A DNA stretch of 41,824 nucleotides from assembly GCA_030017955.1 (NCBI GenBank), contig JASEGR010000017.1, positions 1-41,824 on the forward strand, given 5' to 3'. The notes below the pieces were generated by a model. It saw only the letters and a program-made list of their open reading frames with translations. It was not told where the DNA came from and did not search any database. The translations under genes and the position numbers were made by a program. The DNA comes from Candidatus Eisenbacteria bacterium (lineage in GTDB: Bacteria > Eisenbacteria > RBG-16-71-46 > JASEGR01). Positions 1-41,824 of this stretch are shown piece after piece (positions within the stretch are counted from its first letter, which is position 1; every line of letters begins with the position of its first letter).

Positions 1-123
1 GGAGGTTACACCATCTCCTCTTTTACAGGAAGCCTATGACATCACCCCTATGACCCCGATTAACCAACTCCTTTTTCGGAGGTTACACCATCTCCTCTTT
101 TACAGGAAGCCTATGACATCACC
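1..123. repeat. Tandem direct repeat, 46-base unit, period 77
   Basis: Bases 1-46 and 78-123 are identical. The unit contains a short imperfect inverted repeat (GGAGGT / ATCTCC). The first copy touches the window edge, so the array may continue to the left. On the minus strand the second copy supplies the last codons and the TAA stop of the membrane-fragment gene at 100-543, and the first copy repeats those codons downstream. I do not recognise the repeat as a named family. Confidence 0.85.
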
Positions 124-543
124 GTTTAGAATTCCTGCAATCGCAATAATAATGAACTCCATCATCGTAGCTATAGACGGTCTTCCAGCAATCCAGTCTT
201 GTGAAGTCGCCTCTTGCACCTCTTTGATAAACAAATCCTCTATGCCTAAGCGCACTCTCAAGAAACAAGAAGCCAAAAGTAACGCCATAAATAGAAGGAT
301 AGTTAATGAAGCCAAAGGAAGAATAACCTGCGCGAATCCAGATTGCGCTTCTTGAGACTTTGCAATAAAATATACAGTAAGACCGCTTAGGAAAAAGCAG
401 AGGGCGGTCGAAAATTTCATAGTTATCCACGTCGGCAAAATGCTTTTTAGAATACCGATATCAAAAATCCAACCCGCCATAACCATAATTCCCGCAACCA
501 TAACAATAATGCTCAGTATTTTTGCTATCTTTTGTCTATTCAT
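100..543 (-). pseudogene. Truncated membrane sensor fragment (N-terminal transmembrane region of a sensor kinase or cyclase type protein)
   Basis: This 147-residue protein has hydrophobic segments near residues 8-26, 43-60, 73-93 and 125-142. The stretch WIFDIGILKSILPTWITMKF is the kind of sequence found in N-terminal membrane domains that precede PAS, histidine kinase or diguanylate cyclase modules. No such module follows: the frame stops in a TAA lying inside the left-edge direct repeat. The start ATG has a good ribosome site (GGGAGA, 7 bases upstream). What is seen is a membrane-only protein ending in the repeat; that it was truncated by recombination at the repeat is inference. It could instead be a genuine small membrane protein. 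Confidence 0.55.
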
Positions 544-611
544 AACTTATTCTCCCAGTAGAGCGTTAAGGACGTTGAGACCGCTTCCGTCGTGGAATAT
601 TATCGTCCAGG

Positions 612-640
612 TTCCTAAAACTAAAAGAGAAAAATGTCAA
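612..640 (-). promoter_or_regulatory. Possible sigma-70-type promoter for the membrane fragment
   Basis: On the minus strand a consensus TTGACA (635-640) is followed after 17 bases by TAGGAA (612-617), a weak -10. It lies about 70 bases upstream of the ATG at 543. The -35 match is perfect but the -10 match is poor. The rest of the 544-828 gap holds no gene that I can support. Confidence 0.3.
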
Positions 641-828
641 ACCCTTGCAGTCAACATTCAAAGCACGTGACATTTCCTTAGTGCTCGCTGTGACAACCTT
701 GTCGTTGACAAAGTGATGACGCTGTACGAGCATGAGTGTTCGGGAATAAGACCGACCCTGGCAGTTTGTGTCATGAAGAGGTCTGAGCGATAGAGGCCTA
801 ATCGTGCAAGAAAATAACAATCTAATCT

Positions 829-1695
829 ATGAATGTTCTTGACATACCCGAACTCGTAATGGCAGGTGAACTGGTGAAAAAGAAGGCGGTTTCGACTAAA
901 GAAATGGCGGGTTTCCTCAAGGTTGCCACTTCAGTCGCAGTCCAGGCAGGAGAAATATTGGCAAAGAACTTTGGAAAGACTCAGAAGGTAGAACTCAAGG
1001 GAGAAATCGACCTGGTAACCGACATTGACAGGAGATCGCAGGAGTTCATTGTGGGGAAACTAGGGAAAGCTTTCCCTGACCACTCGATAATGGCCGAAGA
1101 GGCGCTCTTCGAGAAGAAGCATTCTCAGTACCTCTGGATAATCGATCCACTTGACGGCACGACGAACTATGCGCACGGATTTCCAGTTTTTTGCGTCTCG
1201 ATTGCGCTTCAGTTCGAGAAGACAATGGTTGCCGGCGTAATTCATAATCCGCTTCTCGGCGAGACATTTTCAGCAGGAACCGGGATGGGAACAAGGTTGA
1301 ATGGCAAGAGGGTTGTCGTCTCGAAGACCCGGCTTCTCACCAATAGCCTCCTTGCGACCGGCTTCCCATATGATTTACGGAAGCACGCCAACGAATACCT
1401 CAGGGTCTTCTGTGATATGGCGGTCCGGGCAAGAGCTGTTAGAAGAGCAGGCTCCGCGGCCCTCGACCTTGCCTATCTGGCGTGCGGCAGATTCGACGGA
1501 TTCTGGGAGATGAAACTGAAGCCCTGGGACATTGCTGCAGGAGCCCTCATGGTGAAAGAGGCAGGCGGCAGAACCACAGACTATGACGGCTGCAGATTCG
1601 ACCTGAGGAAAGGTAGCCTCGCAGCATCAAATGGTAGAATTCATCGGGAACTGCTGGCAGCGCTCGAGTTGACTAAGCGTATGCGGCGTTCTTGA
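829..1695 (+). CDS. suhB: Inositol monophosphatase family protein (SuhB-like)
   Basis: A Mg2+-dependent phosphatase of the IMPase/FIG superfamily, cytoplasmic, acting on inositol-1-phosphate or a related sugar phosphate such as fructose-1,6-bisphosphate or PAP; the exact substrate cannot be read from the sequence. All metal-site motifs are present: MAEE at 88-91, DPLDGTTNY at 106-114 and WDIAAG at 233-238, followed by the usual EAGG. At 288 residues it is slightly longer than typical, because about 25 residues precede the first family helix (MAGFLKVATSVAVQAGEIL, residue 26). No strong ribosome site precedes the ATG at 829; ATGs at 859 and 904 are alternatives. It stands alone on the plus strand and is convergent with lon, 33 bases away. 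The symbol is a family label, not proof of the E. coli role. Confidence 0.9.
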   Translation: MNVLDIPELVMAGELVKKKAVSTKEMAGFLKVATSVAVQAGEILAKNFGKTQKVELKGEIDLVTDIDRRSQEFIVGKLGKAFPDHSIMAEEALFEKKHSQYLWIIDPLDGTTNYAHGFPVFCVSIALQFEKTMVAGVIHNPLLGETFSAGTGMGTRLNGKRVVVSKTRLLTNSLLATGFPYDLRKHANEYLRVFCDMAVRARAVRRAGSAALDLAYLACGRFDGFWEMKLKPWDIAAGALMVKEAGGRTTDYDGCRFDLRKGSLAASNGRIHRELLAALELTKRMRRS

Positions 1696-1728
1696 TTTCT
1701 TCCGTGGATCCCGTGGAAACTCCCCTCG

Positions 1729-4218
1729 CTATTCTTCGATGGTGATCTTGCCCGAGCTTCTTCTCTTCCGTATCTCCTCGACGACGATTTCGTCCGGACT
1801 CTTTCCGGGCGCAATGACAATGTTGAGAAGCGCAAGCCTGAAAACCTCATCAATTCTCTCTACGAAGGAGACCTGCATCTTCTCTCTTATCTCCGCCGGG
1901 ATCTCTTCGAGGTCTTTCTCATTCTCTTTCGGGACAATCACGGAGCTTATCCCGACTCTGTGAGCCGCAAGCATCTTTTCCTTGAGCCCGCCGACTCCAA
2001 GAATCCTTCCCCTGAGTGTAATCTCACCCGTCATTGCGATGTCGTTTCTCACCGGTTTCTCGCTCAGTGCAGAGGCAATGGCAAGACAGGTAGTTATGCC
2101 GGAAGATGGACCATCCTTCGGGACTGCTCCCTGGGGAAAGTGAACATGAACGTCGTAGTCGCTGAAGTTCGACTGATCAATCTCAAGAAAATCCGCCCTT
2201 GACCTCACATAGCTGTAGGCGGCCTGCACAGATTCCTTCATAATTTCGCCAAGCTGACCTGTGATGACGAGCTTTCCGGAACCATGCATCTTGAGCGCTT
2301 CGACCAGGAGCAGGGAGCCGCCTGTTCCTGTCCATGCAAGTCCGGTCGCAACTCCAACCTCTGGTTCAGATTCACCCCTCTCTCTCAGGTAGGGTGGCGC
2401 TCCGAGAAGAGTTTCAACATCTTTTGAAGTCACATCCCACGGCCCCTTCTCTCCCAGCGCCTTTCTTTTCACATATTTCCTGAGGAGAAAATCGACTTGT
2501 CTTACAAGCTCTCTTACTCCGGCCTCATTCGTGTAGAGTTCGATAATCTTTTCCAACGCGTCATTGGAAAGTCTGATCTCATCCTGGGAAAGCCCTTGAA
2601 GAACCGCTCTCCTGGGGATGATGAATCTCTTTGCGATTTCAAACTTCTCAGTGTCTGTATAGCCGGGGAGTTCTATTGTCTCCATGAGCTCAAGCAGCGC
2701 CTCGGGAATAAACTCGGCAATATTGGCGCTGGCCATGAAAAGCACCCTGGAAAGGTCATAGGGGATTCCCAGGTAATTGTCCACAAATGACGAGTTAGAC
2801 TCCGGATTCAGGGCTTCAAAAAGCGCGGCCCACGGTTCCCCGATTGTCCCCTCGCTCCTTACTCTGTCCACCTCATCGAGCATGAAAACCGGGTTGTTCG
2901 TCTCGGCGCCCCTCAACGCTCTTATTATCTTGCCGGGCTGTGAGCCAGGCAGAGTTTTCCTCTCGCCTCTTATTTCTGCCTCGTCTGTAACGCCTCCAAC
3001 ATTCACCCTCAAGAAAGGCCTGTTCAAGGCGCGCGCCACCGATTCGGAAAGAGAAGTCTTTGCAGTTCCGGGCGGACCGACAAAACAAAGAATGGACGGT
3101 GTGACATCTTTTCTGAGCTTTCGCACGGCGAGATACTCTACTATCCTCTCCTTCACCTTCTCCATCCCGTAATGGTCCTCGTTGAGGATCTCTTCAACTT
3201 TCTTGAGGTCTATCTCCTCGGGAAGCTCTTTCCCCCACGGGAGTGAAAGCACCCAGTCAAGGTAATTCTTCACCGGGCCGTATTCAGTGGAACTGGGAGG
3301 AATTGTCCTCAGCTTCTGAATTTCACTGGCGAGGTACTTCTTGCTTGGCTGGGAGATTGAAAGCTCGGCCAGCTTCTTTCTGAGCAACTCTATTTCTGAT
3401 TCCTGCGGCTCATCTTCTCCCAGTTCTTTCCTGATGGTCTTGAGCTCTTCTCTCAGGAAACGCTCTCTATCAGTCTTCTTGATTCTCAGCTTTGCGTCTT
3501 TTGTTATGCCGGCAAGGACACGCCTCTTCTCGAAAACGTTTTCAAGCACTTCCCGGACCACTTCAAGCCTCTCGACGACATCAAGGCTCGAAAGTGTTCT
3601 CTGCTTTCCCTCAAGCTCGAAGTCGATGGCAGTAGCCACGAAGTCAGCAAATGTTCCGGGCTCCGCCGCATTCATGCTTAATGTGTGGACAAGCTCCCGG
3701 GGATAGGCACGGTCCACTTCCACAAGATTCCTTGCAAGCTGAATTATCTTCTCAACAAGGACTGAAGCCTGTGAAGGGTCACTGACGGTCTCCTTCAGGC
3801 ATTCTACCTTTGCCTCAAGGTAGGGCTCAGTTTTGACGTACTCGACTATGGCAATTCTTCTCAAGCCCTCAAGAGCTACCTGAACCGTGCCGGAAGGCAT
3901 ATTCACCAGCCTGATCACTCTTGCAGCAATGCCTATCTTCTCTATCTCCTCGGGCTCAGGTTTACCTGAATTCATTCTCCGGGAGAGGAAAATCCCAACT
4001 ATTTCCTCGGGCTTGGAGTGTTCCCTGATAAGTCTCAAGTTTCTTTCAAAACCCACCTGCACAGTTGCGACTCCAAGGGGAAAAAGCACCGTGCTCATAA
4101 GCGGCAGGATCGGAAGGACTTCTGGAATCGAGGATTCAAGTATGTCTGCGCTTTTGCCGCGCCAGAACTTCTCCAATGTCATGACAGGTCTCGTTTTCTT
4201 CCGTGCATAGTACGTCAT
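1729..4218 (-). CDS. lon: Lon-type ATP-dependent protease, divergent AAA+ domain
   Basis: An 829-residue LonA-architecture protease: N-terminal substrate domain (about 34-230), coiled linker, AAA+ module (about 345-590) and C-terminal Ser-Lys protease domain (about 620-805). Walker A is GPPGTAKT (381-388), Walker B is FMLDE (445-449), and sensor-2 arginine is R569 in EAGVRE. The proteolytic dyad is intact: Ser705 in PKDGPSSG and Lys746 in GGLKEK. The AAA+ module is odd. The pore-loop Tyr-Ile of typical Lon (RTYIG) is Leu-Pro here (KTLPG, 423-424), and the arginine-finger motif LLDRM is LLELM (508-512). It should degrade proteins, but unfolding and ATPase coupling may be altered. The start is supported by AAGGGG about 11 bases upstream; M13 is an alternative. 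It follows smc by 122 bases on the same strand. Confidence 0.93.
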   Translation of the reverse strand: MTYYARKKTRPVMTLEKFWRGKSADILESSIPEVLPILPLMSTVLFPLGVATVQVGFERNLRLIREHSKPEEIVGIFLSRRMNSGKPEPEEIEKIGIAARVIRLVNMPSGTVQVALEGLRRIAIVEYVKTEPYLEAKVECLKETVSDPSQASVLVEKIIQLARNLVEVDRAYPRELVHTLSMNAAEPGTFADFVATAIDFELEGKQRTLSSLDVVERLEVVREVLENVFEKRRVLAGITKDAKLRIKKTDRERFLREELKTIRKELGEDEPQESEIELLRKKLAELSISQPSKKYLASEIQKLRTIPPSSTEYGPVKNYLDWVLSLPWGKELPEEIDLKKVEEILNEDHYGMEKVKERIVEYLAVRKLRKDVTPSILCFVGPPGTAKTSLSESVARALNRPFLRVNVGGVTDEAEIRGERKTLPGSQPGKIIRALRGAETNNPVFMLDEVDRVRSEGTIGEPWAALFEALNPESNSSFVDNYLGIPYDLSRVLFMASANIAEFIPEALLELMETIELPGYTDTEKFEIAKRFIIPRRAVLQGLSQDEIRLSNDALEKIIELYTNEAGVRELVRQVDFLLRKYVKRKALGEKGPWDVTSKDVETLLGAPPYLRERGESEPEVGVATGLAWTGTGGSLLLVEALKMHGSGKLVITGQLGEIMKESVQAAYSYVRSRADFLEIDQSNFSDYDVHVHFPQGAVPKDGPSSGITTCLAIASALSEKPVRNDIAMTGEITLRGRILGVGGLKEKMLAAHRVGISSVIVPKENEKDLEEIPAEIREKMQVSFVERIDEVFRLALLNIVIAPGKSPDEIVVEEIRKRRSSGKITIEE

Positions 4219-4340
4219 AACAGATACTACCCCTTGGCTGGAATTTCAATCCAAAACTGTAAGGGCCTGCAAAAGTGGAAGTTTCGCCCTAATCTATCGG
4301 AAGAATACTGGAAAACATGGGGAGGAAAAGCTGGACGCCA

Positions 4341-7300
4341 TTAGAGCAGGGTTTCAACCTCTTCTCTGATTTCTTTCCTGATTTCTTTTTTCTCCGCCTC
4401 TCTCCCGTCGAACTGAACCGACACGACGGTGGACACACCTGGCTCAGCCATCGTTACTCCATAAAGCCGGTCAGCCACCTCCATCGTCCTTTTGTTGTGA
4501 GTTATGACGATGAACTGGGTGTTCTTGCAGAAGAGCTTGAGAAGACTCGTGAATCTGTCAATGTTGGCGTCGTCAAGCGGCGCGTCCACTTCATCGAGGA
4601 TGCAGAATGGGGAGGATTTCACCAAATAGAGACCGAGGAGAAACGCTATTGCCGTAAGAGCCTTTTCTCCCCCTGAGAGAAGATCCAGGCGCTGGAGCAC
4701 TTTCCCCCTTGGTCTCGCCACAACTTCAATCTCGGCCTCGAGCGGATCCTCTCCGACGAGTATGAGCTCGGCGTTACCACCCTCAAAGAGCGTCGAAAAC
4801 ACCTGGGAGAAGTTTTGCCCAGCCGTCTGAAACGTCTCCATGAAAAGCTTCCGTGCAGTCTCATTTATTGTATTGATCACGTCGAGCAGTTTTTCTTTGG
4901 CCTCGACAAGATCCGTCCTCTGACTGTCAAGGAACCCAAGTCTCTGCTTCTTCGCGTCAAACTCATCAACTGCAAGAAGATTTACAGGTCCGAGCGCCTT
5001 GAATCGTCCTTTCAGGAACTCATACCTCCTCGACAGCCCCTCCTCGGTTATTTCCTCAGCGGCCTCGGAGGATGAAGAAGAGCCCGTAACAGCCGGCTCC
5101 ACCTCAGCTTCTTGGCCGGAGCCAAGTCCCTCCTGGACATGGCCGTGGCTTTGCTCCGCCGGCCAGCTCACATCGATGCCAAACTCCGAGAGGGCTGACT
5201 CCTTGAGAGCTCTACTCTCGGTCCTCACCTCAAGCAGTCCAAGTTCGATCCAGTGGACCCTCTTTATAAGACTGTCCACCTCTCCTCGCGCTGATTTCAC
5301 TTCCGACTCTTTGAGGCCCACGCTGATCTGTGTTTCTTTATGAGTCTTTTCTATCTCAGAAAGAAGGGATTCACATTCTTCCTTCTTCTTGCGCGCCTCC
5401 TCCCCACCGACGCCAAGTTCCACAGCCCTCTTCTCTATTTCCAGAAGCGACGACTCAAGCTCCCTGCCTTCGATTTCTTCCTGCTCACGCTCCCTCAAGA
5501 GCCCCTCTCTGAGCCGCTCGATCCTCTCTATCGATGAAGTAAGCTCCTTGGATCTCGAAGCAACCCTTACCCACGACATCTTCTTTTCACCAACTGCCTC
5601 CTGAACCTCCTCTTTCTTCAGCTCGAACTCTTTGACATCAAGGGCTGCCTGTGTGAGAGCGGCCTCATCTTCCTTGTTTCCAGTTTCCAGGGAGAGGAGC
5701 TCAGACCTGAGCAGAGAGGCCCTTCCCTCAAGCTCACCGATTTCCCCCTGCGCAACCCTTGAATTCTCCTCGACTTCATCAATCTTCCTTTGAATGTGGT
5801 CGACTTGAGAGGTGAGGTTGTGATACTCCTTTTCCATCTGAAGGAGAGCCTCCATTGCGACCGAGAGCACCACTTCAAGCTCACTCGTCTCACGATTGAG
5901 CACTTCCTTCTCGATCTCTTCTTCGAGGATCCGGGCTCTCATGCCTTCCAGGAGCCTTGTGCACTCCGTCTTTTCTACCTCAAGCCTCTTCAGTTCGTCC
6001 TTTCTTTCCAGGAATCCTTCCAGCTTCTCTCCTCCGGAGATGTGCCCCTTCGCCGAGATGAATTCTCCATCCAGAGTGACGAGTCTTATGTCCTCTGAAC
6101 CTTCAGCATCTGCAATCCTGGTGGCTGTCTGTCTGTTCTCGACAATCAGAACACCGTTCAGCAGGAAATTGAGCACACCCTGGAGCTCGCTGCCGGCCCT
6201 CACCTTCTCAACAGCAGCGCCCAGAACGCCGGGCTCTCTGAGAATCCAGTCCGGCGGATTCTTCTTCTGAACATTACGCAGCGTCTGAAGGGGAAGAAAC
6301 GTGACCTTCCCTGCTTTCTTCGAGGAGAGCCAGTCCATGCAGGAGAATGCATCGCCTGCAGTCTGAGTCACAACATACTGGAGAGAATTCCCAAGCGCTG
6401 CCTCAAGCGCATCAAGGAGACCGTGCTCAACTTCGATGAGGTTGGCCACAACACCCACAAGTCCAGGATGCTGGTTTTCCAGCATAAGCCTTCTGACCCC
6501 GGTCTCGTATCCCTCAAAAGATGCATTGAGCTCCCTGAGTGTCTCCAATCTGGAGGACACACCGGCAAGCTCTTCTCCCTTCTTCCTCTCTTCTATCCTC
6601 TGCGTCCTAAGCGACTCATCAATTCCAATAAGCTTCTCTCTTGAAGAGACTATCTTTGAGCGAAGCTCATCGACATGGCTCCGCTTGGATTCCACATTAT
6701 CTTTGAGCCCGAGCCGAAGTGACTCTGTCTCATCAAGCTGTACCTTCAGGGATACTTTCTCATCTGCAAGGCGGGAAGCAGTATCCGACAGCGAAGAGAG
6801 TCTGGAGGTGCTTCTTTCAAGCTCGGCCCTCTTCTGAACTGTGGCCTGGAAGCTCTCGAGGACGGTTTTTCTTGCCTCCTCTTCGACATTTCTCCTCTTG
6901 AAGAGTATGGAATCCACCTCGGCCAGAACGGCTTCGAGGCCCCTCAGCTCTTCTGCTTCCCTTGCGAGATTCGCCTCGGCCTCAAGGCTTGCCTTCTCCA
7001 CCTCTTCGCCATCGATCCTTGTCTCTTCAAGCTTCGCATCTATTCGTTCCCTGGATCTGACTCCTTCCTGAAGTCTCTCCAGTATTCCACCCTTTCTTGC
7101 ATCCAGAACCATGATCTCTCTAACGATTTCTTCCAGCTCGCGCTCGCGGGCATTGAGTTCAAACTGGGTCTTTCTGAGCTCTGTCTCACCCTTGAGAGAC
7201 TCGACTCTCAGTTCCTCGCAATCTGCCTCCATCTTGAGAAGAGATGCGGCAAGGTGATCTCTCTTTTCCTTTTCTTTCTCCTCATCCTGAGAAAGTTCCT

Positions 7301-8024
7301 TTTCTTTGAGCGAAAGCCGGCCCATCTTCATGACGCCGAGCGCAATGCCGACCCGCTTCAACTCTTCTTCCAGTCTCTTGTACCGCCGTGCTTTCCCCAC
7401 CTGCCTTCTCAAAGAACGGACTTCCTTTTCGAGCTCTCCAATAATGTCATTTACCCTGATTATGTCCTGCTCCGTGAGGCTCAGTTTTCCGAGGGCCTCC
7501 TTCCTTCTCACCTTGTACTTCATGATCCCCGAGGCCTCATCCAGAAGGAAACGCCTCGCACCTCCCGAATCGGCAAGAATCGATTCAACCATGTCTCTTT
7601 CGATGATCGAGTAGGCCTGAACACCCATGCCGGTATCAAGAAAGAGGTCCCTTATGTCTTTCAGCCTGCACGTGTTCCGGTTCAGCGAGTACTCGCTTTC
7701 TCCGGACCTGAAGACTCTTCTTCCTATCTCAACTTCCGAGTATTCGACGGGCAGGATGTTCCTGGTGTTCGAGATAGTGAGCGAGACATCTGCCATGCCA
7801 AGCGGTTTCCTCTGGACTGTCCCGTTGAAGATGACATCTTCCATCTCGTGACCCCTGAGTGTCTTTGCGCTCTGCTCGCCAAGCACCCACCTTATCGAGT
7901 CGACGATATTGCTCTTTCCACAGCCGTTGGGACCAACAATCGCAGTTATGCCGGGCCCGAACTCAAGCTCGAGCTTCTTGTTGAATGACTTGAAGCCGAC
8001 TACCTTAAGCTTCTTGAGAAACAT
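4341..8024 (-). CDS. smc: Chromosome segregation protein SMC
   Basis: A full-length 1227-residue SMC ATPase that forms a ring-shaped dimer on DNA and compacts and segregates chromosomes with ScpA/ScpB, neither of which is in the window. The N-terminal head has Walker A GPNGCGKS at 31-38. Long charged coiled coils span about 170-515 and 665-1020. The hinge lies at about 520-665 and includes the SGGE turn typical of SMC hinges (663-666). The C-terminal head has the ABC signature LSGGE (1116-1120) and Walker B FCILDE (1140-1145). The start ATG has AGAGGG 6 bases upstream. The stop codon of selA lies only 34 bases upstream, so the two are probably cotranscribed. Length and motif order are normal for bacterial SMC. 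Confidence 0.97.
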   Translation of the reverse strand: MFLKKLKVVGFKSFNKKLELEFGPGITAIVGPNGCGKSNIVDSIRWVLGEQSAKTLRGHEMEDVIFNGTVQRKPLGMADVSLTISNTRNILPVEYSEVEIGRRVFRSGESEYSLNRNTCRLKDIRDLFLDTGMGVQAYSIIERDMVESILADSGGARRFLLDEASGIMKYKVRRKEALGKLSLTEQDIIRVNDIIGELEKEVRSLRRQVGKARRYKRLEEELKRVGIALGVMKMGRLSLKEKELSQDEEKEKEKRDHLAASLLKMEADCEELRVESLKGETELRKTQFELNARERELEEIVREIMVLDARKGGILERLQEGVRSRERIDAKLEETRIDGEEVEKASLEAEANLAREAEELRGLEAVLAEVDSILFKRRNVEEEARKTVLESFQATVQKRAELERSTSRLSSLSDTASRLADEKVSLKVQLDETESLRLGLKDNVESKRSHVDELRSKIVSSREKLIGIDESLRTQRIEERKKGEELAGVSSRLETLRELNASFEGYETGVRRLMLENQHPGLVGVVANLIEVEHGLLDALEAALGNSLQYVVTQTAGDAFSCMDWLSSKKAGKVTFLPLQTLRNVQKKNPPDWILREPGVLGAAVEKVRAGSELQGVLNFLLNGVLIVENRQTATRIADAEGSEDIRLVTLDGEFISAKGHISGGEKLEGFLERKDELKRLEVEKTECTRLLEGMRARILEEEIEKEVLNRETSELEVVLSVAMEALLQMEKEYHNLTSQVDHIQRKIDEVEENSRVAQGEIGELEGRASLLRSELLSLETGNKEDEAALTQAALDVKEFELKKEEVQEAVGEKKMSWVRVASRSKELTSSIERIERLREGLLREREQEEIEGRELESSLLEIEKRAVELGVGGEEARKKKEECESLLSEIEKTHKETQISVGLKESEVKSARGEVDSLIKRVHWIELGLLEVRTESRALKESALSEFGIDVSWPAEQSHGHVQEGLGSGQEAEVEPAVTGSSSSSEAAEEITEEGLSRRYEFLKGRFKALGPVNLLAVDEFDAKKQRLGFLDSQRTDLVEAKEKLLDVINTINETARKLFMETFQTAGQNFSQVFSTLFEGGNAELILVGEDPLEAEIEVVARPRGKVLQRLDLLSGGEKALTAIAFLLGLYLVKSSPFCILDEVDAPLDDANIDRFTSLLKLFCKNTQFIVITHNKRTMEVADRLYGVTMAEPGVSTVVSVQFDGREAEKKEIRKEIREEVETLL

Positions 8025-8058
8025 TAGATACCCTCTTCAGCGTACGCGTCTGCGACAC

Positions 8059-9486
8059 TCAGCCCCTCGCTTTTCTCAAGGCAAGAAGTATGAGCCCTGA
8101 AAGAAGCTCATCCATTTCTTCTTCAACAGTCCTCAGGTCAAGAAGAAGCTTCCCGTCTTGTATCCTGGCAATCACAGGCGGCTCTCCCAATCTCAGTTTT
8201 TCCTCGGTTCTCTCAAGGAATGCACCTTTCCCGTTGATCGCCACGAGCACGGTCGGGAGTTCAAGCATCGGAAGCGCACCGCCTCCGATTTCCGACTTTC
8301 CTTTCAGCAATTCTACCTCACAGCCCTGGGGAAGCTCACCAGAAATCTTCTCCATCACAGTCTTTGCCCGGCGCTCTATTTTGCCAGGTTCAAGCATTAT
8401 CATCCTCAGTGCAGGAATCTCGCTTGCCGCGAACTCTTCGTCAAGATAGGCAAGGAGAGTCGTCTCAAGAACGGAAAGTCTCATCTTGTCAACTCTGAGG
8501 GCACGCGTGAGCGGGTTTCTGGATAGTTTCGCGACCAGTTCCCTCTTGCCGACAATAACCCCGGCTTGCGGCCCCCCGAGAAGTTTATCTCCGCTGAAGG
8601 TGACAAGCGAAGCTCCGCACTTCACGCTCTCTCTTGTCACCGGCTCTTTCATTCCCGCGCGTGAAAGGTCTATGAAAGCCCCGCTTCCAAGGTCTTCCAC
8701 TACAGGGATATTGTGCTTCTCTCCGATTTCCACGAGCTCCGCAAGCGGAACGTCACTCACGAAACCCAGCATTTCGAAGTTACTTCTGTGAACCTTAAGA
8801 ATAAGCGCAGTCTTATCGGTTATCGCATCAGCGTAGTCCTTCGGGTTCGTCTTGTTGGTCGTTCCAACTTCAACAAGTTTTGCGCCGCTCCTTGCCATTA
8901 CCTCGGGGAGTCTGAACGAGCCGCCGATTTCTACAAGCTCGCCTCTTGAGACTATGACTTCCTTCTTTCTTGCGAGAGTATTAAGCACGAGAAGGACCGC
9001 GGCCGCATTGTTGTTGACGACTGTTGCAGCTTCGGCACCGGTTAGTCTTGTGAGCAGCGCCCCTACGTGGATTTCCCTCGAGCCGCGTTTTCCTGTTTCG
9101 AGCTCATACTCAAGATTGCAGTATCCTTCTACTGCTTCTCTCATCCGTTCTGCGGCCATGCGTGAAATCGGGGCTCTCCCGAGATTTGTGTGAAGCACGA
9201 CGCCTGCCGCATTTATGACCCGCCGCAGGCGCGGTTTCAGTTTCCCTTCTATCTTCTTCGAGACTTCCTGAGAAAACGTATCAGGGTCGAAGTCAAATGC
9301 AGCTGTTTCTTCTTCGACCAAAGACTTTCTGCTGCTTTCCAAAAGTTCCTGCACGCTTTCCCTCACTAAGCCCCGCGGATGTTTCGCCAGAAGTTTCTCT
9401 ATCTGAGGAAGGTTGAGGATCTTTTCAACGGAAGGAATTTTCCTCAACTCCCCGTCTTTCCCGGTCACTCTTTTCTCATCGCTCAT
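8059..9486 (-). CDS. selA: L-seryl-tRNA(Sec) selenium transferase SelA
   Basis: A PLP-dependent enzyme that converts seryl-tRNA(Sec) to selenocysteinyl-tRNA(Sec) using selenophosphate. From the ATG at 9486 it is 475 residues. The N-terminal region IPSVEKIL...LLAKHPRGLV matches the SelA tRNA-binding domain, AGVVLHTNLGRAP (94-106) is the family signature, and K301 in FSGDKLLGGPQAG is the expected PLP lysine. The frame stays open upstream to an ATG at 9681, but those 65 extra residues look unlike SelA and overlap a good promoter (9551-9578), so 9486 is preferred. selB, selD and tRNA-Sec are not in the window, and no in-frame TGA selenoprotein is evident nearby. It is first in an apparent selA-smc unit. 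Confidence 0.95.
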   Translation of the reverse strand: MSDEKRVTGKDGELRKIPSVEKILNLPQIEKLLAKHPRGLVRESVQELLESSRKSLVEEETAAFDFDPDTFSQEVSKKIEGKLKPRLRRVINAAGVVLHTNLGRAPISRMAAERMREAVEGYCNLEYELETGKRGSREIHVGALLTRLTGAEAATVVNNNAAAVLLVLNTLARKKEVIVSRGELVEIGGSFRLPEVMARSGAKLVEVGTTNKTNPKDYADAITDKTALILKVHRSNFEMLGFVSDVPLAELVEIGEKHNIPVVEDLGSGAFIDLSRAGMKEPVTRESVKCGASLVTFSGDKLLGGPQAGVIVGKRELVAKLSRNPLTRALRVDKMRLSVLETTLLAYLDEEFAASEIPALRMIMLEPGKIERRAKTVMEKISGELPQGCEVELLKGKSEIGGGALPMLELPTVLVAINGKGAFLERTEEKLRLGEPPVIARIQDGKLLLDLRTVEEEMDELLSGLILLALRKARG

Positions 9487-9550
9487 GAGACGTTCCGACT
9501 CAACTTCCGGCCGCCCGGGCTTTTTCAAGTCCCACGGCCATCTTAGGCCA

Positions 9551-9578
9551 AAAGTACCAGATATAGTAACCCTGTCAA
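9551..9578 (-). promoter_or_regulatory. Candidate sigma-70-type promoter for selA-smc
   Basis: Minus-strand TTGACA (9573-9578), a 16-base spacer, then TACTTT (9551-9556). Transcription would start near 9543, giving a leader of about 57 bases to the selA ATG. The perfect -35 and the fit to the chosen start support it. Confidence 0.5.
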
Positions 9579-9674
9579 GGTTTTTTCTATATGATGTGGA
9601 AGCCGCGGCAGAATGTCCACGCTGGAGTCTAAAAACTGAAACCTGACATTCCACAGTATGGTTCAAACTTTCTC

Positions 9675-9704
9675 TTGACAAAAGAGGCGCGTTGGCGGTA
9701 CTCT
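9675..9704 (+). promoter_or_regulatory. Candidate sigma-70-type promoter for the subtilase gene
   Basis: Plus-strand TTGACA (9675-9680), an 18-base spacer, then TACTCT (9699-9704); TATATT follows at 9704-9709. It is divergent from the selA promoter, about 100 bases away. If it is used, transcription begins near 9711, downstream of the TTG start at 9692, so either the start codon or this promoter is wrong. Confidence 0.35.
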
Positions 9705-11416
9705 ATATTGAAGTGGCAATCCTGACTCAGCAGCAGTCAGGAGGAGGCTACGCATCATTTGTCCCCAACCAGGTGACAGTCGCTTTCAAGCCGGGAGTGG
9801 CGCAAAGTTGGAACATCAGGGATTGGGTGCCATTCTCAGATTTCAGACTTCGTTCTCTGAGCGCCAAGAGAGCCATAGAAGGACTCGGCCGGGTCGAAAT
9901 CAGGAGTGTCTTTCCGGGGAAATCTCCTTCCGACACGTTCCTGGTGAGGAAAGACGGGACATCTGCAAAGGTGCCAGACCTTTCTCGAATATACACAATT
10001 AGATTCGGCTCTCACCAGACTCCACTTGAGGTAAGCTCCCATTTGAGTTCACTGGAAGGGGTAGAGGCTGCGAATCCAAACTGGGTGGGCCAGTGGGCAG
10101 CCATCCAACCATGTGATGAGTATTTCCTATGCCAGTGGGGACTGTGGCCTGAGTACATGAATGTTATGGGCGCATGGGATGTGACAATGGGCGATACCGC
10201 CGTGAGGATAGGTGTCGTTGATTCGGGTGTGTGGCGTGGGCACCCGGATTTGCTTGGTAAGATAGTTCCTGACCGCGGAGACCCTGGCTATTCGTGGCAT
10301 GGCACTTGGGTCGGAGGGGTGGCGGCGGCACTCACAAATAACACGAAAATTCCGCCGGACCCGGGAGAGCCCATGCCTTGCGATGAACCTGACGAATGTC
10401 CTTGCATAGGGTCTGGGTGCGAAGGTATCGCCGGGGCAGGCTGGAATACTATGCTGATTTCGTATTTCTCTCTGCCCAATGCGGATAACCTCGCAGCGGG
10501 TCTTGTAAGGGCAGCAGACAGTTGCGACGTAATTGTCACGGGCCTCGTTCTTCTGCAGGACGTGCCTGTTCTGAGAGAAGCAGTGGAATACGTGTACAAT
10601 TACGGCAGAGTGCTGGTCGTGGCCTCGGGAAATACAAATCAATTGGGGGATTGCACTCCGAACTGCACGATTTACCCTGCTGCGTATGGCGATAGCGGTT
10701 GGGTCCTTGCGGTGGGTGCAATTGACAGGGATTCGACCAGATGTTGGTGGTCGAATTATGGAAGTTTTATCAGCATCGTCGCTCCTGGCAATCACATCTG
10801 GACAACAAACATACCAATGGAACTTGCACCCCCGGGTTCACCCGGGTACATTCCAACCGGCACCTATGGGAGTATCAGCGGCACCTCCGTGGCGGCTCCG
10901 TATGTTGCCGGGGTCTGTGCCCTCATGAAAGCCGTTGATCCAACTCTTACCAACATTGAAATCATGCACATAGTGAAGGAAACTGCCTCCCATCTTCCTA
11001 AATATCCGGGCGAGTGGAACGAACTTGTGGGCTATGGCATGGTGAACGCATACCAGGCAGTTGCAAGGGCTGCGGGCACAATAAGTGTGTCAGAAGGGAG
11101 ATTGCAGCGTGATGCCGGGAGTTCTAACATGAAGCCAGCAATCTCCGTCAGTCCGAATCCAGGTCGTGGCAAGACAACGTTTACCCTCTCACTCCGCGAA
11201 GACTGGCCCGAGGACGCGAACGTGGAACTCACTGTATATGACGTGCGCGGAAGATTCATAAAGACCTTGTGGGAGGGTAGCCTTCGAGGCGCTGAGAAGA
11301 CGGTCGCCTGGGACGGTCTTGATGATGGCGGCCGACCCGTTCCTGTAGGAGTCTATGTAGTGAAGCTGTCTTCAGGAACGCTGAGTCGCAGCGCGAAGAC
11401 GGTGCTTCTGCGATAA
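9692..11416 (+). CDS. Subtilisin-like serine protease (S8) with FlgD-like C-terminal domain
   Basis: A likely exported protease. Numbered from the TTG at 9692 (574 residues), the S8 catalytic residues are Asp177 (VVDSGV), His203 (SWHGTW), oxyanion Asn314 (ASGN) and Ser399 (SISGTSVAAP). A propeptide-like region (about 25-130) precedes them. Residues about 484-574 form the FlgD/T9SS-like domain seen in surface or secreted proteins (SPNPGRGKTTF, VYDVRGRFIKTL, VPVGVYVVKL). The cysteine-rich insert at 230-243 (CDEPDECPCIGSGC) may form disulfides or bind metal. The start is unresolved: the frame has no ATG before the catalytic domain, no ribosome site precedes TTG 9692, and no convincing signal peptide is encoded. 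GTG 9713 is an alternative. The next gene, 26 bases downstream, carries the same C-terminal domain. Confidence 0.88.
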   Translation: MAVLYIEVAILTQQQSGGGYASFVPNQVTVAFKPGVAQSWNIRDWVPFSDFRLRSLSAKRAIEGLGRVEIRSVFPGKSPSDTFLVRKDGTSAKVPDLSRIYTIRFGSHQTPLEVSSHLSSLEGVEAANPNWVGQWAAIQPCDEYFLCQWGLWPEYMNVMGAWDVTMGDTAVRIGVVDSGVWRGHPDLLGKIVPDRGDPGYSWHGTWVGGVAAALTNNTKIPPDPGEPMPCDEPDECPCIGSGCEGIAGAGWNTMLISYFSLPNADNLAAGLVRAADSCDVIVTGLVLLQDVPVLREAVEYVYNYGRVLVVASGNTNQLGDCTPNCTIYPAAYGDSGWVLAVGAIDRDSTRCWWSNYGSFISIVAPGNHIWTTNIPMELAPPGSPGYIPTGTYGSISGTSVAAPYVAGVCALMKAVDPTLTNIEIMHIVKETASHLPKYPGEWNELVGYGMVNAYQAVARAAGTISVSEGRLQRDAGSSNMKPAISVSPNPGRGKTTFTLSLREDWPEDANVELTVYDVRGRFIKTLWEGSLRGAEKTVAWDGLDDGGRPVPVGVYVVKLSSGTLSRSAKTVLLR

Positions 11417-11442
11417 GGTTGCGTGAAGTGTTCATTTGTCTT

Positions 11443-14415
11443 ATGCGTGAGCGAGAAATGCTGCGGACATGCGCTATTTGGCTGTGCGCGGGGCTAGGGT
11501 TATTTCTGCTTTTGTTCCTGCTTCCACCGCACTCAGAAGCTGGCTCCTTTTCCGGAACCGAGTTCATGGTCTCAGATGCTGGGGCTCCTCAGCTTCAACG
11601 CTTAGGATCGTTTGGTCCGAGAGTTGCCCGGGGCAAGACATGCTACCTTGTGGTCTGGCTTGACTCGCGAGGTTGGTATTCATACTACGTTTATGCGGCA
11701 AGAGTCGCCTTCGACGGCACAATATTGGACAACGCGGGGATCCCGATTCATCTCGGTTCCTCTCAGGCTATGGCCTTACCTTCTGTGGCCTACGATGGCG
11801 AGAATTTCGTTGTCGTTTGGTCTGACACGAGGGGCAGCTCCAAGGCAATTTACGCCTCAAGGGTTCTTGAGGACGGACAGGTAGTTGATCCGCAGGGAAT
11901 AGAGGTACTTACGGATCACTCACCATGGCGGGTTGAAATTGCTTCGAACGGGCAGAATTTCCTTCTGACTTGGATGGAGGAGCCAACCCCAGGAGCACGT
12001 CAGATTTGGGGGTTCAGGCTTTCCCGCCAGTTGGAACCTCTCGATGAGGAACCGTTCGTTATCTCTTCAGAGGGGGTTCTTCCTCGAATCACTACTGACG
12101 GCACTGACTATCTTGTTGTTTGGGACGCCAAGCAAAAGGAGAAACCTTCTGATAGAGCCGTTTATGCCGCAAGGGTCAGTTCTGGGGGGGTTGTGCTCGA
12201 CAGCACAGCTATTTCATTTCCCACGATGATTGACGGCGACCAGCATACCCCTGATGTGAGCTGTGACGGAACCAATTACCTCGTCGTTTGGCGCGAAAGC
12301 ACGTGGGTTTTTGGCGCGAGAGTCTCAAGAGATGGAGTGCTTCTCGACCCAAACGGCGTAAGGATTTCTTTTATCCCTGGCGGCGCATGGCAAAATGCTG
12401 TTGGCTTCACGGGGAAAGATTATCTGGTGACTTGGGCTAGCGACGACGACTCCACTGGTGAAAGTGGTCTTGTTGGAGCAAGGCTCACACCCCAAGGCGA
12501 ACTGCTCGATTACCAGGCTTTCTGGATTGTTACTCCCGGAGCGCAGCAGCTGGCGTATCTTCCCGTGATAGGTAGTGGTCATGAACAATGTCTTGTTGCC
12601 TGGCAGAATAGCCACTATGTCAGAGGTGCCGTTGTTCGAGCATCGGGTGAAGTTCTCCAGCCCGAAGGAGCGCTTTTGAGCCTCTCTTCGCCAACTCAAA
12701 CGCATTCGCTCTGCGCCTGTACAGAAAAGGCTTCGTTGGTCTTGTGGAGAGAGCCTTCAGTGGAAAGAATCGGTGTTGAGTACCCATACGGCATGTCCGA
12801 CCTGGCCTTTGTGTCACTTGACCAAGAAACACAGATACCTTTTGGAAACGAGAAGATTCTCGCCAGAATAGGTATGTCAACCAACAGGACGGCTCTCGCT
12901 TCAAATGGAAAAGACTTCCTTGCAGCGTTCAAGGGCAGGACAGGACTGGGGTTCGATTATGGGGAGCCATATGTTCATAGTTTTTTTCTCGCCTCCATCG
13001 GTGAGAGCGGCTCTGTGCAGAGCGTCGCTGTGTTTGATTCTATCACAACCTTCTCGATTGACTTCTTTCCTCCCCAGATTGCCCCGATTGGAGAAAACTA
13101 TGTCATTGTTTGGGGGGGACGACTTGATTTTAGCTGGGATGTTGATCCTGACACGGTGACCATCAAACTCGCGGTTATGGACGGAACCGGGAGAAGGATC
13201 TCGGAAAAACAAGTCGGGATTCCATTCGGCGCCTCGGCGAGTGTTAGGGTCGCTTGCATTGATTCCTTGTGCGTTTTGATTCTTGGAACCAGTTCCGGTC
13301 AACGGCCGCTTTCCTTCCTGAGAATCAAGACTGATCTCGCGCTTGTGGATGCGGCGCCAACAAGCCTGGGCCAGAGTGTCCTTGCCACCTACGATGATCT
13401 TGGTTTCTCAGCCGGTCGGGAGACACATCTGCTTGTCTGGGAAGAACCGTCCGAGAATGGACAGGACATAAAGGGGATTAGATTCTCGAGGGCGGGCCAA
13501 CCGTTGGATCAGATTCCGATCACTATTGCCACCGGTCTCCCGAAGACTGGGATCTCTCGCATATTCTATGCATACCCGACTGTAACCTTTGACGGTACGA
13601 GTTTCATTGTGACCTGGCAGGATACGCTTGGCGGCAATACTCTTGTCCGAGGGGCAAAGGTCTCTGAAGATGGAACCGTGACGGACTCAGGAACTCAACT
13701 TGTTTCGACCAGCCTTCTCGACCTCTGGCCAAGCCTCTGTCGGGTTCCCAATGGCTCTCTTCTTCTTGTCTGGTCAAGGATGACCTTCGATAGGTTCCAT
13801 TCTTTGAGGGTGTGGGGAAAACAGGGGACATGGGAGGACTTCACCAGCGTATCTGTCTCTTCTTTTGGCGACAAGGTGACGACCGCGGGAAGGCTGGTGG
13901 AGTTCCAGCTTTCTGGTCCTTTTGATGAGTCGTCAATCAGTGTTCTTAGGTCGTGCGACGAGAATGGCACTCCCGTAGCAGTTGCAACGCTTGAGGCCAA
14001 CCCAACAAGACGCTATTCCCTCCTAGACAAAGACGGAAGAGACCTCCCGACAGCGACCTACTGGCTGCGGGTGAGAACAAGAGAAGGAACAGAGCGTCTC
14101 TATGGACCATTCAAGGGAAGTCAGGGTTCCTTGCCGGGAGACCTTTTCCTTTTAGCTCCGTTTCCCAACCCACTCCTTTCCTCTACGAAGATTAGCTTCG
14201 CCGTCCCGAAGCATTCGCGGGTTTCACTAAGCTGCTTCGATGTGAAGGGGAATCTTGTGAGGAATCTCTTTCTTGGTGAAAAGGGCCCCGGACTCTATCA
14301 CATCTATTGGGATGGAAGGGACAAAGAAGGCAGGAACATTGCCTCAGGAGTTTATCTCATCAGACTTGAGGCAAATGGGATCGTCAAGACAAGAAAGTCA
14401 GTCGTCGTGAGATAG
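11443..14415 (+). CDS. Large secreted repeat protein (probable beta-propeller) with FlgD-like C-terminal domain; function unknown
   Basis: A 990-residue protein with a clear signal peptide: arginines in MREREMLRT, a long hydrophobic run, then a probable cleavage after HSEAG. About ten or more degenerate repeats of 45-60 residues follow, each with a core such as NYLVVWRES, DYLVTWASD, NFVVVWSDTRG or SFIVTWQD, then an ARVSxDG-type strand and LDPNGVRI-type strand. This pattern suggests blades of one or two beta-propellers. The last 90 residues (APFPNPLLSSTKISF ... ASGVYLIRLEANG) are a FlgD/T9SS-like domain. It probably forms a unit with the upstream subtilase. The ATG at 11443 is chosen because it begins a good signal peptide; TTG 11419, GTG 11428 and ATG 11458 are alternatives. 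I cannot assign a function. Confidence 0.85.
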   Translation: MREREMLRTCAIWLCAGLGLFLLLFLLPPHSEAGSFSGTEFMVSDAGAPQLQRLGSFGPRVARGKTCYLVVWLDSRGWYSYYVYAARVAFDGTILDNAGIPIHLGSSQAMALPSVAYDGENFVVVWSDTRGSSKAIYASRVLEDGQVVDPQGIEVLTDHSPWRVEIASNGQNFLLTWMEEPTPGARQIWGFRLSRQLEPLDEEPFVISSEGVLPRITTDGTDYLVVWDAKQKEKPSDRAVYAARVSSGGVVLDSTAISFPTMIDGDQHTPDVSCDGTNYLVVWRESTWVFGARVSRDGVLLDPNGVRISFIPGGAWQNAVGFTGKDYLVTWASDDDSTGESGLVGARLTPQGELLDYQAFWIVTPGAQQLAYLPVIGSGHEQCLVAWQNSHYVRGAVVRASGEVLQPEGALLSLSSPTQTHSLCACTEKASLVLWREPSVERIGVEYPYGMSDLAFVSLDQETQIPFGNEKILARIGMSTNRTALASNGKDFLAAFKGRTGLGFDYGEPYVHSFFLASIGESGSVQSVAVFDSITTFSIDFFPPQIAPIGENYVIVWGGRLDFSWDVDPDTVTIKLAVMDGTGRRISEKQVGIPFGASASVRVACIDSLCVLILGTSSGQRPLSFLRIKTDLALVDAAPTSLGQSVLATYDDLGFSAGRETHLLVWEEPSENGQDIKGIRFSRAGQPLDQIPITIATGLPKTGISRIFYAYPTVTFDGTSFIVTWQDTLGGNTLVRGAKVSEDGTVTDSGTQLVSTSLLDLWPSLCRVPNGSLLLVWSRMTFDRFHSLRVWGKQGTWEDFTSVSVSSFGDKVTTAGRLVEFQLSGPFDESSISVLRSCDENGTPVAVATLEANPTRRYSLLDKDGRDLPTATYWLRVRTREGTERLYGPFKGSQGSLPGDLFLLAPFPNPLLSSTKISFAVPKHSRVSLSCFDVKGNLVRNLFLGEKGPGLYHIYWDGRDKEGRNIASGVYLIRLEANGIVKTRKSVVVR

Positions 14416-14511
14416 GACCCTTCTGGTAGCCTTCCGCAAGCAGGAACTGCTTAGGGAGACATCCTCCAAAGAGCGGCAGCCGCCTTGACTTGGTCCGCGA
14501 ATTCCCCCTCA

Positions 14512-14540
14512 CCCCAATCCTCTCCCCAAATGGGAGAGGC
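14512..14540. repeat. CCTCTCCC inverted repeat; possible dispersed repeat or bidirectional terminator
   Basis: Perfect 8-bp arms CCTCTCCC (14519-14526) and GGGAGAGG (14532-14539) flank a 5-base loop, preceded by CCCTCACCCC. It lies in the 173-base gap between two convergent genes, where it could end transcription from both sides, although no T-run follows on either strand. Similar CCCTCACCC...CTCTCCC...GGGAGAGG sequences are scattered in many bacterial genomes, from general knowledge. Nothing else is seen in the gap. Confidence 0.55.
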
Positions 14541-14588
14541 CTTCTGCCCACGTGAGACTGCTCCGGAATTGGGCAGAGTGTCCCCGGA

Positions 14589-15293
14589 TTAGCCGCCGAG
14601 GTAGGCTTTCTTCACTGCTTCGTTCTGCAGGAGAGCTGACGCCTTATCGTGGAGGACTACTCTCCCGGTTTCGAGCACATATGCCTCGTGGGCAGTGCTC
14701 AAGGCCATGTGTGCGTTCTGCTCTACAAGGAGGATCGTAGTTCCTTGCTCATTTATTTCCCTGATTGTGGCGAAAATCTCTTTGACCAGAAGCGGAGCGA
14801 GTCCAAGCGACGGCTCATCCATGAGCAGTATCCGCGGATGCGACATGAGAGCTCTTCCCATGGCAAGCATCTGCTGCTCTCCTCCGCTCAATGTGCCGGC
14901 CCTTTGTTTCTGCCTTTCCTTTAGCCGCGGGAAAAGCGAGAAGACTCTCTCCAGGTCCTTCCTCGTCTCATTACGATCCTTCCTGAGATATGCGCCCAGC
15001 TCAAGATTATTCATTACGCTCAGGTTTGCAAAAACGTGCCTGCCTTCCGGGACTTGTGAAACCCCGAGCTTTACGATATGGTGCGGCTCTTTGGAACTTA
15101 TTTCCTTCCCATCGAGCTTGATGCTCCCACTCTTCGGACGTACGAGTCCGGAGATTGTCCTCAGAAGCGTGCTTTTCCCTGCACCGTTTGCTCCTATGAG
15201 AGTGACAATCTTTCCCTCAGGAGCCGAAACCGTGATCCCCTTTATTGCGTGGATCGCTCCGTAGAAGACTTCGAGCTTCTCTATTTCGAGCAT
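14589..15293 (-). CDS. livF: Branched-chain amino acid ABC transporter ATPase LivF
   Basis: A 234-residue cytoplasmic ATPase of the high-affinity branched-chain amino acid (HAAT) importer. Walker A is GANGAGKST (34-42), the signature is LSGGEQQ (135-141) and Walker B is ILLMDEPS (155-162). SQVPEGRHVFANLSV is the LivF hallmark. It is last in the livK-H-M-G-F operon; its ATG shares one base with the livG stop (TGATG), which indicates translational coupling. Length is normal. Confidence 0.95.
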   Translation of the reverse strand: MLEIEKLEVFYGAIHAIKGITVSAPEGKIVTLIGANGAGKSTLLRTISGLVRPKSGSIKLDGKEISSKEPHHIVKLGVSQVPEGRHVFANLSVMNNLELGAYLRKDRNETRKDLERVFSLFPRLKERQKQRAGTLSGGEQQMLAMGRALMSHPRILLMDEPSLGLAPLLVKEIFATIREINEQGTTILLVEQNAHMALSTAHEAYVLETGRVVLHDKASALLQNEAVKKAYLGG

Positions 15294-16060
15294 CAGCGAG
15301 CTCCCGAATCCTCACCCAGATAGGCCTCAATGACTTTCGGATTCCTTCTAATCTCTTCTGGTGGTCCCTCAGCGATCTTGACGCCGTAGTCGAGAACGCC
15401 CACTCTTTCGCAAATTCCCATCACTACTTTCATATCATGCTCGATGAGGAAAATCGCGAGATTGAATTCGTCCCTTATTCTCACAATCAGGCGCATCAAA
15501 TCCTCAGTCTCCTGGGGATTCATCCCGGCTGCAGGCTCATCGAGAAGGAGGAGCTTCGGCTCCGTCGCCAATGCTCTCGCAATTTCGAGCCGCCTCTGGC
15601 GCCCATAAGGAAGCATATTTGACCTCACATCCCGCAGGTCAGAAAGTCCAAAGGCCTGAAGAAGCCTGAGCGAACGTTCCTCGATTTCCTTTTCATCGTC
15701 GAGAAAACGCCCGGTGCGGAGAACAGCACTGAGGAGATTGGACTTTGCGTGGAGATGACACGCGGTCTTTACATTATCGAGAACACTCAGCGCGCCAAAC
15801 AGCCGTGTGCTCTGGAAAGTCCTTCCCACGCCCAAGGCGGCTATGTCAAACGAATGCATCCCGTTTATGAGCTTCCCCTCAAATCTTATTTCTCCGGAGG
15901 TAGGATTGTTTATGCCGGTGATCAGATTGAAGACCGTCGTTTTTCCGGCGCCGTTGGGGCCGATCAGTCCCACCAGCTCACGGCATTTGACTTCAAAATC
16001 AAGCTCGGAGACGGCTTTCAAGCCCCCGAACATCATTGTGCATTTTTCTATTTCGAGCAA
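15293..16060 (-). CDS. livG: Branched-chain amino acid ABC transporter ATPase LivG
   Basis: The second ATPase of the Liv importer, 255 residues. Walker A is GPNGAGKT (34-41). The signature region reads LPYGRQRRLEIARALA, the usual LivG form without LSGG. Walker B is LLLLDEPAAGMNPQET. LivG-type features FGGLKAV, GVGRTFQ and LIEHDMKVVMGI are present. The start appears to be TTG at 16060 (LLEIEKCT...FGGLKAV aligns with family starts), with only a weak ribosome site; ATGs at codons 9-10 would cut into the first strand. A 96-base spacer with a hairpin separates it from livM. Confidence 0.95.
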   Translation of the reverse strand: MLEIEKCTMMFGGLKAVSELDFEVKCRELVGLIGPNGAGKTTVFNLITGINNPTSGEIRFEGKLINGMHSFDIAALGVGRTFQSTRLFGALSVLDNVKTACHLHAKSNLLSAVLRTGRFLDDEKEIEERSLRLLQAFGLSDLRDVRSNMLPYGRQRRLEIARALATEPKLLLLDEPAAGMNPQETEDLMRLIVRIRDEFNLAIFLIEHDMKVVMGICERVGVLDYGVKIAEGPPEEIRRNPKVIEAYLGEDSGAR

Positions 16061-16084
16061 TTGGGCCTGCCCCGTCTAGAGGCC

Positions 16085-16101
16085 GTCACACCCACTGTGA
16101 C
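16085..16101 (-). other. Intercistronic hairpin between livM and livG
   Basis: Perfect 6-bp inverted repeat GTCACA / TGTGAC with a 5-base loop, in the only sizeable spacer inside the liv operon. There is no T-run, so it is not a typical terminator. It could stabilise or process the mRNA and change the ratio of membrane subunits to ATPases. Confidence 0.4.
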
Positions 16102-16156
16102 CGGATGAAAGGAATGCGGCAAACGAGTCTCCGGGCGTGCTACATGAATCAATTCG

Positions 16157-17173
16157 TCAATTCGAATCAATGTGAACCGGTTTCTTCCTGAAGAAGAGCT
16201 TCTCTCTTATCCACGACAAGGTGAGCTCCCTCATGCCGAATATGCCCTGGGGCCTGGTGATCATAAGGACGATGAGGAAGAACGAGTAAATCACCATGCG
16301 GAATTCTTTCACCGGGCGCAGCACTTCAGGCAGTATCGTGAGAAATATCGCCGCAAGAACAGAACCTGTAATGCTGCCCAATCCTCCAAGCACGATCATG
16401 ACAATGACCTCAATCGATTTCATGAACGTGAAGCTGTTCGTGTGGAGATATTGGAGATAATGCGCAAAAAGACCTCCCGATACTCCTGCGAAGAAAGCGC
16501 CAATGACAAAGGCAGTGACTTTGTATTTTGTGGTGTTTATCCCGAGAGCCTCGGCAGCGATTTCATCCTCTCTTACCGCGAGGAATGCCCTCCCGTGACT
16601 CGAGCTCATGATGTTCCACACGGTCACGACTGTCAGTAATACCCAGAAATAGACCCAGAAGAAGTTTGTGAGTTTGGGAATATCAGTGAAGCCTCTTGCT
16701 CCGCCGACCACATTAATGTTCAGAATGCAGACTCTTATTATTTCACCGAATCCCAAAGTGACAATTGCCAGGTAGTCACCCCTCAGTCTCAGGGATGGAA
16801 GCCCCACGAGAAGTCCTGCAAATGCGCTGAAGAGTCCTCCGAGCACAAGCGCAATTAACAGCAGTATGGTGATGGCGCCGCCGTGAGGGATACCTAAGGC
16901 AACAAGCAGATTTACGATTGACTGGCCCTTGTAGTAGGTAACGGCGCTGGAAAGGTAGCCGCCGATCGCCATGAAGCCGGCATGCCCGATCGAGAACTGA
17001 CCCGTGAATCCGTTTACCAGATTAAGACTTACGGCAAGTATGATGTTCACGCCGGAGAGAATAATCATCTGGAAAATGTAGGGGTTTAGCGCAACGGGAA
17101 AAATCGCATTCATGAGATAAAGGGCAAGCAGGCAGCCGAGGAACTTCACAGCTCTAATTGTTTGGCTGCGCAT
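16157..17173 (-). CDS. livM: Branched-chain amino acid ABC transporter permease LivM
   Basis: A 338-residue inner-membrane permease with about 8-10 hydrophobic segments. Family landmarks are LVNGFTGQFSIGHAGFMAIG (about 53-72), GDYLAIVTLGFGEIIR (about 132-147), and the ATPase-contacting loop FLAVREDEIAAEALGIN (about 193-209). It forms the transmembrane pore with LivH. The ATG follows the livH TAA stop with no intervening base, so translation is probably coupled. Length is normal, without a long N-terminal extension. Confidence 0.95.
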   Translation of the reverse strand: MRSQTIRAVKFLGCLLALYLMNAIFPVALNPYIFQMIILSGVNIILAVSLNLVNGFTGQFSIGHAGFMAIGGYLSSAVTYYKGQSIVNLLVALGIPHGGAITILLLIALVLGGLFSAFAGLLVGLPSLRLRGDYLAIVTLGFGEIIRVCILNINVVGGARGFTDIPKLTNFFWVYFWVLLTVVTVWNIMSSSHGRAFLAVREDEIAAEALGINTTKYKVTAFVIGAFFAGVSGGLFAHYLQYLHTNSFTFMKSIEVIVMIVLGGLGSITGSVLAAIFLTILPEVLRPVKEFRMVIYSFFLIVLMITRPQGIFGMRELTLSWIREKLFFRKKPVHIDSN

Positions 17174-18067
17174 TTAGACTTTCTCCATCACGTGACTGCC
17201 GAGAATTCCGGATGGCCTCAGGAGCAGAATCAGGATCAGGATTCCGAATGCAATGGCGTCCCGGTACGTTGAAGACAGATAACCGACCACCATGACCTCT
17301 GCAGTTCCCAGGACAAGTCCGCCCAGCATCGCACCCGGTATGTTGCCTATCCCGCCCAACACTGCGGCAACAAATGCCTTGAGCCCAGGCATAATGCCCA
17401 TCAACGGGTCAATCTTTGGATTGCTGAGGGCGACGAGAACGCCTGCGGCAGCAGCAAGAGCCGACCCTATCGCGAATGTGAATGTGATTATGTTGTTCGT
17501 CGCAATTCCCATCAGGCTGGCTGTGTCCCTGTCAAATGAGACGGCCCTCATTGCCTTCCCTACCTTCGTCTTAAGCACCACAAGTTGAAGGAGTGCCATG
17601 AGAGTAATGGAGACTCCGAGCACTATGAGCTGGTGGTTCCCAACAATGACCCCGGAGAGTGTCGTGATCTGCTTCAAGGGAATTACTTGCGGGAAGAACT
17701 TTGGATCGGCCCCGAAGACGAGCAGACCGGCATTCTCAAGCAAGAGGGAAACACCTATTGCCGTAATGAGAGCTGTTAGCCTGGGAGAACGCCTGACCGG
17801 CTTGTATGCACCCCTCTCAATCACAATTCCAAGAACAGTGCAGGATGCCATTGCAAAGAGAAGCACGATAACCGCGGTCAACGGCGAGGAGTCTCTTAGC
17901 CAGCGAGCGGCATAATAGCCGGCAAAAGCTCCAACCATGTAGACATCCCCGTGGGCAAAGTTTATGAGCCTGAGGATGCCATAAACCATAGTGTAGCCGA
18001 GGGCTATGAGGGCATATATGCTGCCCCAGGTTATTCCGTTTACGAGCTGCTGTAGGAACTCTTGCAA
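17174..18067 (-). CDS. livH: Branched-chain amino acid ABC transporter permease LivH
   Basis: A 297-residue permease and partner of LivM. It begins with the family pattern LVNGITWGSIYALIALGYTM and LRLINFAHGDVYMVGAF. The coupling loop MRAVSFDRDTASLMGI (about 173-188) and the GLKAFVAAVLGGIGN segment are typical. The start is TTG at 18067, read from alignment to family starts, with no clear ribosome site. It lies 12 bases after the livK stop, so it may rely on reinitiation. Confidence 0.94.
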   Translation of the reverse strand: MQEFLQQLVNGITWGSIYALIALGYTMVYGILRLINFAHGDVYMVGAFAGYYAARWLRDSSPLTAVIVLLFAMASCTVLGIVIERGAYKPVRRSPRLTALITAIGVSLLLENAGLLVFGADPKFFPQVIPLKQITTLSGVIVGNHQLIVLGVSITLMALLQLVVLKTKVGKAMRAVSFDRDTASLMGIATNNIITFTFAIGSALAAAAGVLVALSNPKIDPLMGIMPGLKAFVAAVLGGIGNIPGAMLGGLVLGTAEVMVVGYLSSTYRDAIAFGILILILLLRPSGILGSHVMEKV

Positions 18068-18079
18068 GGCAGAAGAGTG

Positions 18080-19258
18080 TCAGGGAGAAATTCTAGTTAG
18101 ATACCTGTAAACTCCATTCTCGTATTTCAGGATAACGGCGGGTTTCACCGCGTTTCTGTTCTCATCCAAAGATATTGTTCCTGTCACTCCCTGGAAGTCT
18201 TTGGTTGAGGCAATAGCATCCCTCAGTTTCTTCTGCGCATCCTGCTGTGTTTTTCCGCTTTTCGTCAGATTGTCAAGGTCTTCAGGCGAGAGGGTCTTCA
18301 TCGCCTGGGCAAGAATCTTTGCCGCATCATAGGCAAGGGCGGCGATTCCATCTCTCGGTACCTCGTGGTACTTGTCCTGATAGAGCTTTGCGAACTGCTG
18401 CACGACTGGATTCTGGTCTTCAACCGAATAGTGATCGCTGTAGTACGAGTTCTGAAGCGCTTCCCCTCCAATCTCCGTGAGCTTGGGCGAGCTCCAGCCA
18501 TCGCCGCCGAGGAGAGGAACGTTGAAGTTCAGGTCCCTTGCCTGTTTTGCTATCAGTCCGACTTCGGTGTAGTAGCCCGGGATGAAAAGCACATCAGGCT
18601 TCTTTGCCCTTAACGAGGTAAGTTGGGCCTTGAAGTCGATATCGCCTTCGCTGTACGATTCATCACCGACTATGGTGCCGCCGAGTTTTTCGAATGCTCC
18701 GGCAAAGAAGTCGGCAAGTCCCACGCTGTAATCGTTCTTTATGTCTTTGAGAATGGCTGCCTTCTTGAGATTGAGTGTGTCCCTCGCGAATTTCGCCATC
18801 ACGGTTCCCTGAAAAGGATCGATGAAACACACCCTGAAGATGTAGTCTCCGACCTGCGTCACCTTCGGATTTGTTGAAGAAGGCGTGATCATCGGCACTC
18901 CTGCCTTCTGACAAACCGGCGCACCGGCAAGGCTTCTGGAACTCGCGACTTCGCCGAGTACCGCAGCCACTCTGTCCTGATTGACAAGCTTCGTCACAGC
19001 AGTATTTGCTTCCTCCGGCTTCCCCTGGTCGTCTTCGACAATGACAAGGAGTTTCTTGCCGCCAATTCCGCCTGCACTATTTATCTCCTCGATGGCCATC
19101 TGAATCCCGTTGTCCGTCGATTTTCCGAACGTGGCCGTGGTGCCCGTGAGCGAGCCATATTCACCGATCTTTATGACATCAGCCTTCTCAGCGCATGCGC
19201 AGACAACGAGCGATAGGGCACAGAACAAAGCCAACACTGCTTTCTTGCTTGGTCTCAT
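18080..19258 (-). CDS. livK: Branched-chain amino acid ABC transporter substrate-binding lipoprotein LivK/LivJ
   Basis: A periplasmic binding protein (peripla_BP_6 family), 392 residues from the ATG at 19258. That start has an excellent ribosome site, GGAGGAG ending 3 bases before the ATG, and gives a lipoprotein signal MRPSKKAVLALFCALSLVV followed by CAC; Cys22 (after Ala21) is the likely lipidated residue. An in-frame ATG 33 bases further upstream would bury the signal peptide. Mature features are IKIGEYGSLTG, ggKKLLVIVEDDQGKPEEA, VAAVLGEVASSRSLAGAPV and VPMITPSSTNPKVT. It is first in the operon, behind a promoter at 19377-19405. Binding specificity within the amino-acid group cannot be read from the sequence. 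Confidence 0.95.
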   Translation of the reverse strand: MRPSKKAVLALFCALSLVVCACAEKADVIKIGEYGSLTGTTATFGKSTDNGIQMAIEEINSAGGIGGKKLLVIVEDDQGKPEEANTAVTKLVNQDRVAAVLGEVASSRSLAGAPVCQKAGVPMITPSSTNPKVTQVGDYIFRVCFIDPFQGTVMAKFARDTLNLKKAAILKDIKNDYSVGLADFFAGAFEKLGGTIVGDESYSEGDIDFKAQLTSLRAKKPDVLFIPGYYTEVGLIAKQARDLNFNVPLLGGDGWSSPKLTEIGGEALQNSYYSDHYSVEDQNPVVQQFAKLYQDKYHEVPRDGIAALAYDAAKILAQAMKTLSPEDLDNLTKSGKTQQDAQKKLRDAIASTKDFQGVTGTISLDENRNAVKPAVILKYENGVYRYLTRISP

Positions 19259-19376
19259 CTTCTCCTCCGTCTTGAACAGGACATCCGCCATTCGAGCGAC
19301 AGCATGTCACGCACGCAAAATGAACAATGATTGCCTTGTTTCCGACTGCTATGCGCAATGGAAGCGAGTGCGCCAC

Positions 19377-19405
19377 AAGCTATCACAGCCAGGGTATTGG
19401 GTCAA
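19377..19405 (-). promoter_or_regulatory. Candidate sigma-70-type promoter for the liv operon
   Basis: Minus-strand TTGACC (19400-19405), a 17-base spacer, then TAGCTT (19377-19382). The predicted start lies near 19370, about 110 bases before the livK ATG. Spacing and -35 are good; the -10 is partial. Confidence 0.5.
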
Positions 19406-19427
19406 CACAGTTTTGAGAGCAATGAGC

Positions 19428-19470
19428 CACGACCCATCAATTTTTCGCTTGCATGAATTGACGGGTCGTG
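19428..19470. promoter_or_regulatory. 14-bp inverted repeat between the divergent liv and sdh operons
   Basis: Arms at 19428-19441 (CACGACCCATCAAT) and 19457-19470 (ATTGACGGGTCGTG) match at 13 of 14 positions around a 15-base loop. The site lies just upstream of the liv -35 and 54 bases before the sdhC start. It could be an operator for both operons or an sdh leader hairpin. A second smaller repeat, GACATCG / CGATGTC (19483-19489 and 19500-19506), sits closer to sdhC. Confidence 0.6.
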
Positions 19471-19524
19471 ATAACCTGCCACGACATCGTTTTTGTCAGC
19501 GATGTCATCGGCCTGGAGGGAAGT

Positions 19525-19893
19525 TTGCCCTTCTCATTTGCTGCAAGGCAGGGACTGAGGAGTCCTTTCTCCTGGTTTTTCCAGAGACTGACAGGACTTT
19601 TTCTCGCGTACACCCTTTTTGTTCATATCAGGGTGATCCATTTCGGAAACAACCCGCACATTGATTTTGCCACCGTCACCGCGAGGCTTGAAGAAAGCGG
19701 ACTCTGGAAGGCCTACTACATAGCGTTCATCCCGGTTGTAGTCTTCCATGGAATGAACGGACTGTGGACCATTCTCACCGACTACTGGACCGGCATCGGG
19801 AAGAGCAAGTTTGCGCTCTTCGTCTTCTGGTCTCTGGGTGCACTGCTTTCCGCATTCGCCTTTGTTTCGTTTTCTTCTTTCTTTCAGTACTGA
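19525..19893 (+). CDS. sdhC: Succinate dehydrogenase/fumarate reductase cytochrome b-type anchor subunit (SdhC-like)
   Basis: A 122-residue inner-membrane subunit with three hydrophobic segments, anchoring the SdhAB catalytic dimer and probably binding haem b and quinone. The family motif SPFSWFFQRLTGLFLAY (about 13-29) and His34 and His75 (VVVFHGMNGLW) are visible. The TTG at 19525 is chosen because GGAGGG ends 4 bases upstream and the protein then begins just before the family motif. The frame continues up to GTG 19468, but that start lies in the inverted repeat and lacks a ribosome site. It is first in sdhC-D-A-B; no convincing promoter was found. Confidence 0.85.
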   Translation: MPFSFAARQGLRSPFSWFFQRLTGLFLAYTLFVHIRVIHFGNNPHIDFATVTARLEESGLWKAYYIAFIPVVVFHGMNGLWTILTDYWTGIGKSKFALFVFWSLGALLSAFAFVSFSSFFQY

Positions 19894-19904
19894 AAAGGAG
19901 CGGG

Positions 19905-20306
19905 ATGCCAAGCGCCGGCAAAGTGATAAAGCAGGTCATCGCGGACATGAGGCTCAACGCACATGTTGGGAGCTGGGCTTGGCTCTTGCACAGAGTGACA
20001 GGCCTTGCCCTTCTTCTCTATCTCTTCCTCCATATGTGGGTTCTGAGCTCAGCAAGAGGCGGAGAAAGCGTTTTCAATGCGAGACTTGACAAGGTTCAGA
20101 CTCCACTCTTTCACGGTCTCGAGATCTTTCTTCTTGCGAGTGTCGTGGTCCACGGGCTCAACGGACTCAGGGTGACTATTGCCGATTTCTTCTTTCTGAC
20201 CAAGAGGCAGAAGGCAATGTTCTGGGCGTGGGTAGTTCTCTTCATAGTTCTTATGGTTTTCATTGTTGCCACTATCGTTCCGAGGATTCTAGAGGCAACA
20301 TCCTAG
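19905..20306 (+). CDS. sdhD: Succinate dehydrogenase/fumarate reductase second membrane anchor (SdhD-like)
   Basis: A 133-residue subunit with three transmembrane segments (about 25-48, 68-94 and 104-126). Arg30 in SWAWLLHRVTG, His43 and His83 (VVVHGLNGLRV) mirror the residues of the preceding anchor, so the two are probably ancient paralogues flanking one haem. The ATG at 19905 has AAAAGGAG four bases upstream and lies 11 bases after the sdhC stop. The frame is open further upstream inside sdhC, but that is not supported. Confidence 0.87.
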   Translation: MPSAGKVIKQVIADMRLNAHVGSWAWLLHRVTGLALLLYLFLHMWVLSSARGGESVFNARLDKVQTPLFHGLEIFLLASVVVHGLNGLRVTIADFFFLTKRQKAMFWAWVVLFIVLMVFIVATIVPRILEATS

Positions 20307-20316
20307 GGGAGGATTC

Positions 20317-22017
20317 TTGGTATCTCACGATGTCCTGGTTGTTGGAGGCGGGCTCGCAGGCCTAAGGGCTGCAGTTGAGTGCGCGTTTCTGGGTGTTGAT
20401 GTCGCAGTTGTTTCCAAGGTGCACCCCGTGAGGTCACATTCGGGCGCTGCACAGGGCGGCGTAAACGCGCCCCTCGGGAACCACCCCGATGGAAAGAACG
20501 ACAGTCCGGAACTCCACGCTTATGACACGATAAAAGGCTCCGACTTCCTTGCTGACCAGGATGCTGCCGAGATAATGACAGGCGAGGCCGCCCAAAGAAT
20601 CTACGAGATGGAGCATTGGGGCTGCCCGTTCTCGAGGACAGAAGAGGGAAAGATTGCACAAAGACCTTTCGGCGGAGGCGGCTTCCCGAGAACTTGCTAC
20701 GGAGCCGACAGGACCGGGCACTATCTTCTCCAGACTCTTTTTGAACAGGCCACGCGGCTCAGAATAAAGGTTTATTGCGAATTGATGGTCTCGAGGCTGG
20801 TGCAGAGGGGTGATGTTGTCTCGGGTATCATAGCCACGGATCTGAAAACAGGAGAGATCGCCGCTCTTGGGGCTAAGGCCGTCATATTTGCAACCGGCGG
20901 CTCAGGGAGAATCTATTCAAACAGCACGAATGCGCTTATATCTACAGGCCTGGGAGTCGCAATCCCCTACTGGGCCGGCGTTCCGGTCAAAGACATGGAG
21001 TTTGTTCAGTTCCATCCGACCTCGCTCTACGGCACAAACATCCTCGTGACAGAGGGTGCGCGCGGCGAAGGGGGATTCCTTCTCAACAACAAGGGCGAGC
21101 GGTTCATGAAGAACTACGTTTCCGAAAGAGTGATGGAGCTGGCTCCCCGCGATATCGTTTCGAGGTCCATCCAGACCGAGGTAAACGAAGGAAGAGGTTT
21201 TGAAAATGCATATGTGCATCTTGATCTGCGGCATCTCGGGAGGCAAAAGATAGAAGAGAAACTTCCGGGAATAAGAGACCTCTGTATGGATTTTGCAGGT
21301 GTAGATCCGATCAAGTCGCCGATTCCCGTCCAGCCCGGAATGCACTACACAATGGGCGGCACAGACACGAATGTTGATGGTGAGACTGAGCTCAAAGGGT
21401 TCTTTGCGGCAGGTGAGTGCGCTTGCGTGAGCGCCCACGGGGCAAATCGCCTTGGCGGAAATTCCCTGCTTGAAACGCTTGTCTTCGGCGCCCGTTCTGG
21501 AAAGAAGGCATCTGAATACGTTGGAATGAACCAGCACCCCAATGACAAGGACAGCCTGCAGGATGCGCTCTCAGCAGAAGAGGACAGGATTGAGCTTCTG
21601 AAGAAAAGAAACGGTAAGGAGAATCCCTACGAAATCAAGAACCGCCTCGCCGTCACCATGAAGGATAAGTTCGGAATATTCAGGAATCAAAAGGAAATGG
21701 TTGAAGGTAGAGACGAGATCAAGAGACTGCTCCAGGCCCTTGAGAAGACCAGGGCAATTTCGAGAACGAGAGTGTTCAACTATGATTATGTCTGGATGAG
21801 AGAACTCGAAGGGAATCTGGACATCGCGCTTCTCATAGCCGAGGGCGCGATAAAGAGAACAGAGAGCCGGGGCTCGCATTCCAGGACGGACCATAAAACA
21901 AGAAACGATGCCGAATGGCTGAAGCACACCGTTGCAAGGCATTCTCCGGATGGGCCGGCCTTCTCTTACAAGAACGTGACAATAACCCGTTTCAAGCCGG
22001 AGGAAAGAAAGTACTAA
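20317..22017 (+). CDS. sdhA: Succinate dehydrogenase/fumarate reductase flavoprotein subunit
   Basis: The 566-residue catalytic subunit that interconverts succinate and fumarate at a covalent FAD. The FAD Rossmann motif is VVGGGLAGLRAA (about 8-19). The flavinylated histidine is expected at His41 in RSHSGAAQGGVNA. Active-site elements are FHPTSLYG, TEGARGEGGFL and AHGANRLGGNSLLE. The start is TTG at 20317, with GGGGAGG 4 bases upstream and normal FrdA/SdhA N-terminal length. Its stop shares one base with the sdhB ATG (TAATG). The direction (SDH or FRD) cannot be decided from the sequence; location beside an aerobic-looking anchor pair fits either. Confidence 0.96.
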   Translation: MVSHDVLVVGGGLAGLRAAVECAFLGVDVAVVSKVHPVRSHSGAAQGGVNAPLGNHPDGKNDSPELHAYDTIKGSDFLADQDAAEIMTGEAAQRIYEMEHWGCPFSRTEEGKIAQRPFGGGGFPRTCYGADRTGHYLLQTLFEQATRLRIKVYCELMVSRLVQRGDVVSGIIATDLKTGEIAALGAKAVIFATGGSGRIYSNSTNALISTGLGVAIPYWAGVPVKDMEFVQFHPTSLYGTNILVTEGARGEGGFLLNNKGERFMKNYVSERVMELAPRDIVSRSIQTEVNEGRGFENAYVHLDLRHLGRQKIEEKLPGIRDLCMDFAGVDPIKSPIPVQPGMHYTMGGTDTNVDGETELKGFFAAGECACVSAHGANRLGGNSLLETLVFGARSGKKASEYVGMNQHPNDKDSLQDALSAEEDRIELLKKRNGKENPYEIKNRLAVTMKDKFGIFRNQKEMVEGRDEIKRLLQALEKTRAISRTRVFNYDYVWMRELEGNLDIALLIAEGAIKRTESRGSHSRTDHKTRNDAEWLKHTVARHSPDGPAFSYKNVTITRFKPEERKY

Positions 22018-22733
22018 TGGTCGTCGAGTTCAAAGTGTTTAGGTACGATCCCGATGCCAAGAAGGAACCGTACTTTGACTACTTCCAGGTCCCCGTGGTC
22101 AAGAGTATGACGGTTCTTCAGGGGCTTATCTACATCTCGGAGAATCTTGATTCGACGGTTGCGTTCAGGGCGGCTTGCAGGGCAGCAGTGTGCGGTTCGT
22201 GCGCGATGCACATAAACGGAGAATACCGCCTGGCCTGCAGAACGCAGATAGAGGCACTCCGCTCGTCCAGGGTCACGGTGAGGCCGCTCTCGCATCTGCC
22301 GATTCTCAAAGATCTCGTTGTTGACATGAAGCCGTACTTTGAGAACTACGAGAGAATAAAACCTTATCTCATCCCGAGTGAGCCGCTTCCCGAAAAGGAG
22401 ATCCTTCAGACTCCATCGCAGCGGAAGAAGATTGATGATGTCGTGGACTGCACCCTATGTGGAGCGTGCTATGGTTCGTGTCCATTCTCGGCCACAAATC
22501 CCGAGTATCTGGGGCCTCATGCCTTCATGAAGACGCTTAGATTCGTTGAGGATTCAAGGGACATCGCGACGAAAGAAAGACTTGCGATAATCAGCCAGGC
22601 AAATGGTGTTTTCAGATGCCATACGGTTTTCAACTGCCAGAACGTCTGCCCGAAGGAACTTGACCCATCGCACGCGATAGCAAGGCTCAAGATGAAATCC
22701 GTCTTATCAAGGATAAAGGGACTCTTCACTTAG
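22017..22733 (+). CDS. sdhB: Succinate dehydrogenase/fumarate reductase iron-sulfur subunit
   Basis: A 238-residue electron-transfer subunit. The [2Fe-2S] cysteines are C54, C59, C62 and C74 (CRAAVCGSCAM and RLAC). The two other clusters use C145, C148, C151 and C155 (CTLCGACYGSCP) and C201, C207 and C211 (CHTVFNCQNVCP). All expected ligands are present. The chosen ATG overlaps the sdhA stop by one base, and a ribosome site (GGAGGAAAG) lies inside the end of sdhA. It completes the C-D-A-B operon. Confidence 0.96.
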   Translation: MVVEFKVFRYDPDAKKEPYFDYFQVPVVKSMTVLQGLIYISENLDSTVAFRAACRAAVCGSCAMHINGEYRLACRTQIEALRSSRVTVRPLSHLPILKDLVVDMKPYFENYERIKPYLIPSEPLPEKEILQTPSQRKKIDDVVDCTLCGACYGSCPFSATNPEYLGPHAFMKTLRFVEDSRDIATKERLAIISQANGVFRCHTVFNCQNVCPKELDPSHAIARLKMKSVLSRIKGLFT

Positions 22734-22756
22734 CAGGACCTTCGTTTCACAAACTA

Positions 22757-24844
22757 ATGGTTAAGACAGTTGCCTCCGCGTTTCTGATTTTCGTCACCGT
22801 GATTCTCCTCTTCAGCGGCTGCGCCCTCCTGCCGAAAGGCCCCACGGGCAGACCCTATGAGAGACTCGCAGAGTCCATCAAGGGACTTGACACCTCCGCA
22901 TTGAAAGGCAGGAAGATCGTCATAGACCCTGGGCATGGGGGAAGATATTTCGGGGCCCGCGGCGTAAAAGGCATTAAGGAATCGGACGTCAACCTTGGGG
23001 TTGCGCTCTATCTGTGGGGACTTCTGAAAGACAGCGGCGCAGACGTGATTCTCACCAGAAGTTCGGACAAAGACTTCGTAGGAGACAAAGAAGCGATCCT
23101 CAAGAATGACCTCTCTCTGAGGTCGAAGATCGCGAACGACTTCTCTCCCGATATCTTCCTATCAATTCACCACAACTCCGACGTTGGAAAGAAGACAAAC
23201 GAAAGTCAGGTCTATTACAGGCTTCTTGATAGCGGCCCGTCTCTTGACCTTGCGAAGTGCATCGCAAAGCACCTTTCCGCAAATCTTGGAATAGGGGAAG
23301 CCAGAGTCATGCCCGGGAATTACTTTGTCCTCAGGAATTCCAGCTCTCCGGCAGTTCTAGGCGAACCTTCGTATCTTACAAATCCTCTGGTGGAAAAGCG
23401 ATTGGTGCTTTCGGAAAAGCAGAAAATGGAGGCGGAAGCTTATTTTCTCGGCCTCGTCGAGTATTTCTCAAAGGGAGTTCCGTGCTTCTTCTCTGATGTG
23501 GACCGCGGTACAGTTTTCACCACTCCACTCCCGGAAATAGCGATCGGACTGAGGGCTGGCGCCGAAGAAGCTGATCCCGACTGGTCCACACTGTCCGTGA
23601 AAATAGATGGAAGAGAAACAGAGTGCCGGATCGACAGAGAAACCTGGAGGATTTCGGTTAGGCCGAAAGAGGCGCTTCCGAATGGGAACCGGGAACTTCA
23701 AGCTTCCATAAGAAACATGAATGGAAACAGCTCGAAGCCTTTCAGGCAGAGATTCAAGGTTGGCTGCGAGCCTGCAAAGATCGTTCTTTCATCCACCCCT
23801 CCTGTCGCGTGTGAAAAAACCGGGGCAGCACTTTGCCTCAAGGCGTATGTGCAGGATATGTATGGAAGGCCTGTGGCTGACAGTACGGTTGTGCTCTTCT
23901 CTTACCGGGGAGCCGCATCCTTTCGGAATCAAAGCCGGACAGTAGGCGGCGAAGCATTTTCATACTCTTCAAATAGTGGAGGCGCAGTTTCTGCTCAGGC
24001 CCAGACGGGAACCGTGAGGGATTCGATCACCTGCAGCACTGCCGGCGGTGACACGTGCTGGCTTACCGGATTCATCAAGGACTCAAGGTCCGGTCTCCCA
24101 ATTCGATCGGCAAGAGTGGAAATCGCGGGACAGACATACACCGAGACGAACAGGGACGGTTTCTTCGCTGCGATCTGCTTTTCGAAAGGAGATTCCGTCA
24201 CGAGAATTTTCAAGGAAGGGTACGAGCAATCTATCCGGACAGCTTCAGGGGCAGGTGATTCGGGGGTTCAAGTCTCCGTCAATCCTCTCTTTGACGGCAT
24301 ATTCCAGGGCAAACGGATTGTCATAGACCCGGAAAGCCTTGAACCGGATGAAGGCAATCCGAAGATTCTGGCCCTGTCTCCCAGGCTCAATCTGGAGGTC
24401 TCCAGGCGCCTCGCTGCCTTGATCACTGATGCAGGAGGTCAGGCCTTCCTGACAAGGGACGAACACACGTCTCCATCGGCTGCTGAGCGAGTCATGTTTG
24501 CCGAAACTGCCGGAGCGGATTTCTTCATACAAATCTCTCACAGCGGGATTGGGATATCTAAGACGGGGAGTTTCTACTATCCCGGCAGTGCTGCCGGAAG
24601 AATGCTTGCATCATCCGTCGCAGGGGCGTTCTCAGATAGTCTCGGTCGGAAGATCGGAGTATTCGAATATCCCGGGTATACTATCCAGCAGACAAGTGCT
24701 CCGGCAGTAATCATCAGGTTTTTCAACGTGTCGGGAGCGGCAGATAGGGTCTTTCTTGACAAGAAGAAGAATCTTGAACTCGAGGCTTTTCTGATCTTTT
24801 CCGGATTGAAACTCACCCTGCAGAAAACCGGCGCGAATCCCTGA
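22757..24844 (+). CDS. Lipoprotein N-acetylmuramoyl-L-alanine amidase with a second, degenerate amidase domain
   Basis: A 695-residue envelope protein with a signal peptide and probable lipobox FSGC (Cys22). The N-terminal Amidase_3 domain (about 52-232) cleaves the amide bond between N-acetylmuramic acid and peptide; its zinc and catalytic residues are His60 (DPGHGG), Glu75, His138 (SIHHNS) and Glu203 (LGEPSYLTN). Two beta-rich segments follow: an Ig-like region (about 350-430) and a carboxypeptidase-regulatory-like domain (TGFIKDSRSGLPIRSARVEI). The final 180 residues resemble another Amidase_3 fold (GKRIVIDPESLEP, AAERVMFAETAGADFFIQIS), but DPGHGG is DPESLE and the IHxN motif is SHSG, so it should be inactive. 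It lies 23 bases after sdhB; the ribosome site is weak. Confidence 0.88.
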   Translation: MVKTVASAFLIFVTVILLFSGCALLPKGPTGRPYERLAESIKGLDTSALKGRKIVIDPGHGGRYFGARGVKGIKESDVNLGVALYLWGLLKDSGADVILTRSSDKDFVGDKEAILKNDLSLRSKIANDFSPDIFLSIHHNSDVGKKTNESQVYYRLLDSGPSLDLAKCIAKHLSANLGIGEARVMPGNYFVLRNSSSPAVLGEPSYLTNPLVEKRLVLSEKQKMEAEAYFLGLVEYFSKGVPCFFSDVDRGTVFTTPLPEIAIGLRAGAEEADPDWSTLSVKIDGRETECRIDRETWRISVRPKEALPNGNRELQASIRNMNGNSSKPFRQRFKVGCEPAKIVLSSTPPVACEKTGAALCLKAYVQDMYGRPVADSTVVLFSYRGAASFRNQSRTVGGEAFSYSSNSGGAVSAQAQTGTVRDSITCSTAGGDTCWLTGFIKDSRSGLPIRSARVEIAGQTYTETNRDGFFAAICFSKGDSVTRIFKEGYEQSIRTASGAGDSGVQVSVNPLFDGIFQGKRIVIDPESLEPDEGNPKILALSPRLNLEVSRRLAALITDAGGQAFLTRDEHTSPSAAERVMFAETAGADFFIQISHSGIGISKTGSFYYPGSAAGRMLASSVAGAFSDSLGRKIGVFEYPGYTIQQTSAPAVIIRFFNVSGAADRVFLDKKKNLELEAFLIFSGLKLTLQKTGANP

Positions 24845-24874
24845 AGCGTCCTGTCTCCTGGACGTTACGCCGGT

Positions 24875-25372
24875 TCAGAAGAACTTTCCGAAATCCTCCG
24901 GATTCATTTTTTCGAGGAACCTTCTCAGCTCTTCAGCCCTCTCCGCCTCACGCTCTTCCTTCGTTTTCTCTGTACCAACCTTCCCCTGACCGTTCAGCAA
25001 CTCCTCGGCAACGTAGATAGGCGAGTGAGTCCTCAATGCCAGGGCTATTGAATCGCTCGGTCTTGCATCAACCGCCACATTCTCTGATTGCCTGTCGAGG
25101 ATGATCTTCGCGAAGAAAGTATTATCCTTGAGCTCCGAGATAACAACTTTCGAAACGTGGGCCTTGAGTCCCTCAACAATCATTGCCATCAGATCATGAG
25201 TAAGCGGCCTCTGGAACTTCCTGCCTGCCAGCTCCATCGCGATTGCACTTGCTTCGGCCGGCCCAATCCAGATGTGAAGGTATCTCTCTCCGCCGACTTC
25301 CTGCAGAAGGACAACGGGACTCTTGCTTTTCTCGTCAATCGCGAGTCCGCCAATCCCGACTTCAATCAGCAC
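24875..25372 (-). CDS. BFN-domain (bifunctional nuclease, DUF151) protein
   Basis: A 165-residue protein of the BFN/DUF151 family, whose founding plant member has nuclease activity; bacterial roles are poorly defined. Family motifs RPLTHDLM (55-62) and DARPSDSIALALR (102-114) are intact, and the C-terminus is a charged helical tail (KTKEEREAERAEELRRFLEK). The start is GTG at 25372 with GGGGAGG five bases upstream. It ends a minus-strand series after ppiC and is convergent with the amidase gene 30 bases away, where a weak CGTCC/GGACG hairpin (24847-24864) may help termination. Confidence 0.88.
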   Translation of the reverse strand: MLIEVGIGGLAIDEKSKSPVVLLQEVGGERYLHIWIGPAEASAIAMELAGRKFQRPLTHDLMAMIVEGLKAHVSKVVISELKDNTFFAKIILDRQSENVAVDARPSDSIALALRTHSPIYVAEELLNGQGKVGTEKTKEEREAERAEELRRFLEKMNPEDFGKFF

Positions 25373-25436
25373 GTGAGCCTCCCCGCAAACTCCACCGGGC
25401 CATTCTATGTGTCAGGGTGAGACCTGTAGCGAGCAT

Positions 25437-26687
25437 TCATTTCTTCTTGTCTTCCTTCTTCTTACCGCCCTTGGGCTCGTCTGGCTTTTCTTTCGACGCT
25501 TTCTTGACATCCTCAAGACCTTTCAGCTTGGGCCTGCTTTCCTTCATATTCTTCATCATCCACTTCGCCGAAGGAATCAGGTCGGACTTAGGGTATCTCC
25601 TGAGCATTGCATCAAAACTGGTCTCGGCATTTGCGTAGTCACCCAGTTCTTCGGAATAGGTGAACCCAATCATGAATTGAGCTTGAGGGGCTTGGGCGCT
25701 ATCCGGGAAAGCCGTGACTATTCTCTGATAGTATTTGATGCGTTCGAACGGAGTCGACGCCTTCTGAGCGGCATCGAAGAGCTCCGGGGGAGTCATTTTC
25801 TCAGCAAGATAGTTTATAAGCGCTTCCTCGTTTACTTCCACCTTGGCATTTTTCTTGAGCTCCTCATATATCTCATTTTGCAGTTGCGACGTCCTCTTTC
25901 CCTGGAGATTCTCTCTTATCTGAGACCGGACCTCATCCAGCGTCTTCGTGCGTGCATTCTCTTTGGAGTCAATCTCAAGAATTTCAAAGCCCTTGCTGGT
26001 TCTGATCACCTTGCTTGCCTTGCCCACTTCCAGCTGAAGGGCTTCAGTCACCAACGTGTCCGAAGCACTGCCGAGAAGTTTGACGGCCATCCCCTTCATC
26101 ACAAAGCCAACCCTTCCACCGTTGTCCTTGGTGGCTTGGTCAGTTGACTTCTCCTTGGCAAGTTTTTCAAAACTCCCGCCGGCATCCAGCGCCTTCTTGA
26201 CGGCAAGCGCTTCTTGCTCGGTCGGGAGGACCATGTGTTTCAGATACACCCTCTCTTTCAGTTCATAGTTCTTGAGATGTTCGTCGTAGTATTTCTTCAC
26301 TTCTTCGTCAGAGGGCGCGGCCCCTCCCACTATCTCTTTCTCGTAGAAGAGGCTCAGAAGGACTCGCCTCTCCCCGATTTTCATCCTCTTCAGGAACTCC
26401 GGGTCATTTCTCAGGCCGGAATCGTTCGCTGCCTTCAGCCACAACCAGTCGTCAACAAGCCTGTCAAGAATGACCCTTTTTGAACTGGGTGAGTCCAGTC
26501 TTATACGGTCTTTCTGCCCGTATTGTTCAATTTCCGCATCAAGGTCGGCACTGGTTATCGGCACTCCGTTGACTATCGCCAGAACGACCGGGCTCTTGCT
26601 CCCGGGCTTTACGCCTGCCTCCTCCTTGGCGTACAACGAATGAACCGCTACCAGGAGAAAGAGAACAGCAATAGACGCGTATCTCAT
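25437..26687 (-). CDS. Parvulin-type peptidyl-prolyl isomerase (PpiC/SurA-like) with C-terminal TPR-like region
   Basis: A 416-residue exported foldase with signal peptide MRYASIAVLFLLVAVHSLYA and probable cleavage after YA. A SurA-N-like helical region (about 33-145, VVLAIVNGVPITSADLD) leads to a parvulin domain (about 145-240) with KHMVLPTEQEA, GGRVGFV and SKGFEILEI. Residues about 303-380 form TPR-like helices (YYQRIVTAFPDSAQAPQAQF, AETSFDAMLRRYPKS), as in YbgF-like proteins, and the tail is lysine-rich. It probably assists folding of exported proteins. The ATG has AAAGGAG about 10 bases upstream. The TPR appendage is unusual for the family and may recruit a partner. Confidence 0.88.
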   Translation of the reverse strand: MRYASIAVLFLLVAVHSLYAKEEAGVKPGSKSPVVLAIVNGVPITSADLDAEIEQYGQKDRIRLDSPSSKRVILDRLVDDWLWLKAANDSGLRNDPEFLKRMKIGERRVLLSLFYEKEIVGGAAPSDEEVKKYYDEHLKNYELKERVYLKHMVLPTEQEALAVKKALDAGGSFEKLAKEKSTDQATKDNGGRVGFVMKGMAVKLLGSASDTLVTEALQLEVGKASKVIRTSKGFEILEIDSKENARTKTLDEVRSQIRENLQGKRTSQLQNEIYEELKKNAKVEVNEEALINYLAEKMTPPELFDAAQKASTPFERIKYYQRIVTAFPDSAQAPQAQFMIGFTYSEELGDYANAETSFDAMLRRYPKSDLIPSAKWMMKNMKESRPKLKGLEDVKKASKEKPDEPKGGKKKEDKKK

Positions 26688-26714
26688 TGTGCCCTGACTC
26701 CTTTCCGTGAGAAC

Positions 26715-27158
26715 CTATTCTTTGACAACCCAGACTTTCACTACTGCCTCGACTTCCGGACAGACCTTTATAGGGACTGAATACACTCCAAGTGCCTTGA
26801 GCGGTTCGTCAAGAACAATCTTCCTTTTGTCGACTTTGTATCCCTGTTTCTCGAGAGATTCGCTGATATCCTGGGCGGTAACAGACCCGAACAGCCGGTC
26901 GTCTTCGCCGGACTGCATGGGAATCGTGCAGGAAACACTCTCTAGTTCGGCGGCAAGCACGCCGGCCTCCCTAAGCTCTTTCTCTCTTCTCTTCTTGAAC
27001 ATTCTCTCTTGCTCATCAAGAACGCCACGGCTCTTCTCGCCTGCAACTATCGCCTTCTTTAGGGGAATCAGATAGTTCCTTGCGTATCCTTCAGCAACCT
27101 TGACGACATCGCCTCTTTCTCCGAGGCCCTGCACCTTTTCAAGAAGAACAACTTCCAT
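26715..27158 (-). CDS. rplI: 50S ribosomal protein L9
   Basis: A 147-residue ribosomal protein of normal length. The N-terminal signature MEVVLLEKVQGLGERGD and VAEGYARNYLIPLKKA binds 23S rRNA; a long helix and the C-terminal domain (RLFGSVTAQDISESL) follow. The ATG has AAAAGGAG upstream. It is the last ribosomal gene of the rpsF-ssb-rpsR-rplI cluster. The 200-base gap between rpsR and rplI (27159-27358) is longer than usual, and I see no gene in it. Confidence 0.97.
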   Translation of the reverse strand: MEVVLLEKVQGLGERGDVVKVAEGYARNYLIPLKKAIVAGEKSRGVLDEQERMFKKRREKELREAGVLAAELESVSCTIPMQSGEDDRLFGSVTAQDISESLEKQGYKVDKRKIVLDEPLKALGVYSVPIKVCPEVEAVVKVWVVKE

Positions 27159-27358
27159 CTACCGCTCCTTTTTGAAGACTGTTTCCTGACAAGCTCGACG
27201 ACACTTTCCACGTCTTGCGATATGAGACTGCAATTCATACACCAGGACTGTTCCGAAGTTCGGCGAATTCGGTTCTCTCAAAGGATAGTCTGCATACGAG
27301 AAACCTGCAAGGCGTCCCGGCAAAGTGAGGAGTCAGGATGCCCAGGGCCCCTGAGAAC

Positions 27359-27613
27359 TCACCTGTGGTGGTCGCCCGTGAAAGGCAGCAGGGCAAGCAT
27401 CCGCGCCCTTTTGACAGCAGCCCTTATCTGATTCTGATGCCTGGCACAGGTGCCCGTGATCCTTCTCGGGACTATTTTTCCTCTGTCAGATATGAATCTG
27501 GAAAGTCGATCTTCATCAGTGTAGTAGATTCGATCAATTTTCTCGATACAGAGCTTGCATGCCTTCTTTCTTACTACCTTCTCGGTCTTCTCGGTTTTCT
27601 CCCTGACTCTCAA
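27359..27613 (-). CDS. rpsR: 30S ribosomal protein S18
   Basis: An 84-residue small-subunit protein that pairs with S6 on 16S rRNA. Signatures are KKACKLCIEKID, YYTDEDRLSRFISDRGKIVP and RRITGTCARHQNQI, ending with RARMLALLPFT. The two cysteines CKLC are of the zinc-ribbon-like kind, but the full four-Cys set is not present. The start is TTG at 27613 with GGAGG four bases upstream. It sits in the conserved S6-SSB-S18-L9 order. Confidence 0.96.
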   Translation of the reverse strand: MRVREKTEKTEKVVRKKACKLCIEKIDRIYYTDEDRLSRFISDRGKIVPRRITGTCARHQNQIRAAVKRARMLALLPFTGDHHR

Positions 27614-27650
27614 ATTGCCTCCGTCCGGTTAGTGTTTGAATTGTGCGGTT

Positions 27651-28088
27651 CTAGAATGGCAGCTCCTCATCCGATTCCTCAGGCTCTTCTTTTCCGGCTT
27701 CGAGATCGGGAGCGGGAGCCGTCTCATCTTCCTTTCTTTTGTCCCTGTCAAGAAATTGTACTCTATCTGCCACCACCTCTATGACACTTTTCTTCAACCC
27801 ATCGGGCTGGTTCCACGACCGGCTTCTCAGCCGTCCTTCAACATACACTGCACTTCCTTTTTTCAGGGCCTCGCCGGCTCTCTCTGCGAGCTTTCCCCAG
27901 GTGACAACGTTCACGTAGCAGACTTCTTCCTTCCATTCTCCGCTCTGATTCTTGAACCGTCTGTTGGAGGCAATGGCAAATGTTCCAACCGGTGCTCCAG
28001 AAGGCGTGAATCTCAGCTCGGGATCTCTTGTAAGTCTTCCACAAATAAAGACTCTGTTTATTGAAGCTAATTTCACATCGGTCATCAT
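27651..28088 (-). CDS. ssb: Single-stranded DNA-binding protein
   Basis: A 145-residue OB-fold protein that coats single-stranded DNA in replication, repair and recombination. The fold is clear from INRVFICGRLTRDPELRFTP, FAIASNRRF and KKGSAVYVEGRLRSRSW. An acidic disordered tail ends in DEELPF, the tip that docks partner proteins. A very strong ribosome site (GGGAGGAGGA) precedes the tandem ATGATG; the second ATG is equally possible. It lies between rpsF and rpsR as in many bacteria. Confidence 0.97.
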   Translation of the reverse strand: MMTDVKLASINRVFICGRLTRDPELRFTPSGAPVGTFAIASNRRFKNQSGEWKEEVCYVNVVTWGKLAERAGEALKKGSAVYVEGRLRSRSWNQPDGLKKSVIEVVADRVQFLDRDKRKEDETAPAPDLEAGKEEPEESDEELPF

Positions 28089-28145
28089 ATTCTCCTCCTC
28101 CCAACATCCCCCCCGCTTCCAGATACAGCTTGTCAGAATCCCATC

Positions 28146-28481
28146 TTAGACACGGTCATTCGCGTTCGCACTCTTCTTCTCCTCCGATGGAGGGAGAGAT
28201 ACGCTCAACAATGTCAAGTGTCTGAGAACCCGTTCATTCAGCTTGAGCCTCCTGTCAAGTTCCGTCAAGGCCGATGGTGGACTCTTGAACTTCATGAGGG
28301 CATAATTGCCTTCTTTGTGCCTCTTGATCTCGTAGGCGAATCGTCTCTTACCCCACTTCTCCACTTCCTTCACCTCGCCCCCGAAGGACGTTATCGTGCC
28401 CGTCACCTTCTCCATCTCTTCGTCCAGGTCTTTCTCGTCCAGATTGGGACTTAAGATGATGACAGTCTCATAGTCTTTCAC
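28146..28481 (-). CDS. rpsF: 30S ribosomal protein S6
   Basis: A 111-residue partner of S18. The pattern MKDYETVIILSPNLDEKDLD, WGKRRFAYEIKRHKEGNYAL and RVLRHLTL is typical. The start is GTG, overlapping the pth TAG stop by one base (TAGTG). An extended ribosome site AGGGGGTGAT lies just upstream, inside the end of pth. In many bacteria S6:S18 represses its own mRNA through a leader structure; with pth directly upstream I could not identify that motif here. Confidence 0.97.
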   Translation of the reverse strand: MKDYETVIILSPNLDEKDLDEEMEKVTGTITSFGGEVKEVEKWGKRRFAYEIKRHKEGNYALMKFKSPPSALTELDRRLKLNERVLRHLTLLSVSLPPSEEKKSANANDRV

Positions 28482-29077
28482 TAGTCAATCACCCCCTTTT
28501 TGCCTGGTACAGTCAGTGACTCATTCAAGCGGTCAACCGCGGTGTCCAAGCCTTTTTCGAGAAAAGCAACAACAGAGCCCGATGCAGCCCCCAGAACCCC
28601 CTCAAGAGTGTTTTCCTCATCGTCGGTGAACTCGGAGAGGACAAATTCCACCAGGTCAGCGTCTCCATCAACAGGGCCTATTCCAATCCTCAACCTCGGG
28701 AATTCCTTCGTTCCGAGAGACTCTATGATGGATTCAAGCCCTTTGTGACCGCCAGAGCTTCCCTTCCTGCGCAGCCTCGCCTTCCCGAGCGCAAGGTAGA
28801 TATCATCACAGACAACGAGGAGCTCTCCCGATACCAGCCCATGCTCCTCAACAAACTCCCGGACTGCCGGGCCGCTCCTGTTCATGAAGGCAAGCGGTTT
28901 GACAAAGAAGAATCTATCTTGAGCCGAATCGGATGTCTTTGCCCAGTACATCCCCCTTACCTCCCCAACCACCCCGTCGAATCCGGACTGCACCATGTCG
29001 ACAACCCTGAATCCAAGATTGTGCCTGGTCTTCCTGTACCTCTTTCCAGGGTTTCCAAGCCCTATGACTGCTCTCAA
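28481..29077 (-). CDS. pth: Peptidyl-tRNA hydrolase
   Basis: Releases peptides from prematurely dissociated peptidyl-tRNA. From TTG at 29077 it is 198 residues, the family's usual size. Motifs are VIGLGNPGKRYRKTRHNLGF, with the catalytic His in TRHN, then KPLAFMNRSGPAV, VVCDDIYLALGKARLR and GSSGGHKGLESI. The frame stays open to an ATG at 29152, but that would add 25 residues, mostly Lys and Arg, and overlap rplY by 71 bases. The TTG lies four bases past the rplY stop; its ribosome site is weak, so coupling to rplY is likely. Confidence 0.93.
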   Translation of the reverse strand: MRAVIGLGNPGKRYRKTRHNLGFRVVDMVQSGFDGVVGEVRGMYWAKTSDSAQDRFFFVKPLAFMNRSGPAVREFVEEHGLVSGELLVVCDDIYLALGKARLRRKGSSGGHKGLESIIESLGTKEFPRLRIGIGPVDGDADLVEFVLSEFTDDEENTLEGVLGAASGSVVAFLEKGLDTAVDRLNESLTVPGKKGVID

Positions 29078-29081
29078 GAAT

Positions 29082-29762
29082 CTACTTTTCCTCTTCTGCT
29101 TCTTTTCCCTCTTCTTTCTCTTCAGGCACTTCTTCTTCTTCAGCCTTTGCAATAAGTTCAGGCTCCTGAGGAGCAGCTTCGACTTTCACCTCTTCAAAGA
29201 CAGTCGGCGGCACAACGGTAGCCAGTGCTGATTCAAGATCTGTAAGGATCTTGCCGTTTACTATCGTAATGTCCCCAACATGGATGGAGTCTCCGACCCC
29301 AAGAGCCGAGACATTTATTTCCAGTTTCTCGGGAATGTCCGTCGGCAGGCACTCGACCTGAACCGTTCTCAAAATGTGCTCGAGAATGCCCCCGTGCTCG
29401 GTGACGCCGACAGGAACTCCGGTCAAGACAACAGGAACCTCGACAACTATCTCACTGGTGAGGGAGATGTGCTGGAAATCGATGTGGAGAATACCCCCGG
29501 TCACAGGATCTCTTTGAAGCTCCCTTATTATGGTCTTAATCTCCGATTTCTTCTGGCCTGAGATCTTGAGATCGACCAGAACATTGCTCCCGCCGGAAAC
29601 TTTCAACACCGAGAAAAGTGTCTCCTTCGAGACCAGGAGCGGCATGGGAGCATCTCCCTGCCCGTAGACCACGGCAGGGAAAAATCCAGACCTTCTCAAC
29701 CTTCTTGATTCTCCGGTACCAACCTTGGTCCTTACCTCACACTCAAGCGAAAACACGGGCAT
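29082..29762 (-). CDS. rplY: 50S ribosomal protein L25 (CTC form)
   Basis: A 226-residue, two-domain L25/Ctc protein that binds 5S rRNA. The N-terminal L25 domain includes GTGESRRLRRSGFFPAVVYG, and the C-terminal beta domain has VPVVLTGVPVGVTEHGGILE. It ends in a long Glu/Lys tail of about 40 residues. The ATG has GGAGG seven bases upstream. It lies 40 bases after prs, the conserved prs-rplY-pth order. Confidence 0.95.
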   Translation of the reverse strand: MPVFSLECEVRTKVGTGESRRLRRSGFFPAVVYGQGDAPMPLLVSKETLFSVLKVSGGSNVLVDLKISGQKKSEIKTIIRELQRDPVTGGILHIDFQHISLTSEIVVEVPVVLTGVPVGVTEHGGILEHILRTVQVECLPTDIPEKLEINVSALGVGDSIHVGDITIVNGKILTDLESALATVVPPTVFEEVKVEAAPQEPELIAKAEEEEVPEEKEEGKEAEEEK

Positions 29763-29802
29763 GGGAAAACCTCCTTAAGAAAGCACAAGGGTTAGTTCTT
29801 GC

Positions 29803-30726
29803 TCAGACAAACAAGCTGCTCAATGATCTCTCTTCGTGGATTCTCTTTACCGCCTCCGCAAGCAGCTTCGCAACCGAAAGCGTCTTCATTTTCTTGTCTA
29901 GCCCACTTGCATCGTGGTGTATCGTGTTTGTAGTGACAAGCTCCTTAATGGGACAGTCTCTGATCTTCTTAATCGCATCATTCGAAAGAACCGCATGAGT
30001 GCAGCCGGCAAAGACCTCCATCGCCCCATTATCGGCTATCACTCGTGCCGCCTGGGTCAGAGTCCCGGCGGTATCAACAATATCATCTATTATGACGACC
30101 CTCTTGTCCTTAACATCGCCTATGAGATGCATGATCTCCGCCTCATTGGGAGCCGGTCTTCTTTTGTCCACTATGGCAAGTGATGCACCAAGCCTTTTCG
30201 CAAATCCTCTGGCCATCTTGACACTTCCGATATCAGGAGCGAGCACGACCAGATCTTGAACCCCCTTGTTCTTGAAGTAGTCGATGAGAACAGGGGCAGC
30301 ATAGATGTGATCAAAAGGAATATCGAAGAATCCCTGAATCTGGGGTGCGTGAAGATCCATTGTAAGAACCCTGTCAGCCCCGGCAGTCGCAATCACATTC
30401 GCTACCAGTTTGGCAGTGATCGAGACTCTCGGCTGGTCTTTCCTGTCCTGTCGCGCATAGCCGAAATAAGGAATCACAGCGGTGACCCGCCTGGCAGACG
30501 CCCTTTTGGCAGCGTCCAGCATCACAAGGAGCTCCATGAGGTTTGAGGCGGGAGAATTGGTCGACTGGAAAACGAAAACGTCAACGCCTCTGATGTTTTC
30601 GTTTATCTTCACCGTAGTCTCCCCGTCTGAGAAGCAGGAGACATCAGCGTCGCCCAAACTGATACCCAGTTCGAGGCACACTTCCTGTGCCAAGTCTTTG
30701 TTTGCGTTTCCAGAGAATATTTTCAT
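29803..30726 (-). CDS. prs: Ribose-phosphate pyrophosphokinase (PRPP synthase)
   Basis: Makes PRPP from ribose-5-phosphate and ATP for nucleotide, histidine and tryptophan synthesis. The 307-residue class I enzyme has FSDGETTVKI, YFGYARQDRKD (88-98), the metal-binding MDLHAPQIQGFFDI (123-136) and the PRPP loop VIIDDIVDTAGTL (211-223). The ATG at 30726 lacks a ribosome site; just before it lies a hairpin followed by a T-run (30736-30756), and a complementary segment further upstream suggests attenuation. It is downstream of tRNA-Gln and upstream of rplY-pth. Confidence 0.97.
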   Translation of the reverse strand: MKIFSGNANKDLAQEVCLELGISLGDADVSCFSDGETTVKINENIRGVDVFVFQSTNSPASNLMELLVMLDAAKRASARRVTAVIPYFGYARQDRKDQPRVSITAKLVANVIATAGADRVLTMDLHAPQIQGFFDIPFDHIYAAPVLIDYFKNKGVQDLVVLAPDIGSVKMARGFAKRLGASLAIVDKRRPAPNEAEIMHLIGDVKDKRVVIIDDIVDTAGTLTQAARVIADNGAMEVFAGCTHAVLSNDAIKKIRDCPIKELVTTNTIHHDASGLDKKMKTLSVAKLLAEAVKRIHEERSLSSLFV

Positions 30727-30735
30727 TCGATTTTC

Positions 30736-30756
30736 AAAAAATAGGACGGCCTATTT
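30736..30756 (-). terminator. Terminator-like hairpin immediately upstream of prs
   Basis: On the minus strand AAATAGG (30756-30750), loop CCGT, CCTATTT (30745-30739), then three more Ts ending at 30736. The stem has only two G-C pairs, so it is weak. It ends nine bases before the prs ATG, so it either ends the tRNA-Gln transcript or regulates prs. Confidence 0.5.
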
Positions 30757-30785
30757 CCAGGTTCAATTTCACAATTATGGAAGCA

Positions 30786-30842
30786 GACCGTCCGGCCACA
30801 ATAATAAGAACCGTAATCTAGCCTACTCTCCTCATCGCTCAA
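30786..30842 (-). promoter_or_regulatory. Candidate prs promoter and antiterminator segment
   Basis: Minus-strand TTGAGC (30837-30842), 16 bases, TAGATT (30815-30820); TATTAT at 30801-30806 is a second possible -10. Downstream, GGACGGTC (30793-30786) can pair over 8 bp, with one wobble, with GGCCGTCC (30751-30744) inside the hairpin before prs, which would exclude that hairpin. Confidence 0.4.
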
Positions 30843-30844
30843 TT

Positions 30845-30919
30845 TGGTTGGGGCGGGAGGATTCGAACCCCCGAATGCAGGATCCAAATTCCTGTGTCTT
30901 ACCGCTTGACGACGCCCCA
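30845..30919 (-). tRNA. tRNA-Gln (UUG)
   Basis: A 75-base cloverleaf. The acceptor stem TGGGGCG pairs with CGCCCCA, including the U1-A72 pair typical of glutamine tRNAs. The anticodon stem CAGGA/TCCTG holds loop ATTTGGA with anticodon TTG. The T-loop TTCGAAT is standard, and the 3' CCA is encoded. It lies between spoVG and prs on the same strand. Confidence 0.97.
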
Positions 30920-31011
30920 TCCAAGGAGTTTCGCCACCTCTTATGTTCATGCCTCGGGATTAACCGGGCGTCGGCTGTGTCTAAGAAGGCTCCCTTGAGT
31001 GCCCAGGCCTC

Positions 31012-31308
31012 CTATTCTCTCCCAGTGAGTGAAGTTGGCTGAGCGCTTTTCTCCTTTGCCAACTCCCGATAGTACTCAGATAGCACCCTGTCTTCCAGCA
31101 TCCTCCTCGCCTCATTGTTGATTGGATGCGCAATGTCCTGATAAGTACCGTCGGGTTTCTTCCGGCTAGGCATTGCCACAAACATGCCGCTGTTCCCTTC
31201 TATGACCTTCATGCCTCTGATTACAAATGCGTTATCAAGCGTGACGCTCGCAAAAGCTTTGAGCTTGTCCTTCTCCCTGAGAGAAATCCTTACCTCTGTG
31301 ATCTCCAT
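31012..31308 (-). CDS. spoVG: SpoVG family protein
   Basis: A 98-residue SpoVG protein, a small nucleic-acid-binding regulator widespread outside spore formers. The sequence EITEVRISL, FASVTLDNAFVIRGMKVI, FVAMPSRKKPDGTYQDIAHP and INNEARRMLEDRVLSEY is characteristic. The ATG at 31308 begins at the family start; an open frame continues 37 codons upstream but without conservation. The ribosome site is moderate (AGGTGG). It lies 94 bases after ispE, matching the ispE-spoVG-prs neighbourhood known from Firmicutes. Confidence 0.94.
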   Translation of the reverse strand: MEITEVRISLREKDKLKAFASVTLDNAFVIRGMKVIEGNSGMFVAMPSRKKPDGTYQDIAHPINNEARRMLEDRVLSEYYRELAKEKSAQPTSLTGRE

Positions 31309-31402
31309 ATGGTCGTCACCACCTGTCCTGGTATACCGCAACGCGCAACGCGGTGCCCAATCACGCACTTCCGGGTGGCCGGAAAGATTCAGACTTCTCC
31401 GC

Positions 31403-32257
31403 CTACACAGGCTTGGCAACCCACCCGGATAACCCGAGGGCTGTCAGTTTGTCAACAGCCTCTTCAGCAGATTCCTGAGTCTTGAAAACGCCGAATATTG
31501 TTGGACCGCTCCCGCTCATGGCGCTCCCGAGTGCACCCAGAGATATCATTAACTCTTTTAGATGTCCTACAATCGGGTAATTCCGCACGACCACGTCCTC
31601 AAGCGAGTTGTGGATACAGCGAGCGATCAGGCCGATATCGCCATGCTCTATCCCGATTAGTAACATGTTATTGCACCCAGCATTACGTGTCAACCCAATT
31701 TTTTCGGCTTCGCCGTAAGCCCAGGAGGTTGATACCGCAAACCCTGGATTCACCAGCGCAAACCACATTTCAGGCAGGCCGGCAAGCCGGCTCAACTTCT
31801 CCCCTCTTCCTCTGGCAATCGCCACGCCTCCCTCGACAAAAAACGGGACGTCGCTTCCAAGAAGGGCAGAAAGACCAAGAAGCATCTGTCTGCTCAGGTT
31901 CAGACCCCAGAGCTCAGCCATACCTTTAAGTACCGCGGCGGCGTTGCTGCTCCCCCCGCCCATGCCGGAGCCAACCGGAATCTTTTTCCTTATCTCAATC
32001 TCAACGCCTCCCTTGAGTGAGAATTTCTCGAGAAACAGCCTTGCGGCTTTCCAGGCGATGTTCGTCTTATCCACCGGGACGCTCTCTGAGTCACAGCGGA
32101 CGGAGATTTTGCCCAGCGCTTTTTTCACTATTACGTCGTCCTTCAAACTGATGGTCGTAAGCACAGACTCAATCTCATGGTAGGAGTCGCTTCTTAGGAG
32201 ACCCACCTCAAGGCACAGGTTGAGCTTCGCAAAAGAAGCCAGGAGTTTCTCTGTCAT
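31403..32257 (-). CDS. ispE: 4-diphosphocytidyl-2-C-methyl-D-erythritol kinase
   Basis: A GHMP-family kinase of the MEP isoprenoid pathway. It has 284 residues with the N-terminal SFAKLNLCLEVG, the ATP loop PVGSGMGGGSSNAAAVL (94-110), LGSDVPFFVEGG and C-terminal GSAMSGSGPTIFGVF. All GHMP motifs are present and the length is normal. It lies 22 bases after the UbiA-type prenyltransferase gene, a plausible link because both use isoprenoid metabolism. The ATG has no clear ribosome site. Confidence 0.95.
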   Translation of the reverse strand: MTEKLLASFAKLNLCLEVGLLRSDSYHEIESVLTTISLKDDVIVKKALGKISVRCDSESVPVDKTNIAWKAARLFLEKFSLKGGVEIEIRKKIPVGSGMGGGSSNAAAVLKGMAELWGLNLSRQMLLGLSALLGSDVPFFVEGGVAIARGRGEKLSRLAGLPEMWFALVNPGFAVSTSWAYGEAEKIGLTRNAGCNNMLLIGIEHGDIGLIARCIHNSLEDVVVRNYPIVGHLKELMISLGALGSAMSGSGPTIFGVFKTQESAEEAVDKLTALGLSGWVAKPV

Positions 32258-32279
32258 ATGGGATCGCTATGGGAGGTAT

Positions 32280-33185
32280 CTAACTCAAATAGATTACCCA
32301 GACTACTACCAGACCCCAGAGAAGAATGTCGATTATGAGCGGAAGGTCAGTGAGAAGGGTCTCGGAAGGATTTCCGCCCTTGCCCTTCTCGAAAACCAGG
32401 TAGAGATATCTGAATATTCCGAAGAGAACGAATGGAACCGTGTATAGAAGACCCGTGGTGTGAAATTTCTCCACTGTGCCTGGAGCGACTGTATAGATCG
32501 AGTAACATATGACCGTGCTTGCCGTGACAACCGGTATCATTTGATCCAGGACGCGCGGAGAGTATTTTGTAAGAGTCAGCCTGTGATTGCTCGCGCCTTC
32601 GAGCAGGAATTCATACTCAGCCCTCCTCTTTCCGACAGCAAGAAAGAGCGCAAGAAAGAAAGTGCAGAGCAGGAGCCAGGGCGAAACCTCAATACCGGGT
32701 TCGACTCCTCTCAAGGCCTCGACTCCGGCCAAAGCTCTGAGAACGAACCCCGTCGAAATTGCAATAACGTCAAGGAGCACGACTCCTCTCAGAATCAGGC
32801 TGTATAGACCATTAAGGACAACAAACCCCGCCGCAGCAAAAAAGAAACTTCTTCCAAGCGGATATGCAAGACAAAGAGAGACGGCGGCAATCAGCAGAGA
32901 GAAAGACACCGCAGAACTCTTGGAGATATCGCCTCTCGCAACGGGCCTTTTCTTCTTCCAGGGATGCGCTCTGTCTCTTTCGATATCCGCTACGTCGTTC
33001 AGAATGTAGATTGATCCGGAAAGGAGACAGAAGAGACAGAATCCGGCCACCGATCTCAATAGAAGTGAAGTTGTCGCGCCTCCATGTGAGAAGATAAGCC
33101 CTGCGAAAACGACAAGGTTCTTAGTCCACTGGCTCGGCCTCATTTCAGTGATGAGGTCGAAAATTCTCTTGCCGGCTCCTCTCAC
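32280..33185 (-). CDS. UbiA-family prenyltransferase, similar to decaprenyl-phosphate phosphoribosyltransferase
   Basis: A 301-residue membrane enzyme with about nine hydrophobic segments. The first Asp-rich motif, NDVADIERDRAHPWKKKRP (63-81), and the AVGKRRAEYEFL segment are characteristic of 5-phosphoribosyl-1-pyrophosphate:polyprenyl-phosphate transferases (DPPR synthase, Rv3806c type), rather than quinone or haem prenyltransferases. Such enzymes move phosphoribose from PRPP to a lipid carrier. The role here is unknown; a surface glycan containing a ribose- or arabinose-derived sugar is possible. The GTG start overlaps the gmhA stop (GTGA), so translation is coupled. Confidence 0.83.
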   Translation of the reverse strand: MRGAGKRIFDLITEMRPSQWTKNLVVFAGLIFSHGGATTSLLLRSVAGFCLFCLLSGSIYILNDVADIERDRAHPWKKKRPVARGDISKSSAVSFSLLIAAVSLCLAYPLGRSFFFAAAGFVVLNGLYSLILRGVVLLDVIAISTGFVLRALAGVEALRGVEPGIEVSPWLLLCTFFLALFLAVGKRRAEYEFLLEGASNHRLTLTKYSPRVLDQMIPVVTASTVICYSIYTVAPGTVEKFHTTGLLYTVPFVLFGIFRYLYLVFEKGKGGNPSETLLTDLPLIIDILLWGLVVVWVIYLS

Positions 33186-33790
33186 TTTCCTTTTCCTTTC
33201 TTTCCGAACAGCTGAGCCTCAACCAGCCAGCAGATTGTATGCCCGACCGTGATGTGTGCTTCCTGAATTCGCGGGCTCTCTTCCGAAGGAACGATGAGCG
33301 AAAAATCACATTCCCTCGCGAGCTCCCTTCCTTTGAGCCCCGTCAAGCAAACTGTCTTGAGACCCTTCTTTTTGGCTGTGCGAACCGCCCGTATTATGTT
33401 CTCCGACTTTCCGCTTGTCGTTATAGCGACAAGGACATCGCCCCTCGCCCCCATCGCTTCAAGTTGTCTTGAGAAGATCTTCTCAAATCCAAGGTCATTT
33501 CCGACTGCAGTCAAGATGGAGGTATTCGTCGTGAGAGAGACCGCCGGGATCGCATCTCTGTTGAGATAGAACTTGCCGCTCAATTCAGCGGCGAGATGCT
33601 GAGCATCGGCCGCGCTGCCGCCGTTCCCGCAGAAGAGGATCTTCTTCCCCGAATTGACGGCGTGAACCATCACCTGCGCGACGTCCATTATCCACTTCCC
33701 GTTTTTCTCACCAACCTCCCTTATAATCTTGGAGGAGGTCAGGACCGCATTTTCTGCATCCTGTCGTGTTAGCTGGCTCTTTCTCGGCAA
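33182..33790 (-). CDS. gmhA: SIS-domain phosphosugar isomerase, GmhA-like
   Basis: A 202-residue SIS-fold protein resembling sedoheptulose-7-phosphate isomerase, the first step to ADP- or GDP-heptose for LPS or S-layer glycans. FCGNGGSAADAQHLAAEL, LTTNTSILTAVGNDLGFEKI and VLVAITTSGKSENIIRAV are the family landmarks, and EAHITVGHTICWLVE carries the conserved C-terminal glutamate and histidine. The start is TTG with AAAGGAG seven bases upstream. It overlaps the UbiA gene by four bases. Other heptose genes are absent from the window. Confidence 0.9.
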   Translation of the reverse strand: MPRKSQLTRQDAENAVLTSSKIIREVGEKNGKWIMDVAQVMVHAVNSGKKILFCGNGGSAADAQHLAAELSGKFYLNRDAIPAVSLTTNTSILTAVGNDLGFEKIFSRQLEAMGARGDVLVAITTSGKSENIIRAVRTAKKKGLKTVCLTGLKGRELARECDFSLIVPSEESPRIQEAHITVGHTICWLVEAQLFGKKGKGK

Positions 33791-34163
33791 GAAATGCTCC
33801 TTTCAGCGACACTTCGACTGCGTACCACCTTGCGTGTTGGCAACATCAGGCATCGCGATTCAGGCTCGGCTGGCGGCTGATTCCTCGGCCCGGGCTCAGC
33901 TCCGGGAGATATCCTTTCCCTCCTGCCGAAAATGTCGATCCTTCCCGTACTCGCTCACTCGAATTTGCGAACTCGGCCCCTGGCCTCAGACAGCGCAAAT
34001 TCGTCCCCTTCGGGGTCGTTCCCTCCTCCAAGAAGGGAGTCCAGAGATTTTCGGAAAGTCGGTTCAAGGACATCTCCAGGCCCAGCTGCTGCACAGCACT
34101 CCTGATTTCACAGGCAGCCGCTACAGTGCTCGATCTTCGTGAACAATATCCCGTTTTCCATTG
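33791..34163. other. 373-base gap with no gene; contains copy A of a structured repeat
   Basis: No frame on either strand resembles a known protein. The gap lies between rmlD and gmhA, both on the minus strand. It holds repeat copy A (33951-34018) and a GC-rich segment (CGGCCCGGGC near 33890). The gmhA ribosome site lies at its left end. Open frames through the repeat are considered spurious. Confidence 0.6.
33951..34018. repeat. Structured intergenic repeat, copy A
   Basis: Ten-base arms CGAATTTGCG (33960-33969) and CGCAAATTCG (33994-34003) are perfectly complementary and separated by 24 bases that include GGCC-CCT-GGCC. A second hairpin, CCCC-TTC-GGGG, follows at 34005-34015. Copy B at 36919-36986 has the same arm spacing, the same CTCAGACAG segment and compensatory base changes. 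Confidence 0.75.
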
Positions 34164-35027
34164 TTACGAGCCTTCTTCTTTCTTGGCCCTCAAGTAGTCC
34201 TTCAGGGCGTCTCTCCAGTGCCGGGTCTCAAATCCGAGTGTGTGCCGCAGGCGGTAATTTTCCAGGACTGAGTTCGTCGGGCGCTTCGCCGGCCGGTCCG
34301 ACTGAGCCGAAGAGATCGGCTTCACGATAGCAGCGTCTCCTCCCCAGAGACTGACTATCTCCCTGGCGAATTCGTACCATGAGCAATCCCCGCCATTTGT
34401 AGCGTGATAGAGACCGAACTCGTTCCTCTTCAGTATGACCATCATTGCACCGGCAAGGTCGTCCGCGAGTGTCGGAGAACCCCTTTGGTCATCCACAACC
34501 GGTATCTCTTTGCCCTTCCCGGAAAGGGTCACCATCGTATCGACAAAGTTCTTGCCGCCCGTGCCATAGAGCCAGGAAGTTCTCACTATCCAGTTTTGCG
34601 GGCAGATGTTCCTCACGAAGTCTTCTCCGGCCAGCTTGGAGCTGCCGTAGACGTTTATTGGATTTGGCCGGTCGAATTCCAGGTACGGCGCACCCTTTCT
34701 TCCGTCAAAAACGTAGTCTGTGCTCACATAGAGAACCGGGGCTTCCATTTCAGTCGCCACGGTCGCAACATTCTTCGTGCCAAAGGCATTTATCTTGAAG
34801 GCAAGCTCCTTTTCTTTCTCGGCATCGTCAACTCTCGTGTAACCCGCGCAGTGTACGATTATGTCCGGTGAAGCATTCCGTGCGAATTCTCCGAACGAAT
34901 CCAGATCGGTTACATCTGCCGTGTCTATGTCACAGGGAATCACTTCGTACTCTTGTGAGAGAATTCTTGTAAGGGCAGTGCCCAACAACCCCTTACAGCC
35001 TGTTACAAGAACTCTGCGCTTTGTCAA
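34164..35027 (-). CDS. rmlD: dTDP-4-dehydrorhamnose reductase family protein
   Basis: A 287-residue short-chain dehydrogenase-type enzyme for the last step of dTDP-rhamnose synthesis. The NAD(P) motif is GCKGLLG (10-16), followed by STDYVFDG (102-109) and the catalytic YGSSK (Tyr127, Lys131). PNPINVYGSSKLAGE is typical of RmlD. The start is TTG at 35027, overlapping the pyrophosphorylase stop (TTGA). rmlB and rmlC are not in the window, so the exact product sugar is uncertain. Confidence 0.92.
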   Translation of the reverse strand: MTKRRVLVTGCKGLLGTALTRILSQEYEVIPCDIDTADVTDLDSFGEFARNASPDIIVHCAGYTRVDDAEKEKELAFKINAFGTKNVATVATEMEAPVLYVSTDYVFDGRKGAPYLEFDRPNPINVYGSSKLAGEDFVRNICPQNWIVRTSWLYGTGGKNFVDTMVTLSGKGKEIPVVDDQRGSPTLADDLAGAMMVILKRNEFGLYHATNGGDCSWYEFAREIVSLWGGDAAIVKPISSAQSDRPAKRPTNSVLENYRLRHTLGFETRHWRDALKDYLRAKKEEGS

Positions 35028-36097
35028 TAGACCTCGACCTGGCTTGAATCCCCCACCATGAAACGATAGGCCTGGGGTTTGGAGAAATTCTTCTTGAGAA
35101 CTACGTTCTTGCCAATGAGACTTCCCTCAAGCCGGGCGCCGAGATTCAGAATAGTGCTGCCTTCGAGCACAATGCTGTGCTCGATCTCGCTGTTCTCAAC
35201 CAGAACATTGTCATGAATAGAGGTGAAAGGCCCGACATAGGATCCGGTAATCTTCGAGTTCTTCCCGATTATCAGGGGCCCTCTGAGGACACTCTCCTTG
35301 ACCTCACTGCCTTCACCAATCACCACATTTCCTGCTACCTGTGATTTCGAATCAACACTGCCTTCGATCCTCGGCTCAAGCGCCATGAGGACAATTCTGT
35401 TGGCCTCGAGTATATCTTCAAGCTTACCTGTGTCCTTCCACCACCCCGTGATTGTGTGAGACCTTACCACGAACTTCTTGTCGATGAGATATTGGATTGC
35501 ATCGGTTATCTCGAGTTCGCCTCTCCAGGACGGCTTGATGTTATTCACGGCCTTGAAGACCGTGCTGTCAAACATGTACACGCCGACAAGCGCCAGATCG
35601 CTCTTCGGGATTTTTGGCTTCTCCACAAGCCTCACGACTCTGTCGGCATCAAGCTCCGCCACTCCGAATTCGGAAGGATTAGGCACTTTGGCGAGAAGTA
35701 TCTGGCAGTTTGGGTGTTCGCTTCTGAACTCGTCCACGAAATTCTTGATTCCGTCCTTGATGATGTTGTCTCCGAGAAACATGACGAACGGTTCCTTGCC
35801 CAGATATTTCTCAGAGATCTTGACTGCATGTGCCAGTCCGAGCGGAGCCTCCTGTTCGATATAGGTTGCCTTCACCCCAAGGGCAGAACCGTTTCCCACT
35901 GCCGCTTTGATCTCATCCTTCGTATCGCCGACCACTATGTAGATATCAGTGATGCCTGCGTCCCTTATGGCCTCAATTGCGTAGAACAGAATCGGTTTGT
36001 TCGCAACCGGAACAAGCTGCTTTGCGCTGGTATGGGTTATCGGCCTCAGTCTCGTACCTTTTCCGCCGCTCAGGATGAGCCCTTTTATTGTCCTCAC
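35024..36097 (-). CDS. rmlA: Sugar-1-phosphate nucleotidylyltransferase, long RmlA-like form with left-handed beta-helix tail
   Basis: A 357-residue enzyme that makes an NDP-sugar, probably dTDP-glucose, from a sugar-1-phosphate. The nucleotide loop is GGKGTRLRPIT (11-21), followed by FLGDNIIKDG, GVAELDADRVVRLVEKPK and GWWKDTGKLEDILEANR. The C-terminal 115 residues are hexapeptide-like (AGNVVIGEGSEVKESVL, GPLIIGKNSKITGSYVGP), as in the long StrD/RmlA-like clade, not the short RmlA. The GTG start overlaps the cpsB stop (GTGA), but AGGAGG abuts that GTG with no spacing. An ATA four codons in would have ideal spacing, so the true start is uncertain. Confidence 0.9.
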   Translation of the reverse strand: MRTIKGLILSGGKGTRLRPITHTSAKQLVPVANKPILFYAIEAIRDAGITDIYIVVGDTKDEIKAAVGNGSALGVKATYIEQEAPLGLAHAVKISEKYLGKEPFVMFLGDNIIKDGIKNFVDEFRSEHPNCQILLAKVPNPSEFGVAELDADRVVRLVEKPKIPKSDLALVGVYMFDSTVFKAVNNIKPSWRGELEITDAIQYLIDKKFVVRSHTITGWWKDTGKLEDILEANRIVLMALEPRIEGSVDSKSQVAGNVVIGEGSEVKESVLRGPLIIGKNSKITGSYVGPFTSIHDNVLVENSEIEHSIVLEGSTILNLGARLEGSLIGKNVVLKKNFSKPQAYRFMVGDSSQVEVY

Positions 36098-36822
36098 CTC
36101 CTCAAGTGAGATGCGCCATCGACAAGTGATTTTGGATTCTCATGCACGAGTCTTCCCGCCTCCGTGTCGCCTATGATTTTCGAGGCCTCTTTGAGGGCCG
36201 CTGCCAGGACAGGCGGTCTGTCCACCGGGTCGTGTGCATCCGAGGCAAGGAAATGAACCAGTCCATTTCCCAGGAGCTCCTTTGCCTTTTCCTTCGCCGT
36301 GTCCCCAAAGTATCCCAGGAGGCTGCCACCGGTTATCTGGGTAAGGCAGCCCATCTGAACAAGATCACAAACGGGAACCCGATTCTTCGACATGGCCAGG
36401 TTTCTCTCGATGTGGGCGAGAATCGGAACCATGCCTTTTCTCACAGCTCTGGAAAGAATTGATTCAGCGCCGGAAGGAAACGAGGTCAATTGGAACTCAA
36501 CCAGGAAGAATCTGTGCGCTTCATCAAGAAAGACATTGTTTTCTTCCAGGAATGACTCGAGTTTCTCGGTGAAATAGACTTCTCCGCCGAGTCTCACATC
36601 AAGACTTATTCCCTCGTTCCTAAGAGCCTCATCCAGTCTATCTCTTGCTTCCTTCCATTTCTTCCCATTTTGCCTGGGCCGGTCGCTCACAATGTGCGGC
36701 GTTCCGAAAGCCACCTTGACTCCGTCATTCCACGCCTGGCGGGCCATGACCAGCGACCCGTCCAGCGACTGAGGTCCGTCAGGATCAACAAATGGAAGAA
36801 TGTGTGTGTGAATGTCAATCAC
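36094..36822 (-). CDS. PHP-type protein-tyrosine phosphatase, CpsB/YwqE-like
   Basis: A 242-residue metal-dependent phosphatase of the CpsB/CapC/YwqE group, which dephosphorylates bacterial tyrosine kinases controlling capsule or exopolysaccharide export. The metal motifs are MIDIHTHILP (His5, His7), GTPHIV, GGEVYF, LAHIERN and SDAHD. No tyrosine kinase gene is in the window. It begins a tightly overlapping cpsB-rmlA-rmlD unit, linking regulation of polysaccharide export to precursor synthesis. The start is GTG at 36822 with a weak AAAGGA upstream. Confidence 0.88.
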   Translation of the reverse strand: MIDIHTHILPFVDPDGPQSLDGSLVMARQAWNDGVKVAFGTPHIVSDRPRQNGKKWKEARDRLDEALRNEGISLDVRLGGEVYFTEKLESFLEENNVFLDEAHRFFLVEFQLTSFPSGAESILSRAVRKGMVPILAHIERNLAMSKNRVPVCDLVQMGCLTQITGGSLLGYFGDTAKEKAKELLGNGLVHFLASDAHDPVDRPPVLAAALKEASKIIGDTEAGRLVHENPKSLVDGASHLRR

Positions 36823-36918
36823 GCTTCGAGATGTCCTTTCCCTCCAGCCGCACGGCGCCCGTCACCGGCGAAAAATGCGCGTTTCCGCTCCTGGCGTAGA
36901 TTCTTGACCCGTCCCGGC

Positions 36919-36986
36919 ACGCTCGCTCGAGTTCGCAAACTCGGCCTTCGGCCTCAGACAGTGCAAACTCGCCCGTAACGGGGACG
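36919..36986. repeat. Structured intergenic repeat, copy B
   Basis: Arms CGAGTTCGCA (36928-36937) and TGCAAACTCG (36962-36971) match at 9 of 10 positions and are separated by 24 bases containing GGCC-TTC-GGCC. A second hairpin, CCCG-TAA-CGGG, lies at 36972-36982. It sits in the 271-base gap between alaS and the cpsB-like gene, which holds no other feature I can support. It pairs with copy A at 33951-34018. Confidence 0.75.
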
Positions 36987-37093
36987 CTCGCTTTCCACCG
37001 TGACGAGTACCCCAAGAATCTCACCATGTTCGCTCCAACGCCATTTTTCGATGGCCACCTTGCCTGAACCCGGTCACCGACTCAGAGTAACCG

Positions 37094-39754
37094 TCACCCG
37101 GCTCGCAGTCTTTCTTCAACGAGCCTTCGTCCCGTCTCGAGTCCTTCTGCGAGTTTTTCCGGGTCCTTCCCGCCCGCCAATGCGAGATGAGGACGGCCAC
37201 CACCACCGCCGCCCAGACGGCTCCCGAGCTCCTTGGCAATCTCGCCGGCAGTAATCTTGCCTTCGCGGAGAAGCTCGTCAGTCACCGCAATCACTATTGA
37301 GATCTTTCCGGAAATAGCAGAGCCAAGGATCGCGACTCCTCGGCCCATTTTCTCCCTGAGCCCATCCCCCACAATTCTCAGCGTATCTATGTCCGGCGCA
37401 TCAACAGGCGCAGTCAAAACCCTGACTCCGTTGACGAGAATTGGCTCTTCTTCCAACTTCTTCAAGGCAATCGAAAGCGCCGATTCTCCCTGAAGAGCAT
37501 CGAGTTTCTTCCTCAATCTATCGTTTTCAAGCTGAAGTGCCTTCACCTTGTCAAGAAGCTCCCGTCTCGGCACCTTCAGGAAATCTTCAAGCTCAGTCAG
37601 GAAGTTCCTCTCTTCGTCCAGATATTCATCTGCAGCCCGCCCGGTCACTGCCTCAATCCTTCTGAGACCTGAGCCAACTGCCTTCTCGGAGACAATCCGG
37701 AAGGAGCCAATCTCTCCGGTATGAGATGCATGTGTTCCAGCGCAGAGCTCGCGCGAGAAAACGTAGTCTTTCTCTCCTACGATGACCTGCCTCACAGTGT
37801 CTCCATATACTTCGCCAAAGAAAGCAAGCGCCCCCTGGCTTTTTGCCCCCTCAAGCGAAGTTGTAGAGGTTTTCACAAGAAGGTTCTCCTGAATCTTTTC
37901 ATTCACCAGGTCCTCGACAGAATTGATTTCCTCGGGAGAAAGTGCGGAGAAGTGAGTGAAGTCGAAACGTAGTCTGTCAGATGCAACAAAGGAACCTGAT
38001 TGCCTTATGTGCTCGCCCAGGACCGTTCGCAACGCGGTATGAAGAAGGTGGGTCGCAGTATGGTTCTTTTTCACTGCATCCCTCACGTTTTTGTCAATTT
38101 CTGCCACAAGGCCCGGGGCCGCCAGGAGCTTCGGTTCACCTCTCACAAACTCGCCACAATGGATGAGGAGATCTCCTTCTTTCCGTGCAGTCTCAATCCT
38201 CACTTCAATTCCCGGCCCTATCAGGCGACCGCAGTCTCCAACCTGTCCTCCCCCCTCGGCGTAGAAAGGGGTCTTGTCCAGCACAGCTTCAATCTGAGGA
38301 AGCCCCTTTTCTCCTTCGCGGTACCTTCTCACCTTCACATTCTGAGACAGTTTTGTGTAGCCGACGAATGCCGTCGCGATTCCAGAACTCACAAGTACCC
38401 AAGGTTTCCACACCTTTCTCTCCTCTTTTTCCTGGAGGAACTCACCAGTTTCCTGAGCCCTCTTCCTTTGAAGAGCCATCTCCTTTTCGAACTCATCTTC
38501 CCTTACGCTAAGCCCGGCCTCGCTGCAAATTTCAACCGTGAGATCAATTGGAAAACCGTAGGTGTCATGAAGGAGGAATGCTTCCTTGCCTGAAAGGGAG
38601 CGTTCCCCTTTTTCTTTTGCCGTCTCAACGAGCGCGTCGAGCTTCCCCATCCCTTCATCGAGCGTCGACCTGAATCTTTCCTCCTCACCCTTTATCACCA
38701 GAGAAACCTTTCCCGGATCCCGGAGAAGGTCGGGATAGATGGAACCCATCGAATCGGCGATCACTCCGACAAGCTCGTAGAGAAAAGGCCCTTTGAGACC
38801 CAGGTCCCTGCCTCTCCTCACAGCCCTCCTCAGGATCCTCCTCAACACATAACCCCTTCCTTCATTCGTAGGGAGAATCCCTTCAGAGATGGCGAACACA
38901 AGTGCCCGGGCATGGTCTGCGACTATTCTCATCGGAATCTTCGCTTTACCTGAGTCAATGCTTCCCTTCTCTTCCAGGGCCCTCATGACCGGCAGGAAAA
39001 TGTCCGTTTCGTAGCTCGAGGATTTCCCCTGGCAAATCATGACAAGACGCTCAAACCCCATCCCTGTATCAACGCCTCTTCTTTTCAGCGGCGATAACTT
39101 CCCCTTTTCATCCTTGTAGAATTCAGGAAAAACGAGATTCCAGAACTCGACGAATCTGTCACAATCGCATCCGACGCCGCAGTCGGGTTTACCGCACCCT
39201 TTTTCTTCGCCAAGGTCAATATAGATTTCCGAGCAAGGTCCGCAGGCGCCCGTAAGCCCGGCAGGCCCCCAGAAGTTGTCCTCATCTCCGAGCCCGACAA
39301 TCTTCGGCTCCGGGACCCCTATCTTCTCACGCCAGATCTTCCTGGCCTCTTCGTCCTGCATGTGGACCGAGATGAAGAGTTTTTCCTTATCCAGTCCAAG
39401 AACATCAATCACAAACTCCCAGGCCCAGGAGATTGCTTCTTCCTTGAAGTAATCGCCGAAAGAGAAATTTCCGAGCATCTCGAAAAAGGTGTGGTGTCGT
39501 ATCGTGTGCCCCACATTCTCTAGATCCGTGGCCCTCAGGCATTTCTGGATGGAGACTGCCCTTGAAAAAGGAATTTCACTTTCCAACGTATAGTAGGGTT
39601 TGAACTGAACCATTCCGGCGGTAGTAAAAAGAAGTGAAGGATCATCCGGCACGATGGGAGCGCTCTGAACTACGGTGTGGTCCTTATCTTTGAAGAAATC
39701 GAGAAAAAGCCCCCTCAACCTCGACGAAGAAAACTCCTGAATTCGGGGACACAT
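37094..39754 (-). CDS. alaS: Alanyl-tRNA synthetase
   Basis: Charges tRNA-Ala and edits mischarged Ser and Gly. From ATG 39754 it has 886 residues, the normal bacterial size. Numbered from a GTG one codon earlier, the class II catalytic core spans about 10-260 (RHHTFFEMLGNFSFGDYFK, WNLVFPEF), with a Cys-rich insert at 188-199. The editing site is HTATH (566-570) and CAGTH (672-676), then a coiled coil and a Gly-rich C-Ala domain (LGGGGGGRPHLALAGG). The N-terminus is about 10 residues longer than usual, and its first codons lie inside a REP-like repeat (39735-39770), so the start may have been remade. TTG 39718 is an alternative. Confidence 0.95.
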   Translation of the reverse strand: MCPRIQEFSSSRLRGLFLDFFKDKDHTVVQSAPIVPDDPSLLFTTAGMVQFKPYYTLESEIPFSRAVSIQKCLRATDLENVGHTIRHHTFFEMLGNFSFGDYFKEEAISWAWEFVIDVLGLDKEKLFISVHMQDEEARKIWREKIGVPEPKIVGLGDEDNFWGPAGLTGACGPCSEIYIDLGEEKGCGKPDCGVGCDCDRFVEFWNLVFPEFYKDEKGKLSPLKRRGVDTGMGFERLVMICQGKSSSYETDIFLPVMRALEEKGSIDSGKAKIPMRIVADHARALVFAISEGILPTNEGRGYVLRRILRRAVRRGRDLGLKGPFLYELVGVIADSMGSIYPDLLRDPGKVSLVIKGEEERFRSTLDEGMGKLDALVETAKEKGERSLSGKEAFLLHDTYGFPIDLTVEICSEAGLSVREDEFEKEMALQRKRAQETGEFLQEKEERKVWKPWVLVSSGIATAFVGYTKLSQNVKVRRYREGEKGLPQIEAVLDKTPFYAEGGGQVGDCGRLIGPGIEVRIETARKEGDLLIHCGEFVRGEPKLLAAPGLVAEIDKNVRDAVKKNHTATHLLHTALRTVLGEHIRQSGSFVASDRLRFDFTHFSALSPEEINSVEDLVNEKIQENLLVKTSTTSLEGAKSQGALAFFGEVYGDTVRQVIVGEKDYVFSRELCAGTHASHTGEIGSFRIVSEKAVGSGLRRIEAVTGRAADEYLDEERNFLTELEDFLKVPRRELLDKVKALQLENDRLRKKLDALQGESALSIALKKLEEEPILVNGVRVLTAPVDAPDIDTLRIVGDGLREKMGRGVAILGSAISGKISIVIAVTDELLREGKITAGEIAKELGSRLGGGGGGRPHLALAGGKDPEKLAEGLETGRRLVEERLRAG

Positions 39755-39815
39755 CACTTAATTCTCTCCCACCTGAGAATCCTGAATTCGGGGACAAATC
39801 GCCTGATTGCCCCCG
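39735..39815. repeat. Pair of REP-like repeats at the alaS 5' end
   Basis: Copies at 39735-39770 and 39780-39815 share 17 identical leading bases (TCCTGAATTCGGGGACA) and are similar beyond. The second copy folds into a hairpin, CGGGG...CCCCG with an inner CAA(A)TC/GATTG stem (39789-39815). GAATTCGGGGACA-type repeats occur near REP-associated (RAYT) transposases in other genomes, from general knowledge; no such gene is in the window. The first copy contains the alaS ATG. Confidence 0.65.
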
Positions 39816-39844
39816 AGTGCATCAGTTACTTTGGCGCCACTCAC

Positions 39845-40402
39845 TCACCCGGAGAATTTGCTCCTTGTCACTTGAATCGCAACGCTCGCCGGGATCCCTT
39901 TTCTAACAAGGAAGGAAAAAACCCTGGCTTTGGCCCGGCGTTCCTCCACTCCTCCCAGACTCCTCATCTTCTTCTCAACAAGCTTCTCAGCTATCTCGAT
40001 TTCGCTTACGTCTTCCCGTGCTTCAGATATCGCTTTCTCAGCAACTGCTTTCGGAACACCTTTTCCGAGAAGTTCTCTCTTTAGCAGGAAGAATCCCCTT
40101 GGAGAGACAAGGATTCTGTTCCTTACGAAAGCCCTTGCGAATTCGAGATCGTTGATAAGCCCCAGCGTCGTAAGTCTTGCAACGACGAGGGAGCTCGTCT
40201 TTTCGGTGAAGCCTTTCTCCCTTAGTTTTTCAAGGAGTGCTTTCGCTGTAATACTTCTTCTTGCCAGAATATCGAGGGCTTTGCTCTTTGCTTCATCGAA
40301 GCTGTCCCGCTTCTCATCTTCTGCTTTTCCCCGGGCCTTGCTGGAGCGAAAGGAGGATCTGTTCTTGCTGACGCCTCCTCTCCCCAGAGTCCTGAATCTC
40401 AC
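39845..40402 (-). CDS. recX: Regulatory protein RecX
   Basis: A 185-residue RecX that binds RecA filaments and modulates recombination and SOS. The core has three-helix repeats: [57 protein letters not shown] and [20 protein letters not shown]. The N-terminal 35 residues are basic and poorly conserved. The GTG start overlaps the recA TGA (GTGA); the ribosome site is weak, so expression probably depends on recA translation. Confidence 0.92.
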
Positions 40403-41460
40403 CGTCTGACTTTCTCAGCGACCTTTTCCTTCTGCTGCTCCGGGGCCGGCTCAGCCGGTTTGTGGTCAAGTGGAATCCTCAGTTTGTCTTCGATTTTCTT
40501 GAGAAGCTCGGGGTGCTCCTTCAAGTAGAATCTTGCGTTCTCCCTGCCCTGGCCGATTCTTTCCTCACCGAAGGAAAGCCATGTGCCGCTCTTCGCCAGG
40601 ACTCCCTTGTCAATGGCAAGATCAATTATCTCTCCCTCTCTTGAGATGCCCTCATTGTAGAGAATATCGAACTCCGCATCTCTGAAAGGAGCTGCAAGCT
40701 TGTTCTTCACGACTTTTACTTTTGTCCGGTTTCCAACGACCCTGTCGCCCTCCTTGATCGAAGCTATTCTTCTTATGTCGAGTCTCACAGATGCGTAGAA
40801 CTTCAGCGCCCTTCCGCCGGTAGTCGTTTCAGGATTTCCGAACATGACGCCTATTTGCATTCGTATCTGATTCGTGAATATGACGCAGGTCTTGGATTTG
40901 CTTATTGCTCCGGTCAGCTTGCGGAGGGCCTGCGACATGAGTCTTGCCTGGAGTCCCATGTGCGCATCGCCCATCTCTCCCTCAATTTCCGCCTTCGGAA
41001 CAAGGGCTGCCACCGAATCGACCGCAATCACATCAACCGCCCCGCTTCTCACAAGGTGCTCGGTTATCTCAAGGGCTTCCTCGCCGGTATCCGGCTGGGA
41101 AACGTGAAGATTTTCAATATCGACGCCCAACTTCTTTGCATACGCAGCATCAAGCGCATGTTCGACGTCGATGAAAACGGCATTCCCGCCGAGTTTCTGC
41201 GCGTTGGCTATTATGCTGAGGGCCAGCGTCGTTTTCCCTGAAGATTCCGGGCCGAAGATTTCAACGACTCTTCCCCTCGGGACTCCGCCAATCCCGGTAG
41301 CGATGTCGAGCCCAAGTGAGCCGGTAGGTATGGTTTCGACAGAGACCTTGGCAGAATCTTCACCCAGCCTTATGATCGCACCTTTTCCAAATTGTTTTTC
41401 TATCTGCGAAACGGCAAGCTCAAGCGCTTTTGTCTTTTCTTTTGTTAGACCTGTCACCAT
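40399..41460 (-). CDS. recA: Recombinase RecA
   Basis: A 353-residue homologous-recombination ATPase. The N-terminal oligomerisation helix is [20 protein letters not shown], Walker A is GPESSGKT (70-77), Walker B is [14 protein letters not shown], and the L2 loop is [20 protein letters not shown]. The acidic, Pro-rich C-terminal tail is unusually basic at the end ([10 protein letters not shown]). The ATG has AGAGGTGA four bases upstream. No LexA-type box was recognised in the leader. Confidence 0.98.
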
Positions 41461-41801
41461 GATTCACCTCTTTCTGCCCTTTCATTCGAAAGGGTGCTGC
41501 CCCAGAAGCTCCGAGAATCTGTCCAGTATTACTTGACCCCGCTACTCTTGCGCATGACTGGAAACCTCAACCAGACTGTCCACCCCAACCACCTCCCATC
41601 CGCTCCCGCCTCCCCGCAACCAGTCAGTTTCTTCTTCGAAGATTCCTCTCCACCGGTCAGATTGATTCCAAACCGGTCAATTTGGAACAATATCTAAGGG
41701 AGAAGGTGAAGTCAAGAAAGAGATAGATCGATGTGTTAGCAAAGGGAAAATGTCCCCGTTAACTGCAATGCTAAAATGTCCCCTCGAAGGAGGGAGCCTT
41801 T
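41461..41801. promoter_or_regulatory. recA leader region: hairpin and three ACCRGTCAR copies, no gene
   Basis: A perfect 7-bp hairpin CCCTTTC-ATTC-GAAAGGG lies at 41477-41494, 16 bases above the recA ATG. Further upstream, ACCAGTCAG (41619-41627), ACCGGTCAG (41652-41660) and ACCGGTCAA (41672-41680) recur, and TCTTCGAAGA (41633-41642) is palindromic. No coding frame is supported before the insertion-sequence end. Confidence 0.4.
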
Positions 41802-41824
41802 ATGGAGGGGATGATAGTTATGAG
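41734..41824 (+). mobile_element. Probable left end of an insertion sequence, cut by the window edge
   Basis: Two exact AAAATGTCCCC copies (41747-41757 and 41773-41783) precede a strong ribosome site GAAGGAGGG and an ATG at 41802 reading MEGMIVM to the window end. This layout resembles the ends of some transposons whose termini carry GGGGACATTTT repeats, from general knowledge. The exact end is unknown; 41734 (TGTTAGC) is a guess. Confidence 0.45.
41802..41824 (+). CDS. 5' end of a gene, probably a transposase (partial)
   Basis: Only seven codons are visible (MEGMIVM), preceded by GAAGGAGGG eight bases upstream. Its position behind repeated AAAATGTCCCC suggests a transposase, but the coding sequence is too short to identify. 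A second in-frame ATG lies at codon 4. Confidence 0.45.

Follow-up and report, generated by a model that had tools for sequence, protein, structure and literature searches.

The locus

The window is the whole stretch of DNA that was analysed, 41,824 nucleotides of contig JASEGR010000017.1 from a draft Candidatus Eisenbacteria genome (3.1 Mb in 248 contigs, with an estimated completeness of 97%). Near its start, on the minus strand, it carries an intact open reading frame of 829 codons that begins with ATG; smc, on the same strand, is upstream of it at a distance of 122 bp. The encoded protein scores 810 bits against TIGR00763 and contains the domains LON_substr_bdg (aa 34-226), AAA (377-514), Lon_lid (542-591) and Lon_C (596-798). 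Neither of its two neighbours, SMC or inositol monophosphatase, was found in the searched flanks of related genes in other genomes.

829-1695, plus strand, inositol monophosphatase, neighbour of the Lon gene
1729-4218, minus strand, LonA-type paralogue with an eroded AAA+ motor, 829 aa (open reading frame; Pfam and NCBIfam domains; clade trees)
3541-4119, minus strand, substrate-binding N domain (aa 34-226), which carries the clade signature PLMSTVLFPLGV (PF02190, 112.6 bits; alignment)
4341-8024, minus strand, SMC, neighbour of the Lon gene

The same genome encodes two more LonA proteins, on contigs C31 and C70, so the second canonical Lon that a sequence-only reading of this stretch had suggested looking for exists twice over. 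Both carry canonical motifs and are counted in the sample of 134 canonical Lons used below, of which 37 come from the class of the window genome and from Zixibacteria and 97 from other phyla.

Motor and protease residues

Residues are compared using the numbering of E. coli MG1655 Lon, with solved Lons aligned as well; the numbering of Walker A and B, of sensors N473 and R542 and of the arginine finger R484 agrees with that published for EcLonA (PMC9569914).

3040-3063, minus strand, Walker A GPPGTAKT, aa 381-388, intact, including K387 (K362) (alignment, residue map)
2947-2958, minus strand, pore loop 1 (aa 421-424), K-T-L-P where E. coli Lon has R-T-Y-I; substitutions R396K, Y398L, I399P (alignment, residue map)
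2872-2877, minus strand, Walker B D448-E449, intact (alignment, residue map)
2833-2847, minus strand, TIGEP (aa 458-462) replacing MRGDP and preceded by a one-residue insertion, pore loop 2 region (alignments, residue map)
2722-2724, minus strand, sensor 1 N499, intact (residue map)
2686-2688, minus strand, arginine-finger position R484, here L511 (alignment, residue map)
2512-2514, minus strand, sensor 2 R569, intact (residue map)
2104-2106, minus strand, catalytic serine S705, intact (residue map)
1975-1977, minus strand, catalytic lysine K748, intact (residue map)

The substitutions Y398L, I399P and R484L had been claimed from the sequence by itself, together with retention of Walker A, Walker B, sensor 2 and the Ser-Lys dyad; all of this holds exactly against both E. 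coli Lon and the solved Lons, and sensor 1 is retained too. The alignment is ungapped at K421 (R396), L423 (Y398), P424 (I399) and L511 (R484), and invariant residues flank these sites, which led us to reject misalignment as a source of the differences. Further changes had gone unremarked: R396K, the replacement of RGDP by IGEP after Walker B with one residue inserted ahead of the stretch, and A680S. Canonical Lons have R396, Y398, D435, R484 and A680 in 134 of 134 sequences, and only isoleucine or valine at position 399.

The pair Y398/I399 corresponds to the pore-loop residues Y674/I675 of yeast PIM1, in which R672 has been named as the trans-acting arginine (PMC8913295). By its place in the alignment R396 is the positional equivalent of R672, so that the window protein is altered at both positions to which the role of trans arginine in Lon has been assigned, R484 and R396. 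An AlphaFold2 model of the protein (mean pLDDT 81.6) superimposes over its AAA+ and protease part on LonA structures (6u5z, TMt 0.86, 3.9 A); pore loop 1 is of low confidence in this model (residues 411-426, pLDDT <50), and the pore-loop assignment therefore rests on the ungapped sequence alignment.

A separate observation concerns the protease active site, where the residue next to the catalytic serine (2101-2103, minus strand) is itself a serine, giving GPSSG. This position is alanine in 134/134 canonical Lons and in 67/67 sampled members of the clade described below.

A clade of Lon paralogues

In a tree of 113 Lons the window protein groups with the Zixibacteria protein L010, a protein from genome G055 and family f3 (SH-aLRT 100), and a tree of the AAA+ and protease regions (91 rows) separates this paralogue clade from canonical Lon with the same support (SH-aLRT 100). 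The N domain by itself recovers the split (98) and places the window protein as sister to f3 (94); the protease domain by itself recovers it weakly (75) and does not place L202, a member of f11, firmly. Thus the window protein falls in a paralogue clade apart from canonical LonA. Long-branch attraction is unlikely to be the sole cause of the clade in view of the N-domain tree, even with the weak support in the protease tree.

After wider sampling, the clade comprises f3, f8, f11 and the window protein within the window's class, and many families from Zixibacteria, both of them groups of uncultured bacteria. G055 probably belongs to Zixibacteria, as its phylum includes genome G165, in which the matching protein and its coordinates agree with CP070839, the Zixibacteriota genome that is the record of L010. 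Approximately 80 of 132 Zixibacteria genomes have a match that scores above every canonical Zixibacteria Lon checked, a figure in which motifs were read directly for ~40 of the ~80 and the remainder are presumed members on their scores. When 385 genomes spanning many families were swept, the top-scoring proteins retrieved from outside these two lineages were canonical and none was a clade member, although low scorers may escape such a search. The exact substitutions of the window protein occur in one metagenome-assembled genome only. Its position relative to f3 and f8 is tentative: sister to f3 in the N-domain tree, it is tied to f8 by the pore-loop sequence TLPG.QPG and a similar C-terminal stretch.

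Erosion of the motor and constancy of the protease

If the window protein simply typified its clade, all members should share the L-P pore loop and the E-L finger sequence, a possibility raised at the outset. They do not: f3 keeps the tyrosine, the isoleucine and the arginine, and the window protein shares L-P with the f8 relatives only. In f3 all motor residues are in fact kept save R433, while outside f3 every sampled clade member lacks one or more of D423, E424, N473, R484 and R542, in a pattern that is specific to the lineage and often fixed. For example, f8 has E424G and I399P (each 15/15), Zixibacteria family f27 has T363A, D423E, E424D and N473R in 24/24 with R542L in most, and f35 combines R484L with loss of the Walker B glutamate; in the window protein R484L occurs with Walker B intact. 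The dyad S679 and K722, by comparison, is kept in 67/67 sampled clade relatives and in the window protein (S705/K748), which has thus lost at least one ATP-hydrolysis residue with its dyad intact.

The fewest changes on the tree amount to one loss of E424, five of R484 and five of Y398, and loss of any hydrolysis residue to two events, that of the window protein being separate; these counts hinge on forks supported at the mid-80s to low 90s. The loss of the arginine finger in the window protein was, we infer from this mapping, independent of the losses in its relatives.

Rates of divergence also distinguish the two domains. Between f8 genomes, canonical Lon gave AAA/protease divergence ratios of 0.39 and 0.65, against 1.90 and 1.13 for the paralogue in the same genomes, a contrast found in 27/27 pairs. 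The AAA domain of the paralogue thus diverges faster than its slowly evolving protease domain, the reverse of canonical Lon, which indicates that the protease is under selection and the motor relaxed or re-purposed. In the motif-intact f3 the ratio is raised as well (1.34), from which it follows both that the shift in constraint may predate residue loss and that changed constraint alone is no proof of a dead motor.

Family f8 is distinct in its architecture: no Lon N domain (PF02190) could be detected in members L188-L201, which also have the Walker B Glu to Gly change noted above. The C-terminal tail also differs among families. In f3 (L131-L138) and in Zixibacteria proteins L010, L161, L162, L218 and L160 it is rich in lysine and arginine (~35% K+R, where canonical Lons have 20% and f8 has 13%), and it could possibly bind nucleic acid.

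Relation to known Lon types

The order of N domain, coiled coil, AAA+, lid and protease in the window protein is that of LonA (endopeptidase La, MEROPS S16.001-type; E. coli Lon, Thermus Lon 7p6u), and identity to solved LonAs is 42-46% over the regions compared. It has the PF02190 N domain, AAA+, Lon_lid and Lon_C in a single chain, the Walker and sensor residues of LonA (K387, D448, E449, N499 and R569), and the dyad S705/K748 within PKDGPS[A]G and KEK, with serine at A680. What sets it apart is the motor: canonical LonA keeps R396, the aromatic-hydrophobic pair of the pore loop and the arginine finger, and the window protein is without all of these (R484 is L511 and Y398/I399 are L423 and P424).

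LonC (MtaLonC, TTC1975) combines a degenerate AAA+ module with a Lon protease domain of active type, and offers a working model for the function of the window protein. It demonstrates that a protease of this kind can exist: the MtaLonC hexamer takes up six nucleotides but lacks ATPase activity, and it degrades unfolded substrates only, with no need for ATP (PMC3391209). LonC is nevertheless a LonB-like lineage with its own protease-domain insertions, whereas the protease domain of the window protein is of LonA type and insertion-free, with none of the insertions that define LonC (PMC3391209) between E. coli positions 590 and 773. LonC is further marked by loss of the Walker B glutamate, the sensors and the arginine finger, of which the window protein has lost only the finger. 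The window protein scores 28.5 bits against LonC versus 632 against LonA. The AAA+ and Lon protease layout is likewise common to LonB and LonBA, which are membrane-bound and without the LonA N domain (PMC9569914); unlike LonB the window protein has PF02190, and its LonB score is 119.5 bits against a cut-off of 516.6. We reject membership in LonC or LonB given the protease-domain type, the absent insertions and the weak scores. As pseudo-ATPase or paralogue families of LonA, the literature searched, a limited library by which absence is unproven, held LonC and LonBA only.

Predicted function and alternatives

The sequence-only reading had proposed a Lon with weak or different unfolding. The residue losses, the intact dyad and the clade-wide erosion of AAA+ fit that proposal, although the erosion goes beyond the pore loop and the finger to which it was ascribed, and the protein is better seen as belonging to a family of LonA paralogues with a repeatedly eroded motor than as a single odd Lon. 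On balance we favour, by a modest measure, a member of that family in which the AAA+ ring has been demoted from motor to nucleotide-binding scaffold around a strongly constrained protease chamber.

On this hypothesis the paralogue would form a homohexamer held together by the AAA+ and protease domains, and it would bind ATP, given that its Walker motifs and its two sensors are intact. Hydrolysis would be slow or absent without a trans arginine, and folded substrates would be neither gripped nor threaded without the pore-loop aromatic. Instead, the intact N domain would recognise peptides, unfolded proteins or flexible tails, which would reach the chamber by diffusion through the pore and be degraded there, and the genome's two other LonA proteins would carry out canonical unfolding and degradation. 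By analogy with MtaLonC, the window protein is most likely a hydrolysis-poor, nucleotide-binding chamber protease for unfolded proteins, similar to LonC in its working and derived separately from LonA; the specificity for unfolded substrates is drawn from that analogy. Some observations weigh against this reading. The window protein still has its cis catalytic residues (Walker B Glu and both sensors) and may for that reason retain some ATP hydrolysis, and the sister family f3 has all motor motifs.

The latter point also speaks for a rival, that the window protein is still a working ATP-dependent unfoldase, a specialised but active Lon in which other residues stand in for the pore-loop aromatic and the trans arginine. 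We think this improbable: in the alignment to E. coli Lon the several residues on either side of position 484 include no arginine, R396 has become lysine, the RGDP stretch is altered, and relatives differ in which hydrolysis residues they have lost, as in a motor whose function is relaxed. It is somewhat easier to imagine, if still unlikely, that the paralogue joins rings of canonical LonA (the C31 or C70 product), giving protease sites or tuning substrate choice while canonical subunits supply ATP hydrolysis and pore-loop grip, by the same logic as in other mixed rings of unequal subunits. The predicted fold, that of a normal LonA, would allow this, and canonical LonA does accompany the paralogue in the window genome, in the genome of L010, in G055 and in f8 and f3 genomes; yet canonical Lon is near-universal, rendering such co-occurrence uninformative, and f8 members are without the whole N domain and coiled coil and could mix via AAA+ and protease only.

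Ordinary drift or an assembly artefact would have to be considered for any protein seen in one draft genome of 248 contigs whose nearest available relatives are at the class level. Such an origin is very hard to credit here, as the 829-aa frame is intact, the protease domain evolves slowly, and analogous losses recur in many independent clade genomes with the protease strictly conserved. For the clade as a whole we consider the case evenly poised that this is a widespread LonA-derived family whose AAA+ unfoldase has, on two or more independent occasions, become a gate that binds nucleotide without translocating, its members acting as LonC-like, energy-independent proteases or as regulatory subunits of rings.

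Significance and annotation

Lon is regarded as the textbook case of a motor and a protease inseparable in one chain. Repeated erosion of the motor by differing residues, with a constant protease and canonical copies in the same cells, amounts to a set of natural experiments, which would address what proteolysis owes to hydrolysis of ATP, to the pore loop and to the trans arginine in turn. The family has so far gone unrecognised, hidden under an ordinary "lon" annotation. TIGR00763, NCBI's equivalog model for Lon, scores L010, L202, L218 and L179 above its cut-off despite their lost ATPase residues, and such proteins will consequently be annotated as normal endopeptidase La, which mis-states the function of several members of the family; L188 falls just under (595.9 vs 608.05).

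The f8 paralogue gene (L188-L201, L207) lies between genes for a D-Ala-D-Ala carboxypeptidase (S11), a TauE/SafE permease-like protein (by sequence resemblance) and a convergent aminotransferase. In Zixibacteria genome G068 (L213:2437-7798) a carboxypeptidase and an aminotransferase, as in f8, adjoin its copy of the paralogue.
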